A DNA stretch of 64,000 nt, from contig VXUA01000042.1 in NCBI GenBank assembly GCA_009837185.1, forward strand, positions 1-64,000, given 5' to 3'. This document shows positions 1 to 64,000 of the stretch, in pieces. How positions within the stretch are numbered: the first letter of the stretch is position 1; every line of letters begins with the position of its first letter. The translations under genes and the position numbers were made by a program. The DNA is from Gammaproteobacteria bacterium. GTDB taxonomy: Bacteria > Pseudomonadota > Gammaproteobacteria > Pseudomonadales > Azotimanducaceae. The notes beneath the pieces are model-generated. The model had not been told where the DNA came from. It made no database searches and saw only the letters and a program-made list of their open reading frames with translations.

Positions 1-194
1 GTAATACGTACAGTATCATTTTACGTGAAAGTATATAGAAAAACCAATTAATCGTTTAAATATTTGCTGGTCGAAATTGCAGTTTCGATACGGCCAACTT
101 GAAGTTCTCTAGTGTTTTTTTCAGGAAATTTGAGAAGCGTCTTCTCGTTACAATAACTTCCTTTTGTTGCAGTTCTACATTTAAGGAAACAGGG

Positions 195-695
195 ATGAGT
201 CTAGTAGCTATTTTGATGGGATCTAGATCGGATTGGCCGAAAGTACGAGGAGCGACTACAGTGTTGCGAGAATTCGGCGTCCCCTTTGAAGTTAAAGTCA
301 CTTCTGCGCACCGTACACCAAAACAGACCGCTGAGTATGTCGGCACGGTCGAAGAAAATGGCTGTCAGGTTTTCATCTGTGCAGCCGGTGTTGCTGCTCA
401 TCTAGCCGGTGCCGTTGCTGCACATACGACCAAGCCAGTCATCGGAATTCCGGTAGACGGTGGCCCCCTGAATGGATTTGACGCGTTGTTATCCACGGTA
501 CAAATGCCTGGAGGAGTTCCCGTCGCTACTGTTGCGATCGGATCCGCAGGCGCAAAGAACGCGGGCTATTTAGCCGTACAAATTTTGGCACTGACTGACG
601 CGATGCTCGCACAGAAACTTCAGGCTGAAAGAGCAACAAACGTAACGAAAATTGCTGCGGACAATCAAGAGGTACAACGCGAACTAGAGTCATGA
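195..695 (+). CDS. purE: N5-carboxyaminoimidazole ribonucleotide mutase PurE
   Basis: PurE (class I) converts N5-CAIR to CAIR in de novo purine synthesis. The 166-residue protein opens with the family N-terminus ([10 protein letters not shown]) and carries SAHRTP near residues 43-48, the [11 protein letters not shown] glycine-rich loop, and the GG.PL...[18 protein letters not shown] block, all typical of the octameric enzyme. The frame stays open 32 codons upstream, but I chose the ATG at 195 because it follows an AAGGAAACAGGG ribosome-binding region and gives the normal family length. No purK follows. The next gene starts 3 bases after the stop, so the two are probably cotranscribed. purC lies about 54 kb away in the same window. 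Confidence 0.95.
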
Positions 696-698
696 AAA

Positions 699-1247
699 GT
701 GGGCTCTAGTGATGTCGACCAGGCGGTCAATCTCTTAAAACAAGGCGGAGTAATTGCGCATGCTGCTGAAGGTGTTTGGGGACTCGCTTGCGACCCATGG
801 AACGAGAAGGCAGTAAACCGCATACTCACGGTAAAAAACCGTTCGATTGATCTCGGGTTTATCGTGATCGGGTCCGAGCCTTCCGCTTTTCACGAAGAGT
901 TAGCTGCTTTAGCACCTGAAATCCAGCAGAGAGTCGTAGCTAGCTGGCCTGGGCATGTCACGTGGATCTTACCTTCTAAGCGTTTTCCTGACTGGGTTAC
1001 TGGTAATCGTACTTCTGTGGGTGCTCGTATACCCGACCACGAACAAGCGCGAACTCTTACCAAGCTCTTTGGAAAACCGATCATTTCAACCTCGGCAAAT
1101 GTCTCTGGTTCGGAACCCGCGGTGACCATGGAAGAAGTATGCCGCGAGTTTGGTCATTTAGTTGACTTTGTCGTACCCGGTAAGATCGGCTCTGCTGCTG
1201 GACCCAGTCGCATCCTCAATGCTCTCAATGAAGATACAATTCGATGA
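699..1247 (+). CDS. tsaC: L-threonylcarbamoyladenylate synthase TsaC (Sua5/YciO/YrdC family)
   Basis: The 182-residue protein is a single YrdC domain of the size of E. coli TsaC, without the extra Sua5 C-terminal domain. It makes threonylcarbamoyl-AMP from threonine, bicarbonate and ATP for the t6A37 modification of ANN-decoding tRNAs. Visible motifs are GGVIAHAAEGVWGLACDP at the N-terminus, the K.R segment (LTVKNRS), WPGHVTWIL, the VGARIPDH segment, and the STSANVSG motif near residue 130. The start is GTG at 699, three bases after purE. The family is well recognised; assignment to TsaC rather than a YciO-like paralogue rests on size and motifs. Confidence 0.9.
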   Translation: MGSSDVDQAVNLLKQGGVIAHAAEGVWGLACDPWNEKAVNRILTVKNRSIDLGFIVIGSEPSAFHEELAALAPEIQQRVVASWPGHVTWILPSKRFPDWVTGNRTSVGARIPDHEQARTLTKLFGKPIISTSANVSGSEPAVTMEEVCREFGHLVDFVVPGKIGSAAGPSRILNALNEDTIR

Positions 1248-1275
1248 GTGGTTGAGCAATACGAGCCGATAAATC

Positions 1276-1995
1276 TTGTTTATCTTGAAAAAACTGTCAG
1301 ATAAGAAACCTCTAGGTGGCTGGACGATGGTTGTACTAGTCGGCCTCTCGGTGTTAACTACGATTTCGCTCTCTCTGTGGCAACTCACCAAAGGTATTGA
1401 AAAACACCAGGAACGTACTGAATACATTGCTCGTTTGCAAGAAGACGCGATTGAGCAATCAGAATACCAAGAACAAGAGTCCGCGTATCGACAGATACAA
1501 CTCAGTGGTCGCTACATTACCGAACGGTCCTTCGTCGTAGGTTATCAACGACACAATCAACTACCGGGATACTGGATTGTGACCCCGTTCCGCACAAATG
1601 TCGGAATTTTTCTTGTTAATCGCGGCTGGCTCCCGATACGACAGAACTTTCTCGAAATTCCAGAATTTGAGACTCCTGACGGTACAGTAGAAATCACTGG
1701 CGTAATTTGGACTCATAAACGCTTCCAGTCAGATAAGTCCTACGATCGACCGAATTGGCCCAAACGCGTGAAGCGACTGAATCTCAAACTAATGGCAGAA
1801 ATAACAGGAGCTTACGAAGACGAAATACGTTTGCTCGCCGACAACCCGGGCGCGTTTACACCGATACAATTATTAGTCGAGAATGAGCCAGCAATGCATT
1901 GGGGATATGCGTTCCAATGGCTTCTGATCGGTGGTTTAGTGGTCAGTGCTTACTGGTTCTTTTATTTTCGACGAGGCGAGGTAGGAAACAAATAG
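1276..1995 (+). CDS. SURF1-family cytochrome c oxidase assembly protein
   Basis: SURF1 (Shy1) proteins are inner-membrane factors that help insert haem a into subunit I of aa3-type oxidases. This 239-residue protein has the family layout: an N-terminal membrane helix (about residues 16-36), a periplasmic domain with the VNRGWLP segment (near residue 115), and a second helix near 208-230 preceded by the conserved HWGYAFQW signature. The start is a TTG at 1276; a second in-frame TTG at 1285 is equally possible and neither has a clear ribosome-binding site. The SCO gene begins one base after its stop, so the pair is one unit. No cox structural genes are in the window. Confidence 0.88.
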   Translation: MFILKKLSDKKPLGGWTMVVLVGLSVLTTISLSLWQLTKGIEKHQERTEYIARLQEDAIEQSEYQEQESAYRQIQLSGRYITERSFVVGYQRHNQLPGYWIVTPFRTNVGIFLVNRGWLPIRQNFLEIPEFETPDGTVEITGVIWTHKRFQSDKSYDRPNWPKRVKRLNLKLMAEITGAYEDEIRLLADNPGAFTPIQLLVENEPAMHWGYAFQWLLIGGLVVSAYWFFYFRRGEVGNK

Positions 1996-1996
1996 C

Positions 1997-2641
1997 GTGA
2001 AAAAATATCAGGTCTTCATTTTTTTCGGCGGCGTGATGCTCGCGATTGGTGGGTTATTCCTGTTCGGCCAAGTGAATAAAGATCGACCGTTGGATACCGA
2101 ACAACTGAAAGCACTTGGTTTCGTACAACTTCCAACTCCTCGCGTCTTAGAAGACATAAATCTCTTGACCCAATCAGGCGAACTATTTGATGGCTCGCAA
2201 TTAGAGGGAAAGTGGACGTACGCGTTTTTTGGATATACCAACTGCCCAGATATCTGTCCAGTAACTATGAGAATTTTGGGTCGAGCCGCGGACAGGTTTC
2301 AGGACACCTTAACGGCTGAAGAATTCGCATTGTTTCAAGGTATGTTTGTTTCAGTAGATCCAACTCGCGATGGAGTTGAAGAGGTTCGTGAGTTCGTTTC
2401 GACGTATTCAGATTCGTTCTTAGGAATTACTGGATCGGATGCAACAATTAAAGATTTTGCGGAGCAGGTAGGGGTTGGATATGAACGCATTCCATCCACT
2501 TCTGAGTTGAAATATCTCGTCGAGCACCAAGGCCATCTCGTGGTTTTTAATCCTCAGGGAGACTGTATTGGTTACATTAAGGAACCGTTCGACACTGTGC
2601 AACTAACAAAGCTCTTTCAACACCTGATCAAACACGGTTAA
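1997..2641 (+). CDS. SCO1/SenC-family copper chaperone
   Basis: SCO proteins are membrane-anchored thioredoxin-fold proteins that deliver copper to the CuA centre of cytochrome c oxidase. The 214-residue protein has one N-terminal membrane helix (about residues 5-25). The copper-binding CxxxC appears in the segment TNCPDICPVT, and the third ligand is a histidine within EHQGHLVVF. Typical family text FVSVDPTRD lies between them. Translation begins at GTG 1997, directly after the SURF1 gene, which fits a shared oxidase-assembly role. Confidence 0.92.
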   Translation: MKKYQVFIFFGGVMLAIGGLFLFGQVNKDRPLDTEQLKALGFVQLPTPRVLEDINLLTQSGELFDGSQLEGKWTYAFFGYTNCPDICPVTMRILGRAADRFQDTLTAEEFALFQGMFVSVDPTRDGVEEVREFVSTYSDSFLGITGSDATIKDFAEQVGVGYERIPSTSELKYLVEHQGHLVVFNPQGDCIGYIKEPFDTVQLTKLFQHLIKHG

Positions 2642-2941
2642 TCATTATCTCCAAGAGGCGGATTCAATTTTTGTTATAACTTCAACAATGCGTACATGAC
2701 CGAAGAGTCAACGAACTAACATGCGAGCGTTTTTTTTGAGTAGAAATGGACATTCTAGCACCGTGGTCGAAATCTGAAGTGTTGTTTACCTCACTGAAAT
2801 ATGAACGGTAAGAAGTAGAATTTTCCTTTAATGTGCCAACTGGGAAAGCTAGTGGGACGAAGTTGTCTTGAGTAGAGACGTATCTTCGTATCTAATTAAA
2901 TGGTAGTGCAAGCTGTTGTAAAACCTTTCGTATTAAGGACA
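2642..2941. other. Convergent intergenic region without a recognisable gene
   Basis: About 300 bases lie between the SCO gene and the convergent three-gene cassette. I see no plausible coding frame, no tRNA, and no strong hairpin followed by a T-tract. Confidence 0.6.
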
Positions 2942-3397
2942 CTAGCAGTTGAACGTCGGGTGGTCGGAAACAATGCATTGTGCGATCAGGTCGCCGATTA
3001 ACATAGCTTCGTCTGAATTTCCAGGAGGAAGACCGGAGATCTCCGCATGCGAAGGGTCAGCTTCAAAACCTCCCTTTGGTTCTAACGGTTTGTGAACAAT
3101 TCGCACGCTATCTCTTTCTTTGGCAATCTCTCGGGTAACGGTACCTATGTTCATTTCGACGAAACGTCCTGCTCGGCTTAACTTTAATCGGCACAAGCGT
3201 CGTACCTCTTCAAGTTGATGCCGCTTGTCATGCCCAAATACTTCAAGCCAATTCACGGACAAACCTGCGTCATCCTTATGGTTTAGTCTCAACAAAAACG
3301 CCGAACCATCCGCTGATCCATCCTCACGTAGTGCTGTCGGCTTAACATAGCGAACTATGTGGTCTTTCTCCGGAAGATCGCTAGACCTCTTGTTCAT
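2942..3397 (-). CDS. Conserved-looking hypothetical protein, third gene of the TIGR04255 cassette
   Basis: The 151-residue soluble protein has no signal peptide or membrane helix and I cannot assign a function. Its central part is dense with aromatic and charged positions typical of a real folded domain (AFLLR, LSVNWLEVFG, GRFVEMNIGTV, DPSHAEISGLP). It starts with ATG at 3397, overlapping the end of the preceding gene by 17 bases, so it is the promoter-distal member of a leftward three-gene unit. I infer that it works with the two upstream products; nothing in the sequence shows how. Confidence 0.7.
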   Translation of the reverse strand: MNKRSSDLPEKDHIVRYVKPTALREDGSADGSAFLLRLNHKDDAGLSVNWLEVFGHDKRHQLEEVRRLCRLKLSRAGRFVEMNIGTVTREIAKERDSVRIVHKPLEPKGGFEADPSHAEISGLPPGNSDEAMLIGDLIAQCIVSDHPTFNC

Positions 3398-4010
3398 AAA
3401 GAAGAGTATTCAATTCGAATGAAGAAATTTGATTCTTTACACCCTCAATCGTGTCTCGCCCGGCAACTCTTGAGGTGACGCGGGAAGTTCCTCGCCTTTT
3501 GAAAATTACGAACTGTACTTCTTCACCTCCTAAAAACTGTAATCCCAAATGCGTTCCAAGACTGTCTTTCCATACTAAACGAAGATTTCCATTGTGTGTC
3601 ACGACCACGTTTCCCCTCCGAATCTCGAACTCTTTCAACACGAACAACCAAAAGTCGTATTCTGATCCTTGGTTGAGTACCGATCCTTCCTGAGTCACAA
3701 ACGCGCGTAATTTCTCTACTCGAGCAATATATGAAAAAACCTTATCTACGAAGGGATCCTCTTTGGAAATTGTCGTGGAAATGTTTAAAAGTGGTGCAAT
3801 GTCGGGGAGATTAGTTGGCGCGGGGACTGTTTTGGTACTAGCTCCTACGTCATGCCAATCTCGTGGTGGTCGTAAAGCAAAGTCTATTTTTCGGGGTGTT
3901 GGTTTTTCGTCTGCTTCAAGGATTGTCGCTATGCTAGGTGTACTGAAGAAAGCAGAATCTTGGTCCGACTCATCAAATAAGATACTATTTTCTGCAAACA
4001 CTTGTATCAA
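3381..4010 (-). CDS. Hypothetical protein, second gene of the TIGR04255 cassette
   Basis: The product has 209 residues, no signal peptide and no membrane segment. The N-terminal 100 residues look low in structure (many P, T, S, D). The C-terminal half forms a compact, probably folded domain: GNLRLVWKD, then GLQFLGGEEVQFVIFKRR, then SRVAGRDTIEGVKNQI. The start is TTG at 4010, sharing the sequence TTGA with the stop of the TIGR04255 gene, which implies translational coupling. I do not recognise a characterised family. Confidence 0.7.
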   Translation of the reverse strand: MIQVFAENSILFDESDQDSAFFSTPSIATILEADEKPTPRKIDFALRPPRDWHDVGASTKTVPAPTNLPDIAPLLNISTTISKEDPFVDKVFSYIARVEKLRAFVTQEGSVLNQGSEYDFWLFVLKEFEIRRGNVVVTHNGNLRLVWKDSLGTHLGLQFLGGEEVQFVIFKRRGTSRVTSRVAGRDTIEGVKNQISSFELNTLLYEQEV

Positions 4011-4798
4011 CTGCTCGAATCCTCTCGAATCCAGTATTTAGTTTGTATATCAACGCTTGTCATTCTAAGAAAACACTCAACGATAGCTTGATGTGCATCC
4101 GAAAACCATGAATCGGTATTGGACTTTAGAACTCCATCCATATAGCCGCGTGCGCGAAATTCAAGGATGAGTCTTTGAGAAATAGGTTCTGAAGAGGACT
4201 CAACGGTTCGGACGGCGACGAGGAGTTGTATGCCAGATTGGAGATTGTAAATATACACACTATTTATAGCAGAAGCAGGCGCTTCGTTCAGGCATTGAAC
4301 CGACTCTGCCAGAGAAGGAACAACTGACGCAGTGTCATGTGGTCCTCTCCAATACTCACAACTTTCTATCACATCCACGTAGGACAGTTCGCACAATCTA
4401 ATTTGAGGTCTAACGTCGCCCACTTCTTCTTGTACGAATGTTTCAAACACATCGTAATAGTGGTCAAAGTTAGGTTTAACTTGCTCCGAGTAATGAGGAT
4501 AATCAGAATCGCGCCGCCGCCAATTATGGAAAAACGCGTCTCTTTGAACTTGAACAAGACTCGCCTCATCTGCTGACACAAACCAGAATCGTGGCATAAA
4601 GTCCGATTGTGTGTTTATCGTGACCGGCGGTTGTAACTCGGTGAGAAGAGGTTCTTTTTGTACGACTTCGGGTAGTCGGTCGCGCAGTTTATTCCAAAGT
4701 AGACCAACATGTTCGCAACGAAAATTACTAATCGGAGAGCTAAAGTACACACCAATGATCAGCTCGTTGATCGGCGGATTCTTAAACTTCACCTTCAT
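4007..4798 (-). CDS. TIGR04255 family protein, first gene of an uncharacterised three-gene cassette
   Basis: The 263-residue protein matches the pattern I know for the sporadically distributed TIGR04255 family. It begins with PPINELIIGVYF, has an LW segment near residue 35, and carries RFWFVSADEASLVQVQRDAFFHNWRR-type text (roughly residues 70-95) followed by a YPHY motif. The family has no established biochemical role. A GGGAGG ribosome-binding site precedes the ATG at 4798. It is the first gene of a leftward unit whose members overlap by 4 and 17 bases. Patchy distribution and tight coupling make an accessory role, possibly defence or stress related, a reasonable guess but only a guess. Confidence 0.75.
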   Translation of the reverse strand: MKVKFKNPPINELIIGVYFSSPISNFRCEHVGLLWNKLRDRLPEVVQKEPLLTELQPPVTINTQSDFMPRFWFVSADEASLVQVQRDAFFHNWRRRDSDYPHYSEQVKPNFDHYYDVFETFVQEEVGDVRPQIRLCELSYVDVIESCEYWRGPHDTASVVPSLAESVQCLNEAPASAINSVYIYNLQSGIQLLVAVRTVESSSEPISQRLILEFRARGYMDGVLKSNTDSWFSDAHQAIVECFLRMTSVDIQTKYWIREDSSS

Positions 4799-5653
4799 TG
4801 CGAGCGCCTCCCGTTCATGTGTACATTAGAAGAATCGAGAATCACCGATCCCGTACTGAGAAAAATTCCTGAACAACCACTCTAAATTTATTTGACCATC
4901 TCGCTAACGATTTGTTCACTTTGGGGAAGTGCAGAATCTGAGTGCTTGTGTAGAAGTTAGGTGAAAAGGAATCATTTAGACGGCAAACGCCCAGTCGTGC
5001 GAGCACTGGTTTTCGATTACCAAGGCGGGGATTTAAACATCAACTATTAAAGACATTCGCTAAACAACTTGATTGCAAGTCGTCGCTGTTAGATTACAAC
5101 TGAATAGCTAACTATCATGTTCCGACATAATTTAATATTATAATCATGTACAAAGACACATCAACATGAGGAGGAGTATTCACAACTGAGATGAAAAATT
5201 GTTTTGATCCTCACTGGCGTCCAAAGAATCAATAAATTTTTTTGGTACGACAAACTACCCTATTGACAAGTGAGTAACGACGATCTTGAGGGGAATTTGG
5301 TAGATTTCGGAAAATTATAAGTAATTCTTAGCGTTAATTGGGTCTGAGCGCGCTTTCGGGGACAATCGTGAAGGTAAATTACAGGAGAAAATTAGAGAGA
5401 TGAGAGCTCGTGAATCGTTTACACAGAGTCAAAGATTCACCAGCCAAATTAATGCGGAGTTGTCAAATGTTGACCTAAACCTTAGTCTTGTTTTAAAACA
5501 ATTCATGCTAAATGGTCAAGCTAAAAATCTATATAAGTACTTTGGAACCACGATAATATCGAAGGTAAGAATCCCGACGTTTCGATGTAAAAAGACCGAT
5601 GTGACCGCTCGTTGATGCACTTGTATCGTGCTTGCTCTAATTCTCAGTTTATC
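4799..5653. other. Long AT-rich region with no convincing gene
   Basis: This 855-base gap lies between the start of the TIGR04255 cassette and the 3' end of thrB. It is the largest stretch without a convincing product. It has AT-rich segments (for example around 5130-5150) and purine-rich ribosome-binding-like strings at about 5168 and 5383, but only very short frames follow them. No tRNA, CRISPR or inverted-repeat transposon end was recognised. Confidence 0.6.
5400..5615 (+). CDS. Doubtful small ORF (71 aa)
   Basis: An ATG at 5400 lies 12 bases after an AGGAG and opens a 71-codon frame. The product is basic at its C-terminus, has no recognisable domain, and is not linked to a neighbouring gene. 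It is listed only because it has a ribosome-binding-like sequence in an otherwise empty region; it may well not be translated. Confidence 0.18.
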   Translation: MRARESFTQSQRFTSQINAELSNVDLNLSLVLKQFMLNGQAKNLYKYFGTTIISKVRIPTFRCKKTDVTAR

Positions 5654-6637
5654 TCAATTTGAAAGCAATAGTTCATGAATCTGAAAGGGATGCATTAAGT
5701 GCGTTCGGGTAATCGTAGCAAATTCTTCAGGGTCTTTGCGCGGAAACCCCTCGGGTAAGTCGTCTCGAACTGATACGGCTAGCCTCGATAACCAAAAGCA
5801 AACTGCAGCGTACAGCAAAAAGTGCGGGAAACACCAGTATTCTGTGCTTTTGAACTTCCTGATCGAGTTGTACTCGCGTAGCATTGCAAACGTCTTTTCA
5901 CGATCCATGCTTCCGTTGTCTGTACACCAATCGTTCATTGCAATTGCTAGGTCGAACAACCAAAAGCCAAACCCTGCGTGATGGAAGTCTAGAACACCAG
6001 ATAATCCGTGTTCATTAAATAGTACATTGTCTCTGAAGAGGTCACCATGAATGATACCCTGTGGTATCCTTTGAACGTCATTGCGATCTAACAATGAGTC
6101 CACCTGATTAACAGCGCGACGGAGTATTCTGGAGTCTTCTTTAGACAAGGTGTTTTGACACTCAGTAGCGACTTTTTTGATCCAAGCTAATTTGCGTTCG
6201 TAAGCAGTATCTATCGCTAAAGGCTTTAGGATTAAATGCATCCGCGCTAAGAAACGCCCAATAGCCGCACAGTGCTGCGTCGTTGGATAGATCACATGAT
6301 TACCTGGTAGACGCCCGCAAATGAGAATTTCTCGACCTTGGTGATTAACTGTCGTAGATCCATCGGTCGTACTTACCAGTTGCGGTACCGGTAGGCCGCG
6401 TTCAGAACAACGATCTAATGAAGCCATCACTAGTGATCGATTATCCGTTTCGCGCTCAAGTACCGTAAGAACGTACTCAGTACGATCCGGACCAGCACCG
6501 TCCTGTTGAATACTCAGAAAATAATTGGAATTCTCAATTCCGTGGGTGGTCTCTCGATAGTTTCCAACTGAACCTAACCCGTACTGTTCAAGTATATGGT
6601 CGATATCGGACCGATGGAGTTCGGTGATTACTGCCAC
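5654..6637 (-). CDS. thrB: Homoserine kinase, APH-fold (ThrB of the Pseudomonas type)
   Basis: This 327-residue enzyme has the aminoglycoside-phosphotransferase-like fold, not the GHMP fold of E. coli ThrB, and phosphorylates homoserine in threonine synthesis. Visible features are the N-terminal THGIENSNYFL strand-loop, the YVLTVLER lysine-region equivalent, the catalytic loop HGDLFRDN (about residues 199-206) and the metal-binding DFHHAG (about 217-222). It is followed on the same strand's upstream side by a DUF2782 gene and the divergent polA, the same arrangement as in Pseudomonas, which strengthens the ThrB call over other APH-fold kinases. Confidence 0.9.
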   Translation of the reverse strand: MAVITELHRSDIDHILEQYGLGSVGNYRETTHGIENSNYFLSIQQDGAGPDRTEYVLTVLERETDNRSLVMASLDRCSERGLPVPQLVSTTDGSTTVNHQGREILICGRLPGNHVIYPTTQHCAAIGRFLARMHLILKPLAIDTAYERKLAWIKKVATECQNTLSKEDSRILRRAVNQVDSLLDRNDVQRIPQGIIHGDLFRDNVLFNEHGLSGVLDFHHAGFGFWLFDLAIAMNDWCTDNGSMDREKTFAMLREYNSIRKFKSTEYWCFPHFLLYAAVCFWLSRLAVSVRDDLPEGFPRKDPEEFATITRTHLMHPFQIHELLLSN

Positions 6638-6649
6638 GTACGAACGTTT

Positions 6650-6952
6650 TTAGAACCGCTTGAGAATCCATCTTGGGACTAATTTTTCTGCTCGTTCTAG
6701 GTCTCCAAAATGCTTTGACGGGTCTTCCGGTACAAGGTAGTAAGGTTTACCTTTTTTCGGTACGACTTTGATCATCACAAGCCGTCCGTTATGCCGGAAT
6801 TCGTGGATGGACTTTTTTTCAGACTCGACTAATACCACGTCTGGTCCCTTAACCTTTTTCTCCTCAGGTTCTTTTTCGTCGTCAGCAACGAGAGTCCCAG
6901 AACAGAACAGTAACATAACGCCAATACCTAGTGCACTAATCAGAATTTTCAT
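6650..6952 (-). CDS. DUF2782 small secreted or periplasmic protein
   Basis: The 100-residue protein has a signal peptide (hydrophobic core in about residues 5-20, with an ALVADDE-like exit at about 20-26), an acidic-basic linker rich in E and K, and then the family core ending YYLVPEDP followed by W.L.RF. DUF2782 proteins sit between thrB and polA in many gammaproteobacteria, as here, and have no known function. The start ATG at 6952 is preceded by a GGTAAT/GAGG region. It ends 12 bases before thrB starts, so the two are likely cotranscribed. Confidence 0.85.
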   Translation of the reverse strand: MKILISALGIGVMLLFCSGTLVADDEKEPEEKKVKGPDVVLVESEKKSIHEFRHNGRLVMIKVVPKKGKPYYLVPEDPSKHFGDLERAEKLVPRWILKRF

Positions 6953-6991
6953 GTATTACCTCTACTCCATTTAGACCAAGGAAAACGTGTC

Positions 6992-9685
6992 ATGTCCGGT
7001 TCCCAGCCACTAATTCTCGTAGATGGCTCACATTACCTTTACCGAGCCTTCTACGCCATGCCCAATCTTCAGACTTCGACGGGTCAACCGACCGGTGCGA
7101 TCCGTGGCGTGGTGAATATGTTGCTAAATCTTATGCACGAGTATACCCAAGCTCCTATCGCAGTGATATTTGATACTGCGAAACCAACGTTCCGACACAA
7201 CATGTACGAGGAATATAAAGCAACGAGACCACCGATGCAGGACGAAATGGTGCAGCAAATCGATCTAACTTACGAAGCAATTCGAAAATTAGGTTTGTCG
7301 GTACTCATGCTGGATGGATTTGAAGCCGATGACATCATCGGAACGCTAGCTCGTCGTGCGGAACACAGTGGTCAAAAAGTATTGATTATTTCATCAGACA
7401 AAGATTTGGCACAACTCGTAAACGACAATGTCGTGCTACTCGATTCGATGTTTGACCGATCTCTAGATCGCAAAGGTGTGATTGAAAAGTTTGCTGTGAC
7501 CCCAGAGCAAATTATTGACTTTTTAACTCTGACAGGGGATACCTCTGACAATATCCCTGGCGTTGATAAGGTCGGTCCCAAAACAGCGGCGAAATGGTTA
7601 GGTGAGTACGGATCGCTAGACAATATTCTCGAACACAAGGATCAAATCAAAGGAAAGATCGGTGAGAATTTACGCGCTGCTGTTCCGCATCTCGACCTAT
7701 CGCGAAAACTTGTAACCATAAAGTGTGATGTAGAGCTAGGTGTTGAACTCGACGACCTCGCTCGCAAACCCTTAGACACCGAAGCGCTCACCGACATGTT
7801 TGAAGAGCTGGAATTTCGTACGCTTGTCCGTCGTTTGAAGGAATTGGACGGAACCGCCATTTCGAAGGGCTTGGGTTCTTCCTACGAAATCGTCACTGAC
7901 CAATTCACGTTGAACACTTGGGTAGACCGAATTCGCCAGCACGGACAAATCGTACTGGAGACGCATATCCGGCGTACTAAGACTTCTGTTGCAGGTGACG
8001 TTACCGGAATTGCCATAGCAACCGACGAACATCGCGCCGCATATGTTCCGCTAGCACATAAAGATTCCGAATTCCGACAGCTCAAATCAGAAACCGTACT
8101 TACAACACTTAAGCCTGTACTCGAAGACGCGAACATCGTGAAGATAGGTAATGGACTCAAATCGACAGTGAAATGCTTGCTTGCTTCAGGAATTGAATTG
8201 AAGGGTGAGATGTGGGACACTGCACTCATGTCGTACGTGTTGAACAGTTCTGCGCCCGGAGGGCATTACTCTTCAGCGCTTTCTTCTAGACATCTACAGC
8301 ACACCACGATCGACGCAAAAACGCTTGTAGGAAGTGGTGTAAATCAAATTTCTCTTTCAGAAGCACCCATACCCGAAACGGCTGCGTATATAGGCGAACT
8401 GGTAGCGGTAAATGTGAGGGTATTTCCCATATTACGAAAACAGTTAGAAGTTCTGACGAAGTGTTTGTTCGTGTATTCGAATATCGAATGCCCATTGTTG
8501 ATCGCGCTAGCAACTATCGAGAATAACGGCGTACGGCTCATCCGCGAACCGATAGATCAGTTGAGTGAAGAATTGAAGGTTCGCGCCGAAGAACTCACCA
8601 CCAGAGCATACGAACTTGCGGGCCGACCATTTGGTTTGAACTCGCCAAAACAACTTCAAGAAGTGCTATATGACGAACTGGGACTAACAGCCCCACGAAA
8701 GACTCGTACCGGCACTCGTTCTACGTCCGAAGAGATTCTTCGCGACTTGAGATCGGAGCACGAACTCCCAGGAGTGGTGTTGGAGTACCGAGCAGCAACG
8801 AAATTGAAATCGACGTACACGGACCAACTAGGGAATTACATTCATTCAACATCGGGTCGAGTACACACGACCTACGATCAAACTAATGCTATTACAGGTC
8901 GTTTAGCGTCGGCAGGCCCCAATTTACAGAACATTCCCATCCGCACTGCAGACGGGCGACGACTACGCGAAGCCTTTGTCGCGAAAGAAGGCTCAGTGTT
9001 ACTTGCTGCTGACTATTCGCAGATCGAATTGCGGATTATGGCGCACTTGTCAGGAGACCAAGGGTTGCAAGAAGCATTTCAAGCAGAGCTCGATATTCAT
9101 CGCGCGACGGCGAGCGAAATGTTTAGTGTATCTTATGACGCGGTCACCGACGAAATGCGTCGACAAGCGAAGGGTATCAATTTCGGTTTGATCTACGGAA
9201 TGGGAGTGTTCGGTCTCGCACAGCATCTTGGAATCGATCGAAGCGTGGCAAAGAAATTTATCGAGAATTACTTTGAACATTACCCCGGTGTCCTGCGCTA
9301 CATGGATACGACGAAAGAGAATGCGCGGAGGCATGGTTTTGTGGAGACACTTTTTGGTCGTCGAATTTACCTAGATGACATTCAGAGTAGCACCGCTGCG
9401 CGACGAGCCTATGCGGAACGTGTCTCGATTAACGCACCTATGCAAGGTACCGCGGCAGACATCATCAAACTCGCGACGGTAGCGATCGACGAATTTCTTG
9501 CGGAATCGACTCTAGACGCCAGGATGGTACTACATGTACACGACGAGATCGTCTTTGAAGTTTCGCATTCACAAACTGAAGCACTACAGCAATCGATTGT
9601 CCCGGTTATGCAAGAGGTCGCGGAGTTGGATGTCGATCTTGTTGTTGACGTGGGAGTCGGAGCAAACTGGCGGGAAGCTCACTAG
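6992..9685 (+). CDS. polA: DNA polymerase I with a degenerate 3'-5' exonuclease site
   Basis: The 897-residue protein has all three Pol I parts. The 5' nuclease domain (about residues 1-290) keeps the acidic motifs FEADDIIG, SSDKDL and GDTSDNIPGV. The polymerase domain keeps motif A (DYSQIELRIMAHLSGD), the motif B lysine-tyrosine segment (RRQAKGINFGLIYG) and motif C (HVHDEIVFE). The middle domain aligns along its length with Klenow, but its four metal ligands are replaced: E323 for D355, H325 for E357, T392 for D424 and L470 for D501 (E. coli numbering). Proofreading is therefore predicted to be absent. The gene converges on engB with a 4-base overlap of stop codons. Confidence 0.97.
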   Translation: MSGSQPLILVDGSHYLYRAFYAMPNLQTSTGQPTGAIRGVVNMLLNLMHEYTQAPIAVIFDTAKPTFRHNMYEEYKATRPPMQDEMVQQIDLTYEAIRKLGLSVLMLDGFEADDIIGTLARRAEHSGQKVLIISSDKDLAQLVNDNVVLLDSMFDRSLDRKGVIEKFAVTPEQIIDFLTLTGDTSDNIPGVDKVGPKTAAKWLGEYGSLDNILEHKDQIKGKIGENLRAAVPHLDLSRKLVTIKCDVELGVELDDLARKPLDTEALTDMFEELEFRTLVRRLKELDGTAISKGLGSSYEIVTDQFTLNTWVDRIRQHGQIVLETHIRRTKTSVAGDVTGIAIATDEHRAAYVPLAHKDSEFRQLKSETVLTTLKPVLEDANIVKIGNGLKSTVKCLLASGIELKGEMWDTALMSYVLNSSAPGGHYSSALSSRHLQHTTIDAKTLVGSGVNQISLSEAPIPETAAYIGELVAVNVRVFPILRKQLEVLTKCLFVYSNIECPLLIALATIENNGVRLIREPIDQLSEELKVRAEELTTRAYELAGRPFGLNSPKQLQEVLYDELGLTAPRKTRTGTRSTSEEILRDLRSEHELPGVVLEYRAATKLKSTYTDQLGNYIHSTSGRVHTTYDQTNAITGRLASAGPNLQNIPIRTADGRRLREAFVAKEGSVLLAADYSQIELRIMAHLSGDQGLQEAFQAELDIHRATASEMFSVSYDAVTDEMRRQAKGINFGLIYGMGVFGLAQHLGIDRSVAKKFIENYFEHYPGVLRYMDTTKENARRHGFVETLFGRRIYLDDIQSSTAARRAYAERVSINAPMQGTAADIIKLATVAIDEFLAESTLDARMVLHVHDEIVFEVSHSQTEALQQSIVPVMQEVAELDVDLVVDVGVGANWREAH

Positions 9686-10287
9686 GTCGCAGCAAGATCA
9701 AACCAATCGTAGATTTTTTGCAGGACTGCTTCAGTACCCTTACCGGACTTCGCGGAAAACAAAACGACGTCTGCCAACTGGTAGTCTCCTAGTATTTCTT
9801 GTACCGCGCGCAAGCAAGCGGTACGCTCACGTTGCTTCGCTTTCTCGACTTTGTTTAACAAAATTAGCAGCGGTAATTGTTGGCCACGACACCACGTAAG
9901 CATCTCTAGATCTAACGGCTGTGGTTGATGTCTAGAGTCGATGATTAAGACCAAACCGATCAAATTTGATCTATTCTTGAGGTACTGGTCTACTGCTTGA
10001 CCCCACTCAGTCTGTTTTTGTTTACTGACCCTTGCGTACCCATATCCAGGGAGATCGACTAGGCGACCATGGTACGAGGTACTAAAAAAGTTTAGTAGTT
10101 GCGTTCGTCCAGGAGTCTTACTAACTCGTGCCAGAGACTTGGTGCCCGTGACTCGATTGAGACAACTTGATTTTCCCGAATTTGAACGCCCTATAAAGGC
10201 AATCTCGGGTATTGAATCCTGAGGACAATCAGCAAAACTTGATGCACTAGTGAGAAACTCTGCCGATATTCGGGTTGTGTCGTTCAA
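9682..10287 (-). CDS. engB: Ribosome biogenesis GTPase EngB (YsxC/YihA)
   Basis: The 201-residue TrmE-Era-type GTPase shows the G1 loop (GRSNSGKSS, about residues 32-40), G2 (GRTQ region), G3 (DLPGYG), G4 (LNKVEK in place of NKxD) and G5 (FSAKSGKG). EngB acts late in 50S subunit assembly and is essential in many bacteria. Its tail-to-tail arrangement with polA is the classical one. The stop codon overlaps that of polA on the opposite strand. Confidence 0.95.
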   Translation of the reverse strand: MNDTTRISAEFLTSASSFADCPQDSIPEIAFIGRSNSGKSSCLNRVTGTKSLARVSKTPGRTQLLNFFSTSYHGRLVDLPGYGYARVSKQKQTEWGQAVDQYLKNRSNLIGLVLIIDSRHQPQPLDLEMLTWCRGQQLPLLILLNKVEKAKQRERTACLRAVQEILGDYQLADVVLFSAKSGKGTEAVLQKIYDWFDLAAT

Positions 10288-10524
10288 TTTTCTGTCGCAC
10301 TACAAATAAAATTTTTTGGTATCGTGTGTTATGGGACTGCGCTGTGCTTTCGTAAATAGACATGCGTATCACAAATACAGACCATCACACATTGAACATC
10401 TCTTCGTTACTCATGGAACGCAATTGAGTCGCGTGAGAGTATAGGGAACTTTGTCATGAACCTATCGTCAATATAGGAACAGGTGTGTTAGCACGACGCG
10501 CCGAATCACTCTGGAGTTGTACAA

Positions 10525-11280
10525 GTGAAAAGTAGCTCAATTAAATCGGTTTTTGTACTAAGCGCACTAGTGTTGTTGAACGAGGGCATTGTTTCGAGTG
10601 CAGAGTTTGAAGAGGGTAAACACTACAAGCTTATCAAGAACGAGAATGAGTCTCAAGTAGATGAACAAGCTCAAACCGCTGAAGATGTAACCGATGAAGC
10701 TGCAGAGAGCAACACAGTTGATGGTGAATCTTCAAGCAATGAAATTTCTGTTGTCGAGTACTTCTCTTACGGGTGTACTCATTGCTATCGGCTAGAACCT
10801 TTCATTGACACCTGGCTAGAGACAAAGGGTGAAGATGTAGAGTTTTCGAGAGTTGCGGTACCGACACGAGAAGATTGGATCCCATACGCGCGAGCGTATT
10901 ACATTGCTGAGGATCTCGGCATCCTTGAAAAGGTACACGCGCTCATGTTTCGGGCTATTTATGTAAATAAGCAACCCATGGGTCAGAAGCGGCTCCTCAA
11001 ACGAATGTTTACTGGGGTCGCGGAGGTTGAACCGGAAAAGTTTGAAGAAGTATGGGCATCAGACAGGATACCAAAGAAGGTTCAAAACGCAGTTATCGAA
11101 ATGCGAGACTTGGGAGTGAGTGCGTCGCCGACAATTGTTGTCGCTAAGAAATACTTAATAACGCCGGAGACTGCAGGAGATTTAGCTTTCATGTTCGACG
11201 TGGTCGACTTTTTGGTGGAAAAAATTAAAGCGGATCGTGAGATGGAAGAATCCACTGCCGCGAACGAAATTTCCCAATAA
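10525..11280 (+). CDS. DsbA-like periplasmic thiol oxidoreductase with CTHC motif
   Basis: The 251-residue protein has a signal peptide (about residues 1-25) and the FEEGKHYKLI segment that opens many DsbA proteins. An insertion of about 40 acidic residues (about 33-73) follows before the thioredoxin strand VVEYFSYGCTHCYRLEP. The active site is CTHC where classical DsbA has CPHC; the cis-proline is in SASPTIVV. The start is GTG at 10525. A cytochrome c4 gene and a second DsbA follow on the same strand, so this looks like a duplication product that diverged at the active-site dipeptide. A role as a disulfide donor is likely, but substrate and redox potential cannot be read from sequence. Confidence 0.85.
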   Translation: MKSSSIKSVFVLSALVLLNEGIVSSAEFEEGKHYKLIKNENESQVDEQAQTAEDVTDEAAESNTVDGESSSNEISVVEYFSYGCTHCYRLEPFIDTWLETKGEDVEFSRVAVPTREDWIPYARAYYIAEDLGILEKVHALMFRAIYVNKQPMGQKRLLKRMFTGVAEVEPEKFEEVWASDRIPKKVQNAVIEMRDLGVSASPTIVVAKKYLITPETAGDLAFMFDVVDFLVEKIKADREMEESTAANEISQ

Positions 11281-11431
11281 CGGTACAGAAATCGAATGCT
11301 CGTCTCGTGCTAATCAGCACAGTCGGGTATACCTATAATTTGGTGTGCTACGTTCATTACGTACGTTCGACTGTTGACACTCATTCAAATGAAGGTGTGT
11401 GTCCCCTTTATATGCGTCTAAGGAGGAAGTG

Positions 11432-12187
11432 TTGCGCAAGCACTCTGGACATTTGATTTCTCGAATTTTCCTCGGACTTGTGGTCTTTGTCATCGCCGCA
11501 TTGATCATTGCCGACTCACATGAGCAAGAAGAAGCCACAATCGATGAAAGTGAAGACGCAATCGTTGCCGTTGAGGAGGATCCGCTCGCTGAAGATGATT
11601 CAGCTGCGGAAGAAGAAGTCATTGATCCTGTGAGCGTAGAGGCAGGTGCACTGATTGCTGCTGAAAATTGTATTGCGTGCCACGGAACGGAAGGCAATAC
11701 CAATATTCCTGCAAATGGCAACTTGGCAGGGCAGAATGTGCGCTATCTTTATCAGCAATTAAAGTTGATTAAGTCGCATGAGCGATTCATCTCAGTGATG
11801 GAAAAATCATTAGAGGATGTTGATGACGATGGACTACACTCACTCGCGATGTTCTACTCCTCTAAACCAGGACTCGTAGGACAAGCCAATCCCGAAACCG
11901 ACTTGGAGCTGGGTGAAGCTATTTATCGCGGCGGGATACTAGACAAAGAAGTAGCCGCATGTACGGCTTGTCACGGTCCGTTTGGTAACGGAAATTTTCT
12001 CGCTGGCTTTCCCCGAGTTTCGGGTCAAACTGTGCCCTACCTCATAGAGCAATTGAGAGCTTATCGAGAGGGGGAACGTACGACTGATGACGAATACGGC
12101 GGAATGATGCGAGATATTGCAAAGAAGCTCACGGATGGTGAAATCTCAGCAGTAGCAAATTACATGACCGGGTTGTACTCACCTTAG
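11432..12187 (+). CDS. Dihaem cytochrome c4
   Basis: Two class I cytochrome c domains carry CIACHG and CTACHG haem sites, each followed by the expected distal methionine region, as in cytochrome c4, an electron carrier to terminal oxidases. The frame extends 11 codons further upstream, but AGGAGGA at 11421-11427 points to the TTG at 11432 (GTG 11429 would be too close). The N-terminus has a membrane helix with no clear cleavage site (about residues 9-29) and then an acidic linker of about 40 residues, so the protein is probably membrane-tethered rather than freely periplasmic. A c4 gene between engB and dsbA is the Pseudomonas order. Confidence 0.9.
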   Translation: MRKHSGHLISRIFLGLVVFVIAALIIADSHEQEEATIDESEDAIVAVEEDPLAEDDSAAEEEVIDPVSVEAGALIAAENCIACHGTEGNTNIPANGNLAGQNVRYLYQQLKLIKSHERFISVMEKSLEDVDDDGLHSLAMFYSSKPGLVGQANPETDLELGEAIYRGGILDKEVAACTACHGPFGNGNFLAGFPRVSGQTVPYLIEQLRAYREGERTTDDEYGGMMRDIAKKLTDGEISAVANYMTGLYSP

Positions 12188-12198
12188 AGGTTTCAAAC

Positions 12199-12948
12199 AT
12201 GGAAACACATGCACGACTGTCAAAATCACTACAGACGACATTTTTAGTCTTCGGGTGCATTCTCACCTTCAGTACTTTCAAAGCGAGTACTGAAGAGTTT
12301 GTTGAAGGTACTGATTACCGTGTCGTGGAAACGGAGATTCAGGAAGAGTTAGCAAAAACTGACAACGACACTGAAACCGATACCGAGACTGGTACAGACG
12401 AGACCATAAAAGTGGTTGAGTTTTTCAACTACGGATGTCCCCATTGCTATAAACTTGAACCGTTTATTAAGAAATGGTTGGAGGAAAAAGGGGATGATGT
12501 GGAATTTGTTCGAGTAGCCGTTCCTATTCAGCGAGCTTGGATCCCGTTGGCACGAGCGTATTACATTGCCGAGAAGTTTGACGTCGTTGACGGCGTGCAC
12601 GACATTATGTTTAAAGCGATCTTCGAGAACAATTTGCAGATGCAACGTACGGATCTATTAGAGCAATTGTTTGCAGCTAGGGGCGTTGAGGAAGAAGACT
12701 TCCAAAAAGCATTTACATCGGATGAAGTGAACGACAAAGTTCGCGAGTCTGGAGCACACATGCGTCTGTTTGGTCTTCAAGGCACGCCTTCAATTGTCGT
12801 CGATAACCAATATGTCGTTGATGCTCAACCTACCGACGAACTAGATCGAACGTTTGAGATCGTAAAATTTTTAGTTGAAAAAATTCGGAACGAAAAGGAC
12901 GAAGCCTCGTCATCAACGACCTCAGTTGATCATACCACGAATCAGTAG
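12199..12948 (+). CDS. dsbA: Thiol:disulfide interchange protein DsbA
   Basis: The 249-residue protein has a signal peptide (about residues 1-29), FVEGTDYRVV, an acidic T/D/E-rich linker (about 50-70), and the oxidising CPHC site in FFNYGCPHCYKLEP. The helical insertion and the cis-proline loop GTPSIVV follow. It catalyses disulfide bond formation in the periplasm. It begins 12 bases after the cytochrome c4 stop and closely resembles the DsbA-like protein encoded at 10525-11280, so the two are paralogues on either side of c4. With its classical motif and position, this copy is the better candidate for the orthologue. Confidence 0.92.
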   Translation: METHARLSKSLQTTFLVFGCILTFSTFKASTEEFVEGTDYRVVETEIQEELAKTDNDTETDTETGTDETIKVVEFFNYGCPHCYKLEPFIKKWLEEKGDDVEFVRVAVPIQRAWIPLARAYYIAEKFDVVDGVHDIMFKAIFENNLQMQRTDLLEQLFAARGVEEEDFQKAFTSDEVNDKVRESGAHMRLFGLQGTPSIVVDNQYVVDAQPTDELDRTFEIVKFLVEKIRNEKDEASSSTTSVDHTTNQ

Positions 12949-13194
12949 CTGCCATCGGTACTAGCCGGCAGCTTAGACTATACTGTTTCTCGGCTACCTA
13001 TTCTTCGATGTGTTGGTGTCCGATTATTACATTCATAGGACCCCAATCAGCTAGTCCACACTCATAAACTGATAACCAAGGTCGTAGTTTCGACTACTTC
13101 CATGTCGAAGGCAACCGCAAATCTGAAACTATACTTGTAGGATTTGAAACCTAGTCGATAAACCTGTTGTTGGCAGACTAGACAGATTCAAACT

Positions 13195-14556
13195 TCAGGT
13201 GTCGATATTGGTTTCCGAATCCGATTCGTTCTCCGAGCTTTCGTCCATCATGGCTTTAACTCGGGCCATGCTAGCTTCAAGAGCATTTTTGAAGTTATAG
13301 TTCGGGTGACTGGGGTCTAAAGTACTCAACATCTCCTCATAGACGTCGAGAGCGTCCTCTAGTTGTCCGGACTTAATCAATACGCTGCTGTAGTTTAGCA
13401 CATTTACCGGTTGGGTCTTATCGGCGTTATACGCGGTCGTAGCGTATTCGTCTCCGAGTTGTACGAACTCTTCATCGCCAGAGTTCATTAACCAACTGGC
13501 TGCACGACCCTTAATCCTTGCTTTCTCCACATCGTCTGCCGCTTGCTCGAGTTTCGCATCGACTTCCGCTATGTAGCCATCCCAATCGTTTGTCCCAATG
13601 AGATATTGAGTTTTTGCCCTTGGTCCTAGTTGGTCTTTCAAGATCGCATTGCTCGGATCCTCCGCTGCAATGACAGAGTGTGCGTGTGCAAGTTCGGTGT
13701 CAAGCAGTGCAATGTGGTTTTTGTAGCTCGGATCTCCGGCTTGAGCAAGATCTATTACGGTGCTGTAATTCGTTTCAACGACGAAGTAGCACAACGCAAA
13801 TTCCGGTACTACTTCCGCAAACGAATCAAAATTCTCTACTACCAAAGCCACGGCTGGATGTGATTTTGGACGACGTGCGGCGTAACCGCGGATTAGTTGA
13901 AAATCCTTGCCATTTATCAGCGTCGCGACTTCGTTGCTATGAGTCTCGATGTATTCGTCGAAAATCGGTTGCATCTTTCGTGCCAATTCATAAGAGGTTT
14001 CCGAACCATAGGTTGAGGCAGATACTAAGCTCGCAACGTGCAGATATTCTTGAACAAGGTCTTTATTTCGATCGCCAGCTTCATACTGAGTGCTCAATTC
14101 GGCGAGACGCTCAGGATTTTTCGATTGTTCGCTGAGAATGTCTTCCGCTAGTCCGAGGAGGCCGTCGATGTCGTAGCCCGATACACCTCGACCAAGTTCG
14201 CTACCATCCGGGTTGAGGAATAAGAGCGTTGGAAACGCGCTAACGTCATAGGTGTTTGAAATTCGCGGCCCGTCTATAGCCAAGTCTTCGGCGTCGAGCT
14301 TGTAGCTCACGAATCGAGCATTGAAATATTCACCGACCTCTTCATCTGGAAACACGGTTTGCGACATCACTTTACAAGGTCCGCACCAAGAAGTGTATAC
14401 GTCAACAAAAACAAGCTTTTCCTCTTCCTCAGCTAGCTGAAGTGCTTCTTCAAAAGTACCGTGAACAAAGTCGATGCCTATAGCCGTTTCTACTTGACTA
14501 CAACTGCTTAAACAAAGGACAAAAAGTGGTAACGCACCAAAAAAATATTTTTTCAT
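13195..14556 (-). CDS. Thioredoxin-fold lipoprotein with helical (TPR-like) C-terminal region
   Basis: The 453-residue protein starts after a strong GGAGGAG ribosome-binding site. A lipoprotein signal (LCLSSC, cysteine at about residue 19) is followed by a thioredoxin domain with VDVYTSWCGPCKVMSQ (about residues 50-66) and the cis-proline strand VSAFPTLLFLNPDG. The last roughly 300 residues are predicted mainly helical; the final part (for example NVLNYSSVLIKSGQLEDALDVYEEML-type text near 395-420) resembles TPR units. It probably reduces or isomerises disulfides at the membrane face of the periplasm. It stands alone, leftward, next to the dsbA block. Confidence 0.75.
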   Translation of the reverse strand: MKKYFFGALPLFVLCLSSCSQVETAIGIDFVHGTFEEALQLAEEEEKLVFVDVYTSWCGPCKVMSQTVFPDEEVGEYFNARFVSYKLDAEDLAIDGPRISNTYDVSAFPTLLFLNPDGSELGRGVSGYDIDGLLGLAEDILSEQSKNPERLAELSTQYEAGDRNKDLVQEYLHVASLVSASTYGSETSYELARKMQPIFDEYIETHSNEVATLINGKDFQLIRGYAARRPKSHPAVALVVENFDSFAEVVPEFALCYFVVETNYSTVIDLAQAGDPSYKNHIALLDTELAHAHSVIAAEDPSNAILKDQLGPRAKTQYLIGTNDWDGYIAEVDAKLEQAADDVEKARIKGRAASWLMNSGDEEFVQLGDEYATTAYNADKTQPVNVLNYSSVLIKSGQLEDALDVYEEMLSTLDPSHPNYNFKNALEASMARVKAMMDESSENESDSETNIDT

Positions 14557-14676
14557 GTATCTCCTCCAAGTAACAAGTCGTTCAGAGACTCGGTTCTTAG
14601 ACTAATTTTATTAGAAACGAAAAACTTTCGATTACGTATTTGTTCGTAATCGCTTCTCAAAAAATATCGCCTAGTT

Positions 14677-15363
14677 TTGGACATCTTGAACACGTACTCA
14701 CCTGGGTCGGAGACTAGTAAATCTCGATTGATTAATATTCTGTCTCTCAAATTCAACTATCAAGTTCCATTGTTTAATAATCCTGAAGTCGAAATAAAAA
14801 ACATCGCACGCGTCGGTGATGTGCAATGGCGCAAAGTTTCGGCACGGCTCGTGACACGAAACACCCTACGCAACGGTTTTACATGGGCGATATTTGTGCT
14901 TTTGTTCATTGGACTGATGATACCAGGATGGATTCCTGCGGATGTGTTATTTCTGAACCCTTTTGGGATAGTGTTGTTGTCGTTAGCCTCCGCTTTCATC
15001 GTCGTTTGTGTGATTTGGCCAATCTTTGAAGTTTCTCAGCGTGGATTCGTAGTGCGAGAGCATGACTTTCTCTACAAACAAGGAATCTTGTTCACGCGCA
15101 CGTTCGCTATCCCATTTGCGCGAATTCAACATGCAGAGACTACGGTCAGTATCTTCGATCGAGTCGTCAATCTAGGCGCACTCAAACTGTACACAGCTGG
15201 AGCGCAAAGCGTGTTTTTGGGCTTTGAAAAAGACTACGCACATAGCCTCAGAACGCACATTTTGGATCGCGTTCGGGACTTAGATCGAGAATTGGTTGAC
15301 GAAGAAGAAACTACAACAATCGAAGGGAATGAGCACAGGAGCCAAGCGTTTAACAAGGCTTAA
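14677..15363 (+). CDS. PH-domain (bPH2/YdbS-like) membrane protein
   Basis: The protein has two adjacent membrane helices (about residues 68-85 and 95-117 in the long form). A domain with the bacterial PH signature RGFVVREHDFLYKQGILF, IPFARIQHAETT and LGALKLYTAGA follows, as in YdbS-type proteins. The function of these proteins is poorly known; they are usually membrane-associated scaffolds. The start is uncertain: TTG at 14677 gives 228 residues, and TTG at 14770 would remove 31 poorly conserved residues. No clear ribosome-binding site decides between them. Confidence 0.7.
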   Translation: MDILNTYSPGSETSKSRLINILSLKFNYQVPLFNNPEVEIKNIARVGDVQWRKVSARLVTRNTLRNGFTWAIFVLLFIGLMIPGWIPADVLFLNPFGIVLLSLASAFIVVCVIWPIFEVSQRGFVVREHDFLYKQGILFTRTFAIPFARIQHAETTVSIFDRVVNLGALKLYTAGAQSVFLGFEKDYAHSLRTHILDRVRDLDRELVDEEETTTIEGNEHRSQAFNKA

Positions 15364-15387
15364 TGAGCACTAGCCATTCGATCTTTT

Positions 15388-16398
15388 CTATGTCTTGTTG
15401 TTTCCAGGCAACCCTTTGGTTAGAACTCGGAACATGGAGTCGATTAGAAAATTAAAGCCCACGATGCTATTAGCTACAAATGTAGTTGCAGCTACTTGAT
15501 TACGAGAGATTTTCACGTTATCACCACGTTGAAAGTTGGGATTCTTGTTAATTCGTCGTAGGGTGAGCACTGCCATACCGAGCGTCCATAACAGAAACCG
15601 GCGAATTCCCACCTCTCTAGTGGGAATCATCAAACTGTATTGCAACGCTTGGGATAGATACTCGTAAGTAGTACCGATCAACTTGCGCATTCCTTCAACG
15701 GTCAAAACTGGATCAGATGAAGTGGTGCCGTCGGCATTTTTTGACACGCGAAAGAGCTCCGCGGGGAGCCATGTCACTCCTCGGCTCGCATCGACCCAAA
15801 CATCCTTGAGAATATTGACCATCTGTAAGCCCTTTCCAAAGGACACGGACAAAGTGATCAATTTATCGCGTGAGCGAGCGATTTCTTCGGAAAAGTCGCA
15901 GAACAAATCCGTAAGCAGTTCGCCTACGACGCCTGCTACATAGTAGCAATAGTCCTTTAGTTCGTCGACGGTAGCAAGTTGCTGCTTAGCACAGAACTCT
16001 GCCATCCCAGAAGACATTGTTGAAATACACCGTTCCATGATTTCACGTTGATTTGGTGTACAGTCATGCGTAATTTCAATTACGATCGGTGTATTTTGTA
16101 CTAGATCTCTCTCGGCCTTCAAGGTCCAATCTGTCAGTAGAGGATGTAATTGTTCAGCGAGAAGTTCTGGTTTTTCCTTTGCTGCCACCACATCAGAGAA
16201 CATCTTCAAATATGTGCTCTTTTGTTCTGCGGTAAGAGCTGGCTCATCTTCGATTGTGTCTGCTATACGACAAAGAAGGTACGAATTTCCTACGACATCT
16301 TGCAATGAGTCAGGCAGTTGCGGAATGGTCAACGCAAACGTACGCGACACATGCGGAAGAATCGCATTCTGATATTCAATGGCTGATGCTTTGTCCAT
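15388..16398 (-). CDS. Squalene/phytoene synthase family protein
   Basis: This 336-residue class I prenyl synthase has the paired aspartate motifs: CRIADTIEDE (about residues 43-52) and NILKDVWVDASRG (about 195-207). Between them lies YYVAGVVGELLTDLF, the segment contacting the second substrate. The family joins two prenyl diphosphates head-to-head (two FPP to squalene, or two GGPP to phytoene). The DTIED form resembles squalene synthases more than phytoene synthases, but substrate length is not certain. No carotene desaturase or squalene cyclase gene is in the window. The mevalonate operon 7 kb away would supply its precursors. Confidence 0.8.
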   Translation of the reverse strand: MDKASAIEYQNAILPHVSRTFALTIPQLPDSLQDVVGNSYLLCRIADTIEDEPALTAEQKSTYLKMFSDVVAAKEKPELLAEQLHPLLTDWTLKAERDLVQNTPIVIEITHDCTPNQREIMERCISTMSSGMAEFCAKQQLATVDELKDYCYYVAGVVGELLTDLFCDFSEEIARSRDKLITLSVSFGKGLQMVNILKDVWVDASRGVTWLPAELFRVSKNADGTTSSDPVLTVEGMRKLIGTTYEYLSQALQYSLMIPTREVGIRRFLLWTLGMAVLTLRRINKNPNFQRGDNVKISRNQVAATTFVANSIVGFNFLIDSMFRVLTKGLPGNNKT

Positions 16399-16782
16399 AA
16401 ATTTGAATTTGTTTCAACGTCGATCTACTGTAGGTCGACACTCTTTCCCAACATTGACTATTCAACGATGGGCTTGTTATTTTCGAGTTCATTTTATATT
16501 TGCGGGTGTCGGAGACCCTTGAACCCTTCCATCTGGTCTCATGTTCATGTAGTAATTGGAATGGCTCACAAAACCTTCAGATTAACGTCTACTTCTTACG
16601 GAACGCTTTTTTTATTAGTATGCGACCGTTGGTTCGTATAGCGGGCAGTAAGCGGCTCATAGGATTCTTCGCGCAGTAATATGTCCCCATTCTTAAAATG
16701 AGTCTGTTCTTGAACCAGTTGCCCCGAAGAAAGCAGCTATCATGTGTTGTGACTTCCACGGACGAAGAAGAGGAAAAGTTTA
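16399..16782. other. Divergent promoter region between the prenyl synthase and the MpaB-like gene
   Basis: These 384 bases separate two diverging genes and must carry both promoters, but I cannot fix -35/-10 pairs with confidence. An 80-codon frame on the minus strand here shows no protein-like character. Confidence 0.5.
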
Positions 16783-17979
16783 TTGGAAGCCGAATCCGGT
16801 AAGAATTTAGAACTCGACATTCCTGAAGCATACCTACCTCGATATGAGAGTGCTCTTGAATTTGACCGTGAACGCACGGAAAACTATCTCAAGCACACAC
16901 GAATCGGAGATCCTGAATTGGATCGTGTGCTCGAGGATTTGGCGGACATGCAACCAGCGGACTTACATAAGTTTTTGAAGGCCGGAATCGAACTCGAAGA
17001 CGATGTAATGAAGCAAGCTCCGCAGGCATTTCGAGAATTTTTCGAAGGTCATGTAGGGGAACCCGATTGGTTGGACTTTGAGGCACACCGACCTGCTATT
17101 CGGGCATTTCACCTGAACACCACCAATGTTCTGGTAGCCTTTGTCACTGGCGTATTAATTGAAGGATTCGCTACGTTGATTTCGAAGTCGTTCGCGACGA
17201 CGGGCAGAGTACTCAACGCGAATACGGCGAAGCGACGTTTAATGCAAAACAATCGACACTTACTCGAAACCTATATGCCTGGGGGATTAAAGCGATATGG
17301 AGACGGTTGGAAGCTGTCCATGCGTCTTCGTTTCATTCATGCACGCGTACGGTTCTTGTTCCGAAAAGAGGGTGGAGTTTGGGATGAAAATTTCTATGGC
17401 ACTCCAATCAGTGCGGCGCACTTAGGATTCGCAAGTACAGTATTTTCTATGAGATTACTGGAACATGCAAAGCAAGTCGGTGCAGTATTTACCCGCGACG
17501 AAGAAGCGAGTCTCATGGAACTTTGGCGGTACGCCAGCTATGTCATGGGGATTCCCGAGACTATCCTCTTTCGAGATCAGGATGAAGCACGCGCACTCTG
17601 GACCGCTGTGCTCCGTTGCGAACCTTGGCCAGACGAGGATGCCGTGCGTATGTCGAATGCCCTCATTCACGCAATACCGCTGACTGCGGGTATTGAAGAT
17701 CCCAAAGAGAAAGAAAAAACGTTAAACCTTGGTTACACGCTATCGCGTGCGTTAATCGGCAATGAACTTGCTAGTCAACTCGGCTTTCCCAAAAAGAACA
17801 CTCTAGGGGCACTACCGTTGTGGCGTCTCAAGGTCCGGGTGCAAAGAATGTTTCGATCCGATAGCGCAACACGACAAATCAATTTCGGTCAAATGTTGGA
17901 AGTCGCTGCATACGACAACCCAAAGACAGCATATCTGATGCCAAATCACTATCTATCGACCAAGTCTCAATCTTGGTGA
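16783..17979 (+). CDS. MpaB/rubber-oxygenase (DUF2236) family protein
   Basis: The 398-residue protein belongs to the ER-bound oxygenase MpaB / latex-clearing protein family, whose characterised members are haem-b-dependent oxygenases that cleave prenyl chains. I see the core helices around FHLNTTNVLVAFVTGVLIEGFATLISKS-type text (about residues 106-133), the conserved arginine-histidine motif MRLRFIHARVR (about 186-196), and LMELWRYASYVMGIPE (about 243-258). The start is TTG at 16783 after an AGAGGAAAAG ribosome-binding site. An isoprenoid synthase upstream and an export-like trio downstream suggest a role with a polyisoprenoid or lipid, which is inference. Confidence 0.8.
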   Translation: MEAESGKNLELDIPEAYLPRYESALEFDRERTENYLKHTRIGDPELDRVLEDLADMQPADLHKFLKAGIELEDDVMKQAPQAFREFFEGHVGEPDWLDFEAHRPAIRAFHLNTTNVLVAFVTGVLIEGFATLISKSFATTGRVLNANTAKRRLMQNNRHLLETYMPGGLKRYGDGWKLSMRLRFIHARVRFLFRKEGGVWDENFYGTPISAAHLGFASTVFSMRLLEHAKQVGAVFTRDEEASLMELWRYASYVMGIPETILFRDQDEARALWTAVLRCEPWPDEDAVRMSNALIHAIPLTAGIEDPKEKEKTLNLGYTLSRALIGNELASQLGFPKKNTLGALPLWRLKVRVQRMFRSDSATRQINFGQMLEVAAYDNPKTAYLMPNHYLSTKSQSW

Positions 17980-18035
17980 TAGTCATTGCTTCACTATTGA
18001 ATCACGAAATTCGCTAGAGTGTCGTTTTTTAGACG

Positions 18036-20324
18036 ATGAAGGCGATACTTAACAATTTCACTGACGCATCACTTGCGCATCGTTGGTGGTTTCTCGGTGG
18101 AGTATTGGTGGTCGTTGGTGCACTATCGCTGGGAGTACCGAAAGTCGGTATCACTAGCGATCACTTTGTGTTGTTTAGCGACGACAACCCGCAATTACAA
18201 ACGTTTGAGCAGTTTGAAGATACGTACGTCGAAACGAATCGAGTATTAATAGCTGTCTCACCTAAGCAAGGTACGATTTACACCAAAGAAGCCTTAGCCT
18301 TTATCGAGTATCTCACCGAGGACGCATGGCTTGTACCACACGCGACGCGCGTGGACTCGCTTGTGAATTTTGATCACAGTGAAGCTATTGACGGTGATTT
18401 GTTTGTGGCTCCGCTTGTAGAAAACGCAGCGGATTTGACAGACTCTGACGTCGAACGAATTCAAGATATCGCGCAAAATTCCAGGGAATTGGTTGACCGC
18501 TTAGTCTCTGAAGATGGGAGTATCGCGGCCGTAGTGATCAACTTTGTCTTTCCCGAAGAACGCGACGCTGCGGTCATCGAAGTTACCGATTACTTGCGGA
18601 CGTTCATTGCTAGTGCGCAAGAAGAGTTCACCAGTTTCGATTTGTACACGACCGGCGATGTCGTGCTTCAACGAACGTTTTTTGACGCGACGCAAGCGGA
18701 CATGTTCACGTTAATACCCATTGTGTTTCTAGTCATTGTCGTATTGACATTTGCGTTACTCCGCTCACTGTTCGCTACCTTAGCAGTGACATTGCTTGTA
18801 ATCTGCACGATCAATGTCACAATGGGCCTAGCTGGATGGTTGTCGACTATTTTGAATCCAGTGACTGCAGGGATACCTGTGATTGTGATGACCTTGGCGA
18901 TAGCAGATTCCATCCATATCGTGACTTCGACGCTCGCCAACATGCGCGAAGGGATGGAAAAGCGTTCGGCTATCAAAGAAGCTCTTCACAGTAATGCGTT
19001 TCCGGTTACGGTTACTTCGCTGACCACCGCGCTAGCGTTTCTGAGTCTAAACGCCTCCGACTCTCCTCCCTTTCATGTGTTAGGAAACTTTGTCGCGTTC
19101 GGCGTAATCATGGCTTGGGTACTTTCGTTCACACTGTTACCCGCATTATTGGCAGTGTTACCACTGCGTGCGCTCCCAAAGAAGGAAGGAACGCGATCAC
19201 CATTTGAAAACTTTGCAAATTTCGTGATATCTCGTCGCTACTGGTTGTTGGGGGGCGGTGTTCTGGTCATTCTGCTCACGATTTCGGGCGTGTTTCGACT
19301 GGAGTTTACCGACAACTGGACGCAGTACTTCGACAAAAGGTATAAGTTCAGAACCGACAGCGATTTCATTGCCGAGAACCTAACAGGGTTAGAGTCGTGG
19401 GAGTTTTCGCTCGATTCGGGTCAAGATGGTAACGTAACTGACGTCGAGTTTCTAGCCAAAGTCGAAGCGTTCTCGAGTTGGTTACGTGAGCAAGAAGAAG
19501 TCGGCTATGTGCAAACCTTCACCGACACGATGAAGCGCTTGAACATGAACATGAACAACGATGACGAGTCGTTCTATAGGCTACCTGATGACTCGACTCT
19601 CGCAGCCCAATATCTATTGTTGTATGAATTTTCTCTACCATTTGGTCGTGATTTAACTGACCAGATAGATATTGCGAAAGCGGCTACGCGGGTGACCGCG
19701 GCGGCACAAGACGGGATGACCGCAGACGAATTGAAAGCGGTCGCTTCGCGTGCCGAAGATTGGTTAAAGGAGAATGCCCCTTCCTTAGCGACAGAGACCA
19801 CCGGATTTACCATCGTTTTCGCACATCTTTCTGAACGAAATATCGATTCAATGTTGTTGGCCACAGTCATCGCAATGGGGTTAATTTCCATGTTGTTGGT
19901 CATCCTCCTCAAGAGTCTCACCATGGGATTCATTAGCCTCTTACCGAATTATGTTCCGGCCGCGTTGACTTTCGGAGTTTGGGGACATTTTGTCGGCAGT
20001 GTAGGACTGGCCGGTTCGGTCATGACTGCCATTGCGTTTGGCATTATTGTTGATGACACTACCCACTTCTTGTCGAAGTATCAACTGGCTCGTCGTCGTG
20101 GCGAGTCTCCAGAAAGTGCAATTCGCTTTACCTTCAACCGAGTTGGTAGAGCATTGTGGACGACCACGGTAGTGTTGGCTTGCGGATTCATCGTGTTTTC
20201 CTTATCGGGATTTGCAGTAACATGGATGCTTGGAATGATGCTAACGATTACCGTAATCTTTGCGTTAATCGCAGACTTCCTGTTCCTGCCACCCCTGCTG
20301 TTAGCGATTGATAGGAGAAAATGA
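18036..20324 (+). CDS. RND/MMPL superfamily exporter
   Basis: The 762-residue protein has the RND half-repeat layout twice: one N-terminal helix, a periplasmic loop, then five or six helices (about residues 225-380), and the same again ending at the C-terminus. GxxxD-type acidic residues occur in the transmembrane blocks (ADSIHIV in the first, VDDTTHFLSKY in the second), typical of sterol-sensing/MMPL transporters such as HpnN. These export hydrophobic molecules using the proton gradient. The next gene overlaps by an ATGA, and an outer-membrane barrel follows, so the three probably form one export route. Confidence 0.87.
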   Translation: MKAILNNFTDASLAHRWWFLGGVLVVVGALSLGVPKVGITSDHFVLFSDDNPQLQTFEQFEDTYVETNRVLIAVSPKQGTIYTKEALAFIEYLTEDAWLVPHATRVDSLVNFDHSEAIDGDLFVAPLVENAADLTDSDVERIQDIAQNSRELVDRLVSEDGSIAAVVINFVFPEERDAAVIEVTDYLRTFIASAQEEFTSFDLYTTGDVVLQRTFFDATQADMFTLIPIVFLVIVVLTFALLRSLFATLAVTLLVICTINVTMGLAGWLSTILNPVTAGIPVIVMTLAIADSIHIVTSTLANMREGMEKRSAIKEALHSNAFPVTVTSLTTALAFLSLNASDSPPFHVLGNFVAFGVIMAWVLSFTLLPALLAVLPLRALPKKEGTRSPFENFANFVISRRYWLLGGGVLVILLTISGVFRLEFTDNWTQYFDKRYKFRTDSDFIAENLTGLESWEFSLDSGQDGNVTDVEFLAKVEAFSSWLREQEEVGYVQTFTDTMKRLNMNMNNDDESFYRLPDDSTLAAQYLLLYEFSLPFGRDLTDQIDIAKAATRVTAAAQDGMTADELKAVASRAEDWLKENAPSLATETTGFTIVFAHLSERNIDSMLLATVIAMGLISMLLVILLKSLTMGFISLLPNYVPAALTFGVWGHFVGSVGLAGSVMTAIAFGIIVDDTTHFLSKYQLARRRGESPESAIRFTFNRVGRALWTTTVVLACGFIVFSLSGFAVTWMLGMMLTITVIFALIADFLFLPPLLLAIDRRK

Positions 20325-21127
20325 TGAAGCAATTAACCAGTTCCCTCGCTACATTCAGCTTGTTAGCGATGGTATTAGTACCATCGGCCCTCGGACAAAA
20401 CGAAGAAGAGGCTATTGCTAAAGGGCTGGAAATAGCTCAAGCCGCACAAGATGTAAAAAAAGGGTTTGGTAATTACATCGCAAAACAAGTCATGGTGCTA
20501 AAGGATCGTAAAGACCGAGAGTCCAAACGCGAACTGCGAGTTCAAATTCTCGAGGTTGAAGAACAAGGCGACCGCATATTGTTCTTGTTTGAAGAACCGA
20601 GAGACGTGCGAGGCACTGCTTTGCTTATTCATTCCAATGAGGACCAACCAGACGACCAGTGGTTCTTTCTCCCAGCGACCAATCGAGTCACCAGACTGAA
20701 TTCTTCAGGTCAATCAAAGTCGTTCATGGGTAGCGAATTTTCTTACGAAGACATGAATCCACCTGAGGTGAGTAAATTCACCTACAAGTATCTACGAGAA
20801 GAACCTTGTGAAGAACTAAATTGCACGGTGAGCGAAAGGGTTCCGGTTTCGAAAGGATCGAATTACAGCCGCCAGTTGGTTTGGCACGACGACGAGGCAT
20901 ATCGTGTATGGAAGATTGAGTATTACGACCGTAGGGGAGATCACCTAAAGACCTTGACTGTCAGCGATTACGAACAATACTTGGAAGAATATTGGTTCGC
21001 GCAGACGATGATCATGACTAATCACGTGAATGGCAAGAGTACCACGCTGAATTGGTCGGACTTTGAGTTTCGAGTCGATTTGGACGAAGATGACTTCACA
21101 CAGACAAGTCTTCGAAGGACTCGGTAA
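20321..21127 (+). CDS. LolA-like outer-membrane lipoprotein-sorting family protein
   Basis: The 268-residue periplasmic protein has a signal peptide ending near residue 25 (ALGQNEE) and the family core. That core includes ILFLFEEPRDVRGTALLIHS, the DDQWFFLPATNRVTRL strand, and SFMGSEFSYEDM (about residues 128-139). The family has a LolA/LolB-type half-barrel that binds acyl chains, and its members commonly follow an RND exporter, as here. Its start overlaps the RND stop as ATGA. It most likely shuttles a lipid or lipoprotein across the periplasm. Confidence 0.83.
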   Translation: MMKQLTSSLATFSLLAMVLVPSALGQNEEEAIAKGLEIAQAAQDVKKGFGNYIAKQVMVLKDRKDRESKRELRVQILEVEEQGDRILFLFEEPRDVRGTALLIHSNEDQPDDQWFFLPATNRVTRLNSSGQSKSFMGSEFSYEDMNPPEVSKFTYKYLREEPCEELNCTVSERVPVSKGSNYSRQLVWHDDEAYRVWKIEYYDRRGDHLKTLTVSDYEQYLEEYWFAQTMIMTNHVNGKSTTLNWSDFEFRVDLDEDDFTQTSLRRTR

Positions 21128-21158
21128 GGCCGAGGGAAATCAGGGATCCGTTCTATCA

Positions 21159-22406
21159 ATGTCGCGAAAACTACTGCTATTGACGATCGGCATCTACGTA
21201 TCGTTGACTTCAAACTTGGGTATTGCGAACGCAAGCGATGATATTGAGTTCTCGGGTACGATCGCATTTGAACCTCGTTGGTTTTGGGACGATTCCTTGT
21301 TCGGTTCAGACACTCGCGAGAAAGGAATTTCAAATAGCTTTTACGTGATGCCAGAGTTGGATGCAAAACTGAGCGAAAACACTAGTTTCCGGCTCGTGGG
21401 TTTTTTCCGCTATGACGAAACAGATCGAGACAGGACTCGCGGCGACGTACGCGAAGCCTACTTGGTTCACTATCGCCCGACGCAGTTGGGAGAGCTTGAA
21501 ATGCGCATTGGACTGGGTCGTGTTTTTTGGGGCGCGACTGAGTCTCACCACCTAATCGATATCGTCAATCAGACAGACCTAGTAGAAAATCCAAATGAGG
21601 AATTCAAACTCGGTCAACCGATGATTCACTTAACACTGTCAACCGAATCTGGAATCTTTGAATTATTTGGTCTTCCCTTCCATCGACAGCGAACGTTTCC
21701 AGGACCCAATGGTCGACTAGGGTTTCCCTTTTTGATTGATATTGATTCTGTCGTTTACGATAACGTATATGACGAACGACACTTCGACCTTGCCTTTAGA
21801 TACAGTCACACATTCGGGTACTTGGACGCTGGGATTAGTGGATTCGTTGGTACCAATCGCGAACCCTCTTTCGTACCAAATTTTGCATCGGACCTCCCGT
21901 TGACGTTTTCACCTTTCTACACTCAAATATCACAGACTTCGATTGACCTGCGACTGCAGCATAGTGGATGGTTGCTAAAATTCGAAGGACTGCGCCGGAC
22001 CGGTGCGCTCAATCGACTGGGAAAAAACGAAGATTACACTGCGTTCGTGGCTGGGTTCGAGTACTCAATTTTTTCCCTCTTCGGTACCGTTGCTGATATG
22101 ACTTTGGTCGCTGAATGGAGCTTCGACGATCGTCGCGAGCGCGCGACGACTCGATTTGATAACGACCTCTTCGTCGCGAGCAGAGTCAGTTTCAACGATT
22201 TCCAAGGAACGACCATTACCGCGAGTGCACTACTCGGTAATGACAACGACAGTGCGATTGCGTCGTTGGAGTTTTCGCGGCGGGTTTCGGAGCGAGTGTC
22301 AGTTGCGATGGAACTTGTGCTTCTTAACGAAATCGCGACAGACGATGTGCTGTTTCCGCTAAAGAATGACAGCTATTTAGAAGTGGGATTAACTTATGGT
22401 TTCTAA
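21159..22406 (+). CDS. Predicted outer-membrane beta-barrel protein of the RND/LolA-like operon
   Basis: The 415-residue protein has a signal peptide (about residues 1-24, ending ANASDD) and then a long series of alternating strands with aromatic belts and short turns. It ends in an aromatic residue (LTYGF), the usual C-terminal signature of BAM-inserted barrels. The frame is open from 21063, inside the upstream gene, but I chose the ATG at 21159 because the signal peptide begins there. It resembles the DUF1302-type barrels that accompany RND exporters and LolA-like proteins, although I cannot place it in a family firmly. Confidence 0.75.
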   Translation: MSRKLLLLTIGIYVSLTSNLGIANASDDIEFSGTIAFEPRWFWDDSLFGSDTREKGISNSFYVMPELDAKLSENTSFRLVGFFRYDETDRDRTRGDVREAYLVHYRPTQLGELEMRIGLGRVFWGATESHHLIDIVNQTDLVENPNEEFKLGQPMIHLTLSTESGIFELFGLPFHRQRTFPGPNGRLGFPFLIDIDSVVYDNVYDERHFDLAFRYSHTFGYLDAGISGFVGTNREPSFVPNFASDLPLTFSPFYTQISQTSIDLRLQHSGWLLKFEGLRRTGALNRLGKNEDYTAFVAGFEYSIFSLFGTVADMTLVAEWSFDDRRERATTRFDNDLFVASRVSFNDFQGTTITASALLGNDNDSAIASLEFSRRVSERVSVAMELVLLNEIATDDVLFPLKNDSYLEVGLTYGF

Positions 22407-22423
22407 CAGAAGAGAGTGTTTGG

Positions 22424-23884
22424 GTGAATGAGTCAGAATTAGTGTTCGCGACTGCGGTCGACCTTGCTGCGAAGATAAAACGTCAAGAAGTATCGAGTGA
22501 AGAGCTCCTGCAACTCTTCTGGGATCGCGTGGATCGATATAACCCGGAAATCAACGCGATCGTTTGGCAGATACGAGACCAAGCACTGAAGCTAGCGAAG
22601 AAGGCTGATCAACAAATCCGTCAAGGCGACTCCAATCTGGGACCTTTGCACGGCGTCCCGATGACCGTAAAAGAGTCCTACGATGTAGTGGATACCCCCA
22701 CCACCTGGGGGATTCCGTTGTTGAAACAAAATTTCCCCCAACAAGACGCATTGGCGATAAGACGATTAAAGGAAGCTGGGGCGGTCATTTATGGTAAAAC
22801 CAATGTTCCGTTTGGGCTCGCCGACTTTCAAAGTTACAACGACATTTATGGTTGTACCAATAACCCTTGGGACTTGACACGCTCACCAGGGGGCTCTTCC
22901 GGCGGTTCTGCAGCAGCACTGGCAATGGGGTTTACCGGCCTAGACTCTGGATCCGATATCGGAGGTTCTATTCGAAATCCGGCACACTTTTGTGGGTTGT
23001 TTGGACATAAACCGACTTGGAATTTGATTCCACCTCGTGGACACTCACCGCCCGGCATTCTCGCGCCACCGGATCTTTCCGCGGTAGGCCCGCTTGCAAG
23101 GTCGGCGCACGATCTGACGTTAGCCATGGAAGTCATGATGGGACCGGACGAGATTCAATCACGAGGATTACGGGTCGAGCTACCTGAATTGACTAAAAAC
23201 GTAGATGAACTCAACATCGCGGTTTGGGAAGACGATGGTGTTGCGCCGGTTGATATCAAAGTGGTGCAAAAGGTGCGTAACGTCGCTAATATGCTGGAAT
23301 CGCTTGGAGCACATGTGGATTGGGAAGCGCGTCCAGACGTATCGATTGATGAACTCCTTCGTAGTTACCAATGTCTTCTGAATGCAACATTGCATTGTAG
23401 GATTCCAGCCGATGAGTTTCGTCAACTTGTGAACGACTTATCCGAAGTAGATGAATTTGATGACTCTCCAGATTCGAAACTAATGTTGTCTCCAATAGCT
23501 CGCTATCGGGACTGGGTGCAATTTCACGAAGCGCGGACCCGGGTTCGGTGGGCTTGGCACGAATTCTTTAACAATTATGACGTCTTACTTGCACCGATCA
23601 TGGCAACCTCAGCTTACCCGCATGACCACGGACCCTTTGGTGAACGAACGATCACGGTCAATGGTGAGCCTCAGGCATATTTCAAGCAACTGTTCTGGGC
23701 AGGACTCGCAATCAATGCTTATTTACCTTCTACTGTACTACCTACAGGACTATGTGAAGTCGATCAATTGCCAATTGGGGTTCAACTCATAGGTCCGGAA
23801 TACGGGGACATGATCACTATCGAGATCGCACACATTTTGGAGCAAGAGGGGTATCGGTTTACTCCGCCACCCGCATACTGTTGA
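22424..23884 (+). CDS. Amidase signature family enzyme
   Basis: The 486-residue enzyme carries the Ser-cisSer-Lys triad of the amidase signature family. The lysine is in MTVKESYD (about residue 83), and the glycine-serine core is SPGGSSGGSAAALAMG with GSDIGGSIRNPA downstream (about 155-190). The substrate is unknown. It starts at GTG 22424, 17 bases after the barrel gene, and its stop overlaps the TTG start of mvaD, so it is physically the first gene of the mevalonate operon even though it has no known step in that pathway. Fatty-amide hydrolases and GatA are relatives; GatA is unlikely because gatB and gatC are absent. Confidence 0.85.
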   Translation: MNESELVFATAVDLAAKIKRQEVSSEELLQLFWDRVDRYNPEINAIVWQIRDQALKLAKKADQQIRQGDSNLGPLHGVPMTVKESYDVVDTPTTWGIPLLKQNFPQQDALAIRRLKEAGAVIYGKTNVPFGLADFQSYNDIYGCTNNPWDLTRSPGGSSGGSAAALAMGFTGLDSGSDIGGSIRNPAHFCGLFGHKPTWNLIPPRGHSPPGILAPPDLSAVGPLARSAHDLTLAMEVMMGPDEIQSRGLRVELPELTKNVDELNIAVWEDDGVAPVDIKVVQKVRNVANMLESLGAHVDWEARPDVSIDELLRSYQCLLNATLHCRIPADEFRQLVNDLSEVDEFDDSPDSKLMLSPIARYRDWVQFHEARTRVRWAWHEFFNNYDVLLAPIMATSAYPHDHGPFGERTITVNGEPQAYFKQLFWAGLAINAYLPSTVLPTGLCEVDQLPIGVQLIGPEYGDMITIEIAHILEQEGYRFTPPPAYC

Positions 23885-24831
23885 ACCAAGTCGAAGTGCT
23901 CGCACATCCCAACGTAGCACTTATAAAGTACTGGGGAAAGCGAGACGAAACTGAGAAGATTCCCGCTAGCCCTTCTCTGTCCATAACTCTAGGCGGGCTA
24001 GAAACAAGAACCTCTGTTTCAAAATCGGGTGATGACACGATTTTCATTGATGGTCAGTCTGTGTCTGATCAGAAAATCTCGCAATGGCTCGACCGTTTGC
24101 GTAGAGAGTACGATATTCCTCAGCTGATGATTGAATCCAGTAATAACTTTCCAAAGAATTGTGGATTCGCTTCCTCTTCATCGGGGTTTGCTGCGTTAGC
24201 CGTCGCCATAGACGAACTCTGTGGATTAAATTTAGATTTCGCTTCCTTAGCGCGGATCACTCGTCTTGGCTCTGCTTCCGCAGTGCGTTCGTTGTTGAGT
24301 GGCTATGTCGCCATGAATCCCGATGATCAAAGATGCGTGCCAGTCCAAATAGTTCCTCCAGACTATTGGAACTTACGAGTTGTAGCAGCTGTGACTTCAA
24401 CTGAACCCAAGCTCACTTCATCAACCGGGGGTATGGCTCAAACGGTTGCGACCTCGCCGTTTTATCAGAATTGGGTTGTCCAAACTGAAGATGATTTTGA
24501 ACGGTGCAGTGAAGCAATTCAGAATCGAGATTTCAACACACTAGCCGAGCTTAGTGAAGCGAATTGTTACCGAATGCATGCCCTGATGATGACTACCCTG
24601 CCGCCACTTCGATATTGGCGCGCGGGCACCATGAGCGCAATCGATACGATTGAACGATTGCGACATGATGGGGTACCGGTATTCTTTACCAGCGATGCGG
24701 GACCACAGATAAAGGCGATATGTGAACCCGAAGCTATAGCGACCGTTAAAGACGCGCTAGACGACACCGATGGAGTTCTGTTTACGCTTGAAAGCGATAT
24801 AGGTAATGCCCCAACCATTTCGGCACGTTAG
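23881..24831 (+). CDS. mvaD: Diphosphomevalonate decarboxylase MvaD
   Basis: The 316-residue GHMP-fold enzyme converts mevalonate 5-diphosphate to isopentenyl diphosphate. The N-terminus has the family signature HPNVALIKYWGKRDE. The ATP loop is GFASSSSGFAALA (about residues 95-107), followed by RLGSASAVRSLLSG with the conserved arginine, and the catalytic aspartate lies in TSDAGPQ near residue 281. TTG 23881 overlaps the amidase stop (TTGA). The next gene starts 26 bases before its end. Confidence 0.93.
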   Translation: MNQVEVLAHPNVALIKYWGKRDETEKIPASPSLSITLGGLETRTSVSKSGDDTIFIDGQSVSDQKISQWLDRLRREYDIPQLMIESSNNFPKNCGFASSSSGFAALAVAIDELCGLNLDFASLARITRLGSASAVRSLLSGYVAMNPDDQRCVPVQIVPPDYWNLRVVAAVTSTEPKLTSSTGGMAQTVATSPFYQNWVVQTEDDFERCSEAIQNRDFNTLAELSEANCYRMHALMMTTLPPLRYWRAGTMSAIDTIERLRHDGVPVFFTSDAGPQIKAICEPEAIATVKDALDDTDGVLFTLESDIGNAPTISAR

Positions 24832-25783
24832 TGTCTCAAGTCCAGGAAAATTGGTTATTGCCGGGGAATACGCGGTACTGTATGGTGCGTCAGCACTCGC
24901 ATTAGCGATTGATCGACGTGCACGATGCACTCTGAAGATTAGCGAAGAAGGACTCTGGCAACTCACCGGTTCACCGCCCTTCTGGAATGAGTCTGTCTCG
25001 TTACAAGAACTACTTTCCGAAAGTAGAAACGACTTAGTAGGTACTGTCCTCAGTTGGTTTTCACATCGGACGTCGCTCCCAGAAAATGCAATCTTGCACA
25101 TGGATACAGCAGGCTTTTATTCGGAACAGCAAAAATTAGGGTTAGGATCGTCCGCGAGTGTATTGGTTAATCTTTATGCTTCGTTCGCGACGTTAACTGA
25201 ACACCCAATGAACGTAGAGGATTTGTTGGATGTATATCGTGCTACGGATCAACACGGCAGTGGTGTTGATGTCCTAACTTGCTACTACGGCGGTTTCATT
25301 CAACTAAAACGACAGACCGTCTCGAAAGAGGAGTTTCCCAGCGGGATATACTTAGACTTTTATTCTGTCGGATTCAGCACGGAGACGAGGAAAATGGTCG
25401 CCCGTTTTCGTAGTGCGTTCGACGGTCTACCCGTGACTTTACAGGACAGTTTCATAACAGCCGCAAACAAGGTTGCAGATTCGCTGACCGACAGTCTCAG
25501 TTTTTTTACTGCGCTACAACATTTTGTTCAAGTGTATCGAGATGTTGACATGGAAACGGAGCTTCCGATTTGGGGTACGCAACATGAAACGATGCACCTT
25601 TTGGCAACGGAAGTTGGCGCGTTGTACAAACCTTCGGGTGCCGGAGGTGGTGATGTTGGCGTGGCGGTAGCGACTGAGCCCCAAAAATTAGCTGCGTTGC
25701 GTCGCAAAGTGACAGATTTACCAGTGACTGTACTGGATCTGCAAAAGGATATTGATGGATTCAGAATCGAAAAAACAGCGTAA
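24806..25783 (+). CDS. Phosphomevalonate kinase (GHMP family)
   Basis: The 325-residue GHMP kinase opens with SSPGKLVIAGEYAVLYGASALALA. It has the ATP loop KLGLGSSASVLV (about residues 112-123), the HGSGVDVLTCYYGGFI substrate loop, and the C-terminal PSGAGGGDVG loop. Mevalonate kinase and decarboxylase activities are both accounted for by neighbours, so the remaining kinase step, phosphomevalonate to diphosphomevalonate, is the logical assignment; SGVD and PSGAGGGD fit phosphomevalonate kinases. It overlaps both neighbours, by 26 bases upstream and 29 bases downstream, implying translational coupling. Confidence 0.85.
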   Translation: MPQPFRHVSVSSPGKLVIAGEYAVLYGASALALAIDRRARCTLKISEEGLWQLTGSPPFWNESVSLQELLSESRNDLVGTVLSWFSHRTSLPENAILHMDTAGFYSEQQKLGLGSSASVLVNLYASFATLTEHPMNVEDLLDVYRATDQHGSGVDVLTCYYGGFIQLKRQTVSKEEFPSGIYLDFYSVGFSTETRKMVARFRSAFDGLPVTLQDSFITAANKVADSLTDSLSFFTALQHFVQVYRDVDMETELPIWGTQHETMHLLATEVGALYKPSGAGGGDVGVAVATEPQKLAALRRKVTDLPVTVLDLQKDIDGFRIEKTA

Positions 25784-28010
25784 TTCACGCATTCCAAACT
25801 TTTTCCGGCTGGATGTAAGGGAACGAATCGCGAAACTGGCGGAACACGGTTTCATCGAAGTTTCCGATGAACTATCACTTGAAGCAGGGACTCACACGTT
25901 ACGTCAGCATATCGCTGATAAGATGATCGAAAACGTTGCTGGTGTGTTTGGCCTGCCACTTGGCATTGCCGTCAACTTCTTAATCAACAGTAAGGATTAT
26001 GTCGTGCCGTTGGTTGTCGAGGAACCTTCGGTTGTAGCGGGATTATCTGGAGCAGCTCGTACAGCTCGAATTAATGGTGGATTCGCGGTTGCTTGTTCAG
26101 CACCAATAATCACTGGACAAGTGCAAGTGGTCTACGTGGAAGACGTGGAACTTGCCCGAGAAAAGTTACTAGAACGTCGAGAAGAAATCCTAAATTTGGC
26201 GAACACGCTACATCCCAAAATGGTAGCTCGTGGTGGTGGTGCGAAGGACATTGAAGTTCACGTCTACAACGCGGGACGACCCAAAAGCGCAATGCTGGTT
26301 CTCCACTTGCATGTCGATACGCGAGACGCGATGGGCGCGAACGTGGTCAACGGAATGTGTGAAGGAATTGCGAGCCTTGTTGAGTCAATCACCGGTGGGA
26401 CTGTATTCTTACGCATCCTATCCAATCTTACTGATCGTTCGATAGTGTGGGCTGAAGTTACTATGCCAACCGATGACCTCGGTATTCCGGGTTTTCCCGG
26501 TAAGGCGGTTCGCGATGGCATTGTATTAGCTAATGAACTTGCTCGAGTGGACCCATATCGGGCAACGACACATAACAAGGGCATCATGAATGGAATCGAC
26601 GCCGTTGCGGTTGCGACTGGGAATGACTATCGTGCTCTAGAAGCAGCTGCACATGCATATGCGGCTAGGGATGGACGCTACCGGGGTTTAACGGACTGGG
26701 AAGTCAACGAAGACGGAGATTTGGTAGGCAGACTTGAGATCCCCATCAAAGTGGGAACCGTCGGTGGTTCCCTAGAGACCAACCCAACGGTTCGAATATG
26801 CCATCGAATGCTGGGTAATCCTACCGCGATTGAACTAGCAGGAATAATGGGTTGCGTGGGGTTAGCGCAAAACTTTGCGGCAATTCGCGCCTTGGCTACT
26901 GCGGGTATACAACAAAATCACATGACATTGCACGCGCGGAGCGTAGCGACATCAGCGCAAGTACCGGCAGACATTTTTGAACATGTCGTTGACTCTTTGG
27001 TGGAGAATGGCACGATAAAAGTTTGGAAAGCGAAAGAAATCGCTGAAGAGATGTGTTCGAGCGAACCACAACAACAGTCGACTCAGCCACGGAGCTCGGC
27101 TTTTGGTAAAACCATTTTTCTAGGTGAACATGCTGTCGTGTATGGTAGACCCGCGCTCGCGGTGCCGCTGCCCATAGCTGTGGAAGCAACGATTGTTGAT
27201 GACGACGTGTCCACGTTGATCGTACCACGATGGGGCGTGGAGCAACGAATTCCATCCCAAGAAAACCGTCCACCCGGTTTGCTTGGAATGCTATGCGCAC
27301 TTCTCGACAGACTTAATCTAAGTGAGAACACCATGCGCGTCGAAATCTTCCCGAATGTGCCTAAAGCCATGGGACTAGGTGGTTCGGCGGCGATTGCAGT
27401 CGCGGTGATCAAAGCTCTGTCGGAACACTACGGATTACAACTGAGTTTGGAACAAATCAATGAACTTGCTTACGAATGCGAACGTGCGGCGCACGGTTCT
27501 CCATCAGGGGTAGACAATACCTTAGCGACCTACGGTAAACCGTTGCTATTCCAGCGCGATCAAGAGACAAAAGAAGCCAGTTTTCAAGAGCTCACAGTGG
27601 GAACTCCGATTCATGTATTGATCGGTTTGAGCGGTAAAGAGAGTTTAACCGCGATGATGGTCGCGCAAGTTCGCGACGGGCGAGAACAAAATATGGCTGA
27701 GTACGAGCGAGTGTTTGATGCTATCGGGAAACTCACTGACAGCGGGGCAAGAGCATTTCAGCAAGGAAACATACAGAAGCTTGGCACGCTCATGAACTTG
27801 TGTCAAGGATACCTTAACGGCTTGCAACTATCTACACCAGAAATTGAAGAACTCGTACACATTGCTCGGAAGCATGGAGCACTTGGTGCAAAATTGACTG
27901 GATCGGGCGGTGGTGGAAGCATCGTGGCGATTTTTGAGGATTCCCCTGGCTCAGCCATCAATGCTATTAAAGATGCAGGCTATGACGCCTTCTCGTTTTT
28001 GTTGCAATAG
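25755..28010 (+). CDS. HMG-CoA reductase (class II) fused to mevalonate kinase
   Basis: The 751-residue bifunctional protein joins two consecutive enzymes. The N-terminal 425 residues are a class II HMG-CoA reductase: ENVAGVFGLPLGIAVNF, VEEPSVVAGLS with the catalytic glutamate, DAMGANVVNGM, NKGIMNGIDAVAVATGND with the lysine and aspartate, and TLHARS with the histidine. After a Q/S/P-rich linker (about 432-447), a mevalonate kinase follows: GKTIFLGEHAVVYGRPALA, VPKAMGLGGSAAIA, AHGSPSGVDNT and LTGSGGGGS. AAAGGA at 25744-25749 supports the ATG at 25755 (a TTG precedes it directly). With mvaD and phosphomevalonate kinase it completes HMG-CoA to IPP. HMG-CoA synthase and IPP isomerase are not in the window. 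Confidence 0.93.
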   Translation: MDSESKKQRNSRIPNFFRLDVRERIAKLAEHGFIEVSDELSLEAGTHTLRQHIADKMIENVAGVFGLPLGIAVNFLINSKDYVVPLVVEEPSVVAGLSGAARTARINGGFAVACSAPIITGQVQVVYVEDVELAREKLLERREEILNLANTLHPKMVARGGGAKDIEVHVYNAGRPKSAMLVLHLHVDTRDAMGANVVNGMCEGIASLVESITGGTVFLRILSNLTDRSIVWAEVTMPTDDLGIPGFPGKAVRDGIVLANELARVDPYRATTHNKGIMNGIDAVAVATGNDYRALEAAAHAYAARDGRYRGLTDWEVNEDGDLVGRLEIPIKVGTVGGSLETNPTVRICHRMLGNPTAIELAGIMGCVGLAQNFAAIRALATAGIQQNHMTLHARSVATSAQVPADIFEHVVDSLVENGTIKVWKAKEIAEEMCSSEPQQQSTQPRSSAFGKTIFLGEHAVVYGRPALAVPLPIAVEATIVDDDVSTLIVPRWGVEQRIPSQENRPPGLLGMLCALLDRLNLSENTMRVEIFPNVPKAMGLGGSAAIAVAVIKALSEHYGLQLSLEQINELAYECERAAHGSPSGVDNTLATYGKPLLFQRDQETKEASFQELTVGTPIHVLIGLSGKESLTAMMVAQVRDGREQNMAEYERVFDAIGKLTDSGARAFQQGNIQKLGTLMNLCQGYLNGLQLSTPEIEELVHIARKHGALGAKLTGSGGGGSIVAIFEDSPGSAINAIKDAGYDAFSFLLQ

Positions 28011-28031
28011 TATGGACACGAACAATTTTCT

Positions 28032-28811
28032 ATGAATTTCGCGACGTGGAACATTAATGGCCTAAGGGCGCGTTTCGACCTTGTCAAACACTGGTTAGAG
28101 AAGCGTCAACCGGACGTCGTGGCGTTGCAAGAGACAAAGACTGAAGACTCGTCGTTTCCAGTCGATCAGTTTGAAGCGTTGGGGTACCACTGCTATCAAC
28201 ATGGTGAGCGTGCTTGGAACGGAGTAGCGTTGCTTTCACGCGAGAAAATGGAGGTTCTAACCGTTGGACTACCAGATGAAGAGACGGCGGGTGCCCGTTT
28301 AATCACGGCAAAGATTCACGGATTCACGATGACATCTGTGTACTGTCCTAATGGAAAAAATCCAGAACACACGGACTTTGCGGCCAAGCTATCTTGGTAT
28401 GATTCATTGGGAAAGTATTGGCAGGAACTCTCTCGAGACTATGAGACATCGGTAATCGGTGGAGACTTTAATATCGTCCCTAGTGCGAGAGACTCTTGGC
28501 GAGGGAAAGAGGGCGATGGAGAGATGTTTCACACAGTAGAGGAAAGAGAGAAACTTTGGGCATTCGTAGCACTTGACTTACACGATTTATATCGCGAATT
28601 AAACGCAGGGAGCAAGGAGTTCACTTGGTGGGACTACCGTGGTGGCTCTTGGGAGAAAGGAGAGGGCTTGCGCATCGACATGATTTACGGGACTCCTAAC
28701 GTGCGCGCATTGACAGAGAGAGTAGTTATCGATAAGGAATATCGAGACCGAATTGACGATTTAACACCATCAGATCACGTTCCGGTTTATGTCGAACTGA
28801 ATAGTCTCTGA
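28032..28811 (+). CDS. xth: Exodeoxyribonuclease III (AP endonuclease)
   Basis: The 259-residue protein of the ExoIII/APE1 family incises at abasic sites and removes 3' blocks. It shows the N-terminal ATWNINGLRAR with the catalytic asparagine, LQETKTED with the metal-binding glutamate (about residue 35), VYCPNG, GGDFNIVP with the Asp-Asn pair, and the C-terminal SDHVPVYVEL with the catalytic histidine. It starts 21 bases after the fusion gene and may be cotranscribed with it. Confidence 0.93.
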   Translation: MNFATWNINGLRARFDLVKHWLEKRQPDVVALQETKTEDSSFPVDQFEALGYHCYQHGERAWNGVALLSREKMEVLTVGLPDEETAGARLITAKIHGFTMTSVYCPNGKNPEHTDFAAKLSWYDSLGKYWQELSRDYETSVIGGDFNIVPSARDSWRGKEGDGEMFHTVEEREKLWAFVALDLHDLYRELNAGSKEFTWWDYRGGSWEKGEGLRIDMIYGTPNVRALTERVVIDKEYRDRIDDLTPSDHVPVYVELNSL

Positions 28812-28853
28812 CTCTCAGAGCTAGAGTCTAACAAACATCGATTTTTTTAGTTA

Positions 28854-31800
28854 GTGAATAAAGTAGATCAACAAGTGCGCGCACGCCGTCGCACGAAACA
28901 TCGCAGACGACCTCGTCGACGCGAACCTCAACCACCGTCTGAGAGTAAGTTCGGTCGCACTTGGTGGGGTAAACTTTGGCTCAATTCTTTTATTGGGATT
29001 GACTTTCAAAACAGAATTCCTCGGGGACGTCTGTACGCGAATCCTACTCGGATTCGGTCTCTAGAAATTAAGGGTACCACGGTGACCGCACCGGTAAAAG
29101 GACGCAGGAAGCACCCCTATAGGGTCAAGGTTTCATTACGCCCGTTTTCGAAAACTGAACGCTCCCAGATATTAAAAGCAGTGAGCAGTAATCCATTCGT
29201 TTTGGGTGAACTGCTAAACGGTCAGTTACCGGCGGATATTCACGAACTCGCAAACGAACGTGGCATTAATCTCCTACCAAAGGATTGGAAATCGCTGAAT
29301 GGCACCTGCAGTTGTCCTGATTGGGCAGTACCCTGTAAACATCTTGCGGCGGTCATTTACTTACTGGCTAACGAAATCGACAAGAACCCATTCCTGATCT
29401 TTCGGTTACACGGAATGGACTTGCTAGCGGAAGTGAAAAAGCGCTCTCATGTCGAACATGAGCAGCCCGACCCGTTCGAAGCAGTTGAACGACAGCTCAC
29501 TAGTGATACATCATCGGTACCAAGAAAGTCTCCCTTACCGTTGCTGGATCTCGATCTCTCTGCAATTCCAGATTTGGGTGAGAGACTGTTTACTCTGTTA
29601 CAAGATCGACCACTATTCCACGAAAACGATTTTCGTGAGATATTGAAGACTCAATATGCTCGTACCAGTTTGCGAGTAGCGCGATTAGAACCCGGCTTGC
29701 GGGATGACGCAATTGATATCAGGGATTACCTAGGGCATGCGATCTATATCGATGATTTTGGTACGTTTGTCAACTCAGTCGATGCTTCGGGGGAAGTATT
29801 ACATAAATGGCAACATGATTGGATAGAAGATCTCTTCCGCTTACGTACGCATGGGTTGCAATCCGTAAACGAAGGGGACGCGCATGCAGTGTTTTGGTAT
29901 GTCGTGTTTCGTGTTGCACTGAAACTATTAACGCAGCAAGCGTTCGTACCGCGTATGGTCGCATATCCCAATGGCGAGTCTACCATTCGCTGGGAGGCCG
30001 CGACAATTGATGGCGCGATTACAGAGATCCTAACCCAACTCTATGACCTTTGTCCTGAAGATATGTTGCGGATCGAATCGTCCGAGAATGTTGGATTTCT
30101 AGAACCCAAGCAACAGGTTGATGGCATGCTAAATCTGTTATTGACTCACTTCATTAGTTTGGCTTTCCACTTCGCTCCGCCAGAGGACCACGAAGACACC
30201 GTCCAAATGTGGTTCTTTACTGGAAACCGACACAAGTTCAAATGGTTCGGTTACCGAGACACTCCACAAGTGGTCCAACGATGGCTGAACTGTCTATCTT
30301 TTCGTGATCGATCCCATCGCGTATTGATGTTCATTCAGGAAATCTTGCCGCCGGACCGAAGGCCAGAACTACTTTCTTTATCGCGCGAAGGCCTAAAAAT
30401 TTCTACGGATCTGCTTCTAGGCGTCTCCTTCAAAGTCGAACGTGACACGAGAGTCTATTCGCTCGCTGAAATCGGGGCTGAAGCAACGAGCATTCCAGAC
30501 GGTCCGCTCATTCTCAGTGATCTCGCCTTCCTTAGCACTTACTTTCCGGACCTGCGAAATCTACTACAGAGTTCGGCCCGAGGTAAAGAAGATGTCCGTT
30601 CGTATTCCTTTGCTGAATTTACTCCGATATTGCTCCAAGTGTTACCAGTACTTAGGCTTCTTGGCGTACATCTGATCCTACCGAAGAGTCTTGATCGACT
30701 CCTGCGGCCGAGGGTATCGGTCCGAGTTTCACGCAAGTCAAAAGCGGAAGTCAAGAGTTTCCTGCAATTAAACGACATCGTTGCGTTCGACTGGCAGGTC
30801 GCATTGGGTGAAACTAAAGTCTCGCAAGACGACTTTTTGCGATTAGTAGAAGCGGCTCAAGGACTTATTCATGTAAACGGAGAGTATGTATTTATCGATT
30901 CGGATGAAGCTGAAGATCTTGCAACGAGATTGGATGAACTACCAAACTCGATGTCGTCAATGGATATTCTTCGAGCCGGGTTAGCCGAGGAATTCGATGA
31001 GGCAGACGTTGAGGTGGATGATTCATTTAATGAACTGTTAACCTCAATAATGCAAGTCGAACCAGTAGAGATTCCAAAGGAACTGTGTGGTACGCTAAGA
31101 CCTTATCAACGTATTGGTTTTCAGTGGCTCGTAAAAAACACCACATTTGGTTTTGGTTCATTACTCGCCGATGACATGGGACTAGGTAAAACCATTCAGG
31201 TGATCTCTTTTCTCTTACATCAAAAAGCCAAGGGGGAACTGAAAGAATCTGGCGCACTCGTGGTCGCACCCACTTCGGTACTTACGAACTGGCGCAAAGA
31301 GATTGAGAGGTTTGCACCGTCTCTCAGTGTCAAGGTTTATCACGGAACCGCACGCGAGGCGACCCAACTAGAGAGTGATGTAATACTGACGAGCTACGGC
31401 GTAATTCGAAGCGATGTGGATCAATTGAAAGAGAATTCCTACCCAACTCTAGTCATCGACGAAGCTCAGAACATAAAGAATCCGGATGCACAACAGACGA
31501 AAGCCATTAAACAAATAAGTGCAACATCCAAAATTGCGTTGAGCGGGACTCCGGTCGAAAACCGTCTGCTGGACTATTGGAGTATTTTTGACTTCGCGAT
31601 GCCGCGTTATCTCGGTTCGAGAAAAAAGTTTACGGACTTATTTGCGAGACCCATCGAATTAGATCGAAGTCAAGAGACGTTGGAGTCCTTCCGCAAAATT
31701 ACCGCGCCGTTCATATTGCGACGCGTTAAAAGCGACAGGTCCATTATCAGTGACTTACCCGATAAGATCGAATCCAATAGATTCTGTTCACTCACCTCCG

Positions 31801-32492
31801 AACAAGCGGCACTGTACCAGAAGACCGTTGATGATACGATGCACAAAATCGACGAAGCAGAGTCTAAGATCAAGCGCAACGCCAGTGTGTTGAATCTGAT
31901 GTTGCGGTTAAAACAGATCTGCAACTCACCTAGTCACTTTTTAAAACGAGATTACACTTCGACCGAAGAATCTGGCAAACTGTCTTTGTTTGTTGATATT
32001 CTCGGAGAGGCTTTAGACGCGGACGAAAAAGTGCTCGTGTTCACGCAGTTTGCTAAGATGGGTGAGCAACTGGTGACTTGTGTCGAAGCTGAATTTGGGT
32101 TCGAACCAGCATTCTTGCACGGTGGCGCGTCTCGAACGATGCGCGATAAAATGATCGACTCTTTCCAGAACGACAGTAAGTCGCGTGCTATGGTTCTTTC
32201 CCTAAAGGCTGGAGGGACTGGAGTGAACTTGACTGCTGCCAATCAAGTAGTGCATTACGACCTTTGGTGGAACCCTGCGGTCGAAAACCAAGCGACGGAT
32301 AGAGCATTCCGAATTGGTCAGACCAAGAACGTATTGGTGCATAGATTGATCACGGAAAACACTTTTGAAGAGAGAATTAACGAAATGATCGTGGATAAAA
32401 AGGCACTAGCCGAGATGACCGTCGCGGACGGCGAAATTTCGATCACCGAGTTGTCCACTGAAGAGATTCGAGAGATCGTGGAACTTCGTTAA
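28854..32492 (+). CDS. SWIM zinc-finger / SNF2 helicase-like ATPase, copy 1
   Basis: The 1212-residue protein begins with a basic, arginine-rich tail (about residues 8-24). Next comes a COG4279-like region (KFGRTWWGKLW to SWIM) ending in the SWIM zinc finger CSCPDWAVPCKH (about 152-163). A long middle region of unknown fold follows. From about residue 735 it is a SNF2/Rad54 motor: DDMGLGKTIQV (Walker A), DEAQNIKNP (motif II), LSGTPVENRL (motif III), and the C-terminal helicase half with QATDRAFRIGQ (motif VI). Such motors translocate on double-stranded DNA and remodel protein-DNA complexes. In many bacteria the SWIM and SNF2 parts are separate neighbouring genes; here they are fused. GTG start. 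Confidence 0.9.
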   Translation: MNKVDQQVRARRRTKHRRRPRRREPQPPSESKFGRTWWGKLWLNSFIGIDFQNRIPRGRLYANPTRIRSLEIKGTTVTAPVKGRRKHPYRVKVSLRPFSKTERSQILKAVSSNPFVLGELLNGQLPADIHELANERGINLLPKDWKSLNGTCSCPDWAVPCKHLAAVIYLLANEIDKNPFLIFRLHGMDLLAEVKKRSHVEHEQPDPFEAVERQLTSDTSSVPRKSPLPLLDLDLSAIPDLGERLFTLLQDRPLFHENDFREILKTQYARTSLRVARLEPGLRDDAIDIRDYLGHAIYIDDFGTFVNSVDASGEVLHKWQHDWIEDLFRLRTHGLQSVNEGDAHAVFWYVVFRVALKLLTQQAFVPRMVAYPNGESTIRWEAATIDGAITEILTQLYDLCPEDMLRIESSENVGFLEPKQQVDGMLNLLLTHFISLAFHFAPPEDHEDTVQMWFFTGNRHKFKWFGYRDTPQVVQRWLNCLSFRDRSHRVLMFIQEILPPDRRPELLSLSREGLKISTDLLLGVSFKVERDTRVYSLAEIGAEATSIPDGPLILSDLAFLSTYFPDLRNLLQSSARGKEDVRSYSFAEFTPILLQVLPVLRLLGVHLILPKSLDRLLRPRVSVRVSRKSKAEVKSFLQLNDIVAFDWQVALGETKVSQDDFLRLVEAAQGLIHVNGEYVFIDSDEAEDLATRLDELPNSMSSMDILRAGLAEEFDEADVEVDDSFNELLTSIMQVEPVEIPKELCGTLRPYQRIGFQWLVKNTTFGFGSLLADDMGLGKTIQVISFLLHQKAKGELKESGALVVAPTSVLTNWRKEIERFAPSLSVKVYHGTAREATQLESDVILTSYGVIRSDVDQLKENSYPTLVIDEAQNIKNPDAQQTKAIKQISATSKIALSGTPVENRLLDYWSIFDFAMPRYLGSRKKFTDLFARPIELDRSQETLESFRKITAPFILRRVKSDRSIISDLPDKIESNRFCSLTSEQAALYQKTVDDTMHKIDEAESKIKRNASVLNLMLRLKQICNSPSHFLKRDYTSTEESGKLSLFVDILGEALDADEKVLVFTQFAKMGEQLVTCVEAEFGFEPAFLHGGASRTMRDKMIDSFQNDSKSRAMVLSLKAGGTGVNLTAANQVVHYDLWWNPAVENQATDRAFRIGQTKNVLVHRLITENTFEERINEMIVDKKALAEMTVADGEISITELSTEEIREIVELR
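32280..32476 (+). repeat. Direct repeat, 197 bp, 3' end of SWIM-SNF2 copy 1
   Basis: This coding tract, from the codons for VENQATDR to near the C-terminus, is identical base for base to 36080-36276 in copy 2. Immediately upstream, silent differences are frequent (for example AACCCTGCGG against AATCCCGCAG). Confidence 0.95.
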
Positions 32493-32644
32493 ACAGGCCG
32501 GGGCTTAAGTAAGTTTAGATATGAAGAGTCGCGCTAGGTTAAAGAAATTTTCCCCGTTGAATCATGAACCGGTGTAAGCTGAAATTCACTGTAGGAATAA
32601 ACATCATCATTCAGTTCTGCCATTATCGAGATGAAGTCTAGCTT

Positions 32645-35600
32645 GTGGATCAAGTAAAGCTATACACGCAAATGCTAGCCCGAGCGGCGGAGCTACAAGA
32701 AAGAGACCCCAAGCAGTCCCAGAAGCCAATCTCTCACGGTAAGTTCGGTCGTACATGGTGGGGTCAACTCTGGCTCAATTCGTTTATTGGCATCGACTTT
32801 GAGAATCGAATCCCTCGGGGTCGACGTTACGCGACTCCCGATAGGGTGTCTACGTTAGAGATCAAAGGTACCCAAGTGTCCGCGCCGGTTCAAGGGCGGG
32901 AGTGGCACCCATATCGAGTTACGATCGGTTTAAGACCGTTTTCTAAAGCGGAACGAAAGCGCATATTGGGTTTGGTTAACAGGAACCCGTTCATACTTGG
33001 AGAATTGCTCAATGGCCAATTACCTAAGGAAGTCTACGACTTAGCGACAGAGCACGAGATAGATCTTCTGCCCGAAGACTGGAACTCGATCGTGGGCGTC
33101 TGTAGTTGTCCAGACTGGGCGGTGCCTTGCAAACATTTAGCTGCAGTGATCTATCTGCTTGCCAACGAAATCGACAAAAATCCATTCTTGATTTTTCAGT
33201 TACACGGAATGGACCTATTGGCTGAAGTACAAAAAAACTCATTTGCCGCAAAAGCTGACGTGTTGCAAACGGAGTCCATTGAAGCTCAGAGGACTGATAA
33301 GGACTCAACAGAACGCAGACAAGTTCTATTGCAGTTGTTGGATCTTGATCTTTCGACGATACCAGACTTAGGAGAGAGACTGTTTTCGTTGTTGGATGAG
33401 CGGCCATTGTTTCATCAGAATAATTTTCATGACCTACTTCGGAAACAATACTCACGAACCCGATTGCGGGTAGCGCGATTGGAGACCGAACCGCGCGCCG
33501 ATCCAATCAACATCCGCGACTATCTTGGAACTTCGGTTTGCGTTGACTCATACGGAGCCTTTGTAAGTTCGGACGACGCAAGCGGAAACGTGATACATAG
33601 ATTAAAACAGGATTGGATTGAAGATTTGTTTCGATTACGGTCGCAAGGTGTGACATCGGTTAACGAACGAGATGCACATGCCGTGTGTTGGTACGTACTG
33701 TTTCGTATTGTTCTAAAACTACTCGCACAACAAGCCTTCGTACCTCGCGTGATAGCCTATCCTACGGGTGAGTCCAGAATCCGTTGGGAGGCTGCTACGA
33801 TTGATGGTGTCATAACAAATATCCTGAGGCAACTTTACGACCTCTGCCCGAAGGATATGTTATATCAGTTAGAGACGGAGTCTATAGATCGTCGGTATCT
33901 TGAATCTAAACAACAAATCGACGGCATATTAAATCTACTGTTGTCGCATTTCATCAGATTTGCATTCACGTTTGCACCACAACGGGACCAAGATGATGAG
34001 GTGCAAAGGTGGTTTTTTACGGGAACGACACATAAGTTTGAGTGGTTCGGTTCTCGAGATTCTCCCGAAATCGCACAGCGATGGCTCAATTGTCTATCGC
34101 TACGCGATCGGAAACATCGAGTGATGATGTTCATTGAGGAACTCGAGGATCCCGACGAAGAGACGCAAGCACATGAAATGTCAAGAGAAGGGTTAACTGT
34201 TTCGACAGACATCCTACTTGGTGTCACTTTTAAAGTAGAACGGGATCTCCGTGTGTATTCGCTAGCAGAAATTAGTTCTAAAGCGACCGAACTTCCGGAC
34301 GGCGCGCTAATTCTCAGCGACTTAGCGTTTCTTAGCACCTACTTTCCCGATCTCGCTTTGCTGTTACAGGACACGGCTCGACATGCGGTGGACATCCGAT
34401 CATATACGTTCGCTGAATTTACGCCAGTATTACTACAGGTACTACCGGTTCTACGTCTTCTCGGCGTACAGCTGATATTACCGAAGAGTCTCGATCAGTT
34501 AATACGACCAAAACTCACGGTCCGAGTCTCTCGAAAATCGAACCAAAAAATCAAAAATTATTTGCAGCTAAATGACATTGTCGCATTCGACTGGGAAGTT
34601 GCACTTGGAAACTCGAAAGTTTCACAGGAGGACTTCTTTCAACTTGTAGAAATTGCGAAGGGTCTGGTGCACGTAAATGGCGAGTACGTCTTCATCGACC
34701 CGAATGAAGCATTGAGCTTAGCGACGAAATTGGAAAAGCTCCCTGACTCCATGTCGTCAATGGACATCCTGCAGGCAGGCTTGACGAAGGAATTTGGAGA
34801 CGTGGATGTCGAGGTCGATGATTCATTCAATGAACTACTCTCCTCGCTCGTGAAAACTGATCCGATTGAGATTCCTAACGAGCTTCGTGCGACCTTGCGT
34901 GAATATCAAAGCTTTGGCTTTCAATGGCTGGTGAAGAATGCGTCCCTAGGCTTTGGTTCGCTTCTCGCTGATGACATGGGTCTCGGTAAGACAATTCAAG
35001 TGATATCTTTTCTCTTACACCAGAAAGCTCAAGGTGAACTAAAGAAGTCTGGAGCGTTAGTTGTTGCACCGACTTCGGTACTTACGAACTGGCGAAAGGA
35101 GATCGAAAAATTCGCACCGACCCTCATGGTGAAAGTATATCACGGCACTACTCGAGACGCGACGCAATTAGAAGGTGATGTGATTTTGACTAGCTACGGT
35201 GTAATTCGAAGCGATATCGATGTCTTAAAAAAGAAAACTGTACCAACACTCGTGATCGACGAAGCTCAAAACATTAAGAATCCAGATACCAGGCAGACCA
35301 AAGCCATTAAACAACTAAAGGCTTCGGTCAAAATAGCATTGAGTGGAACTCCAGTTGAAAATAGACTGCTTGACTACTGGAGTATTTTTGATTTTGCGAT
35401 GCCCCGCTATCTCGGTACTCGCAAGAAATTCACTGATTCGTACGCGAAACCGATCGAATTAGAACGCAATCAGGACACACTGAGTTCCTTCCGGAAAGTC
35501 ACCGCACCGTTCATTCTTCGCCGTCTTAAAACCGACAAGTCAATCATTGATGACTTACCTGATAAGATTGAATCGGACCGATTCTGTTCGCTCACCTCTG

Positions 35601-36292
35601 AACAAGCCGCACTGTACCAGAAGACTGTAGACGACACGATGCAAGAAATCGACAGTGCTGAGTCAGACATGAAACGTAAAGCGAATGTCTTGAATCTGAT
35701 GTTACGATTAAAACAAATTTGCAATTCGCCAAGTCATTTCTTGAAACGGGGATTCACGTCGACGAAAGAATCGGGTAAACTGTCCTTGTTTGTCGACATT
35801 ATCGGCGAGGCATTAGAAGCTGATGAAAAAATCCTCATCTTTACGCAATTCGCTCAAATGGGAAAGCATCTTGTGTCGTGCGTTGAAACCGAATTTGGGT
35901 TTAAACCTTCGTTTTTGTACGGCGGACTCTCCCGGAAAAAACGTGATGAAATGATTGACTCTTTTCAGCATGACAGCAAGTCGCGCGCGATGGTTCTTTC
36001 TTTAAAGGCAGGTGGTACGGGACTGAATTTAACCGCTGCCAATCAAGTCTTGCATTACGATCTTTGGTGGAATCCCGCAGTCGAAAACCAAGCGACGGAT
36101 AGAGCATTCCGAATTGGTCAGACCAAGAACGTATTGGTGCATAGATTGATCACGGAAAACACTTTTGAAGAGAGAATTAACGAAATGATCGTGGATAAAA
36201 AGGCACTAGCCGAGATGACCGTCGCGGACGGCGAAATTTCGATCACCGAGTTGTCCACTGAAGAGATTCGAGAGATTGTGGAACTTAGATGA
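32645..36292 (+). CDS. SWIM zinc-finger / SNF2 helicase-like ATPase, copy 2 (tandem paralogue)
   Basis: The 1215-residue protein is colinear with the preceding gene over its full length. It has the COG4279-like N-terminus, SWIM finger CSCPDWAVPCKH, the same uncharacterised middle, and all SNF2 motifs (DDMGLGKT, DEAQNIKNP, LSGTPVENR, QATDRAFRIGQ), so both copies look active. The two lack similar N-terminal tails, and most codons differ at silent positions, showing an old duplication, except for the last 197 coding bases, which are identical. GTG start at 32645, 152 bases after copy 1. Its stop overlaps the ankyrin gene start (ATGA). Confidence 0.9.
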   Translation: MDQVKLYTQMLARAAELQERDPKQSQKPISHGKFGRTWWGQLWLNSFIGIDFENRIPRGRRYATPDRVSTLEIKGTQVSAPVQGREWHPYRVTIGLRPFSKAERKRILGLVNRNPFILGELLNGQLPKEVYDLATEHEIDLLPEDWNSIVGVCSCPDWAVPCKHLAAVIYLLANEIDKNPFLIFQLHGMDLLAEVQKNSFAAKADVLQTESIEAQRTDKDSTERRQVLLQLLDLDLSTIPDLGERLFSLLDERPLFHQNNFHDLLRKQYSRTRLRVARLETEPRADPINIRDYLGTSVCVDSYGAFVSSDDASGNVIHRLKQDWIEDLFRLRSQGVTSVNERDAHAVCWYVLFRIVLKLLAQQAFVPRVIAYPTGESRIRWEAATIDGVITNILRQLYDLCPKDMLYQLETESIDRRYLESKQQIDGILNLLLSHFIRFAFTFAPQRDQDDEVQRWFFTGTTHKFEWFGSRDSPEIAQRWLNCLSLRDRKHRVMMFIEELEDPDEETQAHEMSREGLTVSTDILLGVTFKVERDLRVYSLAEISSKATELPDGALILSDLAFLSTYFPDLALLLQDTARHAVDIRSYTFAEFTPVLLQVLPVLRLLGVQLILPKSLDQLIRPKLTVRVSRKSNQKIKNYLQLNDIVAFDWEVALGNSKVSQEDFFQLVEIAKGLVHVNGEYVFIDPNEALSLATKLEKLPDSMSSMDILQAGLTKEFGDVDVEVDDSFNELLSSLVKTDPIEIPNELRATLREYQSFGFQWLVKNASLGFGSLLADDMGLGKTIQVISFLLHQKAQGELKKSGALVVAPTSVLTNWRKEIEKFAPTLMVKVYHGTTRDATQLEGDVILTSYGVIRSDIDVLKKKTVPTLVIDEAQNIKNPDTRQTKAIKQLKASVKIALSGTPVENRLLDYWSIFDFAMPRYLGTRKKFTDSYAKPIELERNQDTLSSFRKVTAPFILRRLKTDKSIIDDLPDKIESDRFCSLTSEQAALYQKTVDDTMQEIDSAESDMKRKANVLNLMLRLKQICNSPSHFLKRGFTSTKESGKLSLFVDIIGEALEADEKILIFTQFAQMGKHLVSCVETEFGFKPSFLYGGLSRKKRDEMIDSFQHDSKSRAMVLSLKAGGTGLNLTAANQVLHYDLWWNPAVENQATDRAFRIGQTKNVLVHRLITENTFEERINEMIVDKKALAEMTVADGEISITELSTEEIREIVELR
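36080..36276 (+). repeat. Direct repeat, 197 bp, 3' end of SWIM-SNF2 copy 2
   Basis: Partner of 32280-32476. The identity stops at a C/T difference six codons before the end of each gene. The repeats are 3800 bases apart and in the same orientation, a potential site for recombination that would leave one hybrid gene. Confidence 0.95.
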
Positions 36293-37287
36293 ACACGTCT
36301 TGGTTGAAGTTCTCCTTTCACATGTTTGTGCTTTTCGTCGGACTGAGTATGTTGTCTTGTACGCACGTGCGAGTGGAGTATGAAAATTTGTGGGATGCGA
36401 TCGAGGCAGATGACATCGGAGCGATTAAAAAATTTTTACACGACGGTGTCGACCCCAACTCAGGTCGAGAGTCAGACAACCGGCTACCACTCATGCATGC
36501 GACCTTGTACGATAAAGCGAATGTTGTCGAGTTACTGATTGAAAATGGAGCAGATGTAAACGGTACCGATGTCGTCGGTAACTCATGCTTGATGACTGCG
36601 GCTTTTCTCGGTGCTGTCGACTCCGTGCAAACTCTCATAGCGGGTGGTGCCAACTTACTTCATCGAAATGTGATCGGCGAAGACGTGATCGACGTTATTG
36701 CGATAAACTGGCGGATGACCAACTATTACGCAAATGAAATTTATCAACTAGGGGTTACCCGAGAAGCTGTCGAAGCTGGTCGCGACAAAGCGCGTCCCAT
36801 TTTGCTGGAAGCACGGAAACAAGCTGCTGAGCAAGACATCTGGGTTGCGTTAGCTCTGGATCGGTTGGACTTGGTCAAGAACCATTTAACCGAAGTCGAC
36901 GATATAGCCACCGTTGTGTCCACGGACGGAAGTCCCATTCTTGTTGCGGCGTCTGCTCTCGGACAGGTGGAGACTGTGAAATATCTTTTGCACTCCGGTG
37001 CTGATATTGAGTCTCGCGACGCTTTTGGCTCAACATCACTTTTCGTAGCTGCTTTGTTCGGGCACGAGGAGACAACGAAAGTTCTATTAGAGAATGACGC
37101 CGATGTTGCAACCGTCAACTTTCAAGGTACAAACCTGAACGGTGCTCTTCAACTAGACTGGGACGTTACCAACGGAATAGCCACATTGATCGGGTTGTCA
37201 CTAGAGAAAGAAGAACTCAAGAAAGCACGGGCGAAAATCAAAGAACTGATAGAAGCTCGGCAGGACGTACAAAACAGTGCCGACTAA
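36289..37287 (+). CDS. Ankyrin-repeat lipoprotein
   Basis: The 332-residue protein has a lipoprotein signal (hydrophobic segment, then LSMLSC with the cysteine at about residue 24) and ankyrin repeats of the form NRLPLMHATLYDKANVVELLIENGADVNGTD. They form two blocks, about residues 35-120 and 210-285, separated by a helical region. It should be a periplasmic or outer-membrane-anchored binding protein. Its ATG overlaps the stop of the second SWIM-SNF2 gene (ATGA), so they are translationally coupled, even though a cytoplasmic DNA motor and an exported lipoprotein have no obvious shared task. Confidence 0.8.
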   Translation: MNTSWLKFSFHMFVLFVGLSMLSCTHVRVEYENLWDAIEADDIGAIKKFLHDGVDPNSGRESDNRLPLMHATLYDKANVVELLIENGADVNGTDVVGNSCLMTAAFLGAVDSVQTLIAGGANLLHRNVIGEDVIDVIAINWRMTNYYANEIYQLGVTREAVEAGRDKARPILLEARKQAAEQDIWVALALDRLDLVKNHLTEVDDIATVVSTDGSPILVAASALGQVETVKYLLHSGADIESRDAFGSTSLFVAALFGHEETTKVLLENDADVATVNFQGTNLNGALQLDWDVTNGIATLIGLSLEKEELKKARAKIKELIEARQDVQNSAD

Positions 37288-37338
37288 CAGAAGCAAGAAT
37301 CGACTTGTCGCGTTAAGCGTCTTCGATCGTTGGTAGCC

Positions 37339-38292
37339 ATGAACCTCTGGCTAAGCGTTATTGTTATTGTTTTAGTAGCAATAGTTGCAATTGGAGTAAT
37401 TGTTGTACTCAAACGGGAATCCCGTCAGCTTGCAGACCGATTACACGAGCTCGAACAAACCCAAACACGTACGCTAGACGAGCGGTTTTCGGGAAATCTA
37501 CACCAAACAGTCTCCCATCTACAGGGAGTTCAACAATCGCTCGGTCAGATTCTCGAGTCGCAACGTAGCATTCAAGATCTTTCGCAAGGCCTGCAAACGC
37601 TGAACGACCTCATGACCAACAAACAAGCGCGTGGTCATGTCGGCGAGACTCAATTGAAAGATATCGTCAAAGACGCTTTACCAGCTGACTTTTACGACTT
37701 TCAAGTGACGCTGGAGAACACCAAACGTGAGTCTTCTACAAGAGTGGACTGTTTGTTAAAGATGCCCGAACCGTCCGGACACTTAGCGGTAGACTCGAAA
37801 TTTCCATTGGAGAGTTTCATCGCGTATCGTCAAGCGACCGACGAGACTAGTCAGAAACAAGCAAAAAAAGAACTGTTGGTGAGTCTGCGACGACATCTGC
37901 GGGACATAAGCGAAAAGTACATTATTGAGGGGACGACCGCCGACTGTGCACTGATGTTTCTACCGTCGGAGGCCGTGTACTCAATGATCCACGCGGAACT
38001 TCCTGAGATTGTGCAGGAGTCGCAAAAATATCGCGTGTACATCGTGAGCCCTTCGACTATGATGGCTACTGTAGTTACCCTGCGTTCCATTTTTAGGGAT
38101 GTCGATATTCGCAAACGGGCAGATGACATTCGAACGCGGCTGGGCATCATTGCCGAAGACGTGAATCGATTCAACGAACGTCTCACGAAGCTAGGTCAAC
38201 ACTTCGACCAAACGCAAAGAGACTTGAATGAATTGAATACGTCGGGGAAGAAGATAGTAGCCTCAATCACGAAGGTACAAGACTTAGGCTAA
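37339..38292 (+). CDS. rmuC: RmuC-family DNA recombination protein
   Basis: The protein has an N-terminal membrane helix (about residues 3-24) and a coiled-coil region (about 28-90). The RmuC nuclease-like domain follows, with KQARGHVGETQLKDIV, the conserved VDSKFPLESF (about 153-162), CALMFLPSEAVYS and VYIVSPSTMMATV. RmuC limits inversions at short inverted repeats and belongs to the restriction-endonuclease-like fold. At about 317 residues it is shorter than E. coli RmuC because the coiled coil is shorter. I prefer the ATG at 37339 to the TTG at 37330; neither has a clear ribosome-binding site. Confidence 0.88.
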   Translation: MNLWLSVIVIVLVAIVAIGVIVVLKRESRQLADRLHELEQTQTRTLDERFSGNLHQTVSHLQGVQQSLGQILESQRSIQDLSQGLQTLNDLMTNKQARGHVGETQLKDIVKDALPADFYDFQVTLENTKRESSTRVDCLLKMPEPSGHLAVDSKFPLESFIAYRQATDETSQKQAKKELLVSLRRHLRDISEKYIIEGTTADCALMFLPSEAVYSMIHAELPEIVQESQKYRVYIVSPSTMMATVVTLRSIFRDVDIRKRADDIRTRLGIIAEDVNRFNERLTKLGQHFDQTQRDLNELNTSGKKIVASITKVQDLG

Positions 38293-38417
38293 TGCAATCC
38301 AACTTTGAGTACTAGTTGTCCGAAATAGACACAGTCCGCTCGAGAGCATGGTAGTCCCGTTACTAACTACAATCACGTCTCGAATACACACATCAAACAG
38401 TACTTCTTACTAACCAC

Positions 38418-39785
38418 ATGACTGCGAAGACCATGGAAGAACTCACGAGTTTGTGTAAACGTCGAGGGTTTATTTTCCAATCAAGCGAACTCTATGGTGG
38501 TCTCCAAGGTATTTATGACTACGGCCCACTCGGTGTTGAACTTAAAAACAATTTCAAGACTGCATGGTGGCAGTCAATGGTTTATGAGCGCGATGACGTC
38601 GAGGGCATTGATGCGTCAATTTTGACGCACCAGAAAGTACTTAAATATTCGGGTCACGAGTCGACGTTTACAGATCCACTCGTCGATTGTAAAGTTTGTA
38701 AACGACGCAGTCGTTTCGACTCTCTGTCTTCAGATAAGTGTCCGCATTGTGGATCCAAGGAACTCACAGAACCCAGACCTTTTAATCTTATGTTTAAGAC
38801 TAATGTAGGACCCGTGGAGGACTCGAGTAGTTTTGCATATCTGCGTCCAGAGACCGCTCAACACATCTTCGCAAATTTCAAGAACATCATTGATGCCACG
38901 GCGCGCATTGTACCTTTCGGTATTGCTCAAATGGGTAAAGCTTTTCGCAATGAAATCACGCCACGAAACTTCATTTTTCGGGTGCGCGAACTTGAAATCA
39001 TGGAACTAGAGTACTTTGTACAACCGGGTACCGATGAGGACTGGCATCGTCGTTGGGTCGAGGAAAGACTAAACTGGTGGGAAGCACAAGGAGTCGCGCG
39101 GGATCGATTGTCTCTTTACGAAGTACCGGAAACGGAATTATCGCACTATTCCAAAGCAACGATCGACCTCATGTACCCGTTCCCACATGGCGTGGAAGAG
39201 CTCGAGGGTATCGCGAACCGTACCGACTTTGACTTAGGTTCACATACAAAACAACAAAGTGAGCTCAACATTCAAGCCAAAGTGGAACACAACCCAGACT
39301 CTACCACGCGTTTGGCCTTGCACGATCGAAACAACAATAGCTGGTTTGTACCTTACGTAATAGAACCGTCCGCGGGTGTAGACAGAGGAATTCTCGCCGT
39401 CCTGAACGAAGCCTACGAAATTGAACAACTAGACAATGGTTCTGAGCGAACGGTGCTGAGATTACGACCACATTTATCGCCGATCAAAGTAGCGGTGATA
39501 CCATTGAAGAAAAATCACGAGGGTATCGTGGAGCAGGCTCGCAATATCGTCCGACGACTACAGAAGTTAAAACTGGGTCGAATGTTCTTTGAAAACACCG
39601 GCAACATTGGTAAGAGTTATCGGAAACATGATGAGGCGGGTACCCCGCTCTGCGTGACTGTGGATTTTGAAACCTTGGAAGACAATACAGTTACCGTAAG
39701 GGACCGGGATACCATGTTGCAACAGCGCGTAACCATAGAAGAGTTAGGTTCGTTTGTAACGGATGTCGTTCTCACCAGCAGTTAG
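38418..39785 (+). CDS. glyQS: Glycyl-tRNA synthetase, single-chain alpha2 type
   Basis: This 455-residue class II synthetase is of the homodimeric type found in eukaryotes, archaea, Gram-positives and Bacteroidetes. It is not the alpha2beta2 GlyQ/GlyS enzyme usual in gammaproteobacteria. Visible are the N-terminal [18 protein letters not shown], a zinc-ribbon-like insert with C..C and CPHC (about residues 92-115), PRPFNLMF, motif 2 around [12 protein letters not shown] (about 174-185), and motif 3 around PSAGVDRG (about 317-324). A C-terminal anticodon-binding domain begins near residue 360. It starts with ATG at 38418. Confidence 0.93.
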
Positions 39786-39857
39786 TTAACTATCGAATGA
39801 CTCGTTCGGCCACGTCTAAACGATAAGGATCGTCAACTCCACTGAGCCGTATTGAAC

Positions 39858-40818
39858 CTAAATCTCTGCAAACGGTAAGAATCTGACTCCTTCGCAGAGT
39901 GGCGTATTCACATTGCCGGGATGCACCACAAAACCTTCTGACGTCACCTGGGGTAGATCGTGTTGAAACTTTGTAATGCTAGAAGCCATAGCACGGCGGG
40001 GCGTGGAGGACAATTTCACTTCGATTGGTATCAATCGGGACCTGGCTTCGACGATAAAATCAACCTCAGCTCCAGCTGTAGTTCGCCAGAAATACACACT
40101 CGGCGAGCCACCTCGGTGTGTATAGGTTCTCACTATTTCCGAAAGGACGGCCGTTTTCAAAATCGCTCCTCCCATCGGTCCAGCAAGTGCGTGTTCTGGA
40201 TCTTTCAATCCGGTTAAGTGACATAACGTACCTACATCCGTGAAGTAAATCTTTGGAGTTTTCACGAGTCGCTTCCCAACGTTAGCATGGTAGGGACGTA
40301 GGAGAGTGACTTGATAACTTGCTTCGAGTACAGAAATCCAAGCTTTTATTGAATTCACAGCGACTCCTAGGTCACGAGCGATGCTAGTCAAATTCAACAA
40401 TTGACCGCTTCGAGCGGCTAGAGTGCGAAGAAATATTTGAAATTGGGTTAGGTCGCCGATCTGTCTTAAAGAACGAACATCACGTTCTAAATAGGTTTGG
40501 ATGTAACTCGAATACCAGAGTGCGAAGTCTCGATCGGGGTGTGTAGTCGGTTCTGGATACCCTCCTCTCAGTAAAACTTTCCACAAAGTGTGTGGGTCGT
40601 ACGGGGTTTGAGTGGAGTCTCTAACCGAGTCATTTTGTTCCCAGCGGAGCGGGCGATTTGGTTCGCCTGCGATCTCTCGACGCGATAACGGTAACAAGCG
40701 AAGAACAGCTACACGCCCAGCGAGCGACTCGGAAACTCTGTCGGACAGTAGGATGTTTTGCGATCCGGAGAGCAGGTACTGTCCTACTGCGCTTCTTATT
40801 TCGATTACGGTTTAACGT
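39858..40818 (-). pseudogene. Truncated and frameshifted DUF4143 AAA ATPase
   Basis: The intact part (39858-40697, up to 279 codons) encodes the C-terminal portion of an AAA-DUF4143 ATPase, including RGGYPEP, SYIQTYLERDVR, FFTDVG-like YFTDVGTLCHL, and the VDFIVE..... PIEVKLS nuclease-like end. The Walker A half is missing. Upstream, in another frame, the expected text GQYLLSGSQNILLSDRVSESLAG can still be read (about 40723-40785) and runs into a stop. Deleting one base near 40716 explains the switch to the frame with RVAVLRLLPLSRRE. Further upstream the frame meets stops and no P-loop region is visible. The gene is therefore a decayed remnant. Confidence 0.8.
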
Positions 40819-40997
40819 TACCGGACTTTCGTTCTTTAAATCGAACTCCAACAAGAATGGCTGTCCGAGGACGTACTAAGATTTTGGATAAGGAATTTCA
40901 GAACGTACTCGGACGACTTCTATCGATTCGGATTCGACGAGTTTGAGAAATATTGTTAGCGAGTTCGGGACGGAATATATTTGGTCGTGCGCTCAGG

Positions 40998-42797
40998 TTA
41001 CCCACCATTCCTGTCGCGCAAGAACCCTCGGAGCTGTTCAGACATTTTTGGATTGCGTAATTTGCGTAATGCCGTAGCTTCGACTTTTCTGACCTGTTCT
41101 TTTGTGACGTTGAGCGACTCTTTAATTTCCTCTAAGGAATACTCGCGCGCTAAACCGACTCCAAAGCGCATTCTGAGAATCTCAGCTTCCTCGGAGCTAA
41201 GTTCTGTGAGAAGTTCGGTAACGATGTCGTGCAGGTTTGCTGTCGTGGCATTTTCGGCTGGTCCAATCGCATTTGGATCGTCTAGAATATCGCCGATGGA
41301 ATTTTCGCTGTCTTGCTGGACCGGTGCATCTATGGAGATTGGCTCCACGCAGACGCGCTGAATTTGGTGAATTTTCTTGTGGCTTATTGAAGATTTGTCG
41401 CTAAGTTCCGCTATAGTCGGTTCACGACCTAATTCTTGCACTAATTGTCGATGAGTTTTATTCAGTCGTTTCATAGTCTCGACGAGATGCGCGGGGATTC
41501 TTATCGTTTGTGCGTTTTCAGCAATGCAGCGAGAAACCCCTTGTCTGATCCACCATGTCGCATAGGTGGCGAACTTATAACCAAGTCGGTAGTCGTATTT
41601 TTCGACAGCTTTCAACAACCCGATATTTCCTTCTTGAATCAAATCTAAAAGGTACAGTCCTCGATTGGACAGTTTTCTAGCAATGGAAATTACGAGTCTT
41701 AAGTTTGCTCGAACCAAGTCTTGTCTTGCGTCCGCAGCTTTCCTTTCGCCCAATTTCATCTGCTCAATGATTTCATTCAATTCGCGTCGAGAGATACCTA
41801 CCTTTTTTAGTAAGTTGTTGATGTATTTTTGTGACTTTGCTATATCGCCACGTAGTTCACGTAACTCGGAGCTCCAAGGCTCGGTAGACTTGGTTTCTTG
41901 ATTCAACCATTGCGCATCGGACAACGTTTGAATCACAAGTCTTGATTTGGGCATTCCGCTAGACAGACATAATTGGAAAATTCTGCGCTCGTGTTTTTGT
42001 ACTTTTCTTTGCAACGTGTGCGGTAAAGAGTGCAGTTCCTTACGAAACTCGGGTACCAACTTAAAGCGCGCGTATGTGTTACAGAGACGCTTTTGCGCCC
42101 CTAGGTACCTTCTCGATGACTTTCCGTCTTGACGAATCGCTCTTTTGAAATTTCCATAGACTCGTTTGAGTTCTGTAAAACGCTCTTGTGCAACCTTGGG
42201 ATCGATGATGTCGTTTCTTGTCCCATTTGATTGTTGAGTAGAGTTGGAATTAGCGGTTTTCGCCGGTATCACAGTGCGTACTGGGTCGAGAAACCCATAC
42301 ACAACACTTTTGAGTCTATGTTCCCGTCGTGCTTTTCCGTGCTTAGTGAGCAAGCGTTCTACGACGCCTGGAAATCGCGCGGCGGCAACTGCTTCTTCTC
42401 GCAAACCTTCCTCATATCGCATTGCAATTTCAATCTCTTCGTCACGCGAAAGTAACTTACTCTGTCGTAAGCCGCGTAAATAGCTGTATGAGAGACTTGT
42501 ACTTTCGCCATTACGCGTTTCACGTACATTGATTCCTACGGCATTTGCATCCGTTTCAAAATCCGACCCATTCGTCCTGGATGATTCTTGAGAAACTTCA
42601 AAATCTTCACGGAGTCCGTGAATAGGAATTTCTAGACTACACAACAAGCGTATAACGTTGTCTAGTAAATTCTCACGAGGGGAATCATCGTCAAGATATT
42701 CGGTGATTTCGTCGACGGTCAGGTAACCTTGTTCCTGACCTATGTCGATCAAATCCTTGATTTGGATTTGCCTTGACTCAGTGTGTGATGTCTGCAT
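40998..42797 (-). CDS. Second RpoD-like (sigma-70 group 1/2) sigma factor
   Basis: The frame is open from 43019, but the ATG at 42797 (after an AGAGAA ribosome-binding region) gives 599 residues beginning with region 1.1 ([19 protein letters not shown]). It keeps the non-conserved region, regions 2.1-2.4 ([28 protein letters not shown]), region 3 and region 4. Changes from the standard RpoD occur in promoter-reading parts: [10 protein letters not shown] in region 2.4, and [17 protein letters not shown] in the -35-reading helix where canonical RpoD has [17 protein letters not shown]. It probably reads an altered promoter set. The canonical-like rpoD lies 1.5 kb away on the same strand. Confidence 0.88.
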
Positions 42798-43038
42798 ATT
42801 CGTTCTCTGCTTATTGCAGTTGCGAAAATATTCACGAGACGTTTGTCGAGCGACAAAATCGATGCGTCTGTAAATTGAGACACAATAATTTAAAAAAAGT
42901 TCTTTTTTGGGTTCAGTAATACCCAGTACTGAAATGTTGAGGAGTTCTTTCACCTTGAATGTAGGTTTGTGAACGACGTGTGGGGAAACATACAATTTAG
43001 AGGACAACAGTACCTCCACTTTTAGAGATTTAGAGTAC

Positions 43039-43449
43039 TTGGAAGAAAAACCGTCGATCGAACCGCTCGTTCGTGCAATAGCGCGCCTAGAAGAGGGAAT
43101 GGAGCGTTACCTGTCGAGTACTAAAGATACTCAATTGCGGGATGGCCTGATACAACGATTCGAATTCACCTAAGAGGCCTCTCACAGAACTTTGAAGCGA
43201 TATCTCGAGTATGCCTCACCGAACCCTGCTGAGATTGATGAGATGACGTTTCAAGATCTCATTCGAACAGCAAATGAACGAGGCTTGTTGCTACGGGATT
43301 GGTCAGACTGGCGCTTTTTTCGTGACATGCGTTCCAAGACGAGCCATACGTACGACGAAGCTACTGCAGTTCAAGTCGTCGAGGATTTACCGGTCTTTAT
43401 CGAAGAAGTCATTCATTTACGCAACAAATTGCAGGAACATCTCTCGTGA
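43039..43449 (+). pseudogene. HepT/HI0074-like toxin gene interrupted by an in-frame stop
   Basis: Reading from TTG 43039, the frame encodes an HI0074-type helical protein ([15 protein letters not shown], then LRDGLIQRFEFT). It meets TAA at 43171-43173 where relatives have an aromatic residue (FEFT-F/Y-E). The same frame continues with EASHRTLKRYLEYA and reaches the RNase motif RX4HXY in MRSKTSHTYDE before ending at 43449. A single C-to-A change in a tyrosine codon would explain the stop. A TTG at 43192 could re-start the C-terminal 85 residues. The following MNT gene overlaps its end. Confidence 0.75.
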
Positions 43450-43772
43450 AGCAAATGAGCGAAACTGTCGATCTAAAACCGGATCAATTGTTCCTCGTGA
43501 AATCGATTTTGAATCGGTACGTACCTAACCGAGACGTGGTGGCATTTGGATCGCGGGCGACTTGGACGGCAAAAGAATATTCTGATCTTGATCTTGCGAT
43601 ACTGGGTCAGGAACCTCTGTCGGGAAGGATCACTGCTTCTCTACGTGAAGAGTTCGTTGAGTCGGCGTTACCGTTCAAGGTCGATATTGTCGAGTGGGCG
43701 AGGGTTAACGACGAGTTTCGTGCTATCATTCTTCGCGACGGAGTGGAACTCAACGCTAATGATGCAGTTTAA
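43446..43772 (+). CDS. MNT-type nucleotidyltransferase (antitoxin partner of HepT)
   Basis: The 108-residue minimal nucleotidyltransferase has the G-S-x10-D-x-D signature, visible as FGSRATWTAKEYSDLDLAI (about residues 34-52), and the third acidic site in KVDIVEWA (about 80-87). HI0073/MntA-type proteins neutralise HepT RNases by attaching AMP to their tyrosine. GTG 43446 overlaps the upstream stop. The enzyme core looks intact although its HepT partner is interrupted. Confidence 0.85.
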   Translation: MKQMSETVDLKPDQLFLVKSILNRYVPNRDVVAFGSRATWTAKEYSDLDLAILGQEPLSGRITASLREEFVESALPFKVDIVEWARVNDEFRAIILRDGVELNANDAV

Positions 43773-43830
43773 ACCGCTAACGGTTAGACATATTAAGCGG
43801 AAGCCCACATAAAATATTTGAGCAAGTCAG

Positions 43831-44181
43831 GGGCCCATAGCTCAGTTGGTTAGAGCAGTGGACTCATCAAATGGTGCGTTCAATGTGAAAGCGTTGAATA
43901 GAACGGGATGAATTCAGGGAAACCTAAGACGATTAAGTCATCGTTAAGGCAACCTTGAGCCAAACCAACGATACATCGTTGGGAGGTGCAGAGACTACCT
44001 GAGAACTGATCGCAGTTCGCGCGGTCGAGAGTTCTTAATGACAGGCTTGAGCGTCCCGCGCCCTCACCAGCATGTGCTGTCGGGCGATGAGATAGTCCAC
44101 GCCACTGGAAACAGTGGGTGTCTAGATTCTTCTAGATCGTGAATCCATAGGTCCCAGGTTCGAGTCCTGGTGGGCCCACCA
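43831..44181 (+). tRNA. tRNA-Ile(CAU), interrupted by a group I intron
   Basis: Joining 43831-43867 to 44142-44181 gives a complete cloverleaf. The acceptor stem is GGGCCCA/TGGGCCC, the D arm is GCTC...GAGC, the anticodon stem is GTGGA/TCCAT around the loop CT-CAT-AA, and the T arm is CCAGG-TTCGAGT-CCTGG. The discriminator is A and CCA is encoded. The anticodon CAT could belong to elongator Met or to Ile2, whose first base is made lysidine by TilS. The GGACTCATAATCC anticodon arm and the position next to rpoD (as with E. coli ileX) favour Ile2. The intron splits it exactly after the third anticodon base. Confidence 0.92.
43868..44141 (+). ncRNA. Group I self-splicing intron (IC3-like), 274 nt
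   Basis: The insert carries the group I core in order. A GTG internal guide (43874-43876) can pair with the exon CAT, giving the U-G pair at the 5' splice site. P2 is TTCAATG/CGTTGAA (43879-43898). The P/Q strands are ATTCAGGGAAACCTAAG (about 43912-43928) and AAGGCAACCTTGAGCC (43946-43961). A P6-like hairpin is CCAACGA/TCGTTGG (43965-43982). R is AGGTGCAGAGACTA and S is GAGATAGTCCA, with P7 pairing GACTA (43993-43997) to TAGTC (44093-44097). A P9 hairpin CCACTG-GAAA-CAGTGG (44102-44117) and a TCTAGA hairpin (44121-44136) end at a terminal G. It contains no endonuclease gene. The core strongly resembles the Azoarcus tRNA-Ile(CAU) ribozyme as I recall it. Confidence 0.93.
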
Positions 44182-44294
44182 ACCTCGCACTTCCTAGTCT
44201 TTGATTAGCGGAGTCAAACACTCTCACTCAATTCGTGCAATCGCTATAAATCGGTCGAAATCGAACTTGACTTGACCGGTAGCAAAGAGTGGCC

Positions 44295-46112
44295 TTATCC
44301 GTTCCAATCCGTAAGACGAGACTTTAGATGTCGCAGAGCTTTTGCTTCGATTTGACGAATGCGCTCTCGAGTGATATTGAACACTCTACCGACTTCTTCG
44401 AGTGTATACTCTGTGTTCTGACCGATACCAAATCGCATCCTTAGAACTTTCGCTTCGCGGGAACTAAGTTCGCCCAAGCGTTCGTGAATGACGTCCCTCA
44501 ACCCTCGAGATTCTGCTTGATCCATTGGCGTAGATTCATACGGGTCTTTGAGAAAATCACCTAAACTAGCGTCGTCGTCTTCACCTATCGGAGCATCTGT
44601 AGATGCTGGTTGGATACTGATTCCTTGAATATGTCGAATCTTATCAAGAATTAATTCCATTCTTGCAGATAGTTCATCGACCGTGGGCTCGCGTCCTAGT
44701 TCTTGTGACAACTGTCTATGGATGCGGTTATGCTTGTTAACCAAATCAAACATGTGAACCGGTATTCGAATAGTCCGAGATTGATCCGAAATCGAGCGCG
44801 TAATTGCTTGTCGAATCCACCACGTGGCATATGTCGAAAATTTATACCCACGGCGGTATTCAAACTTGTCGACGGCTTTCATCAACCCAATATTGCCTTC
44901 TTGGATTAAGTCGAGAAAGTGGAGACCACGATTGTTGTATTTTTTGGCGATCGAAATCACTAAACGCAGATTCGCTTTAACCATTTGGCGTTTTGCGCTT
45001 TCCATCTTGCGCTGGCCTTTGGTAATTCGACTATCAATGTCCTTAAGGGTCGAGTACTTTTTCACACCACTATCGTTAAGAATTGCATTGACGCGTCGTT
45101 GATGGCGAAATATCTCTGTTTTCTTTATCAGTAAACCACTACTGTAAAGATAGTCTCCCCGAATGTGGTGGCGCATGTCAGTTATAGTACCTGGCGGCGA
45201 GACTCGTACCAGTTCTTTGAAAATTTCTCTCGGCATTCCGCTCTCCCTTACGCAAATCTGAAAGAGCAGCTTTATTCGCCGGCGGACTTCCGCCATAGCA
45301 TTAAGTGGTTGGCCGAGCAGCTCTTCATGTGCTTCAGGTGTTAGTTTGAATCGGGAGAAGCAGTCAATCAACTTTTCATGGGATGCCGCCAATTCTGCTT
45401 GTTCAGATTTATTCAACCGGCTGGGGCGTTTGTTTTTGGTAATCCGTTCAACGACCTTCTTGTGTCTTTCGTTGACTTTGCGTAGAGCTTCGAAGCGAGT
45501 TTGGGCGATCTCGGGATCCGGCCCCCGAGTACGTGGTGTAGTCTGTTGCGGAGGCTTTTTAGTCGCGTCGATTTGTACTGGATTCTGAATTTCGGCATCA
45601 GGATCTAGGTAGCCGACTAGTAAGTCGCTTAGCTTCTTCTTTTTATTGGTGTTGTCATATTGTTCGATTAACCAATCGACCGTACCGGGGAATTCTGCAA
45701 CGGCTTTGAGAATGTCTCGCATACCTTCTTCGATCTCGCGCGCAATTTTGATCTCATCGTCTCGCGTGAGTAACTCAACTCCCCCCATTTCGCGCAAGTA
45801 CATGCGTGCGGGATCGGTTGTTCGGCGCGCCTCGGAAGTGACCGCGGCTAGAGCGATCGCAGCTTCGTCAGCGGCAACATCGTCCGATGAGTTTTCGGTC
45901 GTGGTGAACAGATTTTCTCCGTCGGGAGCAGCTTCATCGACGCTAATCCCGAGGTCCATCAGGTTATGTATGATGTCATCGATCTCGTCTTCGTCGCGGT
46001 CATTACTTAACACGTCGTGAATATCTGCGATAACCAAGTAGCCTTGGTCGCGCCCGCGTTCAATGAGTTCTTCGATGGGACTCTGTTCGGTATCGGTATT
46101 TGGGTTGGGCAT
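44295..46112 (-). CDS. rpoD: RNA polymerase primary sigma factor RpoD (sigma-70)
   Basis: The 605-residue protein has region 1.1 ([19 protein letters not shown]), [19 protein letters not shown] (region 1.2), a long non-conserved region (about 130-350), region 2 with [26 protein letters not shown] and [15 protein letters not shown], and region 4.2 with [18 protein letters not shown], the canonical -35 reader. It ends [10 protein letters not shown] soon after that helix, without the SRSxxLRSFL-type tail seen in most RpoD proteins, a small truncation or divergence. It is the last gene of the rpsU-yqeY-dnaG-rpoD unit. The standard promoter-reading residues mark it as the housekeeping factor. Confidence 0.95.
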
Positions 46113-46181
46113 TACTACCTCTATAGATGAAACATTAATTAATGTGAAACAATCAAGTTGCTAACATTGCAAATGCATAAA

Positions 46182-47876
46182 TTAAACATCGCGCCGGGCA
46201 ATCTCCCGCTTAAATCGAAAGATTAAGGTATCGATCGCATTCAAGAGTGGGTCCCGGAGACCAGTGTCTTGTAATCCAGGTGGCGCACTCTCTGCAACTT
46301 GCACTAAATATCTGTGTTCTGGTGAATCATTCTCGTAGGATGCGAGCAGTTGCGCGAAGTTATTCAACTCGTTCTCACGAATTCGCAGAATCGCGTCGAA
46401 TATCAGTGACTCGTTTTGTAATTCGGAAATCGACTTCATTGACTTCTGCGAAATAAGAGGCACGACATCCATGTTGTATACGAGATTTCTTAGGGTATTC
46501 CGTTCCCCGACTTTCAATCGATCGTTCTTCCGATCTGTAGATTTGTTATTTTGAGAACTCAATTCTCTTGAAGTTCGCGACCCGACCGAAGGGTTGTTAC
46601 GGCGGCCAAGACTTGGGATGTCGTGCCCGACGATGTCCTGTAATTTCCGAAACATGAAGTCTCGATACAGCTCGTATGGAATTTCATCGATAACAGTTCG
46701 CGCACGCTCCACGAACGCAGACTTACCTTCCGGGTCGTTGATGTCGTATTGCGCTTGTAATTCATTGAAGAAATACGCGGAAGAATTTGGTGCCCTTTCC
46801 ACGAGATCGTGGAACTGATCCACTCCATGGGTACGAATATAAGAGTCTGGGTCATCACCCTTGGGTAACCGTACAACTCGAATTCGTTGGCCTTTTTTCA
46901 AAAGTGAATACCCATGTTCTAAAGCGCGCCAAGTTGCTGTAGCTCCCGCATCGTCGCCATCAAAACACAGGACATATTCCGAACAATACTTGAGCATGAG
47001 CTGTAATTGCTGAAGAGTAAGTGCGGTACCGAGAGGTGCGACGACGTTCTCGATTCCGTGTTGAGCCAACGCGATTACGTCCATGTATCCTTCGACGACA
47101 ATCAGGCTACTTAACGAAGCGTTCGAACGCCAGGCTTCATAAATTCCGTAAAGGCACTTACTCTTGTTATATACCAACGATTGCGGTGAGTTCATGTATT
47201 TAGGTGCTTGGTCCGTAGAAACTACACGACCGCCAAATGCTATGGTTCGACCACGCATGTCGCGGATAGGAAACATTACCCGATCACGAAATTTGTCGTA
47301 GGACTTTCCTTTGTCACTTTGAGTGACTAGTCCACAGTCGAGTAGTACTTGTTCGTCCACTCGTGCCAGCGCTAAACTAATGGAGTCAAAGGCATTAGGA
47401 GCGTAGCCTAGCGCGAATTTCTCGATGATCTCTTGTTGAATGCCGCGAGACTCAAGGTACTTTAAACCTGCAGAACTGTCGGTTAAAGCTTTCTGGTAAT
47501 AGTCTGCTGCGGCTTCTAATGTACTATACAGGAGTCGAAATTTGTTGAGCTCTTTAGGCGTATAACGTGATTGCTTCCCGTCAGGAGGGAGTGGTATTCC
47601 GACGAGATCGGCTAGCATTTTTACTGCCTCCGGAAACTTGAGCCCTTTTTGGTGCATGACAAAGTCAATCATCGAACCATGTGCTCCGCAACCATAACAA
47701 TGGTAGGTTTGATCAACCGGATACACGTGGAACGAAGGAGTTTTCTCTTGATGAAACGGGCACTTACCTTTGTAACTCTTCCCGCTTGGGACCAATTCAA
47801 CAGAGTCTCCTATCAGACTCACAGCGTCAATTCGACCCATGAGCTCGGTTATGAATTGTGGTGTGAAACTCGTCAT
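46182..47876 (-). CDS. dnaG: DNA primase DnaG
   Basis: The 564-residue primase makes RNA primers at the replication fork. The zinc-binding domain is present (CPFHQEKTPSFHVYPVDQ then YHCYGCGAHG, about residues 39-67). The TOPRIM/RNA polymerase domain has VVEGYMDV, APLGTALT and FDGDDAG (about 260-325), and the C-terminal region is the variable helicase-binding part. An AAGGAG ribosome-binding site lies in the 7-base gap after yqeY, very close to the ATG. Its place between yqeY and rpoD is the macromolecular synthesis operon order. Confidence 0.96.
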   Translation of the reverse strand: MTSFTPQFITELMGRIDAVSLIGDSVELVPSGKSYKGKCPFHQEKTPSFHVYPVDQTYHCYGCGAHGSMIDFVMHQKGLKFPEAVKMLADLVGIPLPPDGKQSRYTPKELNKFRLLYSTLEAAADYYQKALTDSSAGLKYLESRGIQQEIIEKFALGYAPNAFDSISLALARVDEQVLLDCGLVTQSDKGKSYDKFRDRVMFPIRDMRGRTIAFGGRVVSTDQAPKYMNSPQSLVYNKSKCLYGIYEAWRSNASLSSLIVVEGYMDVIALAQHGIENVVAPLGTALTLQQLQLMLKYCSEYVLCFDGDDAGATATWRALEHGYSLLKKGQRIRVVRLPKGDDPDSYIRTHGVDQFHDLVERAPNSSAYFFNELQAQYDINDPEGKSAFVERARTVIDEIPYELYRDFMFRKLQDIVGHDIPSLGRRNNPSVGSRTSRELSSQNNKSTDRKNDRLKVGERNTLRNLVYNMDVVPLISQKSMKSISELQNESLIFDAILRIRENELNNFAQLLASYENDSPEHRYLVQVAESAPPGLQDTGLRDPLLNAIDTLIFRFKREIARRDV

Positions 47877-47883
47877 ACTCCTT

Positions 47884-48339
47884 CTAGTTCGTACTCAGAC
47901 GCGCTTTTACAATCTCGCTCACTAGAGCCATGTCTGCCTGTCCACTTAAAGATTGTGTCAAGTGTCCCATGACTCTGCCTATGTGTTGCATCGAATCAGC
48001 CTGTAAAGTCGCGCATACTTGATCAACCGCTTCACTGACTTCTGCCTCGGTGAGTTGTTTGGGCAAAAATTCTTGGATGACGCCAATTTCATACTCTTCC
48101 TGTGTCGCAAGGTCTGGTCGACCTCCATCGCGATATTGAGTCGCGGAAGAAGCACGTTGCTTTTGCATGCGTACCAAGACTCGATGTAGCTCTAGGTCTG
48201 TCAGTGCTTTTCGCGAATCGATTTCAGCTTGTTTAATCTCTGCATTAATTAAGCGCAATATCGCCAAGCGCGCTTTATCTCGAGCGCGCATGGTCGTGCG
48301 GGTGTCATCACTGATACGTAGTTTTAGCTCTGAATCCAT
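47884..48339 (-). CDS. yqeY: GatB/YqeY domain-containing protein
   Basis: The 151-residue protein is a stand-alone YqeY domain: KLRISDDTRTTMRARDKARLAILRLINAEIKQAEID at the N-terminus, then VLVRMQKQRASSATQYRDGGR, and IQEFLPKQLTEAEV with a C-terminal tail-domain helix pair including HIGRVMGHL. The domain is related to the tRNA-binding tail of GatB; the free-standing form has no agreed function. It sits between rpsU and dnaG, as in many gammaproteobacteria. Confidence 0.92.
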   Translation of the reverse strand: MDSELKLRISDDTRTTMRARDKARLAILRLINAEIKQAEIDSRKALTDLELHRVLVRMQKQRASSATQYRDGGRPDLATQEEYEIGVIQEFLPKQLTEAEVSEAVDQVCATLQADSMQHIGRVMGHLTQSLSGQADMALVSEIVKARLSTN

Positions 48340-48382
48340 AAGTGGACTCGGTCGTTAGTGTAATTTGTTGGTGAGAAGACGC

Positions 48383-48598
48383 TTAGTGCAGTCTTTCGAA
48401 CTTTCTTGCTTCTCGATAGAGCTTTTTGAGGTGCCTCTTTACCGCGGCCGCGTTTTTTCGTTTACGAACAGCTGTCGGTTTTTCGTAATACTCGCGACGG
48501 CGCGCTTCAGATAGTACGCCGGACTTTTCACAAGCGCGCTTGAAGCGTCGCAACGCTACATCAAAATGTTCGTTTTCTCGGACGGTTACAGAGGGCAT
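48383..48598 (-). CDS. rpsU: Small ribosomal subunit protein bS21
   Basis: The 71-residue basic protein begins [19 protein letters not shown] and contains [15 protein letters not shown], the hallmark of S21, a 30S platform protein that promotes initiation. It heads the leftward rpsU-yqeY-dnaG-rpoD unit. The gene usually divergent from rpsU in gammaproteobacteria, tsaD, is not here; an aminotransferase occupies that place. Confidence 0.97.
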
Positions 48599-48914
48599 GC
48601 AGTGTTCTCAATTTCGGGAAACGAATTTTACCCCGATTTTGGGTAAATTTATACAAAAAGTTGTAAAAATGACCACATCAAACAACGAGTTACTCTAATA
48701 TAGATAGGGTCATTTTCAAAGAAATCAATCGAACACTCACTAAAATTCGGTGTCGTCGCATGAATCAACTCGCTTGATCGGTAAAACCCGCATCTTTCAG
48801 AGTCCCTTGCAATTTTGGGTATGTCCCTCTCCTGCGACCAGTCTATCAATGCACCATAAGTAACGGGTCGACGAACCATTAGTTTTTTTTGACTCCCATA
48901 GGAAACCTCGAACG
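48599..48914. other. Divergent promoter region between rpsU and the aminotransferase gene
   Basis: This 316-base AT-rich region must hold the promoter of the macromolecular synthesis operon and that of the rightward aminotransferase. Frames here are shadows. I could not settle a -35/-10 pair, although the minus strand contains GTATAAAT about 50 bases upstream of rpsU, a candidate -10. Confidence 0.45.
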
Positions 48915-50159
48915 ATGACAAAACCCACGGAATTTTCACGTAAATACGAAGAATTTAAGGCTCGGAATTTGTCTCTCAACCTTGTGCGTGGTAAGCCAGG
49001 GAGTGATCAGATACAGCTGAGCAATGATCTCGACGGTGTTCTGGAAGGAGACTACTTGTCGATAGACGGTACCGACACGAGAAATTACGGCGGTTTAAGA
49101 GGTATACCTGAAGCAAGAGAATTGGGAGCTTCGCTACTTGGTGTTCCCTCAGAAAGAGTGATTGCTGGCGGCAACTCTAGCTTGCATTTGATGTATGTGG
49201 CTTTGGAATTATTAGCACATCGTGGATTAGCAGGTCCGCCGCTTCGACGAAATTCGAACGCCTGCGCGATCTGTCCCGTTCCAGGTTATGATCGGCATTT
49301 TTCAATGACGGAGTATCTAGGCTTTAAGATGTTGAACGTGCCCATGGACGCATCGGGACCCGACATGGACGCAATTGAAGCATTGGTCCAAAGTGACATT
49401 AACACTAGCGTGCTCTGGTGCGTACCTAGGCACTCAAACCCCACCGGTTGCACATATAGCGACGAGACTGTAGCTCGTATAGCCGCGTTGCCGAATTTTC
49501 GTCGCGGACAACCCGAGAATCCCTTCTACGTATTGTGGGACAATGCGTATGCAGTCCATGATTTCAAAGAACCGGCACCGAAATTAGCGAATCTTGACGA
49601 GCTAGCGATGGCTCATGGTACAGAGGATAGGATTGTGCAGTTCGCCTCGACTTCAAAAATCACTTTCGCCGGTGCAGGAGTGGGATTCATCGGCTCTTCC
49701 TCAAAGCTATTAGCTGACTTTGAACGCCACCTAGGGATGCGCACAGTGGGATTTGACAAAGTAAATCAGCTCCGTCAGGCACGATTTTTGCAGAACGGTA
49801 AGGGTCTGACTGCACACATGAAGAAACAGGCTGCTATCATAGGACCAAAGTTTGAGGTCGCACAACGAGTGTTAGTTCATGAACTGGGTAATTTAGATCC
49901 TCAAGTAGCTTCTTGGACTGAGCCTACAGGCGGCTACTTCATTTCGCTTGACGTACGATGTGGGAGTGCAAAGAAAGTTGTCGACGTTGCCAAGGACGCA
50001 GGTCTGGCGTTGACACCTGCGGGAGCTACGTTCCCCTATGGTAGGGATCCTAATGACGCGAACATTCGCATTGCGCCTACATATGCTAATGTTGATGAGG
50101 TACAGACGGCGATCGAATTGCTCGCCACTTGTGTCAGAATGGTGCATGCTTCTACGTAG
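48915..50159 (+). CDS. PLP-dependent aminotransferase (aspartate aminotransferase-like, PF12897 type)
   Basis: The 414-residue fold-type I aminotransferase resembles the atypical aspartate aminotransferase subgroup. It has LVRGKPGSDQ at the N-terminus, NYGGLRGIPEARELGASLLGV, the GNSS phosphate-binding loop, VPRHSNPTGCTYSDE (about residues 170-184), WDNAYAVHDF with the PLP-ring aspartate (about 206-215), and the Schiff-base lysine in STSKITFAGAG (about 247-257). The carboxylate-binding arginine is near NIRIAPTY. ATG 48915 follows an AGGAAA ribosome-binding site. The nitrilase-family gene 41 bases downstream may act with it, as transaminases and omega-amidases do in amino-acid repair, but that link is inference. 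Confidence 0.85.
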   Translation: MTKPTEFSRKYEEFKARNLSLNLVRGKPGSDQIQLSNDLDGVLEGDYLSIDGTDTRNYGGLRGIPEARELGASLLGVPSERVIAGGNSSLHLMYVALELLAHRGLAGPPLRRNSNACAICPVPGYDRHFSMTEYLGFKMLNVPMDASGPDMDAIEALVQSDINTSVLWCVPRHSNPTGCTYSDETVARIAALPNFRRGQPENPFYVLWDNAYAVHDFKEPAPKLANLDELAMAHGTEDRIVQFASTSKITFAGAGVGFIGSSSKLLADFERHLGMRTVGFDKVNQLRQARFLQNGKGLTAHMKKQAAIIGPKFEVAQRVLVHELGNLDPQVASWTEPTGGYFISLDVRCGSAKKVVDVAKDAGLALTPAGATFPYGRDPNDANIRIAPTYANVDEVQTAIELLATCVRMVHAST

Positions 50160-50200
50160 TTACCGACCATATGCGAGACAACCAGTACGGGCGTACCTAA

Positions 50201-51025
50201 GTGGTAAGTAGTACGCGTATCGGGATCGTGCAATTGTGTTCGCAAGATGACGTTGCACAGAATCTACAAGCCGCTGAGAATCTAGTAGCGGACGCAGTCA
50301 CTGAGGGCGCGGAAGTTGTTTTTATACCCGAAGCTTTCGCGTACATTGGATCAGATGAAGGACAAATCCCACTTGCTGAGACGTTCACTAGCCCAGGTCC
50401 CATTCTTTCCTCTTGCGTGAACCTAGCTCATACGCATGGTGTGCATCTAATTGCGGGTGGTTTTCCTGAAAGAGCTACCTCCGACAAAATTTACAACACT
50501 TGCTTCCACGTTACTCCAGCGGGCGACATCCAAGCTAGATATCGCAAGATTCATCTCTTTGATGTTGATCTCGAGGATGGCACGAAATTGCAAGAGTCTC
50601 GCACGACAGCTCCCGGGCAGCAGCTGATAACAACAGAACTGCCCTTTGGCACTCTAGGATTGAGTGTGTGTTACGACCTGCGTTTCCCGCGTTTATATCA
50701 ATCCTTGGTTGATGCCGGTGCAGTCGCAGTGACTGTTCCTGCGGCCTTTACAGCGTACACTGGACAGGCACACTGGCATGTACTCTTACGGGCTCGTGCG
50801 ATCGAATGCCAAGCCTATTTCATTGCCCCAGCTCAGGTTGGCGATCATGGTTACCCAGATCGACAATCGTTTGGACATGCATTAGTGGTCGATCCCTGGG
50901 GAACGATCGTGGCAGAATGTTCGACGGATGAACCTAGCGTTGCTGTCGCGGAAATCAACCCGTCAGAAGTTTCGCGAATCCGATCTCAACTACCTAGTCT
51001 CGAACACCAACGAGAATTTCAATGA
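50201..51025 (+). CDS. Nitrilase-superfamily carbon-nitrogen hydrolase (Nit1/Nit2-like amidase)
   Basis: The 274-residue enzyme has the Glu-Lys-Cys triad of the nitrilase superfamily: the glutamate in FIPEAFAY (about residue 41), the lysine in RYRKIHLFDVD (about 111), and the cysteine in GLSVCYDLRFPRLYQ (about 153). The LFDVDL and CYDLRFP segments are those of Nit-branch amidases, which hydrolyse deaminated glutathione or omega-amides. GTG start at 50201. The stop overlaps the start of the next gene as ATGA. Confidence 0.88.
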   Translation: MVSSTRIGIVQLCSQDDVAQNLQAAENLVADAVTEGAEVVFIPEAFAYIGSDEGQIPLAETFTSPGPILSSCVNLAHTHGVHLIAGGFPERATSDKIYNTCFHVTPAGDIQARYRKIHLFDVDLEDGTKLQESRTTAPGQQLITTELPFGTLGLSVCYDLRFPRLYQSLVDAGAVAVTVPAAFTAYTGQAHWHVLLRARAIECQAYFIAPAQVGDHGYPDRQSFGHALVVDPWGTIVAECSTDEPSVAVAEINPSEVSRIRSQLPSLEHQREFQ

Positions 51026-52068
51026 AGGAAGGCGTATCAGTACGTAATACCGCACTAATCCTTATAGCATGTGTAGTAGTTTTAGCTGGTCTCAAACTTG
51101 CGCATCAAGTCGTGGTACCGTTCATGTTGGCCGTATTCATAGCAACGATAGCCAGTACGCCGATTCAATGGCTGACGCGGCGGAAGTGTCCGCATTGGCT
51201 AGCTGTGATAGCAGTGCTGTTAGTCTTGGTAGTTGTTCTTTTCGGATTGGGGTTGGTTTTCATCCAAGTTGTGAACGAGTTTCAGGGAGAGCAAACTCGT
51301 TATCAAAATCAAATTAGAGATTTAACAGAAAACACCATTGACCCAATCATAAATACTCTGTTTCCCGAATCGGATTTAAACTTTTCCGCTATTCTAGATC
51401 CCAGCCGTGTCATCCCCCTAGCAAGCCAAGCTCTGCAGAGTATCGGTCAACTTCTTTCCAACACGTTTCTCATATTTTTGACAGTGTTGTTTATCCTTGC
51501 CGAGGGAAAACAGTTGCCAAGAAAACTTCGAGGTGTGCTATTGGAACACAAAATGGATGTTCAATGGCTCGACCAGTTTGGCGAGAATCTCAATCGTTAT
51601 ATCGCGGTCAAAACTTGTACGAGTCTACTCACGGGAGTTTGCGTCACTGTATTACTTCTCGTTGTAGGTGTTGATTTTGCGATACTATGGGGCTTGCTGG
51701 CATTTATGTTGAATTACATACCAAATATTGGTAGTGCAATTGCCGCAGCTCCAGCCGTCTTAGTTACGGCCGTAACATTAGGTGTCGGAACTGCGGCGAT
51801 CGTACTTGGGGGCTATATTGGAATCAATGTTGGAATCGGTGCGGGGATCGAGCCGCGCTTTCTTGGTCGAACGTTGGGTCTGTCGACGTTGGTCGTGTTC
51901 CTGTCATTGATTTTCTGGGGCTGGATGTTTGGTCCGGTGGGTATGTTGCTGTCGGTTCCGTTGACGATGACGGCAAAACTTGCCTTTGAGGCACACGAGT
52001 CAACTGCTTGGATCGCACATTTACTAGAGCCTAACCGATCAGTGCCAGAACCCTCGGTGCTAGAATGA
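51022..52068 (+). CDS. AI-2E/PerM family permease
   Basis: The 348-residue integral membrane protein has about eight hydrophobic segments and the family text LMWGLLAFMLNYIPNIGS (here LWGLLAFMLNYIPNIGSAIAA, about residues 228-248) and FGPVGMLLSVPLT. The family includes TqsA, YdiK and PerM, with members exporting autoinducer-2 or acting as Na+/H+ antiporters; the substrate here is unknown. It is translationally coupled to the nitrilase-family gene (ATGA). Confidence 0.87.
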   Translation: MKEGVSVRNTALILIACVVVLAGLKLAHQVVVPFMLAVFIATIASTPIQWLTRRKCPHWLAVIAVLLVLVVVLFGLGLVFIQVVNEFQGEQTRYQNQIRDLTENTIDPIINTLFPESDLNFSAILDPSRVIPLASQALQSIGQLLSNTFLIFLTVLFILAEGKQLPRKLRGVLLEHKMDVQWLDQFGENLNRYIAVKTCTSLLTGVCVTVLLLVVGVDFAILWGLLAFMLNYIPNIGSAIAAAPAVLVTAVTLGVGTAAIVLGGYIGINVGIGAGIEPRFLGRTLGLSTLVVFLSLIFWGWMFGPVGMLLSVPLTMTAKLAFEAHESTAWIAHLLEPNRSVPEPSVLE

Positions 52069-52104
52069 GAAACCCCGTTTAGAGAGTCAAAATCTACTCC
52101 TAGT

Positions 52105-52815
52105 ATGTTTTTTCCAATCTACGATCACAATCCTGTAGATCGAAAACCGATCGTTACCTATGCCCTCATCGGCACAAATCTCGCAGTATGGATTTTTGGT
52201 CAGGGAGCAAGGATGGTTACTGGCCTCTATGAATACTCTTTATGTTATTTTGCTCTGATTAGCGGCAATTTGTTAGGGCAGTTTCCGAGTGGATCATGGA
52301 TTTCATTGAGTGGTGGCTATTGTCCTGTTGACGGACCACCCAGGTTTTATACGTTGATTACGCATATGTTTATGCACGGTGGGTGGTTACACATCATTGG
52401 AAACATGTGGTATCTTTGGATATTTGGGGATAACATCGAAAACGCACTCGGTCGATTTCGTTTTCTGATCTTTTACTTGATTTGTGGCCTCGCTGCGGCA
52501 GTTGCACAAATGGCTACTGATTTCAATAGCGTGATACCGATGGTTGGTGCTTCGGGTGCAATAAGTGGGGTTTTAGGAGCGTATATCTTGCTGCATCCGC
52601 GATCGAGAATTAAAGTTCTTATATTTTTCTTTATGATTATCGAAGTACCTGCCGTAATCGTCCTTGGTTTTTATTTCGCGCTACAGGTACTCAACGGTTT
52701 GTATGGGGTAGAAGAAGGAATTGCCTATTGGGCACACATAGGTGGTTTTGTTGCCGGTCTCGCGCTGGTCAAGCTAATGAAGAAAAAGGAACAAACCTTT
52801 GTACTACGTCAATAA
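52105..52815 (+). CDS. Rhomboid-family intramembrane serine protease
   Basis: The 236-residue protein has six or more membrane helices. The L1-loop HGGWLHIIGNMWYLWIFGDNIE contains the stabilising W and the oxyanion-type asparagine (residues 90-111). The catalytic serine is in GASGAISGVLGAY (about 151-163) and the catalytic histidine in AHIGGFVAG (about 212-220). The serine-histidine dyad is complete, so it should cleave transmembrane substrates. It stands 36 bases after the permease. Confidence 0.92.
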   Translation: MFFPIYDHNPVDRKPIVTYALIGTNLAVWIFGQGARMVTGLYEYSLCYFALISGNLLGQFPSGSWISLSGGYCPVDGPPRFYTLITHMFMHGGWLHIIGNMWYLWIFGDNIENALGRFRFLIFYLICGLAAAVAQMATDFNSVIPMVGASGAISGVLGAYILLHPRSRIKVLIFFFMIIEVPAVIVLGFYFALQVLNGLYGVEEGIAYWAHIGGFVAGLALVKLMKKKEQTFVLRQ

Positions 52816-52916
52816 ACATGATCCGCTTACCTCTGGTTGTAGTGTCCAACACATGTCATCTTTTGCTCCTTTAATATAGGAAAGTCAGGTATAAACTGAA
52901 TCAAGTAATTCGCGCA

Positions 52917-53413
52917 ATGAATAATGACAATAAGTTTGTTTGGTTGATTAGACACGGAAAGTCCGCTTGGCCGGCTGGAACTCCCGATATGGAACGACCG
53001 CTCAGTCAGCGCGGACGTCGAGATGGTGCGATAATGGCGGAGGTTCTTGCCACCTCGGAACATACCCCACAACAGTTTTATATGAGTGACTCTGAACGGA
53101 CACGACAAACAACTGAACTACTTAATGATGCACTAAAACGACCAATCACATCAACCCACGAACTTTACACTGGGTCTCACCGCGAAGTAGAAAAAATCCT
53201 GAGAGGTCATTGTCTTGTGTCGCGGTTGTATCTCATTTACCGACAATCGAATCTTGTATCCGTGCGACTAACGATTGGCCTGAAGAACATGCTTTTCCCA
53301 CACTGGCCGCTGTGTGTTATGAGCAGGGTGGAGAATGGGAAGAGTTCAAATTCGCAGCCGTGAAATTGCGGCAGTTTTTCATGCCACGCATGTTTCGTGA
53401 TGCCGCGACCTAA
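52917..53413 (+). pseudogene. sixA-like phosphohistidine phosphatase with a -1 frameshift
   Basis: The first frame encodes a SixA-type histidine phosphatase: WLIRHGKSAWP (catalytic RHG, about residues 10-15), RPLSQRGRRDG, SDSERTRQTTELL and HELYTGSHREVEKILRG. It then loses the family pattern. The expected continuation CVAVVSHLPTIESC, with the second catalytic histidine, FPTLAAVCY, and the closing PRMF are present in the -1 frame up to 53413. A one-base deletion between about 53180 and 53215 explains it; a run of six A lies at the start of this interval. It could also be a sequencing error or a recoding site. Confidence 0.78.
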
Positions 53414-53469
53414 TTTAGGTACCTATCTGACAGTTATCATTTAACTTAACCGCCCAACAGGACTTGCTG

Positions 53470-53631
53470 ATGTTAACCCTATTAATTCTTGTAGTCTCAA
53501 TTTTGACCCTATTTTTCATCTATCGTATTTGGGACGAGCTACCGGATATGATCATGTCGATGAAGGAACAAAATAGAGAACTTACGAAGATTCGCGAGAT
53601 TCTCGAAAACGCGTCCGACTCCAACTCATGA
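53470..53631 (+). CDS. Small single-span membrane protein (53 aa)
   Basis: ATG 53470 follows a CAACAGGA ribosome-binding site and encodes 53 residues: a hydrophobic helix (MLTLLILVVSILTLFFIYRI, residues 1-20) followed by a charged amphipathic tail with an E/K/R pattern typical of a short coiled coil. It resembles the tiny membrane proteins often missed by annotation, but I know no family. Confidence 0.5.
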   Translation: MLTLLILVVSILTLFFIYRIWDELPDMIMSMKEQNRELTKIREILENASDSNS

Positions 53632-53672
53632 ATTGGTTGGCACTTGAATTCACTGTGCTCGTTTTTCTGGAT

Positions 53673-53855
53673 TTAAGCGATGAGAAAGAGTACTAGTGGA
53701 AACATTAAGACGAACGCGCAAACCAAGTACACTGTGACATTAAAAATGTCATTTTGAACGGGTTCTTTAGCTAGCTTCAACCTCGAGCCGAACAAAACCC
53801 ACACTAAGCCACTCAAGATTACCGCACCTACTAGGGAAAAGACCAACGCCGCCAC
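53673..53855 (-). CDS. Small two-span membrane protein (60 aa)
   Basis: The 60-residue protein has two hydrophobic segments (about residues 3-22 and 40-59) with a short charged loop between them, a sound helical hairpin. It starts 5 bases after the stop of the 122-residue gene on the same strand and probably belongs to the purC transcript. Function unknown. Confidence 0.5.
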   Translation of the reverse strand: MAALVFSLVGAVILSGLVWVLFGSRLKLAKEPVQNDIFNVTVYLVCAFVLMFPLVLFLIA

Positions 53856-53860
53856 TTTCT

Positions 53861-54229
53861 CTATTCCTCTTCACCTGATTGGTGCTCCGAGTCTGCGATT
53901 TCTTCGCACCAATGTAGATATTCCAACCAAGTCTTTTCGATATGGGAGTAGTCTCTTTCAACAGGACCACTCGTTCTCTTGTCAGTTTTGACCGCACTTT
54001 GGACTTGTACCGCAATCTGCGTGACGTCTTCCCTTTTTAGCGATGTTTTAAACATGTCGATGGCAGCACCGCCTTTGTGTCCCAAAGGTTTAGTAATGGG
54101 TACCGAACCAAGTGTTGCTTCAAGCAAACTAGCGATGTCGCCGTCACAGACTCGAAGAGTTTGTTCGATCAACCAACGAGTGAGCACCGAGGGATGATCA
54201 CAAATCTTTTTATATTCGTCCCATTCCAT
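53861..54229 (-). CDS. Hypothetical protein downstream of purC (122 aa)
   Basis: This soluble, acidic 122-residue protein has two conserved-looking patches: VLTRWLIEQTLRVCDGDIASLLEATLGS-type helix text (about residues 15-42) and TWLEYLHWCEEIAD near the C-terminus. No domain was recognised. The ATG at 54229 lies 18 bases after the purC stop, so cotranscription is likely. Confidence 0.65.
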   Translation of the reverse strand: MEWDEYKKICDHPSVLTRWLIEQTLRVCDGDIASLLEATLGSVPITKPLGHKGGAAIDMFKTSLKREDVTQIAVQVQSAVKTDKRTSGPVERDYSHIEKTWLEYLHWCEEIADSEHQSGEEE

Positions 54230-54247
54230 GATTGGTGTTCATCTAAA

Positions 54248-55177
54248 TTACGAAAGCTTTAGCGTCTCTCCGGTTAGTAATTCGTACGCTTCTAAGTATC
54301 GTTGCATCGTACCCTCTACGACGTGTCCAGGCAACTCAGGCCCCGGAGGCTTTTTGTCCCACGCTCCTTCGCTCACCACGGTTTCCAAGTAGTTTCTAAC
54401 GATTTGTTTATCGAAACTACTCTGTTCTCGACCAGGCTCCCAATCGTCGGCTGGCCAAAATCTTGAACTGTCCGGAGTGAAGATTTCATCGATCAAGATA
54501 GGTTCCGAATTATCTTCGAGAATTCCAAATTCGAATTTCGTATCGGCCAATATGATCCCTTTACCGCGGGCGTATTCACTAGCTCGAGAGTAGAGATCAA
54601 GAGTCTTCGTTTGGAGCCATTCCATAGTTTCTAAACCCACCAGGCTCACACCTTGTTCAAAGCTAATATTTTCATCGTGATCTCCAGCTTCAGCTTTGGT
54701 TGAAGGTGTAAAAATTGGTTTAGCTAAACGATCGCTGTTTTCGATACTTGGAGGTAGTTCGATCCCACAAACAGCACCAGTTTGTACATATTCTTTGAAG
54801 CCACTACCAGTGAGATATCCTCGCGCAATGCATTCGACTGGAATGACCTCAGTTCGACGACAGAGCATCATCCGGTCTTGCAAAACAGTCCGCTCGGAAG
54901 CGGACAGACCCGGTACGTCGGCGGGATCAGTACTGATCAGATGGTGATCGACAGTATCAGCAAAAAACTCGAACCAAAATTTCGAAATTTGGGTAAGAAC
55001 TCGACCCTTACCCGGTAAACCTGTAGCTAATACAACATCGAAAGCGCTGATCCGGTCCGTGGCAACAATGAGTAGAGCTGTTTCGCGTTTCGTTAGTTCA
55101 ACATCGTAAAGGTCTCGAACTTTCCCTTGTTTTCGGTTGGGCAAGTTCAAGTGGGTTTGAAGGACAGTCTCTACCAT
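54248..55177 (-). CDS. purC: Phosphoribosylaminoimidazole-succinocarboxamide synthase PurC
   Basis: PurC (SAICAR synthase) joins CAIR and aspartate in purine synthesis. The protein is about 309 residues, the long form seen in yeast and some bacteria, rather than the 237-residue E. coli form. Signatures are RKQGKVRDLYDV near the N-terminus, ATDRISAFDVVL, IPVECIARGYLTGSG (about residues 105-119), GIILADTKFEFG and LIDEIFTPDSSRFW. The frame opens 15 codons earlier, at 55222; I prefer the ATG at 55177 because the conserved sequence starts soon after it. Confidence 0.94.
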   Translation of the reverse strand: MVETVLQTHLNLPNRKQGKVRDLYDVELTKRETALLIVATDRISAFDVVLATGLPGKGRVLTQISKFWFEFFADTVDHHLISTDPADVPGLSASERTVLQDRMMLCRRTEVIPVECIARGYLTGSGFKEYVQTGAVCGIELPPSIENSDRLAKPIFTPSTKAEAGDHDENISFEQGVSLVGLETMEWLQTKTLDLYSRASEYARGKGIILADTKFEFGILEDNSEPILIDEIFTPDSSRFWPADDWEPGREQSSFDKQIVRNYLETVVSEGAWDKKPPGPELPGHVVEGTMQRYLEAYELLTGETLKLS

Positions 55178-55301
55178 CAATAGACCAACGCGTAAGGGTA
55201 ATCGAACACTGGTGAATCCCAAAAATCAAACGATATAGTATGCACAGGAAAATTCTTAAGTGTTCGAGAAATCGGCCCATAACTATTTAAAAGAGTGCCC
55301 T

Positions 55302-56396
55302 TCATTCGTATCCAGTTAGTTCCATGTATCCTCGTCCGACTATTGCATCCGCCTTCTTTACCTCGACGACCCCTTCCCAGTACCTAATGCTTGTGTCCAC
55401 AACTTGGTTGTCAAATTTCGCGGCAATCAAGTAGCGAATATCCTCCAATTCTAAGGTCCACTCAACAGGGTATGATTTCCAGTATCGTTTCGGTGTGATC
55501 TTCCAGTTTTCTGAGGGAATGAGAGCGGTTCTCCCATCGGGTTCAATCCACATCGCGGTGGGCAGAGTTTTCACATCGTTGTCATCACCACGGAGTTCGA
55601 ACACCACCAACTCGCGACCGTCATCGAAGTTGAGCGAAAACCAGTACCAACCTCGGTAAGGATCGCTGAGAATTTGACTACTCCACTCTCTGTCCAACCA
55701 CGAGAAACCTGAAACCGCGAACTCCTCTCCATCGATCTCCAAAATTCCCTTAGTGGGTAATCGCGAGAACGTGTAATAGTAAGAAGCGTGATCTGGACTT
55801 TTTTGTGAATAACCGTTCTTGCCGTGTAGGATCATTGGTTTACCACGATCGATAGAGAGTGAGACTCGGTGTTCAGGAGTCCCTGCTGATAACACTAATG
55901 GGAAATAAGAAGACTCTTGCGAAGCTAACTCCCAATCTTCAATGAAGACTCGAAACGGTTGTATTTGCGCACCAGCAAGTTCTGGATGCTCCCGACTAAA
56001 TCGTTCATTGTTCAAATGATTTTTTGCTTGAATGTCAGAAATCGCAAAGTGTCCCATATAAGCTTGTCCCGTACGCCACGGATTCGAAGAAACGTTGTTG
56101 GCAGCTAAGGCACGGCGAAAAATCGTAAATTGCACGCCAAATTCACGACCCTTTGGGTCGTCTAGGATCGCCGTAAGATACCACCATTCAAAAACGAAGT
56201 CGTCGTGTGATCCATGGTCAAGGGGAAAACTGAGTGTGTAGGTGCCGTTTACTTGTGCAAACGCTTCGGTATTGATGTTCGACCCCATCCAAGTGCTCAA
56301 TTCTGTGGAAGAAGAGGGCGGACTACAGCCCCAACAAGTAAACCCCACAAAAAAGAGTGTCGCTAGAACCCTTAGCAGTTTTTTCCCGCGTTTCAT
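55302..56396 (-). CDS. AttH/carotenoid 1,2-hydratase-like lipocalin lipoprotein
   Basis: The 364-residue lipoprotein has the lipobox TCWGC (cysteine at about residue 24). Its two-lobed lipocalin-like fold shows FPLDHGSHDDFVFEWWYLTA (about residues 55-74), the family's FEWWY motif, then FGVQFTIFRRAL, and SWLDREWSS with RGWYWFSLNFDDGRELVVFELR in the second lobe. The family includes AttH of Agrobacterium and CrtC hydratases. Its ATG overlaps the permease stop (ATGA), giving an ATPase-permease-AttH unit like attEFGH, thought to handle a lipid or surface compound. Hydratase activity should not be assumed. Confidence 0.86.
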   Translation of the reverse strand: MKRGKKLLRVLATLFFVGFTCWGCSPPSSSTELSTWMGSNINTEAFAQVNGTYTLSFPLDHGSHDDFVFEWWYLTAILDDPKGREFGVQFTIFRRALAANNVSSNPWRTGQAYMGHFAISDIQAKNHLNNERFSREHPELAGAQIQPFRVFIEDWELASQESSYFPLVLSAGTPEHRVSLSIDRGKPMILHGKNGYSQKSPDHASYYYTFSRLPTKGILEIDGEEFAVSGFSWLDREWSSQILSDPYRGWYWFSLNFDDGRELVVFELRGDDNDVKTLPTAMWIEPDGRTALIPSENWKITPKRYWKSYPVEWTLELEDIRYLIAAKFDNQVVDTSIRYWEGVVEVKKADAIVGRGYMELTGYE

Positions 56397-58705
56397 TTCA
56401 ACTTAGGACCTGCAAAAAACCAAGGTATTACTGATGCAAGTACCGCAGCACTCAAACCGAGTAAAAGAGGATATCCCAAGGTCAGTGGGGTAACATGCAA
56501 GCTTATCGTCCATTGAAAAGCGCGCGGGTTGACGAGTTCACACAATATCCAAGCAATTCCGATCCCTAGAGGTACAGACAGCAAACAACAGACAAACCCA
56601 AGTAACGATGATTGGGCAAACGCCTGCCGGAATAACTCTAGCCTAGAAAATCCCAGCGTGTTCAACAATCTATATTCGTCCCTCTTTGCACTTTGCATCG
56701 CAAGAGCTGAATTGAATAATCCGATTACAGCCACCGCTACGGTAATTAGTGCAATCAGGTTTGTCAGAGCAAACGTCCGGTCGAAAAATTGGACTGCTCG
56801 TTCTCGGATCTCTCTGTGGTTCAACACCGTCGCACTCGGATACGCCTCCTGTAGCTTTCGTTCAACGGCAGAAAAAGAATCAGGCTGTACGACTATCAAC
56901 AAACGATCTCGTACTAGTTGACTAGAGAAAATTGGGTTAATTGGTAGCAGAACAACACGCGACACTTCTCCGTATGACTTAAATATGTGATTGATCGGAA
57001 GACGTATCGGAGTCATGCTGGGCAGTTTCAACACCAATTCGTCGCCAACTCTTGCTTGAAGTTGTGTCGCGACTTTTTCGTTTACATACACACCGACACG
57101 GTCTGTGTCGGATTCGTAGCCGTACCGACTAGCTTCAAATTCGTCAAGTGAAGTTGCTATCACATCCGTCTTGCCTATGGATAAATTGCCCTCTCCTCGG
57201 TAGTATTCACGCACTTCTTCCACACCTGTCCATTGTCTGATGATCGTTCGGTCTAGTTTGCTGGCCTCACGTATCTGAATTCCAGGAGGTAGTCGTGCAT
57301 CCAGTAGTTCAACAAAGTCCGTACGAAGGCTACCGACCATTATGGTAATCCCTACTGCAGTAGCGATGGCGAGTGAGAAGGCGATAGTAGCAAACTTCGC
57401 TTGTTTTAGATGGTGCCACATCGCACGAACATTGATCCTAGAAATCAGACTCTTAGGCGTGTACCGAGGTAGGAGCGCATCAAGAAATCGGATAATCGCT
57501 GGTGTCAAGGCAATGATGTGCAAAACGCAGAGTGCGAGAACGGCTAGGTAAGCACCAACGAGCGTGGTAGTCATCCAAATTCCGAAACACAACGTCGCAA
57601 CGGCTATTACAACCCCAAGTACAAGAACGAACCAAGAGACTCTGCGCACTTCGCGGGTGAGGGCAAGCATTACTCCGATCAGCGCGGTCGACATTCCAAG
57701 AACCAGTCCTTTGGACGTAGCGATTAGAAACGTAGTCTTGGGTACACTGCTAATGGGAGCGTTTTGTTGAAGAAACACAAATGCAAGCACCGCCGCAACG
57801 AGTGCTGAGACCAGCACTAAGGAGGTTGCTTCTAGTATTAACACAGATCGAATCTGAAGAACTGAAACTCCAATTGTCCGTAAGCGGTCGAACTCTTGTG
57901 CCCGACGTTCGATGCTACGTACCGTGGCTTCATAGACGATGAAACCTGAAACCAACACAGCTAGCATACCCAACAGTCCCATGTTGAACGCGATTGACCC
58001 TACGAATGTTTGAGTCGGTTGCCAAAAGTCCATGGATTCGATGTCGAAACCTGTTAACGAAATTTCTGGTCGGCTAAAGCCAAATCCCGTAGTGATTCCT
58101 GGGGAGAGATGTTCCATCCATTCCCATGCGGGTACTCGGTTGTACCGAAGCCAGGCTACATCAATTTCTCCCTTTCGATCGAGTAAATTTTGGGCCGTAG
58201 CAATGTCTGCGAGCAGGAATGTTTGCTGTCCAGATCGAAATTCCAACACTTTGATGTGGTCTGGAAATGATGTATTTACTATCTCATCACCGAACACGAT
58301 AACAGAATCTTGAGTTACTAGTTGTGTCGACAATTTGGCGTCCCCAAGATCAAACGTCGCTTGCGAATCGCTTACCAAATCGATACCAATCAATGGAATA
58401 GCGCGCCCACCGATCTCAAGATTTCCTTCCAAGACCGGTACCATCCCGACTATTTCAGGTAGTTCGCCAGTTCGCCATCGTTCCCGAAATGTGAAATACG
58501 AACTCTCGCGATTGTCCGCAAATGGAACCACATAGTGGTACGAATACTGAGGTTGTCCCTCGTCAAACTCATGCACAAGAGTGTGGCTCGCCACATGTAC
58601 TACAGTGATCGCAAACAGTGCGAGCACTAGATTTGCGAGTAAAGCTGTCAAGACTAAGGGGCGCGAAACTAAATCACGCCACTGGCTGCGAACGAGAAGT
58701 TTCAA
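56393..58705 (-). CDS. ABC transporter permease, FtsX/MacB-like, tandem MacB-FtsX domains
   Basis: The protein has about 770 residues from TTG 58705; the frame is open to 58798, but 58705 overlaps the ATPase stop as TTGA and avoids 31 residues translated from the ATPase gene. It has an N-terminal helix, a large periplasmic domain, then helices around residues 235-390. A second periplasmic domain follows after NVRAMWHHLKQAKFATIAF (about 425-443), and three helices close the protein. This is the LolC/FtsX-superfamily double arrangement. It pairs with the adjacent LolD-like ATPase and the AttH-type lipoprotein. Confidence 0.88.
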   Translation of the reverse strand: MKLLVRSQWRDLVSRPLVLTALLANLVLALFAITVVHVASHTLVHEFDEGQPQYSYHYVVPFADNRESSYFTFRERWRTGELPEIVGMVPVLEGNLEIGGRAIPLIGIDLVSDSQATFDLGDAKLSTQLVTQDSVIVFGDEIVNTSFPDHIKVLEFRSGQQTFLLADIATAQNLLDRKGEIDVAWLRYNRVPAWEWMEHLSPGITTGFGFSRPEISLTGFDIESMDFWQPTQTFVGSIAFNMGLLGMLAVLVSGFIVYEATVRSIERRAQEFDRLRTIGVSVLQIRSVLILEATSLVLVSALVAAVLAFVFLQQNAPISSVPKTTFLIATSKGLVLGMSTALIGVMLALTREVRRVSWFVLVLGVVIAVATLCFGIWMTTTLVGAYLAVLALCVLHIIALTPAIIRFLDALLPRYTPKSLISRINVRAMWHHLKQAKFATIAFSLAIATAVGITIMVGSLRTDFVELLDARLPPGIQIREASKLDRTIIRQWTGVEEVREYYRGEGNLSIGKTDVIATSLDEFEASRYGYESDTDRVGVYVNEKVATQLQARVGDELVLKLPSMTPIRLPINHIFKSYGEVSRVVLLPINPIFSSQLVRDRLLIVVQPDSFSAVERKLQEAYPSATVLNHREIRERAVQFFDRTFALTNLIALITVAVAVIGLFNSALAMQSAKRDEYRLLNTLGFSRLELFRQAFAQSSLLGFVCCLLSVPLGIGIAWILCELVNPRAFQWTISLHVTPLTLGYPLLLGLSAAVLASVIPWFFAGPKLK

Positions 58706-59364
58706 GCTAATTGAATTGTGCTCGCAGCATATGCTCCAATGTCGTCGCTGTGCGTCGCGACCACAAGATTTGTACCCAATCGATCGTGCTCGTCCCAAAG
58801 CAACTTGAAGACTTCGGCAGAATTTTCTGCATCTAAGTTTCCAGTAGGTTCGTCGGCAAACAGGAACTGAGGTTCGTGCGCGACCGCTCTAGCGATTGCT
58901 GCTCTCTGCTGTTCACCTCCAGACAGTTGCGCTGGGAATGCATTCACATGAGATCTCAAACCTAGTTTGTGCAGACGATCGAGTGCCTGGTCTCGTAAGT
59001 GTCCTCGCTTTGTTAACGCTAGTGGCAACAGTACGTTTTCTTGGACTGTTAGTGTGGGTACGAGATTAAAAAATTGGTATACAAATCCGATATGATCTCT
59101 GCGAAATCGTAGTAGTTCGCGGGTATTTAAACGATTTAACGAAATTGGTACCGACGAGTCTTTGAGGTTTAGCTCAATCTCTCCCTTGTCTGGTTGGATT
59201 AAGCCAGCAATCAAGTTGAGAAGTGTGGTTTTACCAACTCCACTTGGTCCGCGGATTACTGTAGCTTGTTGAGGTTCAATTTTGAAGGAGACATCTTCAA
59301 TTACCCAACGTTCTCCCTTACCGTCGGGAAACTTTTTACTCACACTCTGGACGTGAATTACCAC
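58702..59364 (-). CDS. ABC transporter ATP-binding protein (LolD/MacB type)
   Basis: The frame extends to 59517, but residues 1-51 there are translated from the Nudix gene; GTG 59364, overlapping the Nudix stop, gives a normal 220-residue ATPase. It carries Walker A GPSGVGKTTLLN (about residues 38-49), the Q-loop FVYQFFNLVPTLTV, the signature LSGGEQQRAAIARA (about 141-154), Walker B FLFADEPTGNLD (about 162-173) and the switch histidine in VATHSDD. It drives the neighbouring FtsX-like permease, probably moving lipids or lipoproteins rather than small solutes. Confidence 0.93.
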   Translation of the reverse strand: MVIHVQSVSKKFPDGKGERWVIEDVSFKIEPQQATVIRGPSGVGKTTLLNLIAGLIQPDKGEIELNLKDSSVPISLNRLNTRELLRFRRDHIGFVYQFFNLVPTLTVQENVLLPLALTKRGHLRDQALDRLHKLGLRSHVNAFPAQLSGGEQQRAAIARAVAHEPQFLFADEPTGNLDAENSAEVFKLLWDEHDRLGTNLVVATHSDDIGAYAASTIQLA

Positions 59365-60179
59365 TGATCGAGAAAGGGTTGCATCCCTTGTAGTTGCTTT
59401 CCCGGACGGACTGGAATTTTGTGATAGCCCGTTCGTACGTGCTTGATAAGCTCTTCCGTATCGGCATAGTGCGAGATCATGCGTAGTGTCGTCAGCGTAG
59501 GTAGGATCATTCGCCACTCATTGGTTCTAAATTTTTCAAGGGCTACTGCCGGACGAACCCAACATGCTGAAACTATTTCAGTGGATTGAACGTCAGTTTT
59601 TTGCTCTGGTGGAATCTTGGCGAGAAAAAACCTTGTATTGAATCGTGTAGGAGCAATTTTCGGAGTGATCCAATGGCTAAAGTAATGTACTTCGTCAGTC
59701 GCTAACGTGAGTTTGTGTGCCTCGAGTAGGAGTGGGAAATCCTCAGAAGAAGTCGACACTTTTTGAGCCCACTCCCGTACTCGCAGTCGTTCTGTTTCAG
59801 TTCGTACTGTGAGAATCTCATCTTTTTGCCGGGCGAATAGTACGCTGCATTCTTCGAAACACTCCCGAATCGCGCAAACCCAAAAACGCAAACCATTGTC
59901 CTTTACACTTAGTAGTTGCGAAGCTCTTCCGTCTGACAACAAAGGACAATACTGTGCTAATTCCGAGTCTGAGGGATCGATTTTGCCTCCAGGAAATACA
60001 TGAAGCTTTGGAAAAGCACCTTTTGCGGGACGTTCGATCATGAACACTTCATATCCCGTAGGTTGGTCTCTAACTAGCACCATGGATGCGGCGAGTAAAG
60101 GCTGGTCAACGGTTGCATTGTTGATCGTGCCTTCGTCGCTATGGCTGGCGTGGTTGCTAGTCGGTCCGTTCGACATCAT
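59358..60179 (-). CDS. Nudix hydrolase, NUDT19-like long form
   Basis: This 273-residue Nudix protein has HVFPGGKIDPSD (about residues 67-78) and, about 40 residues later, AIRECFEECSVLF with the REx2EE core. The box is therefore split by an insertion, as in NUDT7/NUDT19-type enzymes that act on CoA species. VSACWVRPAVALE and ISHYADTEE follow. It overlaps the 3' end of the exonuclease I gene by 23 bases and its stop overlaps the ABC ATPase start, so it belongs to one leftward unit. Exact substrate unknown. Confidence 0.86.
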   Translation of the reverse strand: MMSNGPTSNHASHSDEGTINNATVDQPLLAASMVLVRDQPTGYEVFMIERPAKGAFPKLHVFPGGKIDPSDSELAQYCPLLSDGRASQLLSVKDNGLRFWVCAIRECFEECSVLFARQKDEILTVRTETERLRVREWAQKVSTSSEDFPLLLEAHKLTLATDEVHYFSHWITPKIAPTRFNTRFFLAKIPPEQKTDVQSTEIVSACWVRPAVALEKFRTNEWRMILPTLTTLRMISHYADTEELIKHVRTGYHKIPVRPGKQLQGMQPFLDQW

Positions 60180-61626
60180 ATTGGGTCGCCAGCTGCTGAA
60201 GGTAATCGTGAAACTCTTGCAACGCTAGAGTTTCCTCCGTACCTGATTCTTGTTTCAGCAATTCCTTTGTATTCTCTTGCATTTCGAATAGATTTCGATC
60301 GGTACGGACGAGTTGTTGCCGTACAAATTGGCGATAGTCTTGCAGTTCGGTTTTGGTTAACTTCTCCGGGGCAATCTTAGTTTTTAGACGGGCGTAAAGT
60401 TCGCGTAAACGCGGATCTTCAAAATGCGCTATAGTCCACGAGTTGCCATTTTTCAAATCCTTCCAAAAGTTCGCGCATGCGATCCGGTCGTTGTCCGGGA
60501 TAAAGTCTTCATACAGTGCTTCCTCGGCGATTTTTGGTTGATTGTCTCGTTCGCGTGTTCCAAAAATCGCTCGTAGTTTCTTTGGAAGATTGGTTGCTGC
60601 TAGCACTCGTCTCGAATTTCTTTCAATTCTGTTCAGATCAATGTTGAGCCTTTTGATGTTTTCAGGTAGCAGGGCTTTGAGTACTACAACCATTGGAGCT
60701 TGGTTGATGGCGACTACGTTGACATTGAGTCGCTCTTCTGGTTCGACTTTTTCGTCGGTGTCAGAGCGTTCGAACAGTAGCCTAGCTAGTTCATCCGCGC
60801 TGGACGACAACAACAAGTCGATGTTACTTCCTAAATCAACAACAATAACGCGATTAAACATATCGGGATGTCGCGTAATGGGTAAGACTGGCGCAATGCT
60901 GTAACGAGCATTGCCATACTTGGGAGACACGTGCAGGATAGCCTGTCGAGCCTCTGGGTCTAACAACTTTTTCGCTGTACCTTGTTTTCGTAGAGTGTAG
61001 GCGTATTTCCAGAGTTTTGGTTGTGCAACTTTAACTTTGCGTGCTAACTCGAGAGTCATGTTCACATCGGCTAACGCGTCGTGTGCGTCGTCAATTGCAA
61101 TGCCGTTAGCCGCCGCTAGATTCCCCAAAGCAAACGAAGGAACGCCATCAACGACCGGCCACTCCAATCCTTCGGGGCGTAACGCACCTGTCAGTCTTAC
61201 GATGCTGAGAAAATCTAATCGACTGTTTTCCCGCTTGTGTTCGTGTTCGTAGGGTGGTAGAAGATTCCGGTACATTCCAAAACGAATGAAGTTGTCGTCA
61301 AACGATATATTGTTATATCCTATGATGCAAGTGTTTGCCCTACTTAGATCTTGTCTCAATTTACTAAATAGTTCATACTCGGGAATACCTTGTCCCGCCA
61401 GGGTTGTCGGTCGAATCTTTGTAATCTGAAAAGACTCGGCAGTCGGCACGATCTCGGGAGGTAGCTGGACGTAAGCACTTAGTGGTTTGCTGAGAAGTTT
61501 TAGGTTCAGATCAGTCCGTTGTCCAGCAAACTGAATGATTCGATCGTAACTACTCCGCAGCCCCGTGGTCTCGGTATCGTACCAATAAAATGACGGTTTC
61601 TTTCGAGTGGAATAGGTTTTACGCAT
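60157..61626 (-). CDS. sbcB: Exodeoxyribonuclease I (SbcB)
   Basis: This roughly 489-residue DEDDh exonuclease degrades single-stranded DNA 3' to 5'. It has YWYDTETTGL (ExoI motif with Asp and Glu, about residues 12-21), IIGYNNISFDDNFIRF (about 110-125), and DDAHDALADVNMT with the catalytic histidine and aspartate (about 180-192). The ExoI-specific SH3-like and helical domains extend to the C-terminus. The frame is open to 61698, but ATG 61626 matches the usual N-terminus, 11 residues before the motif. This start lies inside, or a few bases from, the divergent permease gene. Confidence 0.93.
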   Translation of the reverse strand: MRKTYSTRKKPSFYWYDTETTGLRSSYDRIIQFAGQRTDLNLKLLSKPLSAYVQLPPEIVPTAESFQITKIRPTTLAGQGIPEYELFSKLRQDLSRANTCIIGYNNISFDDNFIRFGMYRNLLPPYEHEHKRENSRLDFLSIVRLTGALRPEGLEWPVVDGVPSFALGNLAAANGIAIDDAHDALADVNMTLELARKVKVAQPKLWKYAYTLRKQGTAKKLLDPEARQAILHVSPKYGNARYSIAPVLPITRHPDMFNRVIVVDLGSNIDLLLSSSADELARLLFERSDTDEKVEPEERLNVNVVAINQAPMVVVLKALLPENIKRLNIDLNRIERNSRRVLAATNLPKKLRAIFGTRERDNQPKIAEEALYEDFIPDNDRIACANFWKDLKNGNSWTIAHFEDPRLRELYARLKTKIAPEKLTKTELQDYRQFVRQQLVRTDRNLFEMQENTKELLKQESGTEETLALQEFHDYLQQLATQYDVERTD

Positions 61627-63032
61627 GGTGGAAGATGGCATTAGTTGATCAAAGAGTCGGATTGACTCTTGGTCCGTTGCTCGCGGTATTAGTAGCAATT
61701 CTAATGTGGTGGGGTGGATTACCTACTGCTGCCTGGATTACTGGAAGTGTCACTACGCTTGTAGTGATATGGTGGATGCTAGAACCCATTCCCATTCCTG
61801 TGACTTCACTGATTCCACTCTTTGCATTCCCGCTGTTTGGCGTAATTGAAATCGCCGACGTAAGATCAGCTTATGGCCATCCCTTGATCTTGCTACTGCT
61901 CGGTGGTTTCATCCTCTCGACAGCAATGGCGAAAAGTGGACTTCACAAAAGACTAGCGTTTGTGATGTTAAGAGTGTTCGGTGCTACGAGCGGCCGACGC
62001 TTAGTAATGGGTTTCATGGCGACGGCAGCTATTTTGTCAATGTGGATGAGTAATACTGCGACCACGTTGATGCTCCTTCCAGTCGCGCTCGCGATCTTGG
62101 ACCGAATCAATGACCCACGTCTAGTTGCACCTTTGCTGTTGGGTACGGCCCATGCTGCCAGTGTCGGTGGCATCGGAACTCCTATCGGCACGCCACCGAA
62201 CGTGGTTTTTCTTGGTGTTTACTCCGAGACGACCGGTACTGAAATTGGATTCTTTGAGTGGATGACTTGGGGAGTTCCTGTGGTCGTACTGATCGTACCA
62301 TTGTTAGCTCTCTGGTTGACCAGGCATGTAAACTACAAGACTCAGATTGAGCTACCAAAAGTAGGTAAATGGACGCAGGCAGAAGTATTAGTGCTGGCTG
62401 TATTTACTTTAACTGCGTTACTTTGGATAACACGAAAATTACCGGAACCATTCTTTGGTTGGTCGCATTTATTCGGAGATTTTTTTAATGGTGCGACTAG
62501 CGATTACATGGCCGCTTTCTTCGCTATCGTCCTACTATTTTTGATTCCAGACGGTAAAGGTGGTAAATTGCTTGACTGGGAAACAGCGACAACGATCCCT
62601 TGGGGAATGTTGATTCTCTTCGGTGCTGGCCTCAGTATTGCAACGGCCTTCACGAGTTCGGGACTGAGCGAAATTCTCGGCACACAACTCCAAGCACTCG
62701 ATGTGCTACCAGTCATCGTAGTTGTAATCATCATTTGTGTTGGAGTAACTTTTCTTACCGAGGCGACGAGTAATACCGCGACCACAACTTTGTTGCTTCC
62801 AATCCTTGGAGCAACCGCGGTTGCATTGGCTGTAGATCCAAAGTACTTAATGGTCCCAGCGACGATGAGTGCAAGTTGCGCGTTCATGTTACCGGTGGCA
62901 ACGCCTCCGAACGTGGTCGTATTTTCTAGTGGTAGGTTCCCGATAGAAAAAATGGCACAAGAAGGATTTGTGCTGAACTTGATCGGAGCCGCAGTAATCT
63001 CGACGATGTGCTTTTTCTACTTCGGACTGTGA
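61590..63032 (+). CDS. SLC13/DASS family anion:sodium symporter
   Basis: The 480-residue membrane protein has about eleven helices and the duplicated DASS signatures: MSNTATTLMLLP and TSNTATTTLLLP (the two SNT motifs, about residues 149-160 and 390-401), each followed by a GTPPNVVFL / ATPPNVVVF loop. The family imports di- or tricarboxylates or sulfate with sodium. The start is ATG 61590, or ATG 61635 (MALVDQ) 15 codons later. The first would overlap sbcB head-to-head by 37 bases; the second would avoid overlap. Confidence 0.9.
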   Translation: MTVSFEWNRFYAWWKMALVDQRVGLTLGPLLAVLVAILMWWGGLPTAAWITGSVTTLVVIWWMLEPIPIPVTSLIPLFAFPLFGVIEIADVRSAYGHPLILLLLGGFILSTAMAKSGLHKRLAFVMLRVFGATSGRRLVMGFMATAAILSMWMSNTATTLMLLPVALAILDRINDPRLVAPLLLGTAHAASVGGIGTPIGTPPNVVFLGVYSETTGTEIGFFEWMTWGVPVVVLIVPLLALWLTRHVNYKTQIELPKVGKWTQAEVLVLAVFTLTALLWITRKLPEPFFGWSHLFGDFFNGATSDYMAAFFAIVLLFLIPDGKGGKLLDWETATTIPWGMLILFGAGLSIATAFTSSGLSEILGTQLQALDVLPVIVVVIIICVGVTFLTEATSNTATTTLLLPILGATAVALAVDPKYLMVPATMSASCAFMLPVATPPNVVVFSSGRFPIEKMAQEGFVLNLIGAAVISTMCFFYFGL

Positions 63033-63063
63033 TCGCCCGTTAATTTTTTAATCGACTTTTATA

Positions 63064-63909
63064 GTGCACACCCTACGAGGAGTCGTTAGTTTTGCGATTC
63101 TTTTCTGTTACACACTTGTAGGCTGCGCGTCCGTCTACGTCTTAGCGCTGGCACAGTTACTCTGTCCTGTACCACACTGGCGGAGACGTATACGAGGCGC
63201 GAACGACGATGTAATCACAGCATGGGTGTTTCTCAACGAGAAGATGTGCCATCTGTTTCGTTGGATTCGAATTGAGTCGACACTGCCGAACAACTTAGCT
63301 ACTCGTAAAGACTGGTGGATCATCGCCAGTAATCACCAAAGCTGGGCGGACATAGTGATCTTAGAGATCGTGTTTCGGAAGCTTGCGCCCCCCATCAAAT
63401 TTTTTACGAAACGCGAATTGATTTGGGTTCCGTTTCTGGGCTTCGGTTTATGGTTGTTGCGCTTCCCCTATGTGCGACGCGGTAAGCGCGAGAAAGGACA
63501 ATCGCGACAGCAAGTACAACACAAAAATCGTCAAGAATTACAACGTGCAGAAAGACAGTTCCACGAACGTCCGATTTCGCTGTTGTTGTTCTTAGAAGGT
63601 ACTCGGTTCACCCCCGTAAAACACGCCCAACAACGTCCAGTGTACCAACACTTATTGCGTCCGAAACTGGGAGGCTTAGCTTTTAGTTTGGAAGCGTTAG
63701 CGGACGATGTTGACCGTATCGTCAACGTCACTGTCAACTATGAGGGTGCAGTTCCTGGATTCTGGCAGTTTTTGTGCGGACGGTGCTCACACGTGTCCGT
63801 TCATGTCGAAACCATTCCTCTTACCGCTAGTTTCAACCAAAACTTGAAAAAGGAAGTTATGAAACTATGGGAGGAAAAAGACCATGTACTGTCAACGATG
63901 CGTTCTTGA
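63064..63909 (+). CDS. PlsC-type lysophospholipid acyltransferase (YihG-like)
   Basis: The 281-residue inner-membrane acyltransferase has an N-terminal helix (about residues 8-31) and the catalytic HX4D motif in SNHQSWADIV (about 90-99). KFFTKRELIWVPFLGFGLW, FPYVRRGKR, and the FLEGTRF block (about 178-184) complete the LPLAT family core. The length and the REL-to-RRG spacing recall E. coli YihG rather than the shorter PlsC. It acylates lysophosphatidic acid or a related lipid. GTG start, 31 bases after the permease gene. Confidence 0.87.
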   Translation: MHTLRGVVSFAILFCYTLVGCASVYVLALAQLLCPVPHWRRRIRGANDDVITAWVFLNEKMCHLFRWIRIESTLPNNLATRKDWWIIASNHQSWADIVILEIVFRKLAPPIKFFTKRELIWVPFLGFGLWLLRFPYVRRGKREKGQSRQQVQHKNRQELQRAERQFHERPISLLLFLEGTRFTPVKHAQQRPVYQHLLRPKLGGLAFSLEALADDVDRIVNVTVNYEGAVPGFWQFLCGRCSHVSVHVETIPLTASFNQNLKKEVMKLWEEKDHVLSTMRS

Positions 63910-64000
63910 GTCGAACTACGGCTTATTCTGTGCGAGACGTTGAACCGAACTCCTTGTCGAGGTGGTAAGCTCTTCCCTGTAAATTCCTTGCAGCTTGAAA

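Follow-up and report, generated by a model that had tools for sequence, protein, structure and literature searches.

What interrupts the tRNA-Ile(CAU) gene at 43831-44181 of this stretch, to which lineage does the insert belong, and does the cell depend on its removal? These questions were addressed in the whole stretch of 64,000 nucleotides (called the window here), in the genome assembly to which it belongs, and in related genomes and viral contigs.

A group I intron in tRNA-Ile(CAU)

An Rfam scan of the 64-kb window returned RF00028 at 43856-44118 of the forward strand (75.8 bits, E 1.8e-17). This was the sole gathering-level match in the window; it exceeds the curated cut-off of 50 bits and covers the model entirely (positions 1-253 of 253). 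The flanking exons, 43831-43867 with the anticodon CAU as its last bases and 44142-44181 with an encoded CCA, join into a single 77-nt tRNA, called with a CAT anticodon, whose stems are all paired (one G.U). A search of the organism's own assembly with the joined tRNA recovered both exon pieces at 100% identity, and because the match breaks at query 37|38 the insert was set at 43868-44141, 274 nt that begin 3' of anticodon position 36 and end with a G at 44141. The insertion site is 36/37, directly 3' of the anticodon. The P3-P8 and P4-P6 core, the guanosine site in P7, the U.G at the 5' site and the terminal G are all present. Judged by its sequence, 43868-44141 is surely a group I intron (RF00028) splitting tRNA-Ile(CAU). 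No endonuclease was found inside it, the longest stop-free stretches being 64 codons on the forward and 83 on the reverse strand, and promoter and terminator scans around the tRNA gene gave 0 hits. The preliminary description had drawn the intron at exactly these coordinates, with exons rejoining into a cloverleaf and without an endonuclease, and all of this held.

The unspliced region 43831-44181 gave no tRNA call, and ARAGORN run without introns reported 0 tRNAs across the whole window, an example of tRNA-Ile2 being overlooked by default tRNA searches. The available text on tRNAscan-SE 2.0 counts 36 genomes in which group I introns account for a missing fMet or Ile2, Acidovorax and Burkholderia being named (PMC8450103); likened by description alone, their tRNA-Ile2 introns are group I introns splitting the same tRNA. 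Group I introns in tRNA-Ile2 are known. The table of a 2014 review, in the portion accessible, places group I tRNA introns in cyanobacteria and alpha- and betaproteobacteria only (PMC4033280), and a search of titles, abstract openings and passages, with subscription literature mostly outside its range, met neither a P7.1/P7.2 domain in tRNA-Ile(CAU) introns of gammaproteobacteria nor an Ile(CAU) family of that kind.

Fold of the intron and the domain between P7 and P3

The fold was examined on 47 aligned tRNA-Ile introns with a structure drawn by hand on the first sequence, P3 and P7 being treated as crossing helices. Paired cells made up 97.5% of 2866, against 86.5% in shuffles, and 27 of the 61 pairs showed changes on both sides. 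Covariation reached 0.362 versus 0.132 after shuffling, with none of 500 shuffles as high (the shuffles ignore relatedness) and slid controls at 0.05-0.08. P7, P5 and P7.1 are invariant among the Ile introns and therefore uninformative for covariation. Folded alone, the intron has a minimum free energy of -99.6 kcal/mol (z-score -3.69), and 0 of 200 shuffles were equally stable.

All elements lie on the forward strand. In P1 (43865-43876) the exon's CAU plus a C pair with the guide GGUG (43873-43876), and the wobble U43867.G43874, kept in 46 of 47 relatives, marks the 5' splice site. P2 (43879-43898), capped by a GAAA loop at 43887-43890, shows both-sided changes in 8/8 pairs. The 5' strand of P3 (43904-43910) pairs with 44052-44058 in 99.4% of cells. 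It is followed by the P4-P5 domain (43914-43958), placed by RF00028 and the 47-intron alignment, and by P6-P6a (43959-43987), where P6a has both-sided changes in 7/7 pairs. By eye, CCUAAG/UAAGG in P5 looks like the 11-nt GAAA receptor. The 5' strand of P7, GACUA (43993-43997), is identical in all 47 sequences and meets UAGUC at 44093-44097, which like the 3' strand of P3 was placed by the 47-intron alignment. P9.0 (44099-44101), with both-sided changes in 2/3 pairs, joins 44138-44140 and fixes the 3' splice site, and P9 (44102-44117) carries a GAAA loop at 44108-44111 according to RF00028 and the same alignment. The P7 pairing, the GAAA-capped P9, the GTG guide and the terminal G of the preliminary description could all be located in this fold. 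A further hairpin 3' of P9 (44119-44137) was recognised from the window's fold and from tail lengths: a longer post-P9 tail was seen in 17/17 introns of the genus and in 2 of 19 parsed introns from the rest of the family.

The preliminary description had also reported an enlarged P8 at about 44000-44085. This was rejected, as both the RF00028 alignment and the 47-intron fold give P8 an ordinary size (44061-44084) and put the extra 48 nt, 43998-44045, between the 5' strand of P7 (43993-43997) and the 3' strand of P3 (44052-44058). The alignments resolve this domain into P7.1 (CCUG/CAGG), P7.2 (GAAC/GUUC) and an inner hairpin; the four pairs of P7.2 show many double changes, and the P7.1 pairs do not vary among Ile introns. 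When 14 introns of tRNA-Ile, Leu(CAA), Lys(CUU), Thr(UGU), tmRNA and viral contigs were aligned, 5 of 8 pairs had changed on both sides and covariation was 0.515 versus 0.096 shuffled, the two Thr rows being misaligned and gapped at P7.1.

Two hairpins, P7.1 and P7.2, are given as features of class IA2 in the accessible part of one source (PMC4227781), and the available text of another (PMC1995217) describes them in phage Twort as wrapping round the guanosine pocket and stabilising it. The window's intron has both between P7 and P3, stacked in one composite arm as opposed to two separate hairpins; as to the extended P9 of IA2 (P9.0, P9.1, P9.2), the window's intron shows a covarying P9.0 and a single extra hairpin (44119-44137). 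The domain was found in 36/36 parsed introns of the genus and family (37 in total; L049 failed to parse) and in 22/22 parsed class-level Ile(36/37) introns, so that the class sample held no domain-less Ile intron at 36/37 among those parsed. Other tRNA introns were surveyed at 72 loci, of which 25 had no tRNA call and 47 were scored: P7 runs straight into P3 in 40 of them, and the remaining 7 are four Thr(UGU), one Lys(CUU) and one Leu(CAA) intron with the domain and one ambiguous case. We thus place the window's intron, with probability rather than certainty, in an IA2-like lineage bearing P7.1/P7.2, an assignment made by the domain. Exon reading puts the splits of tRNA-Thr(UGU) and tRNA-Lys(CUU) at L237, L238, L241, L245 and L249, all with a similar domain, at 36/37 as well; two tRNA-Ile(CAU) genes (L291, L268) read as split between 33 and 34, the intron being domain-less in L291 and ambiguous in L268.

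An old intron at the rpoD-ileX locus

The Ile intron is complete in 17 of the genus's 18 genomes; in the remaining one (G003) a contig end cuts it, leaving its 3' part. Outside the genus, 20/73 family genomes carry it, and others, some of them in genera with carriers, have an uninterrupted gene of up to 97% identity. The class sample gave an RF00028 match at E 0.001 in 54 of 370 genomes, over the cut-off in 40. A scan of named genomes returned at least 120 stretches, 82 of which parsed as Ile(36/37) introns and 38 did not (contig ends, divergent exons, other hosts); among the 82 listed, 80 are from Pseudomonadota and 68 are labelled Gammaproteobacteria, and the named carriers among the matches listed include Lysobacter, Luteimonas, Dyella and Rhodanobacter strains, for instance Luteimonas aestuarii B9, Dyella psychrodurans 4MSK11 and Rhodanobacter fulvus Jip2. 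An exact 19-base pattern with no mismatch allowed met only the organism's own genome in a phylum sample of 397, mostly near-complete genomes, which is not an estimate of frequency. The same intron in a metagenome-assembled genome labelled Actinomycetes (L143) may reflect misbinning.

The tRNA gene is flanked by rpoD (44295-46112, reverse strand; Pfam sigma-70 regions and synteny), whose 3' end points towards it, and the gammaproteobacterial setting beside rpoD given in the preliminary description was borne out. An rpoD match was present in the fetched stretch for 105 of the 141 Ile introns that parsed, at a median distance of 235 bases from the intron, and in 104 its 3' end points to the tRNA; the other 36 stretches, many of which have short flanks, gave none. 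The tRNA gene and rpoD lie on opposite strands in 23 of the 105 loci, the window's included, and on the same strand in 81. The E. coli order is rpsU-dnaG-rpoD-mug-ileX, and rpoD lies beside 9 of 12 fetched intronless genes. The intron sits at the old, ancestral rpoD-ileX locus.

Intron distances correlated with RpoD distances: Mantel r was 0.64 (n 95), fell to 0.62 in a thinned set (n 44) and was 0.77 in the genus and family (n 26), and none of 999 permutations reached any of these values. In 25 of 44 rows the nearest neighbour by RpoD was one of the five nearest by intron. These results point to a long residence and a mostly vertical descent with gain or loss in places. The two rpoD paralogues in the window may blur the RpoD distances. 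The ribozyme had been described as old or laterally acquired: the first part stands for the genus (18/18 genomes, one partial) and its ancestral locus, but elsewhere in the family (20/73) the intron has been gained or lost. The two rpoD-like genes, 40998-43019 and 44295-46112, are 37% identical and flank the tRNA. Just 5' of the tRNA, at 43192-43772, lies a gene pair with NTase_sub_bind (PF08780) and nucleotidyltransferase (PF01909/PF18765) domains, which we take to resemble a HEPN/MNT toxin-antitoxin pair.

Relation to the Azoarcus intron

The Azoarcus intron, which we take to be inserted at the same 36/37 bond of tRNA-Ile(CAU) and to carry the label IC3, was the natural point of comparison, and the preliminary description had likened both the insertion point and the core to it. 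As far as the available text on Azoarcus goes, the two introns share the host tRNA, a GTG guide in P1 (read from a printed construct for Azoarcus), a short length and GAAA in L2 and L9. With what we take to be the same bond in Azoarcus, the likeness of the insertion point was upheld. The core proved different. The one published Azoarcus construct compared, with seven N positions and its first eight bases absent, reads GACTAGACGG in the accessible text of PMC8890501, with P7 running directly into P3 and no domain, whereas the window's intron has its 48 nt there.

Trees of tRNA introns were built with the domain removed prior to alignment and with L067, L118, L161, L260 and L273 excluded. In two trees the domain-bearing tRNA introns formed one side of a branch with support of 100/100 and 100/99.9, and Azoarcus fell on the opposite side with Leu(UAA), Arg(CCU) and one 33/34 Ile intron. 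Because Azoarcus and the window's intron lie across a 100/100 branch, two intron lineages would hold the same tRNA-Ile(CAU) bond, which makes convergent anticodon targeting testable. The other reading, in which an Azoarcus-type (IC3) tRNA intron came from betaproteobacteria and the side domain grew later, would account for the common tRNA, the presumed common 36/37 bond, the CAU/GTG guide logic and the GAAA loops, and placing Azoarcus basal to all domain-bearing introns was not rejected (p-AU 0.477). We nevertheless regard it as unlikely, as Azoarcus stays with the domain-less Leu and Arg introns after excision of the domain and as the domain motif is common to introns of viral contigs. Forcing Azoarcus and Ile(36/37) into one group, picked after the first tree, lowered the log-likelihood by 26-28 units (p-AU 0.016 and 0.030).

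Viral relatives and other hosts

Viral contigs were scanned with a 19-base pattern spanning core and domain, which gave at least 134 matches on at least 120 stretches. Since the pattern held the first six bases of the domain, only the far half is an independent test; it was found in 133 of the 134 matches listed, and a tRNA around the intron in none of these 134. RF00028 was recovered in 15 of 15 viral loci sent to Rfam, and the psbA leader PhotoRC-II at 9 of them, so cyanophage psbA introns are probably among the matches. These IA2-like introns of viral contigs and phages have a CCUGAG-helix-CUUAAU-ACAGG domain in the same place as the window's intron. One of them, L372, has the P3 strands CGGGATG/CGTCCCG in common with it; L372, however, overlaps a 244-aa frame with an HNH endonuclease domain beside a capsid-like gene, whereas the window's intron has a tRNA host and no endonuclease. 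Carriage by a named phage was rejected: 28 of 50,697 GenBank phage records matched, none over 80% of the intron, and the best rows listed covered 35-40%. Plasmid carriage was likewise rejected (0 matches in 72,556 plasmid records).

Seventy-five of the 134 listed viral matches could be cut, and thinning by likeness left 22 for a 63-row tree, in which L067, L118 and L161 were recut and included. Its 49 domain-bearing rows (22 viral, 20 Ile, 3 Thr, 1 Lys, 2 Leu(CAA), 1 tmRNA) were separated by a 100/100 branch from 14 others, Azoarcus and Leu/Arg introns among them. A split of viral, Leu(CAA) and tmRNA introns from Ile, Thr, Lys, Leu(UAA), Arg and Azoarcus introns was not rejected at 0.05 (p-AU 0.056). 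As far as these comparisons of sequence reach, the window's intron is one that shares its domain and its side of the tree with phage introns; bacterial tRNA introns are thereby linked to phage introns, and phages may have been the source of the lineage.

Among other hosts, tRNA-Leu(CAA) at L067 (about 1468-1821) and L118 is split at 32/33 by exon reading, and the domain-bearing introns group with the viral ones. At L161 (reverse strand, about 970-1470) a Hymenobacter tmRNA gene, its identity read from the sequence, seems to have its T-loop split by a domain-bearing intron. Group I introns of the tmRNA T-loop also have a P7.1 region in the accessible text of PMC11915505, in a host RNA and position that differ from the window's.

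That a group I ribozyme of the phage-related, P7.1/P7.2-bearing lineage inserted 3' of the tRNA-Ile(CAU) anticodon is what we hold with good confidence. We lean, by a modest degree, to the broader reading that a phage-born family of P7.1/P7.2 ribozymes, apart from the IC3 tRNA introns, repeatedly colonised bacterial structural RNAs by changing its guide (Ile(CAU), Thr(UGU) and Lys(CUU) at 36/37, Leu(CAA) at 32/33, the tmRNA T-loop), that it reached the Azoarcus bond in tRNA-Ile(CAU) independently, and that it is now genus-wide in the sole AUA-decoding gene detected in the genome searched.

Splicing and the decoding of AUA

Group I introns splice in two steps initiated by guanosine, and by analogy the window's intron should work like any other in a tRNA. 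After transcription, the guide GGUG (43873-43876) would pair with the exon anticodon CAU, and a guanosine bound in P7 would attack the U.G-marked bond 3' of 43867. The freed end of the 5' exon would then attack the bond 3' of the terminal G (44141), held by P9.0, and the exons would be ligated into a tRNA that TilS could turn into an AUA reader. This course is modelled on the fold and the established chemistry of the class.

A second intact tRNA-Ile(CAU), which according to the preliminary description would make this copy dispensable, was looked for in the 95%-complete assembly and none was found. The search with the joined tRNA led us to reject such a spare gene, the next longest match being 74% over 70 bases and the others shorter, partial and to other tRNAs. 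All 36 tRNA-model matches of the genome were examined; by our reading the two with CAT are elongator and initiator Met, and neither Ile(CAU) nor Leu(UAA) is among the 36. The genome has TilS (153.7 bits versus a cut-off of 93.6), and AUA codons as well as UUA codons occur in 7/7 window genes counted, rpoD and dnaG included. The lack of another reader, the presence of TilS and the use of AUA codons make it very likely that AUA decoding hangs on the window's ribozyme, in an assembly 95.27% complete on 86 contigs, from which an intact copy could be absent. We infer that the intron splices in the cell and would be needed for growth.

Two other accounts of its presence were weighed. A dead or slowly decaying insert, with the tRNA no longer made and AUA read otherwise, is very improbable: decay does happen, as in a named relative (L169) where a truncated copy of the intron lies next to an intact tRNA, but the 97.5% of paired cells and the strong compensatory change argue against it, and the eight nearest introns outside the closest relatives differ by 0.25-0.27 against 0.35-0.57 for RpoD. 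No other AUA reader was found either, with AUA codons in rpoD and dnaG. A regulator retained for its effect, in which GTP- and Mg2+-dependent splicing limits the AUA tRNA, and the UUA tRNA through a second intron, in starvation, would agree with the two introns in 18/18 genus genomes (Ile partial in one), both in single-gene tRNAs of the organism's own genome, and with an Ile intron dispensable enough in the family to be found in 20/73 other genomes only. Neutral retention gives the same pattern, however, and no ligand-binding feature was seen, so this account is improbable too, if less so than decay. The preferred reading stays that of a splicing intron on which the AUA tRNA very likely depends. 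At L169 (312-635) the intact tRNA-Ile(CAU) is followed by the truncated intron and a 3' exon, which looks like decay after replacement.

Other introns of the genome and its relatives

The second group I intron of the organism's own genome (L002; G000:C57, about 1476-1795) lies in its sole detected tRNA-Leu(UAA) and has no extra domain; its RF00028 score of 43.8 bits (E 3.6e-9) is under the cut-off of 50. The Leu(UAA) intron occurs in 18/18 genomes of the genus. An ARAGORN call of Ser(GCT) at L015 (about 1500-1574, G000:C53) is too short for Ser and has no CCA. Three genomes of one family genus (g21), which also carry the Ile intron, have introns in tRNA-Arg(CCU) (L081, L082, L096). Introns of 23S rRNA were met in members of the genus and family (L062, L066, L076, L084, L098, L071); a frame in L062, L066, L076 and L084 looks by eye like what we take to be a LAGLIDADG endonuclease, and L071 seemingly holds two introns close together.
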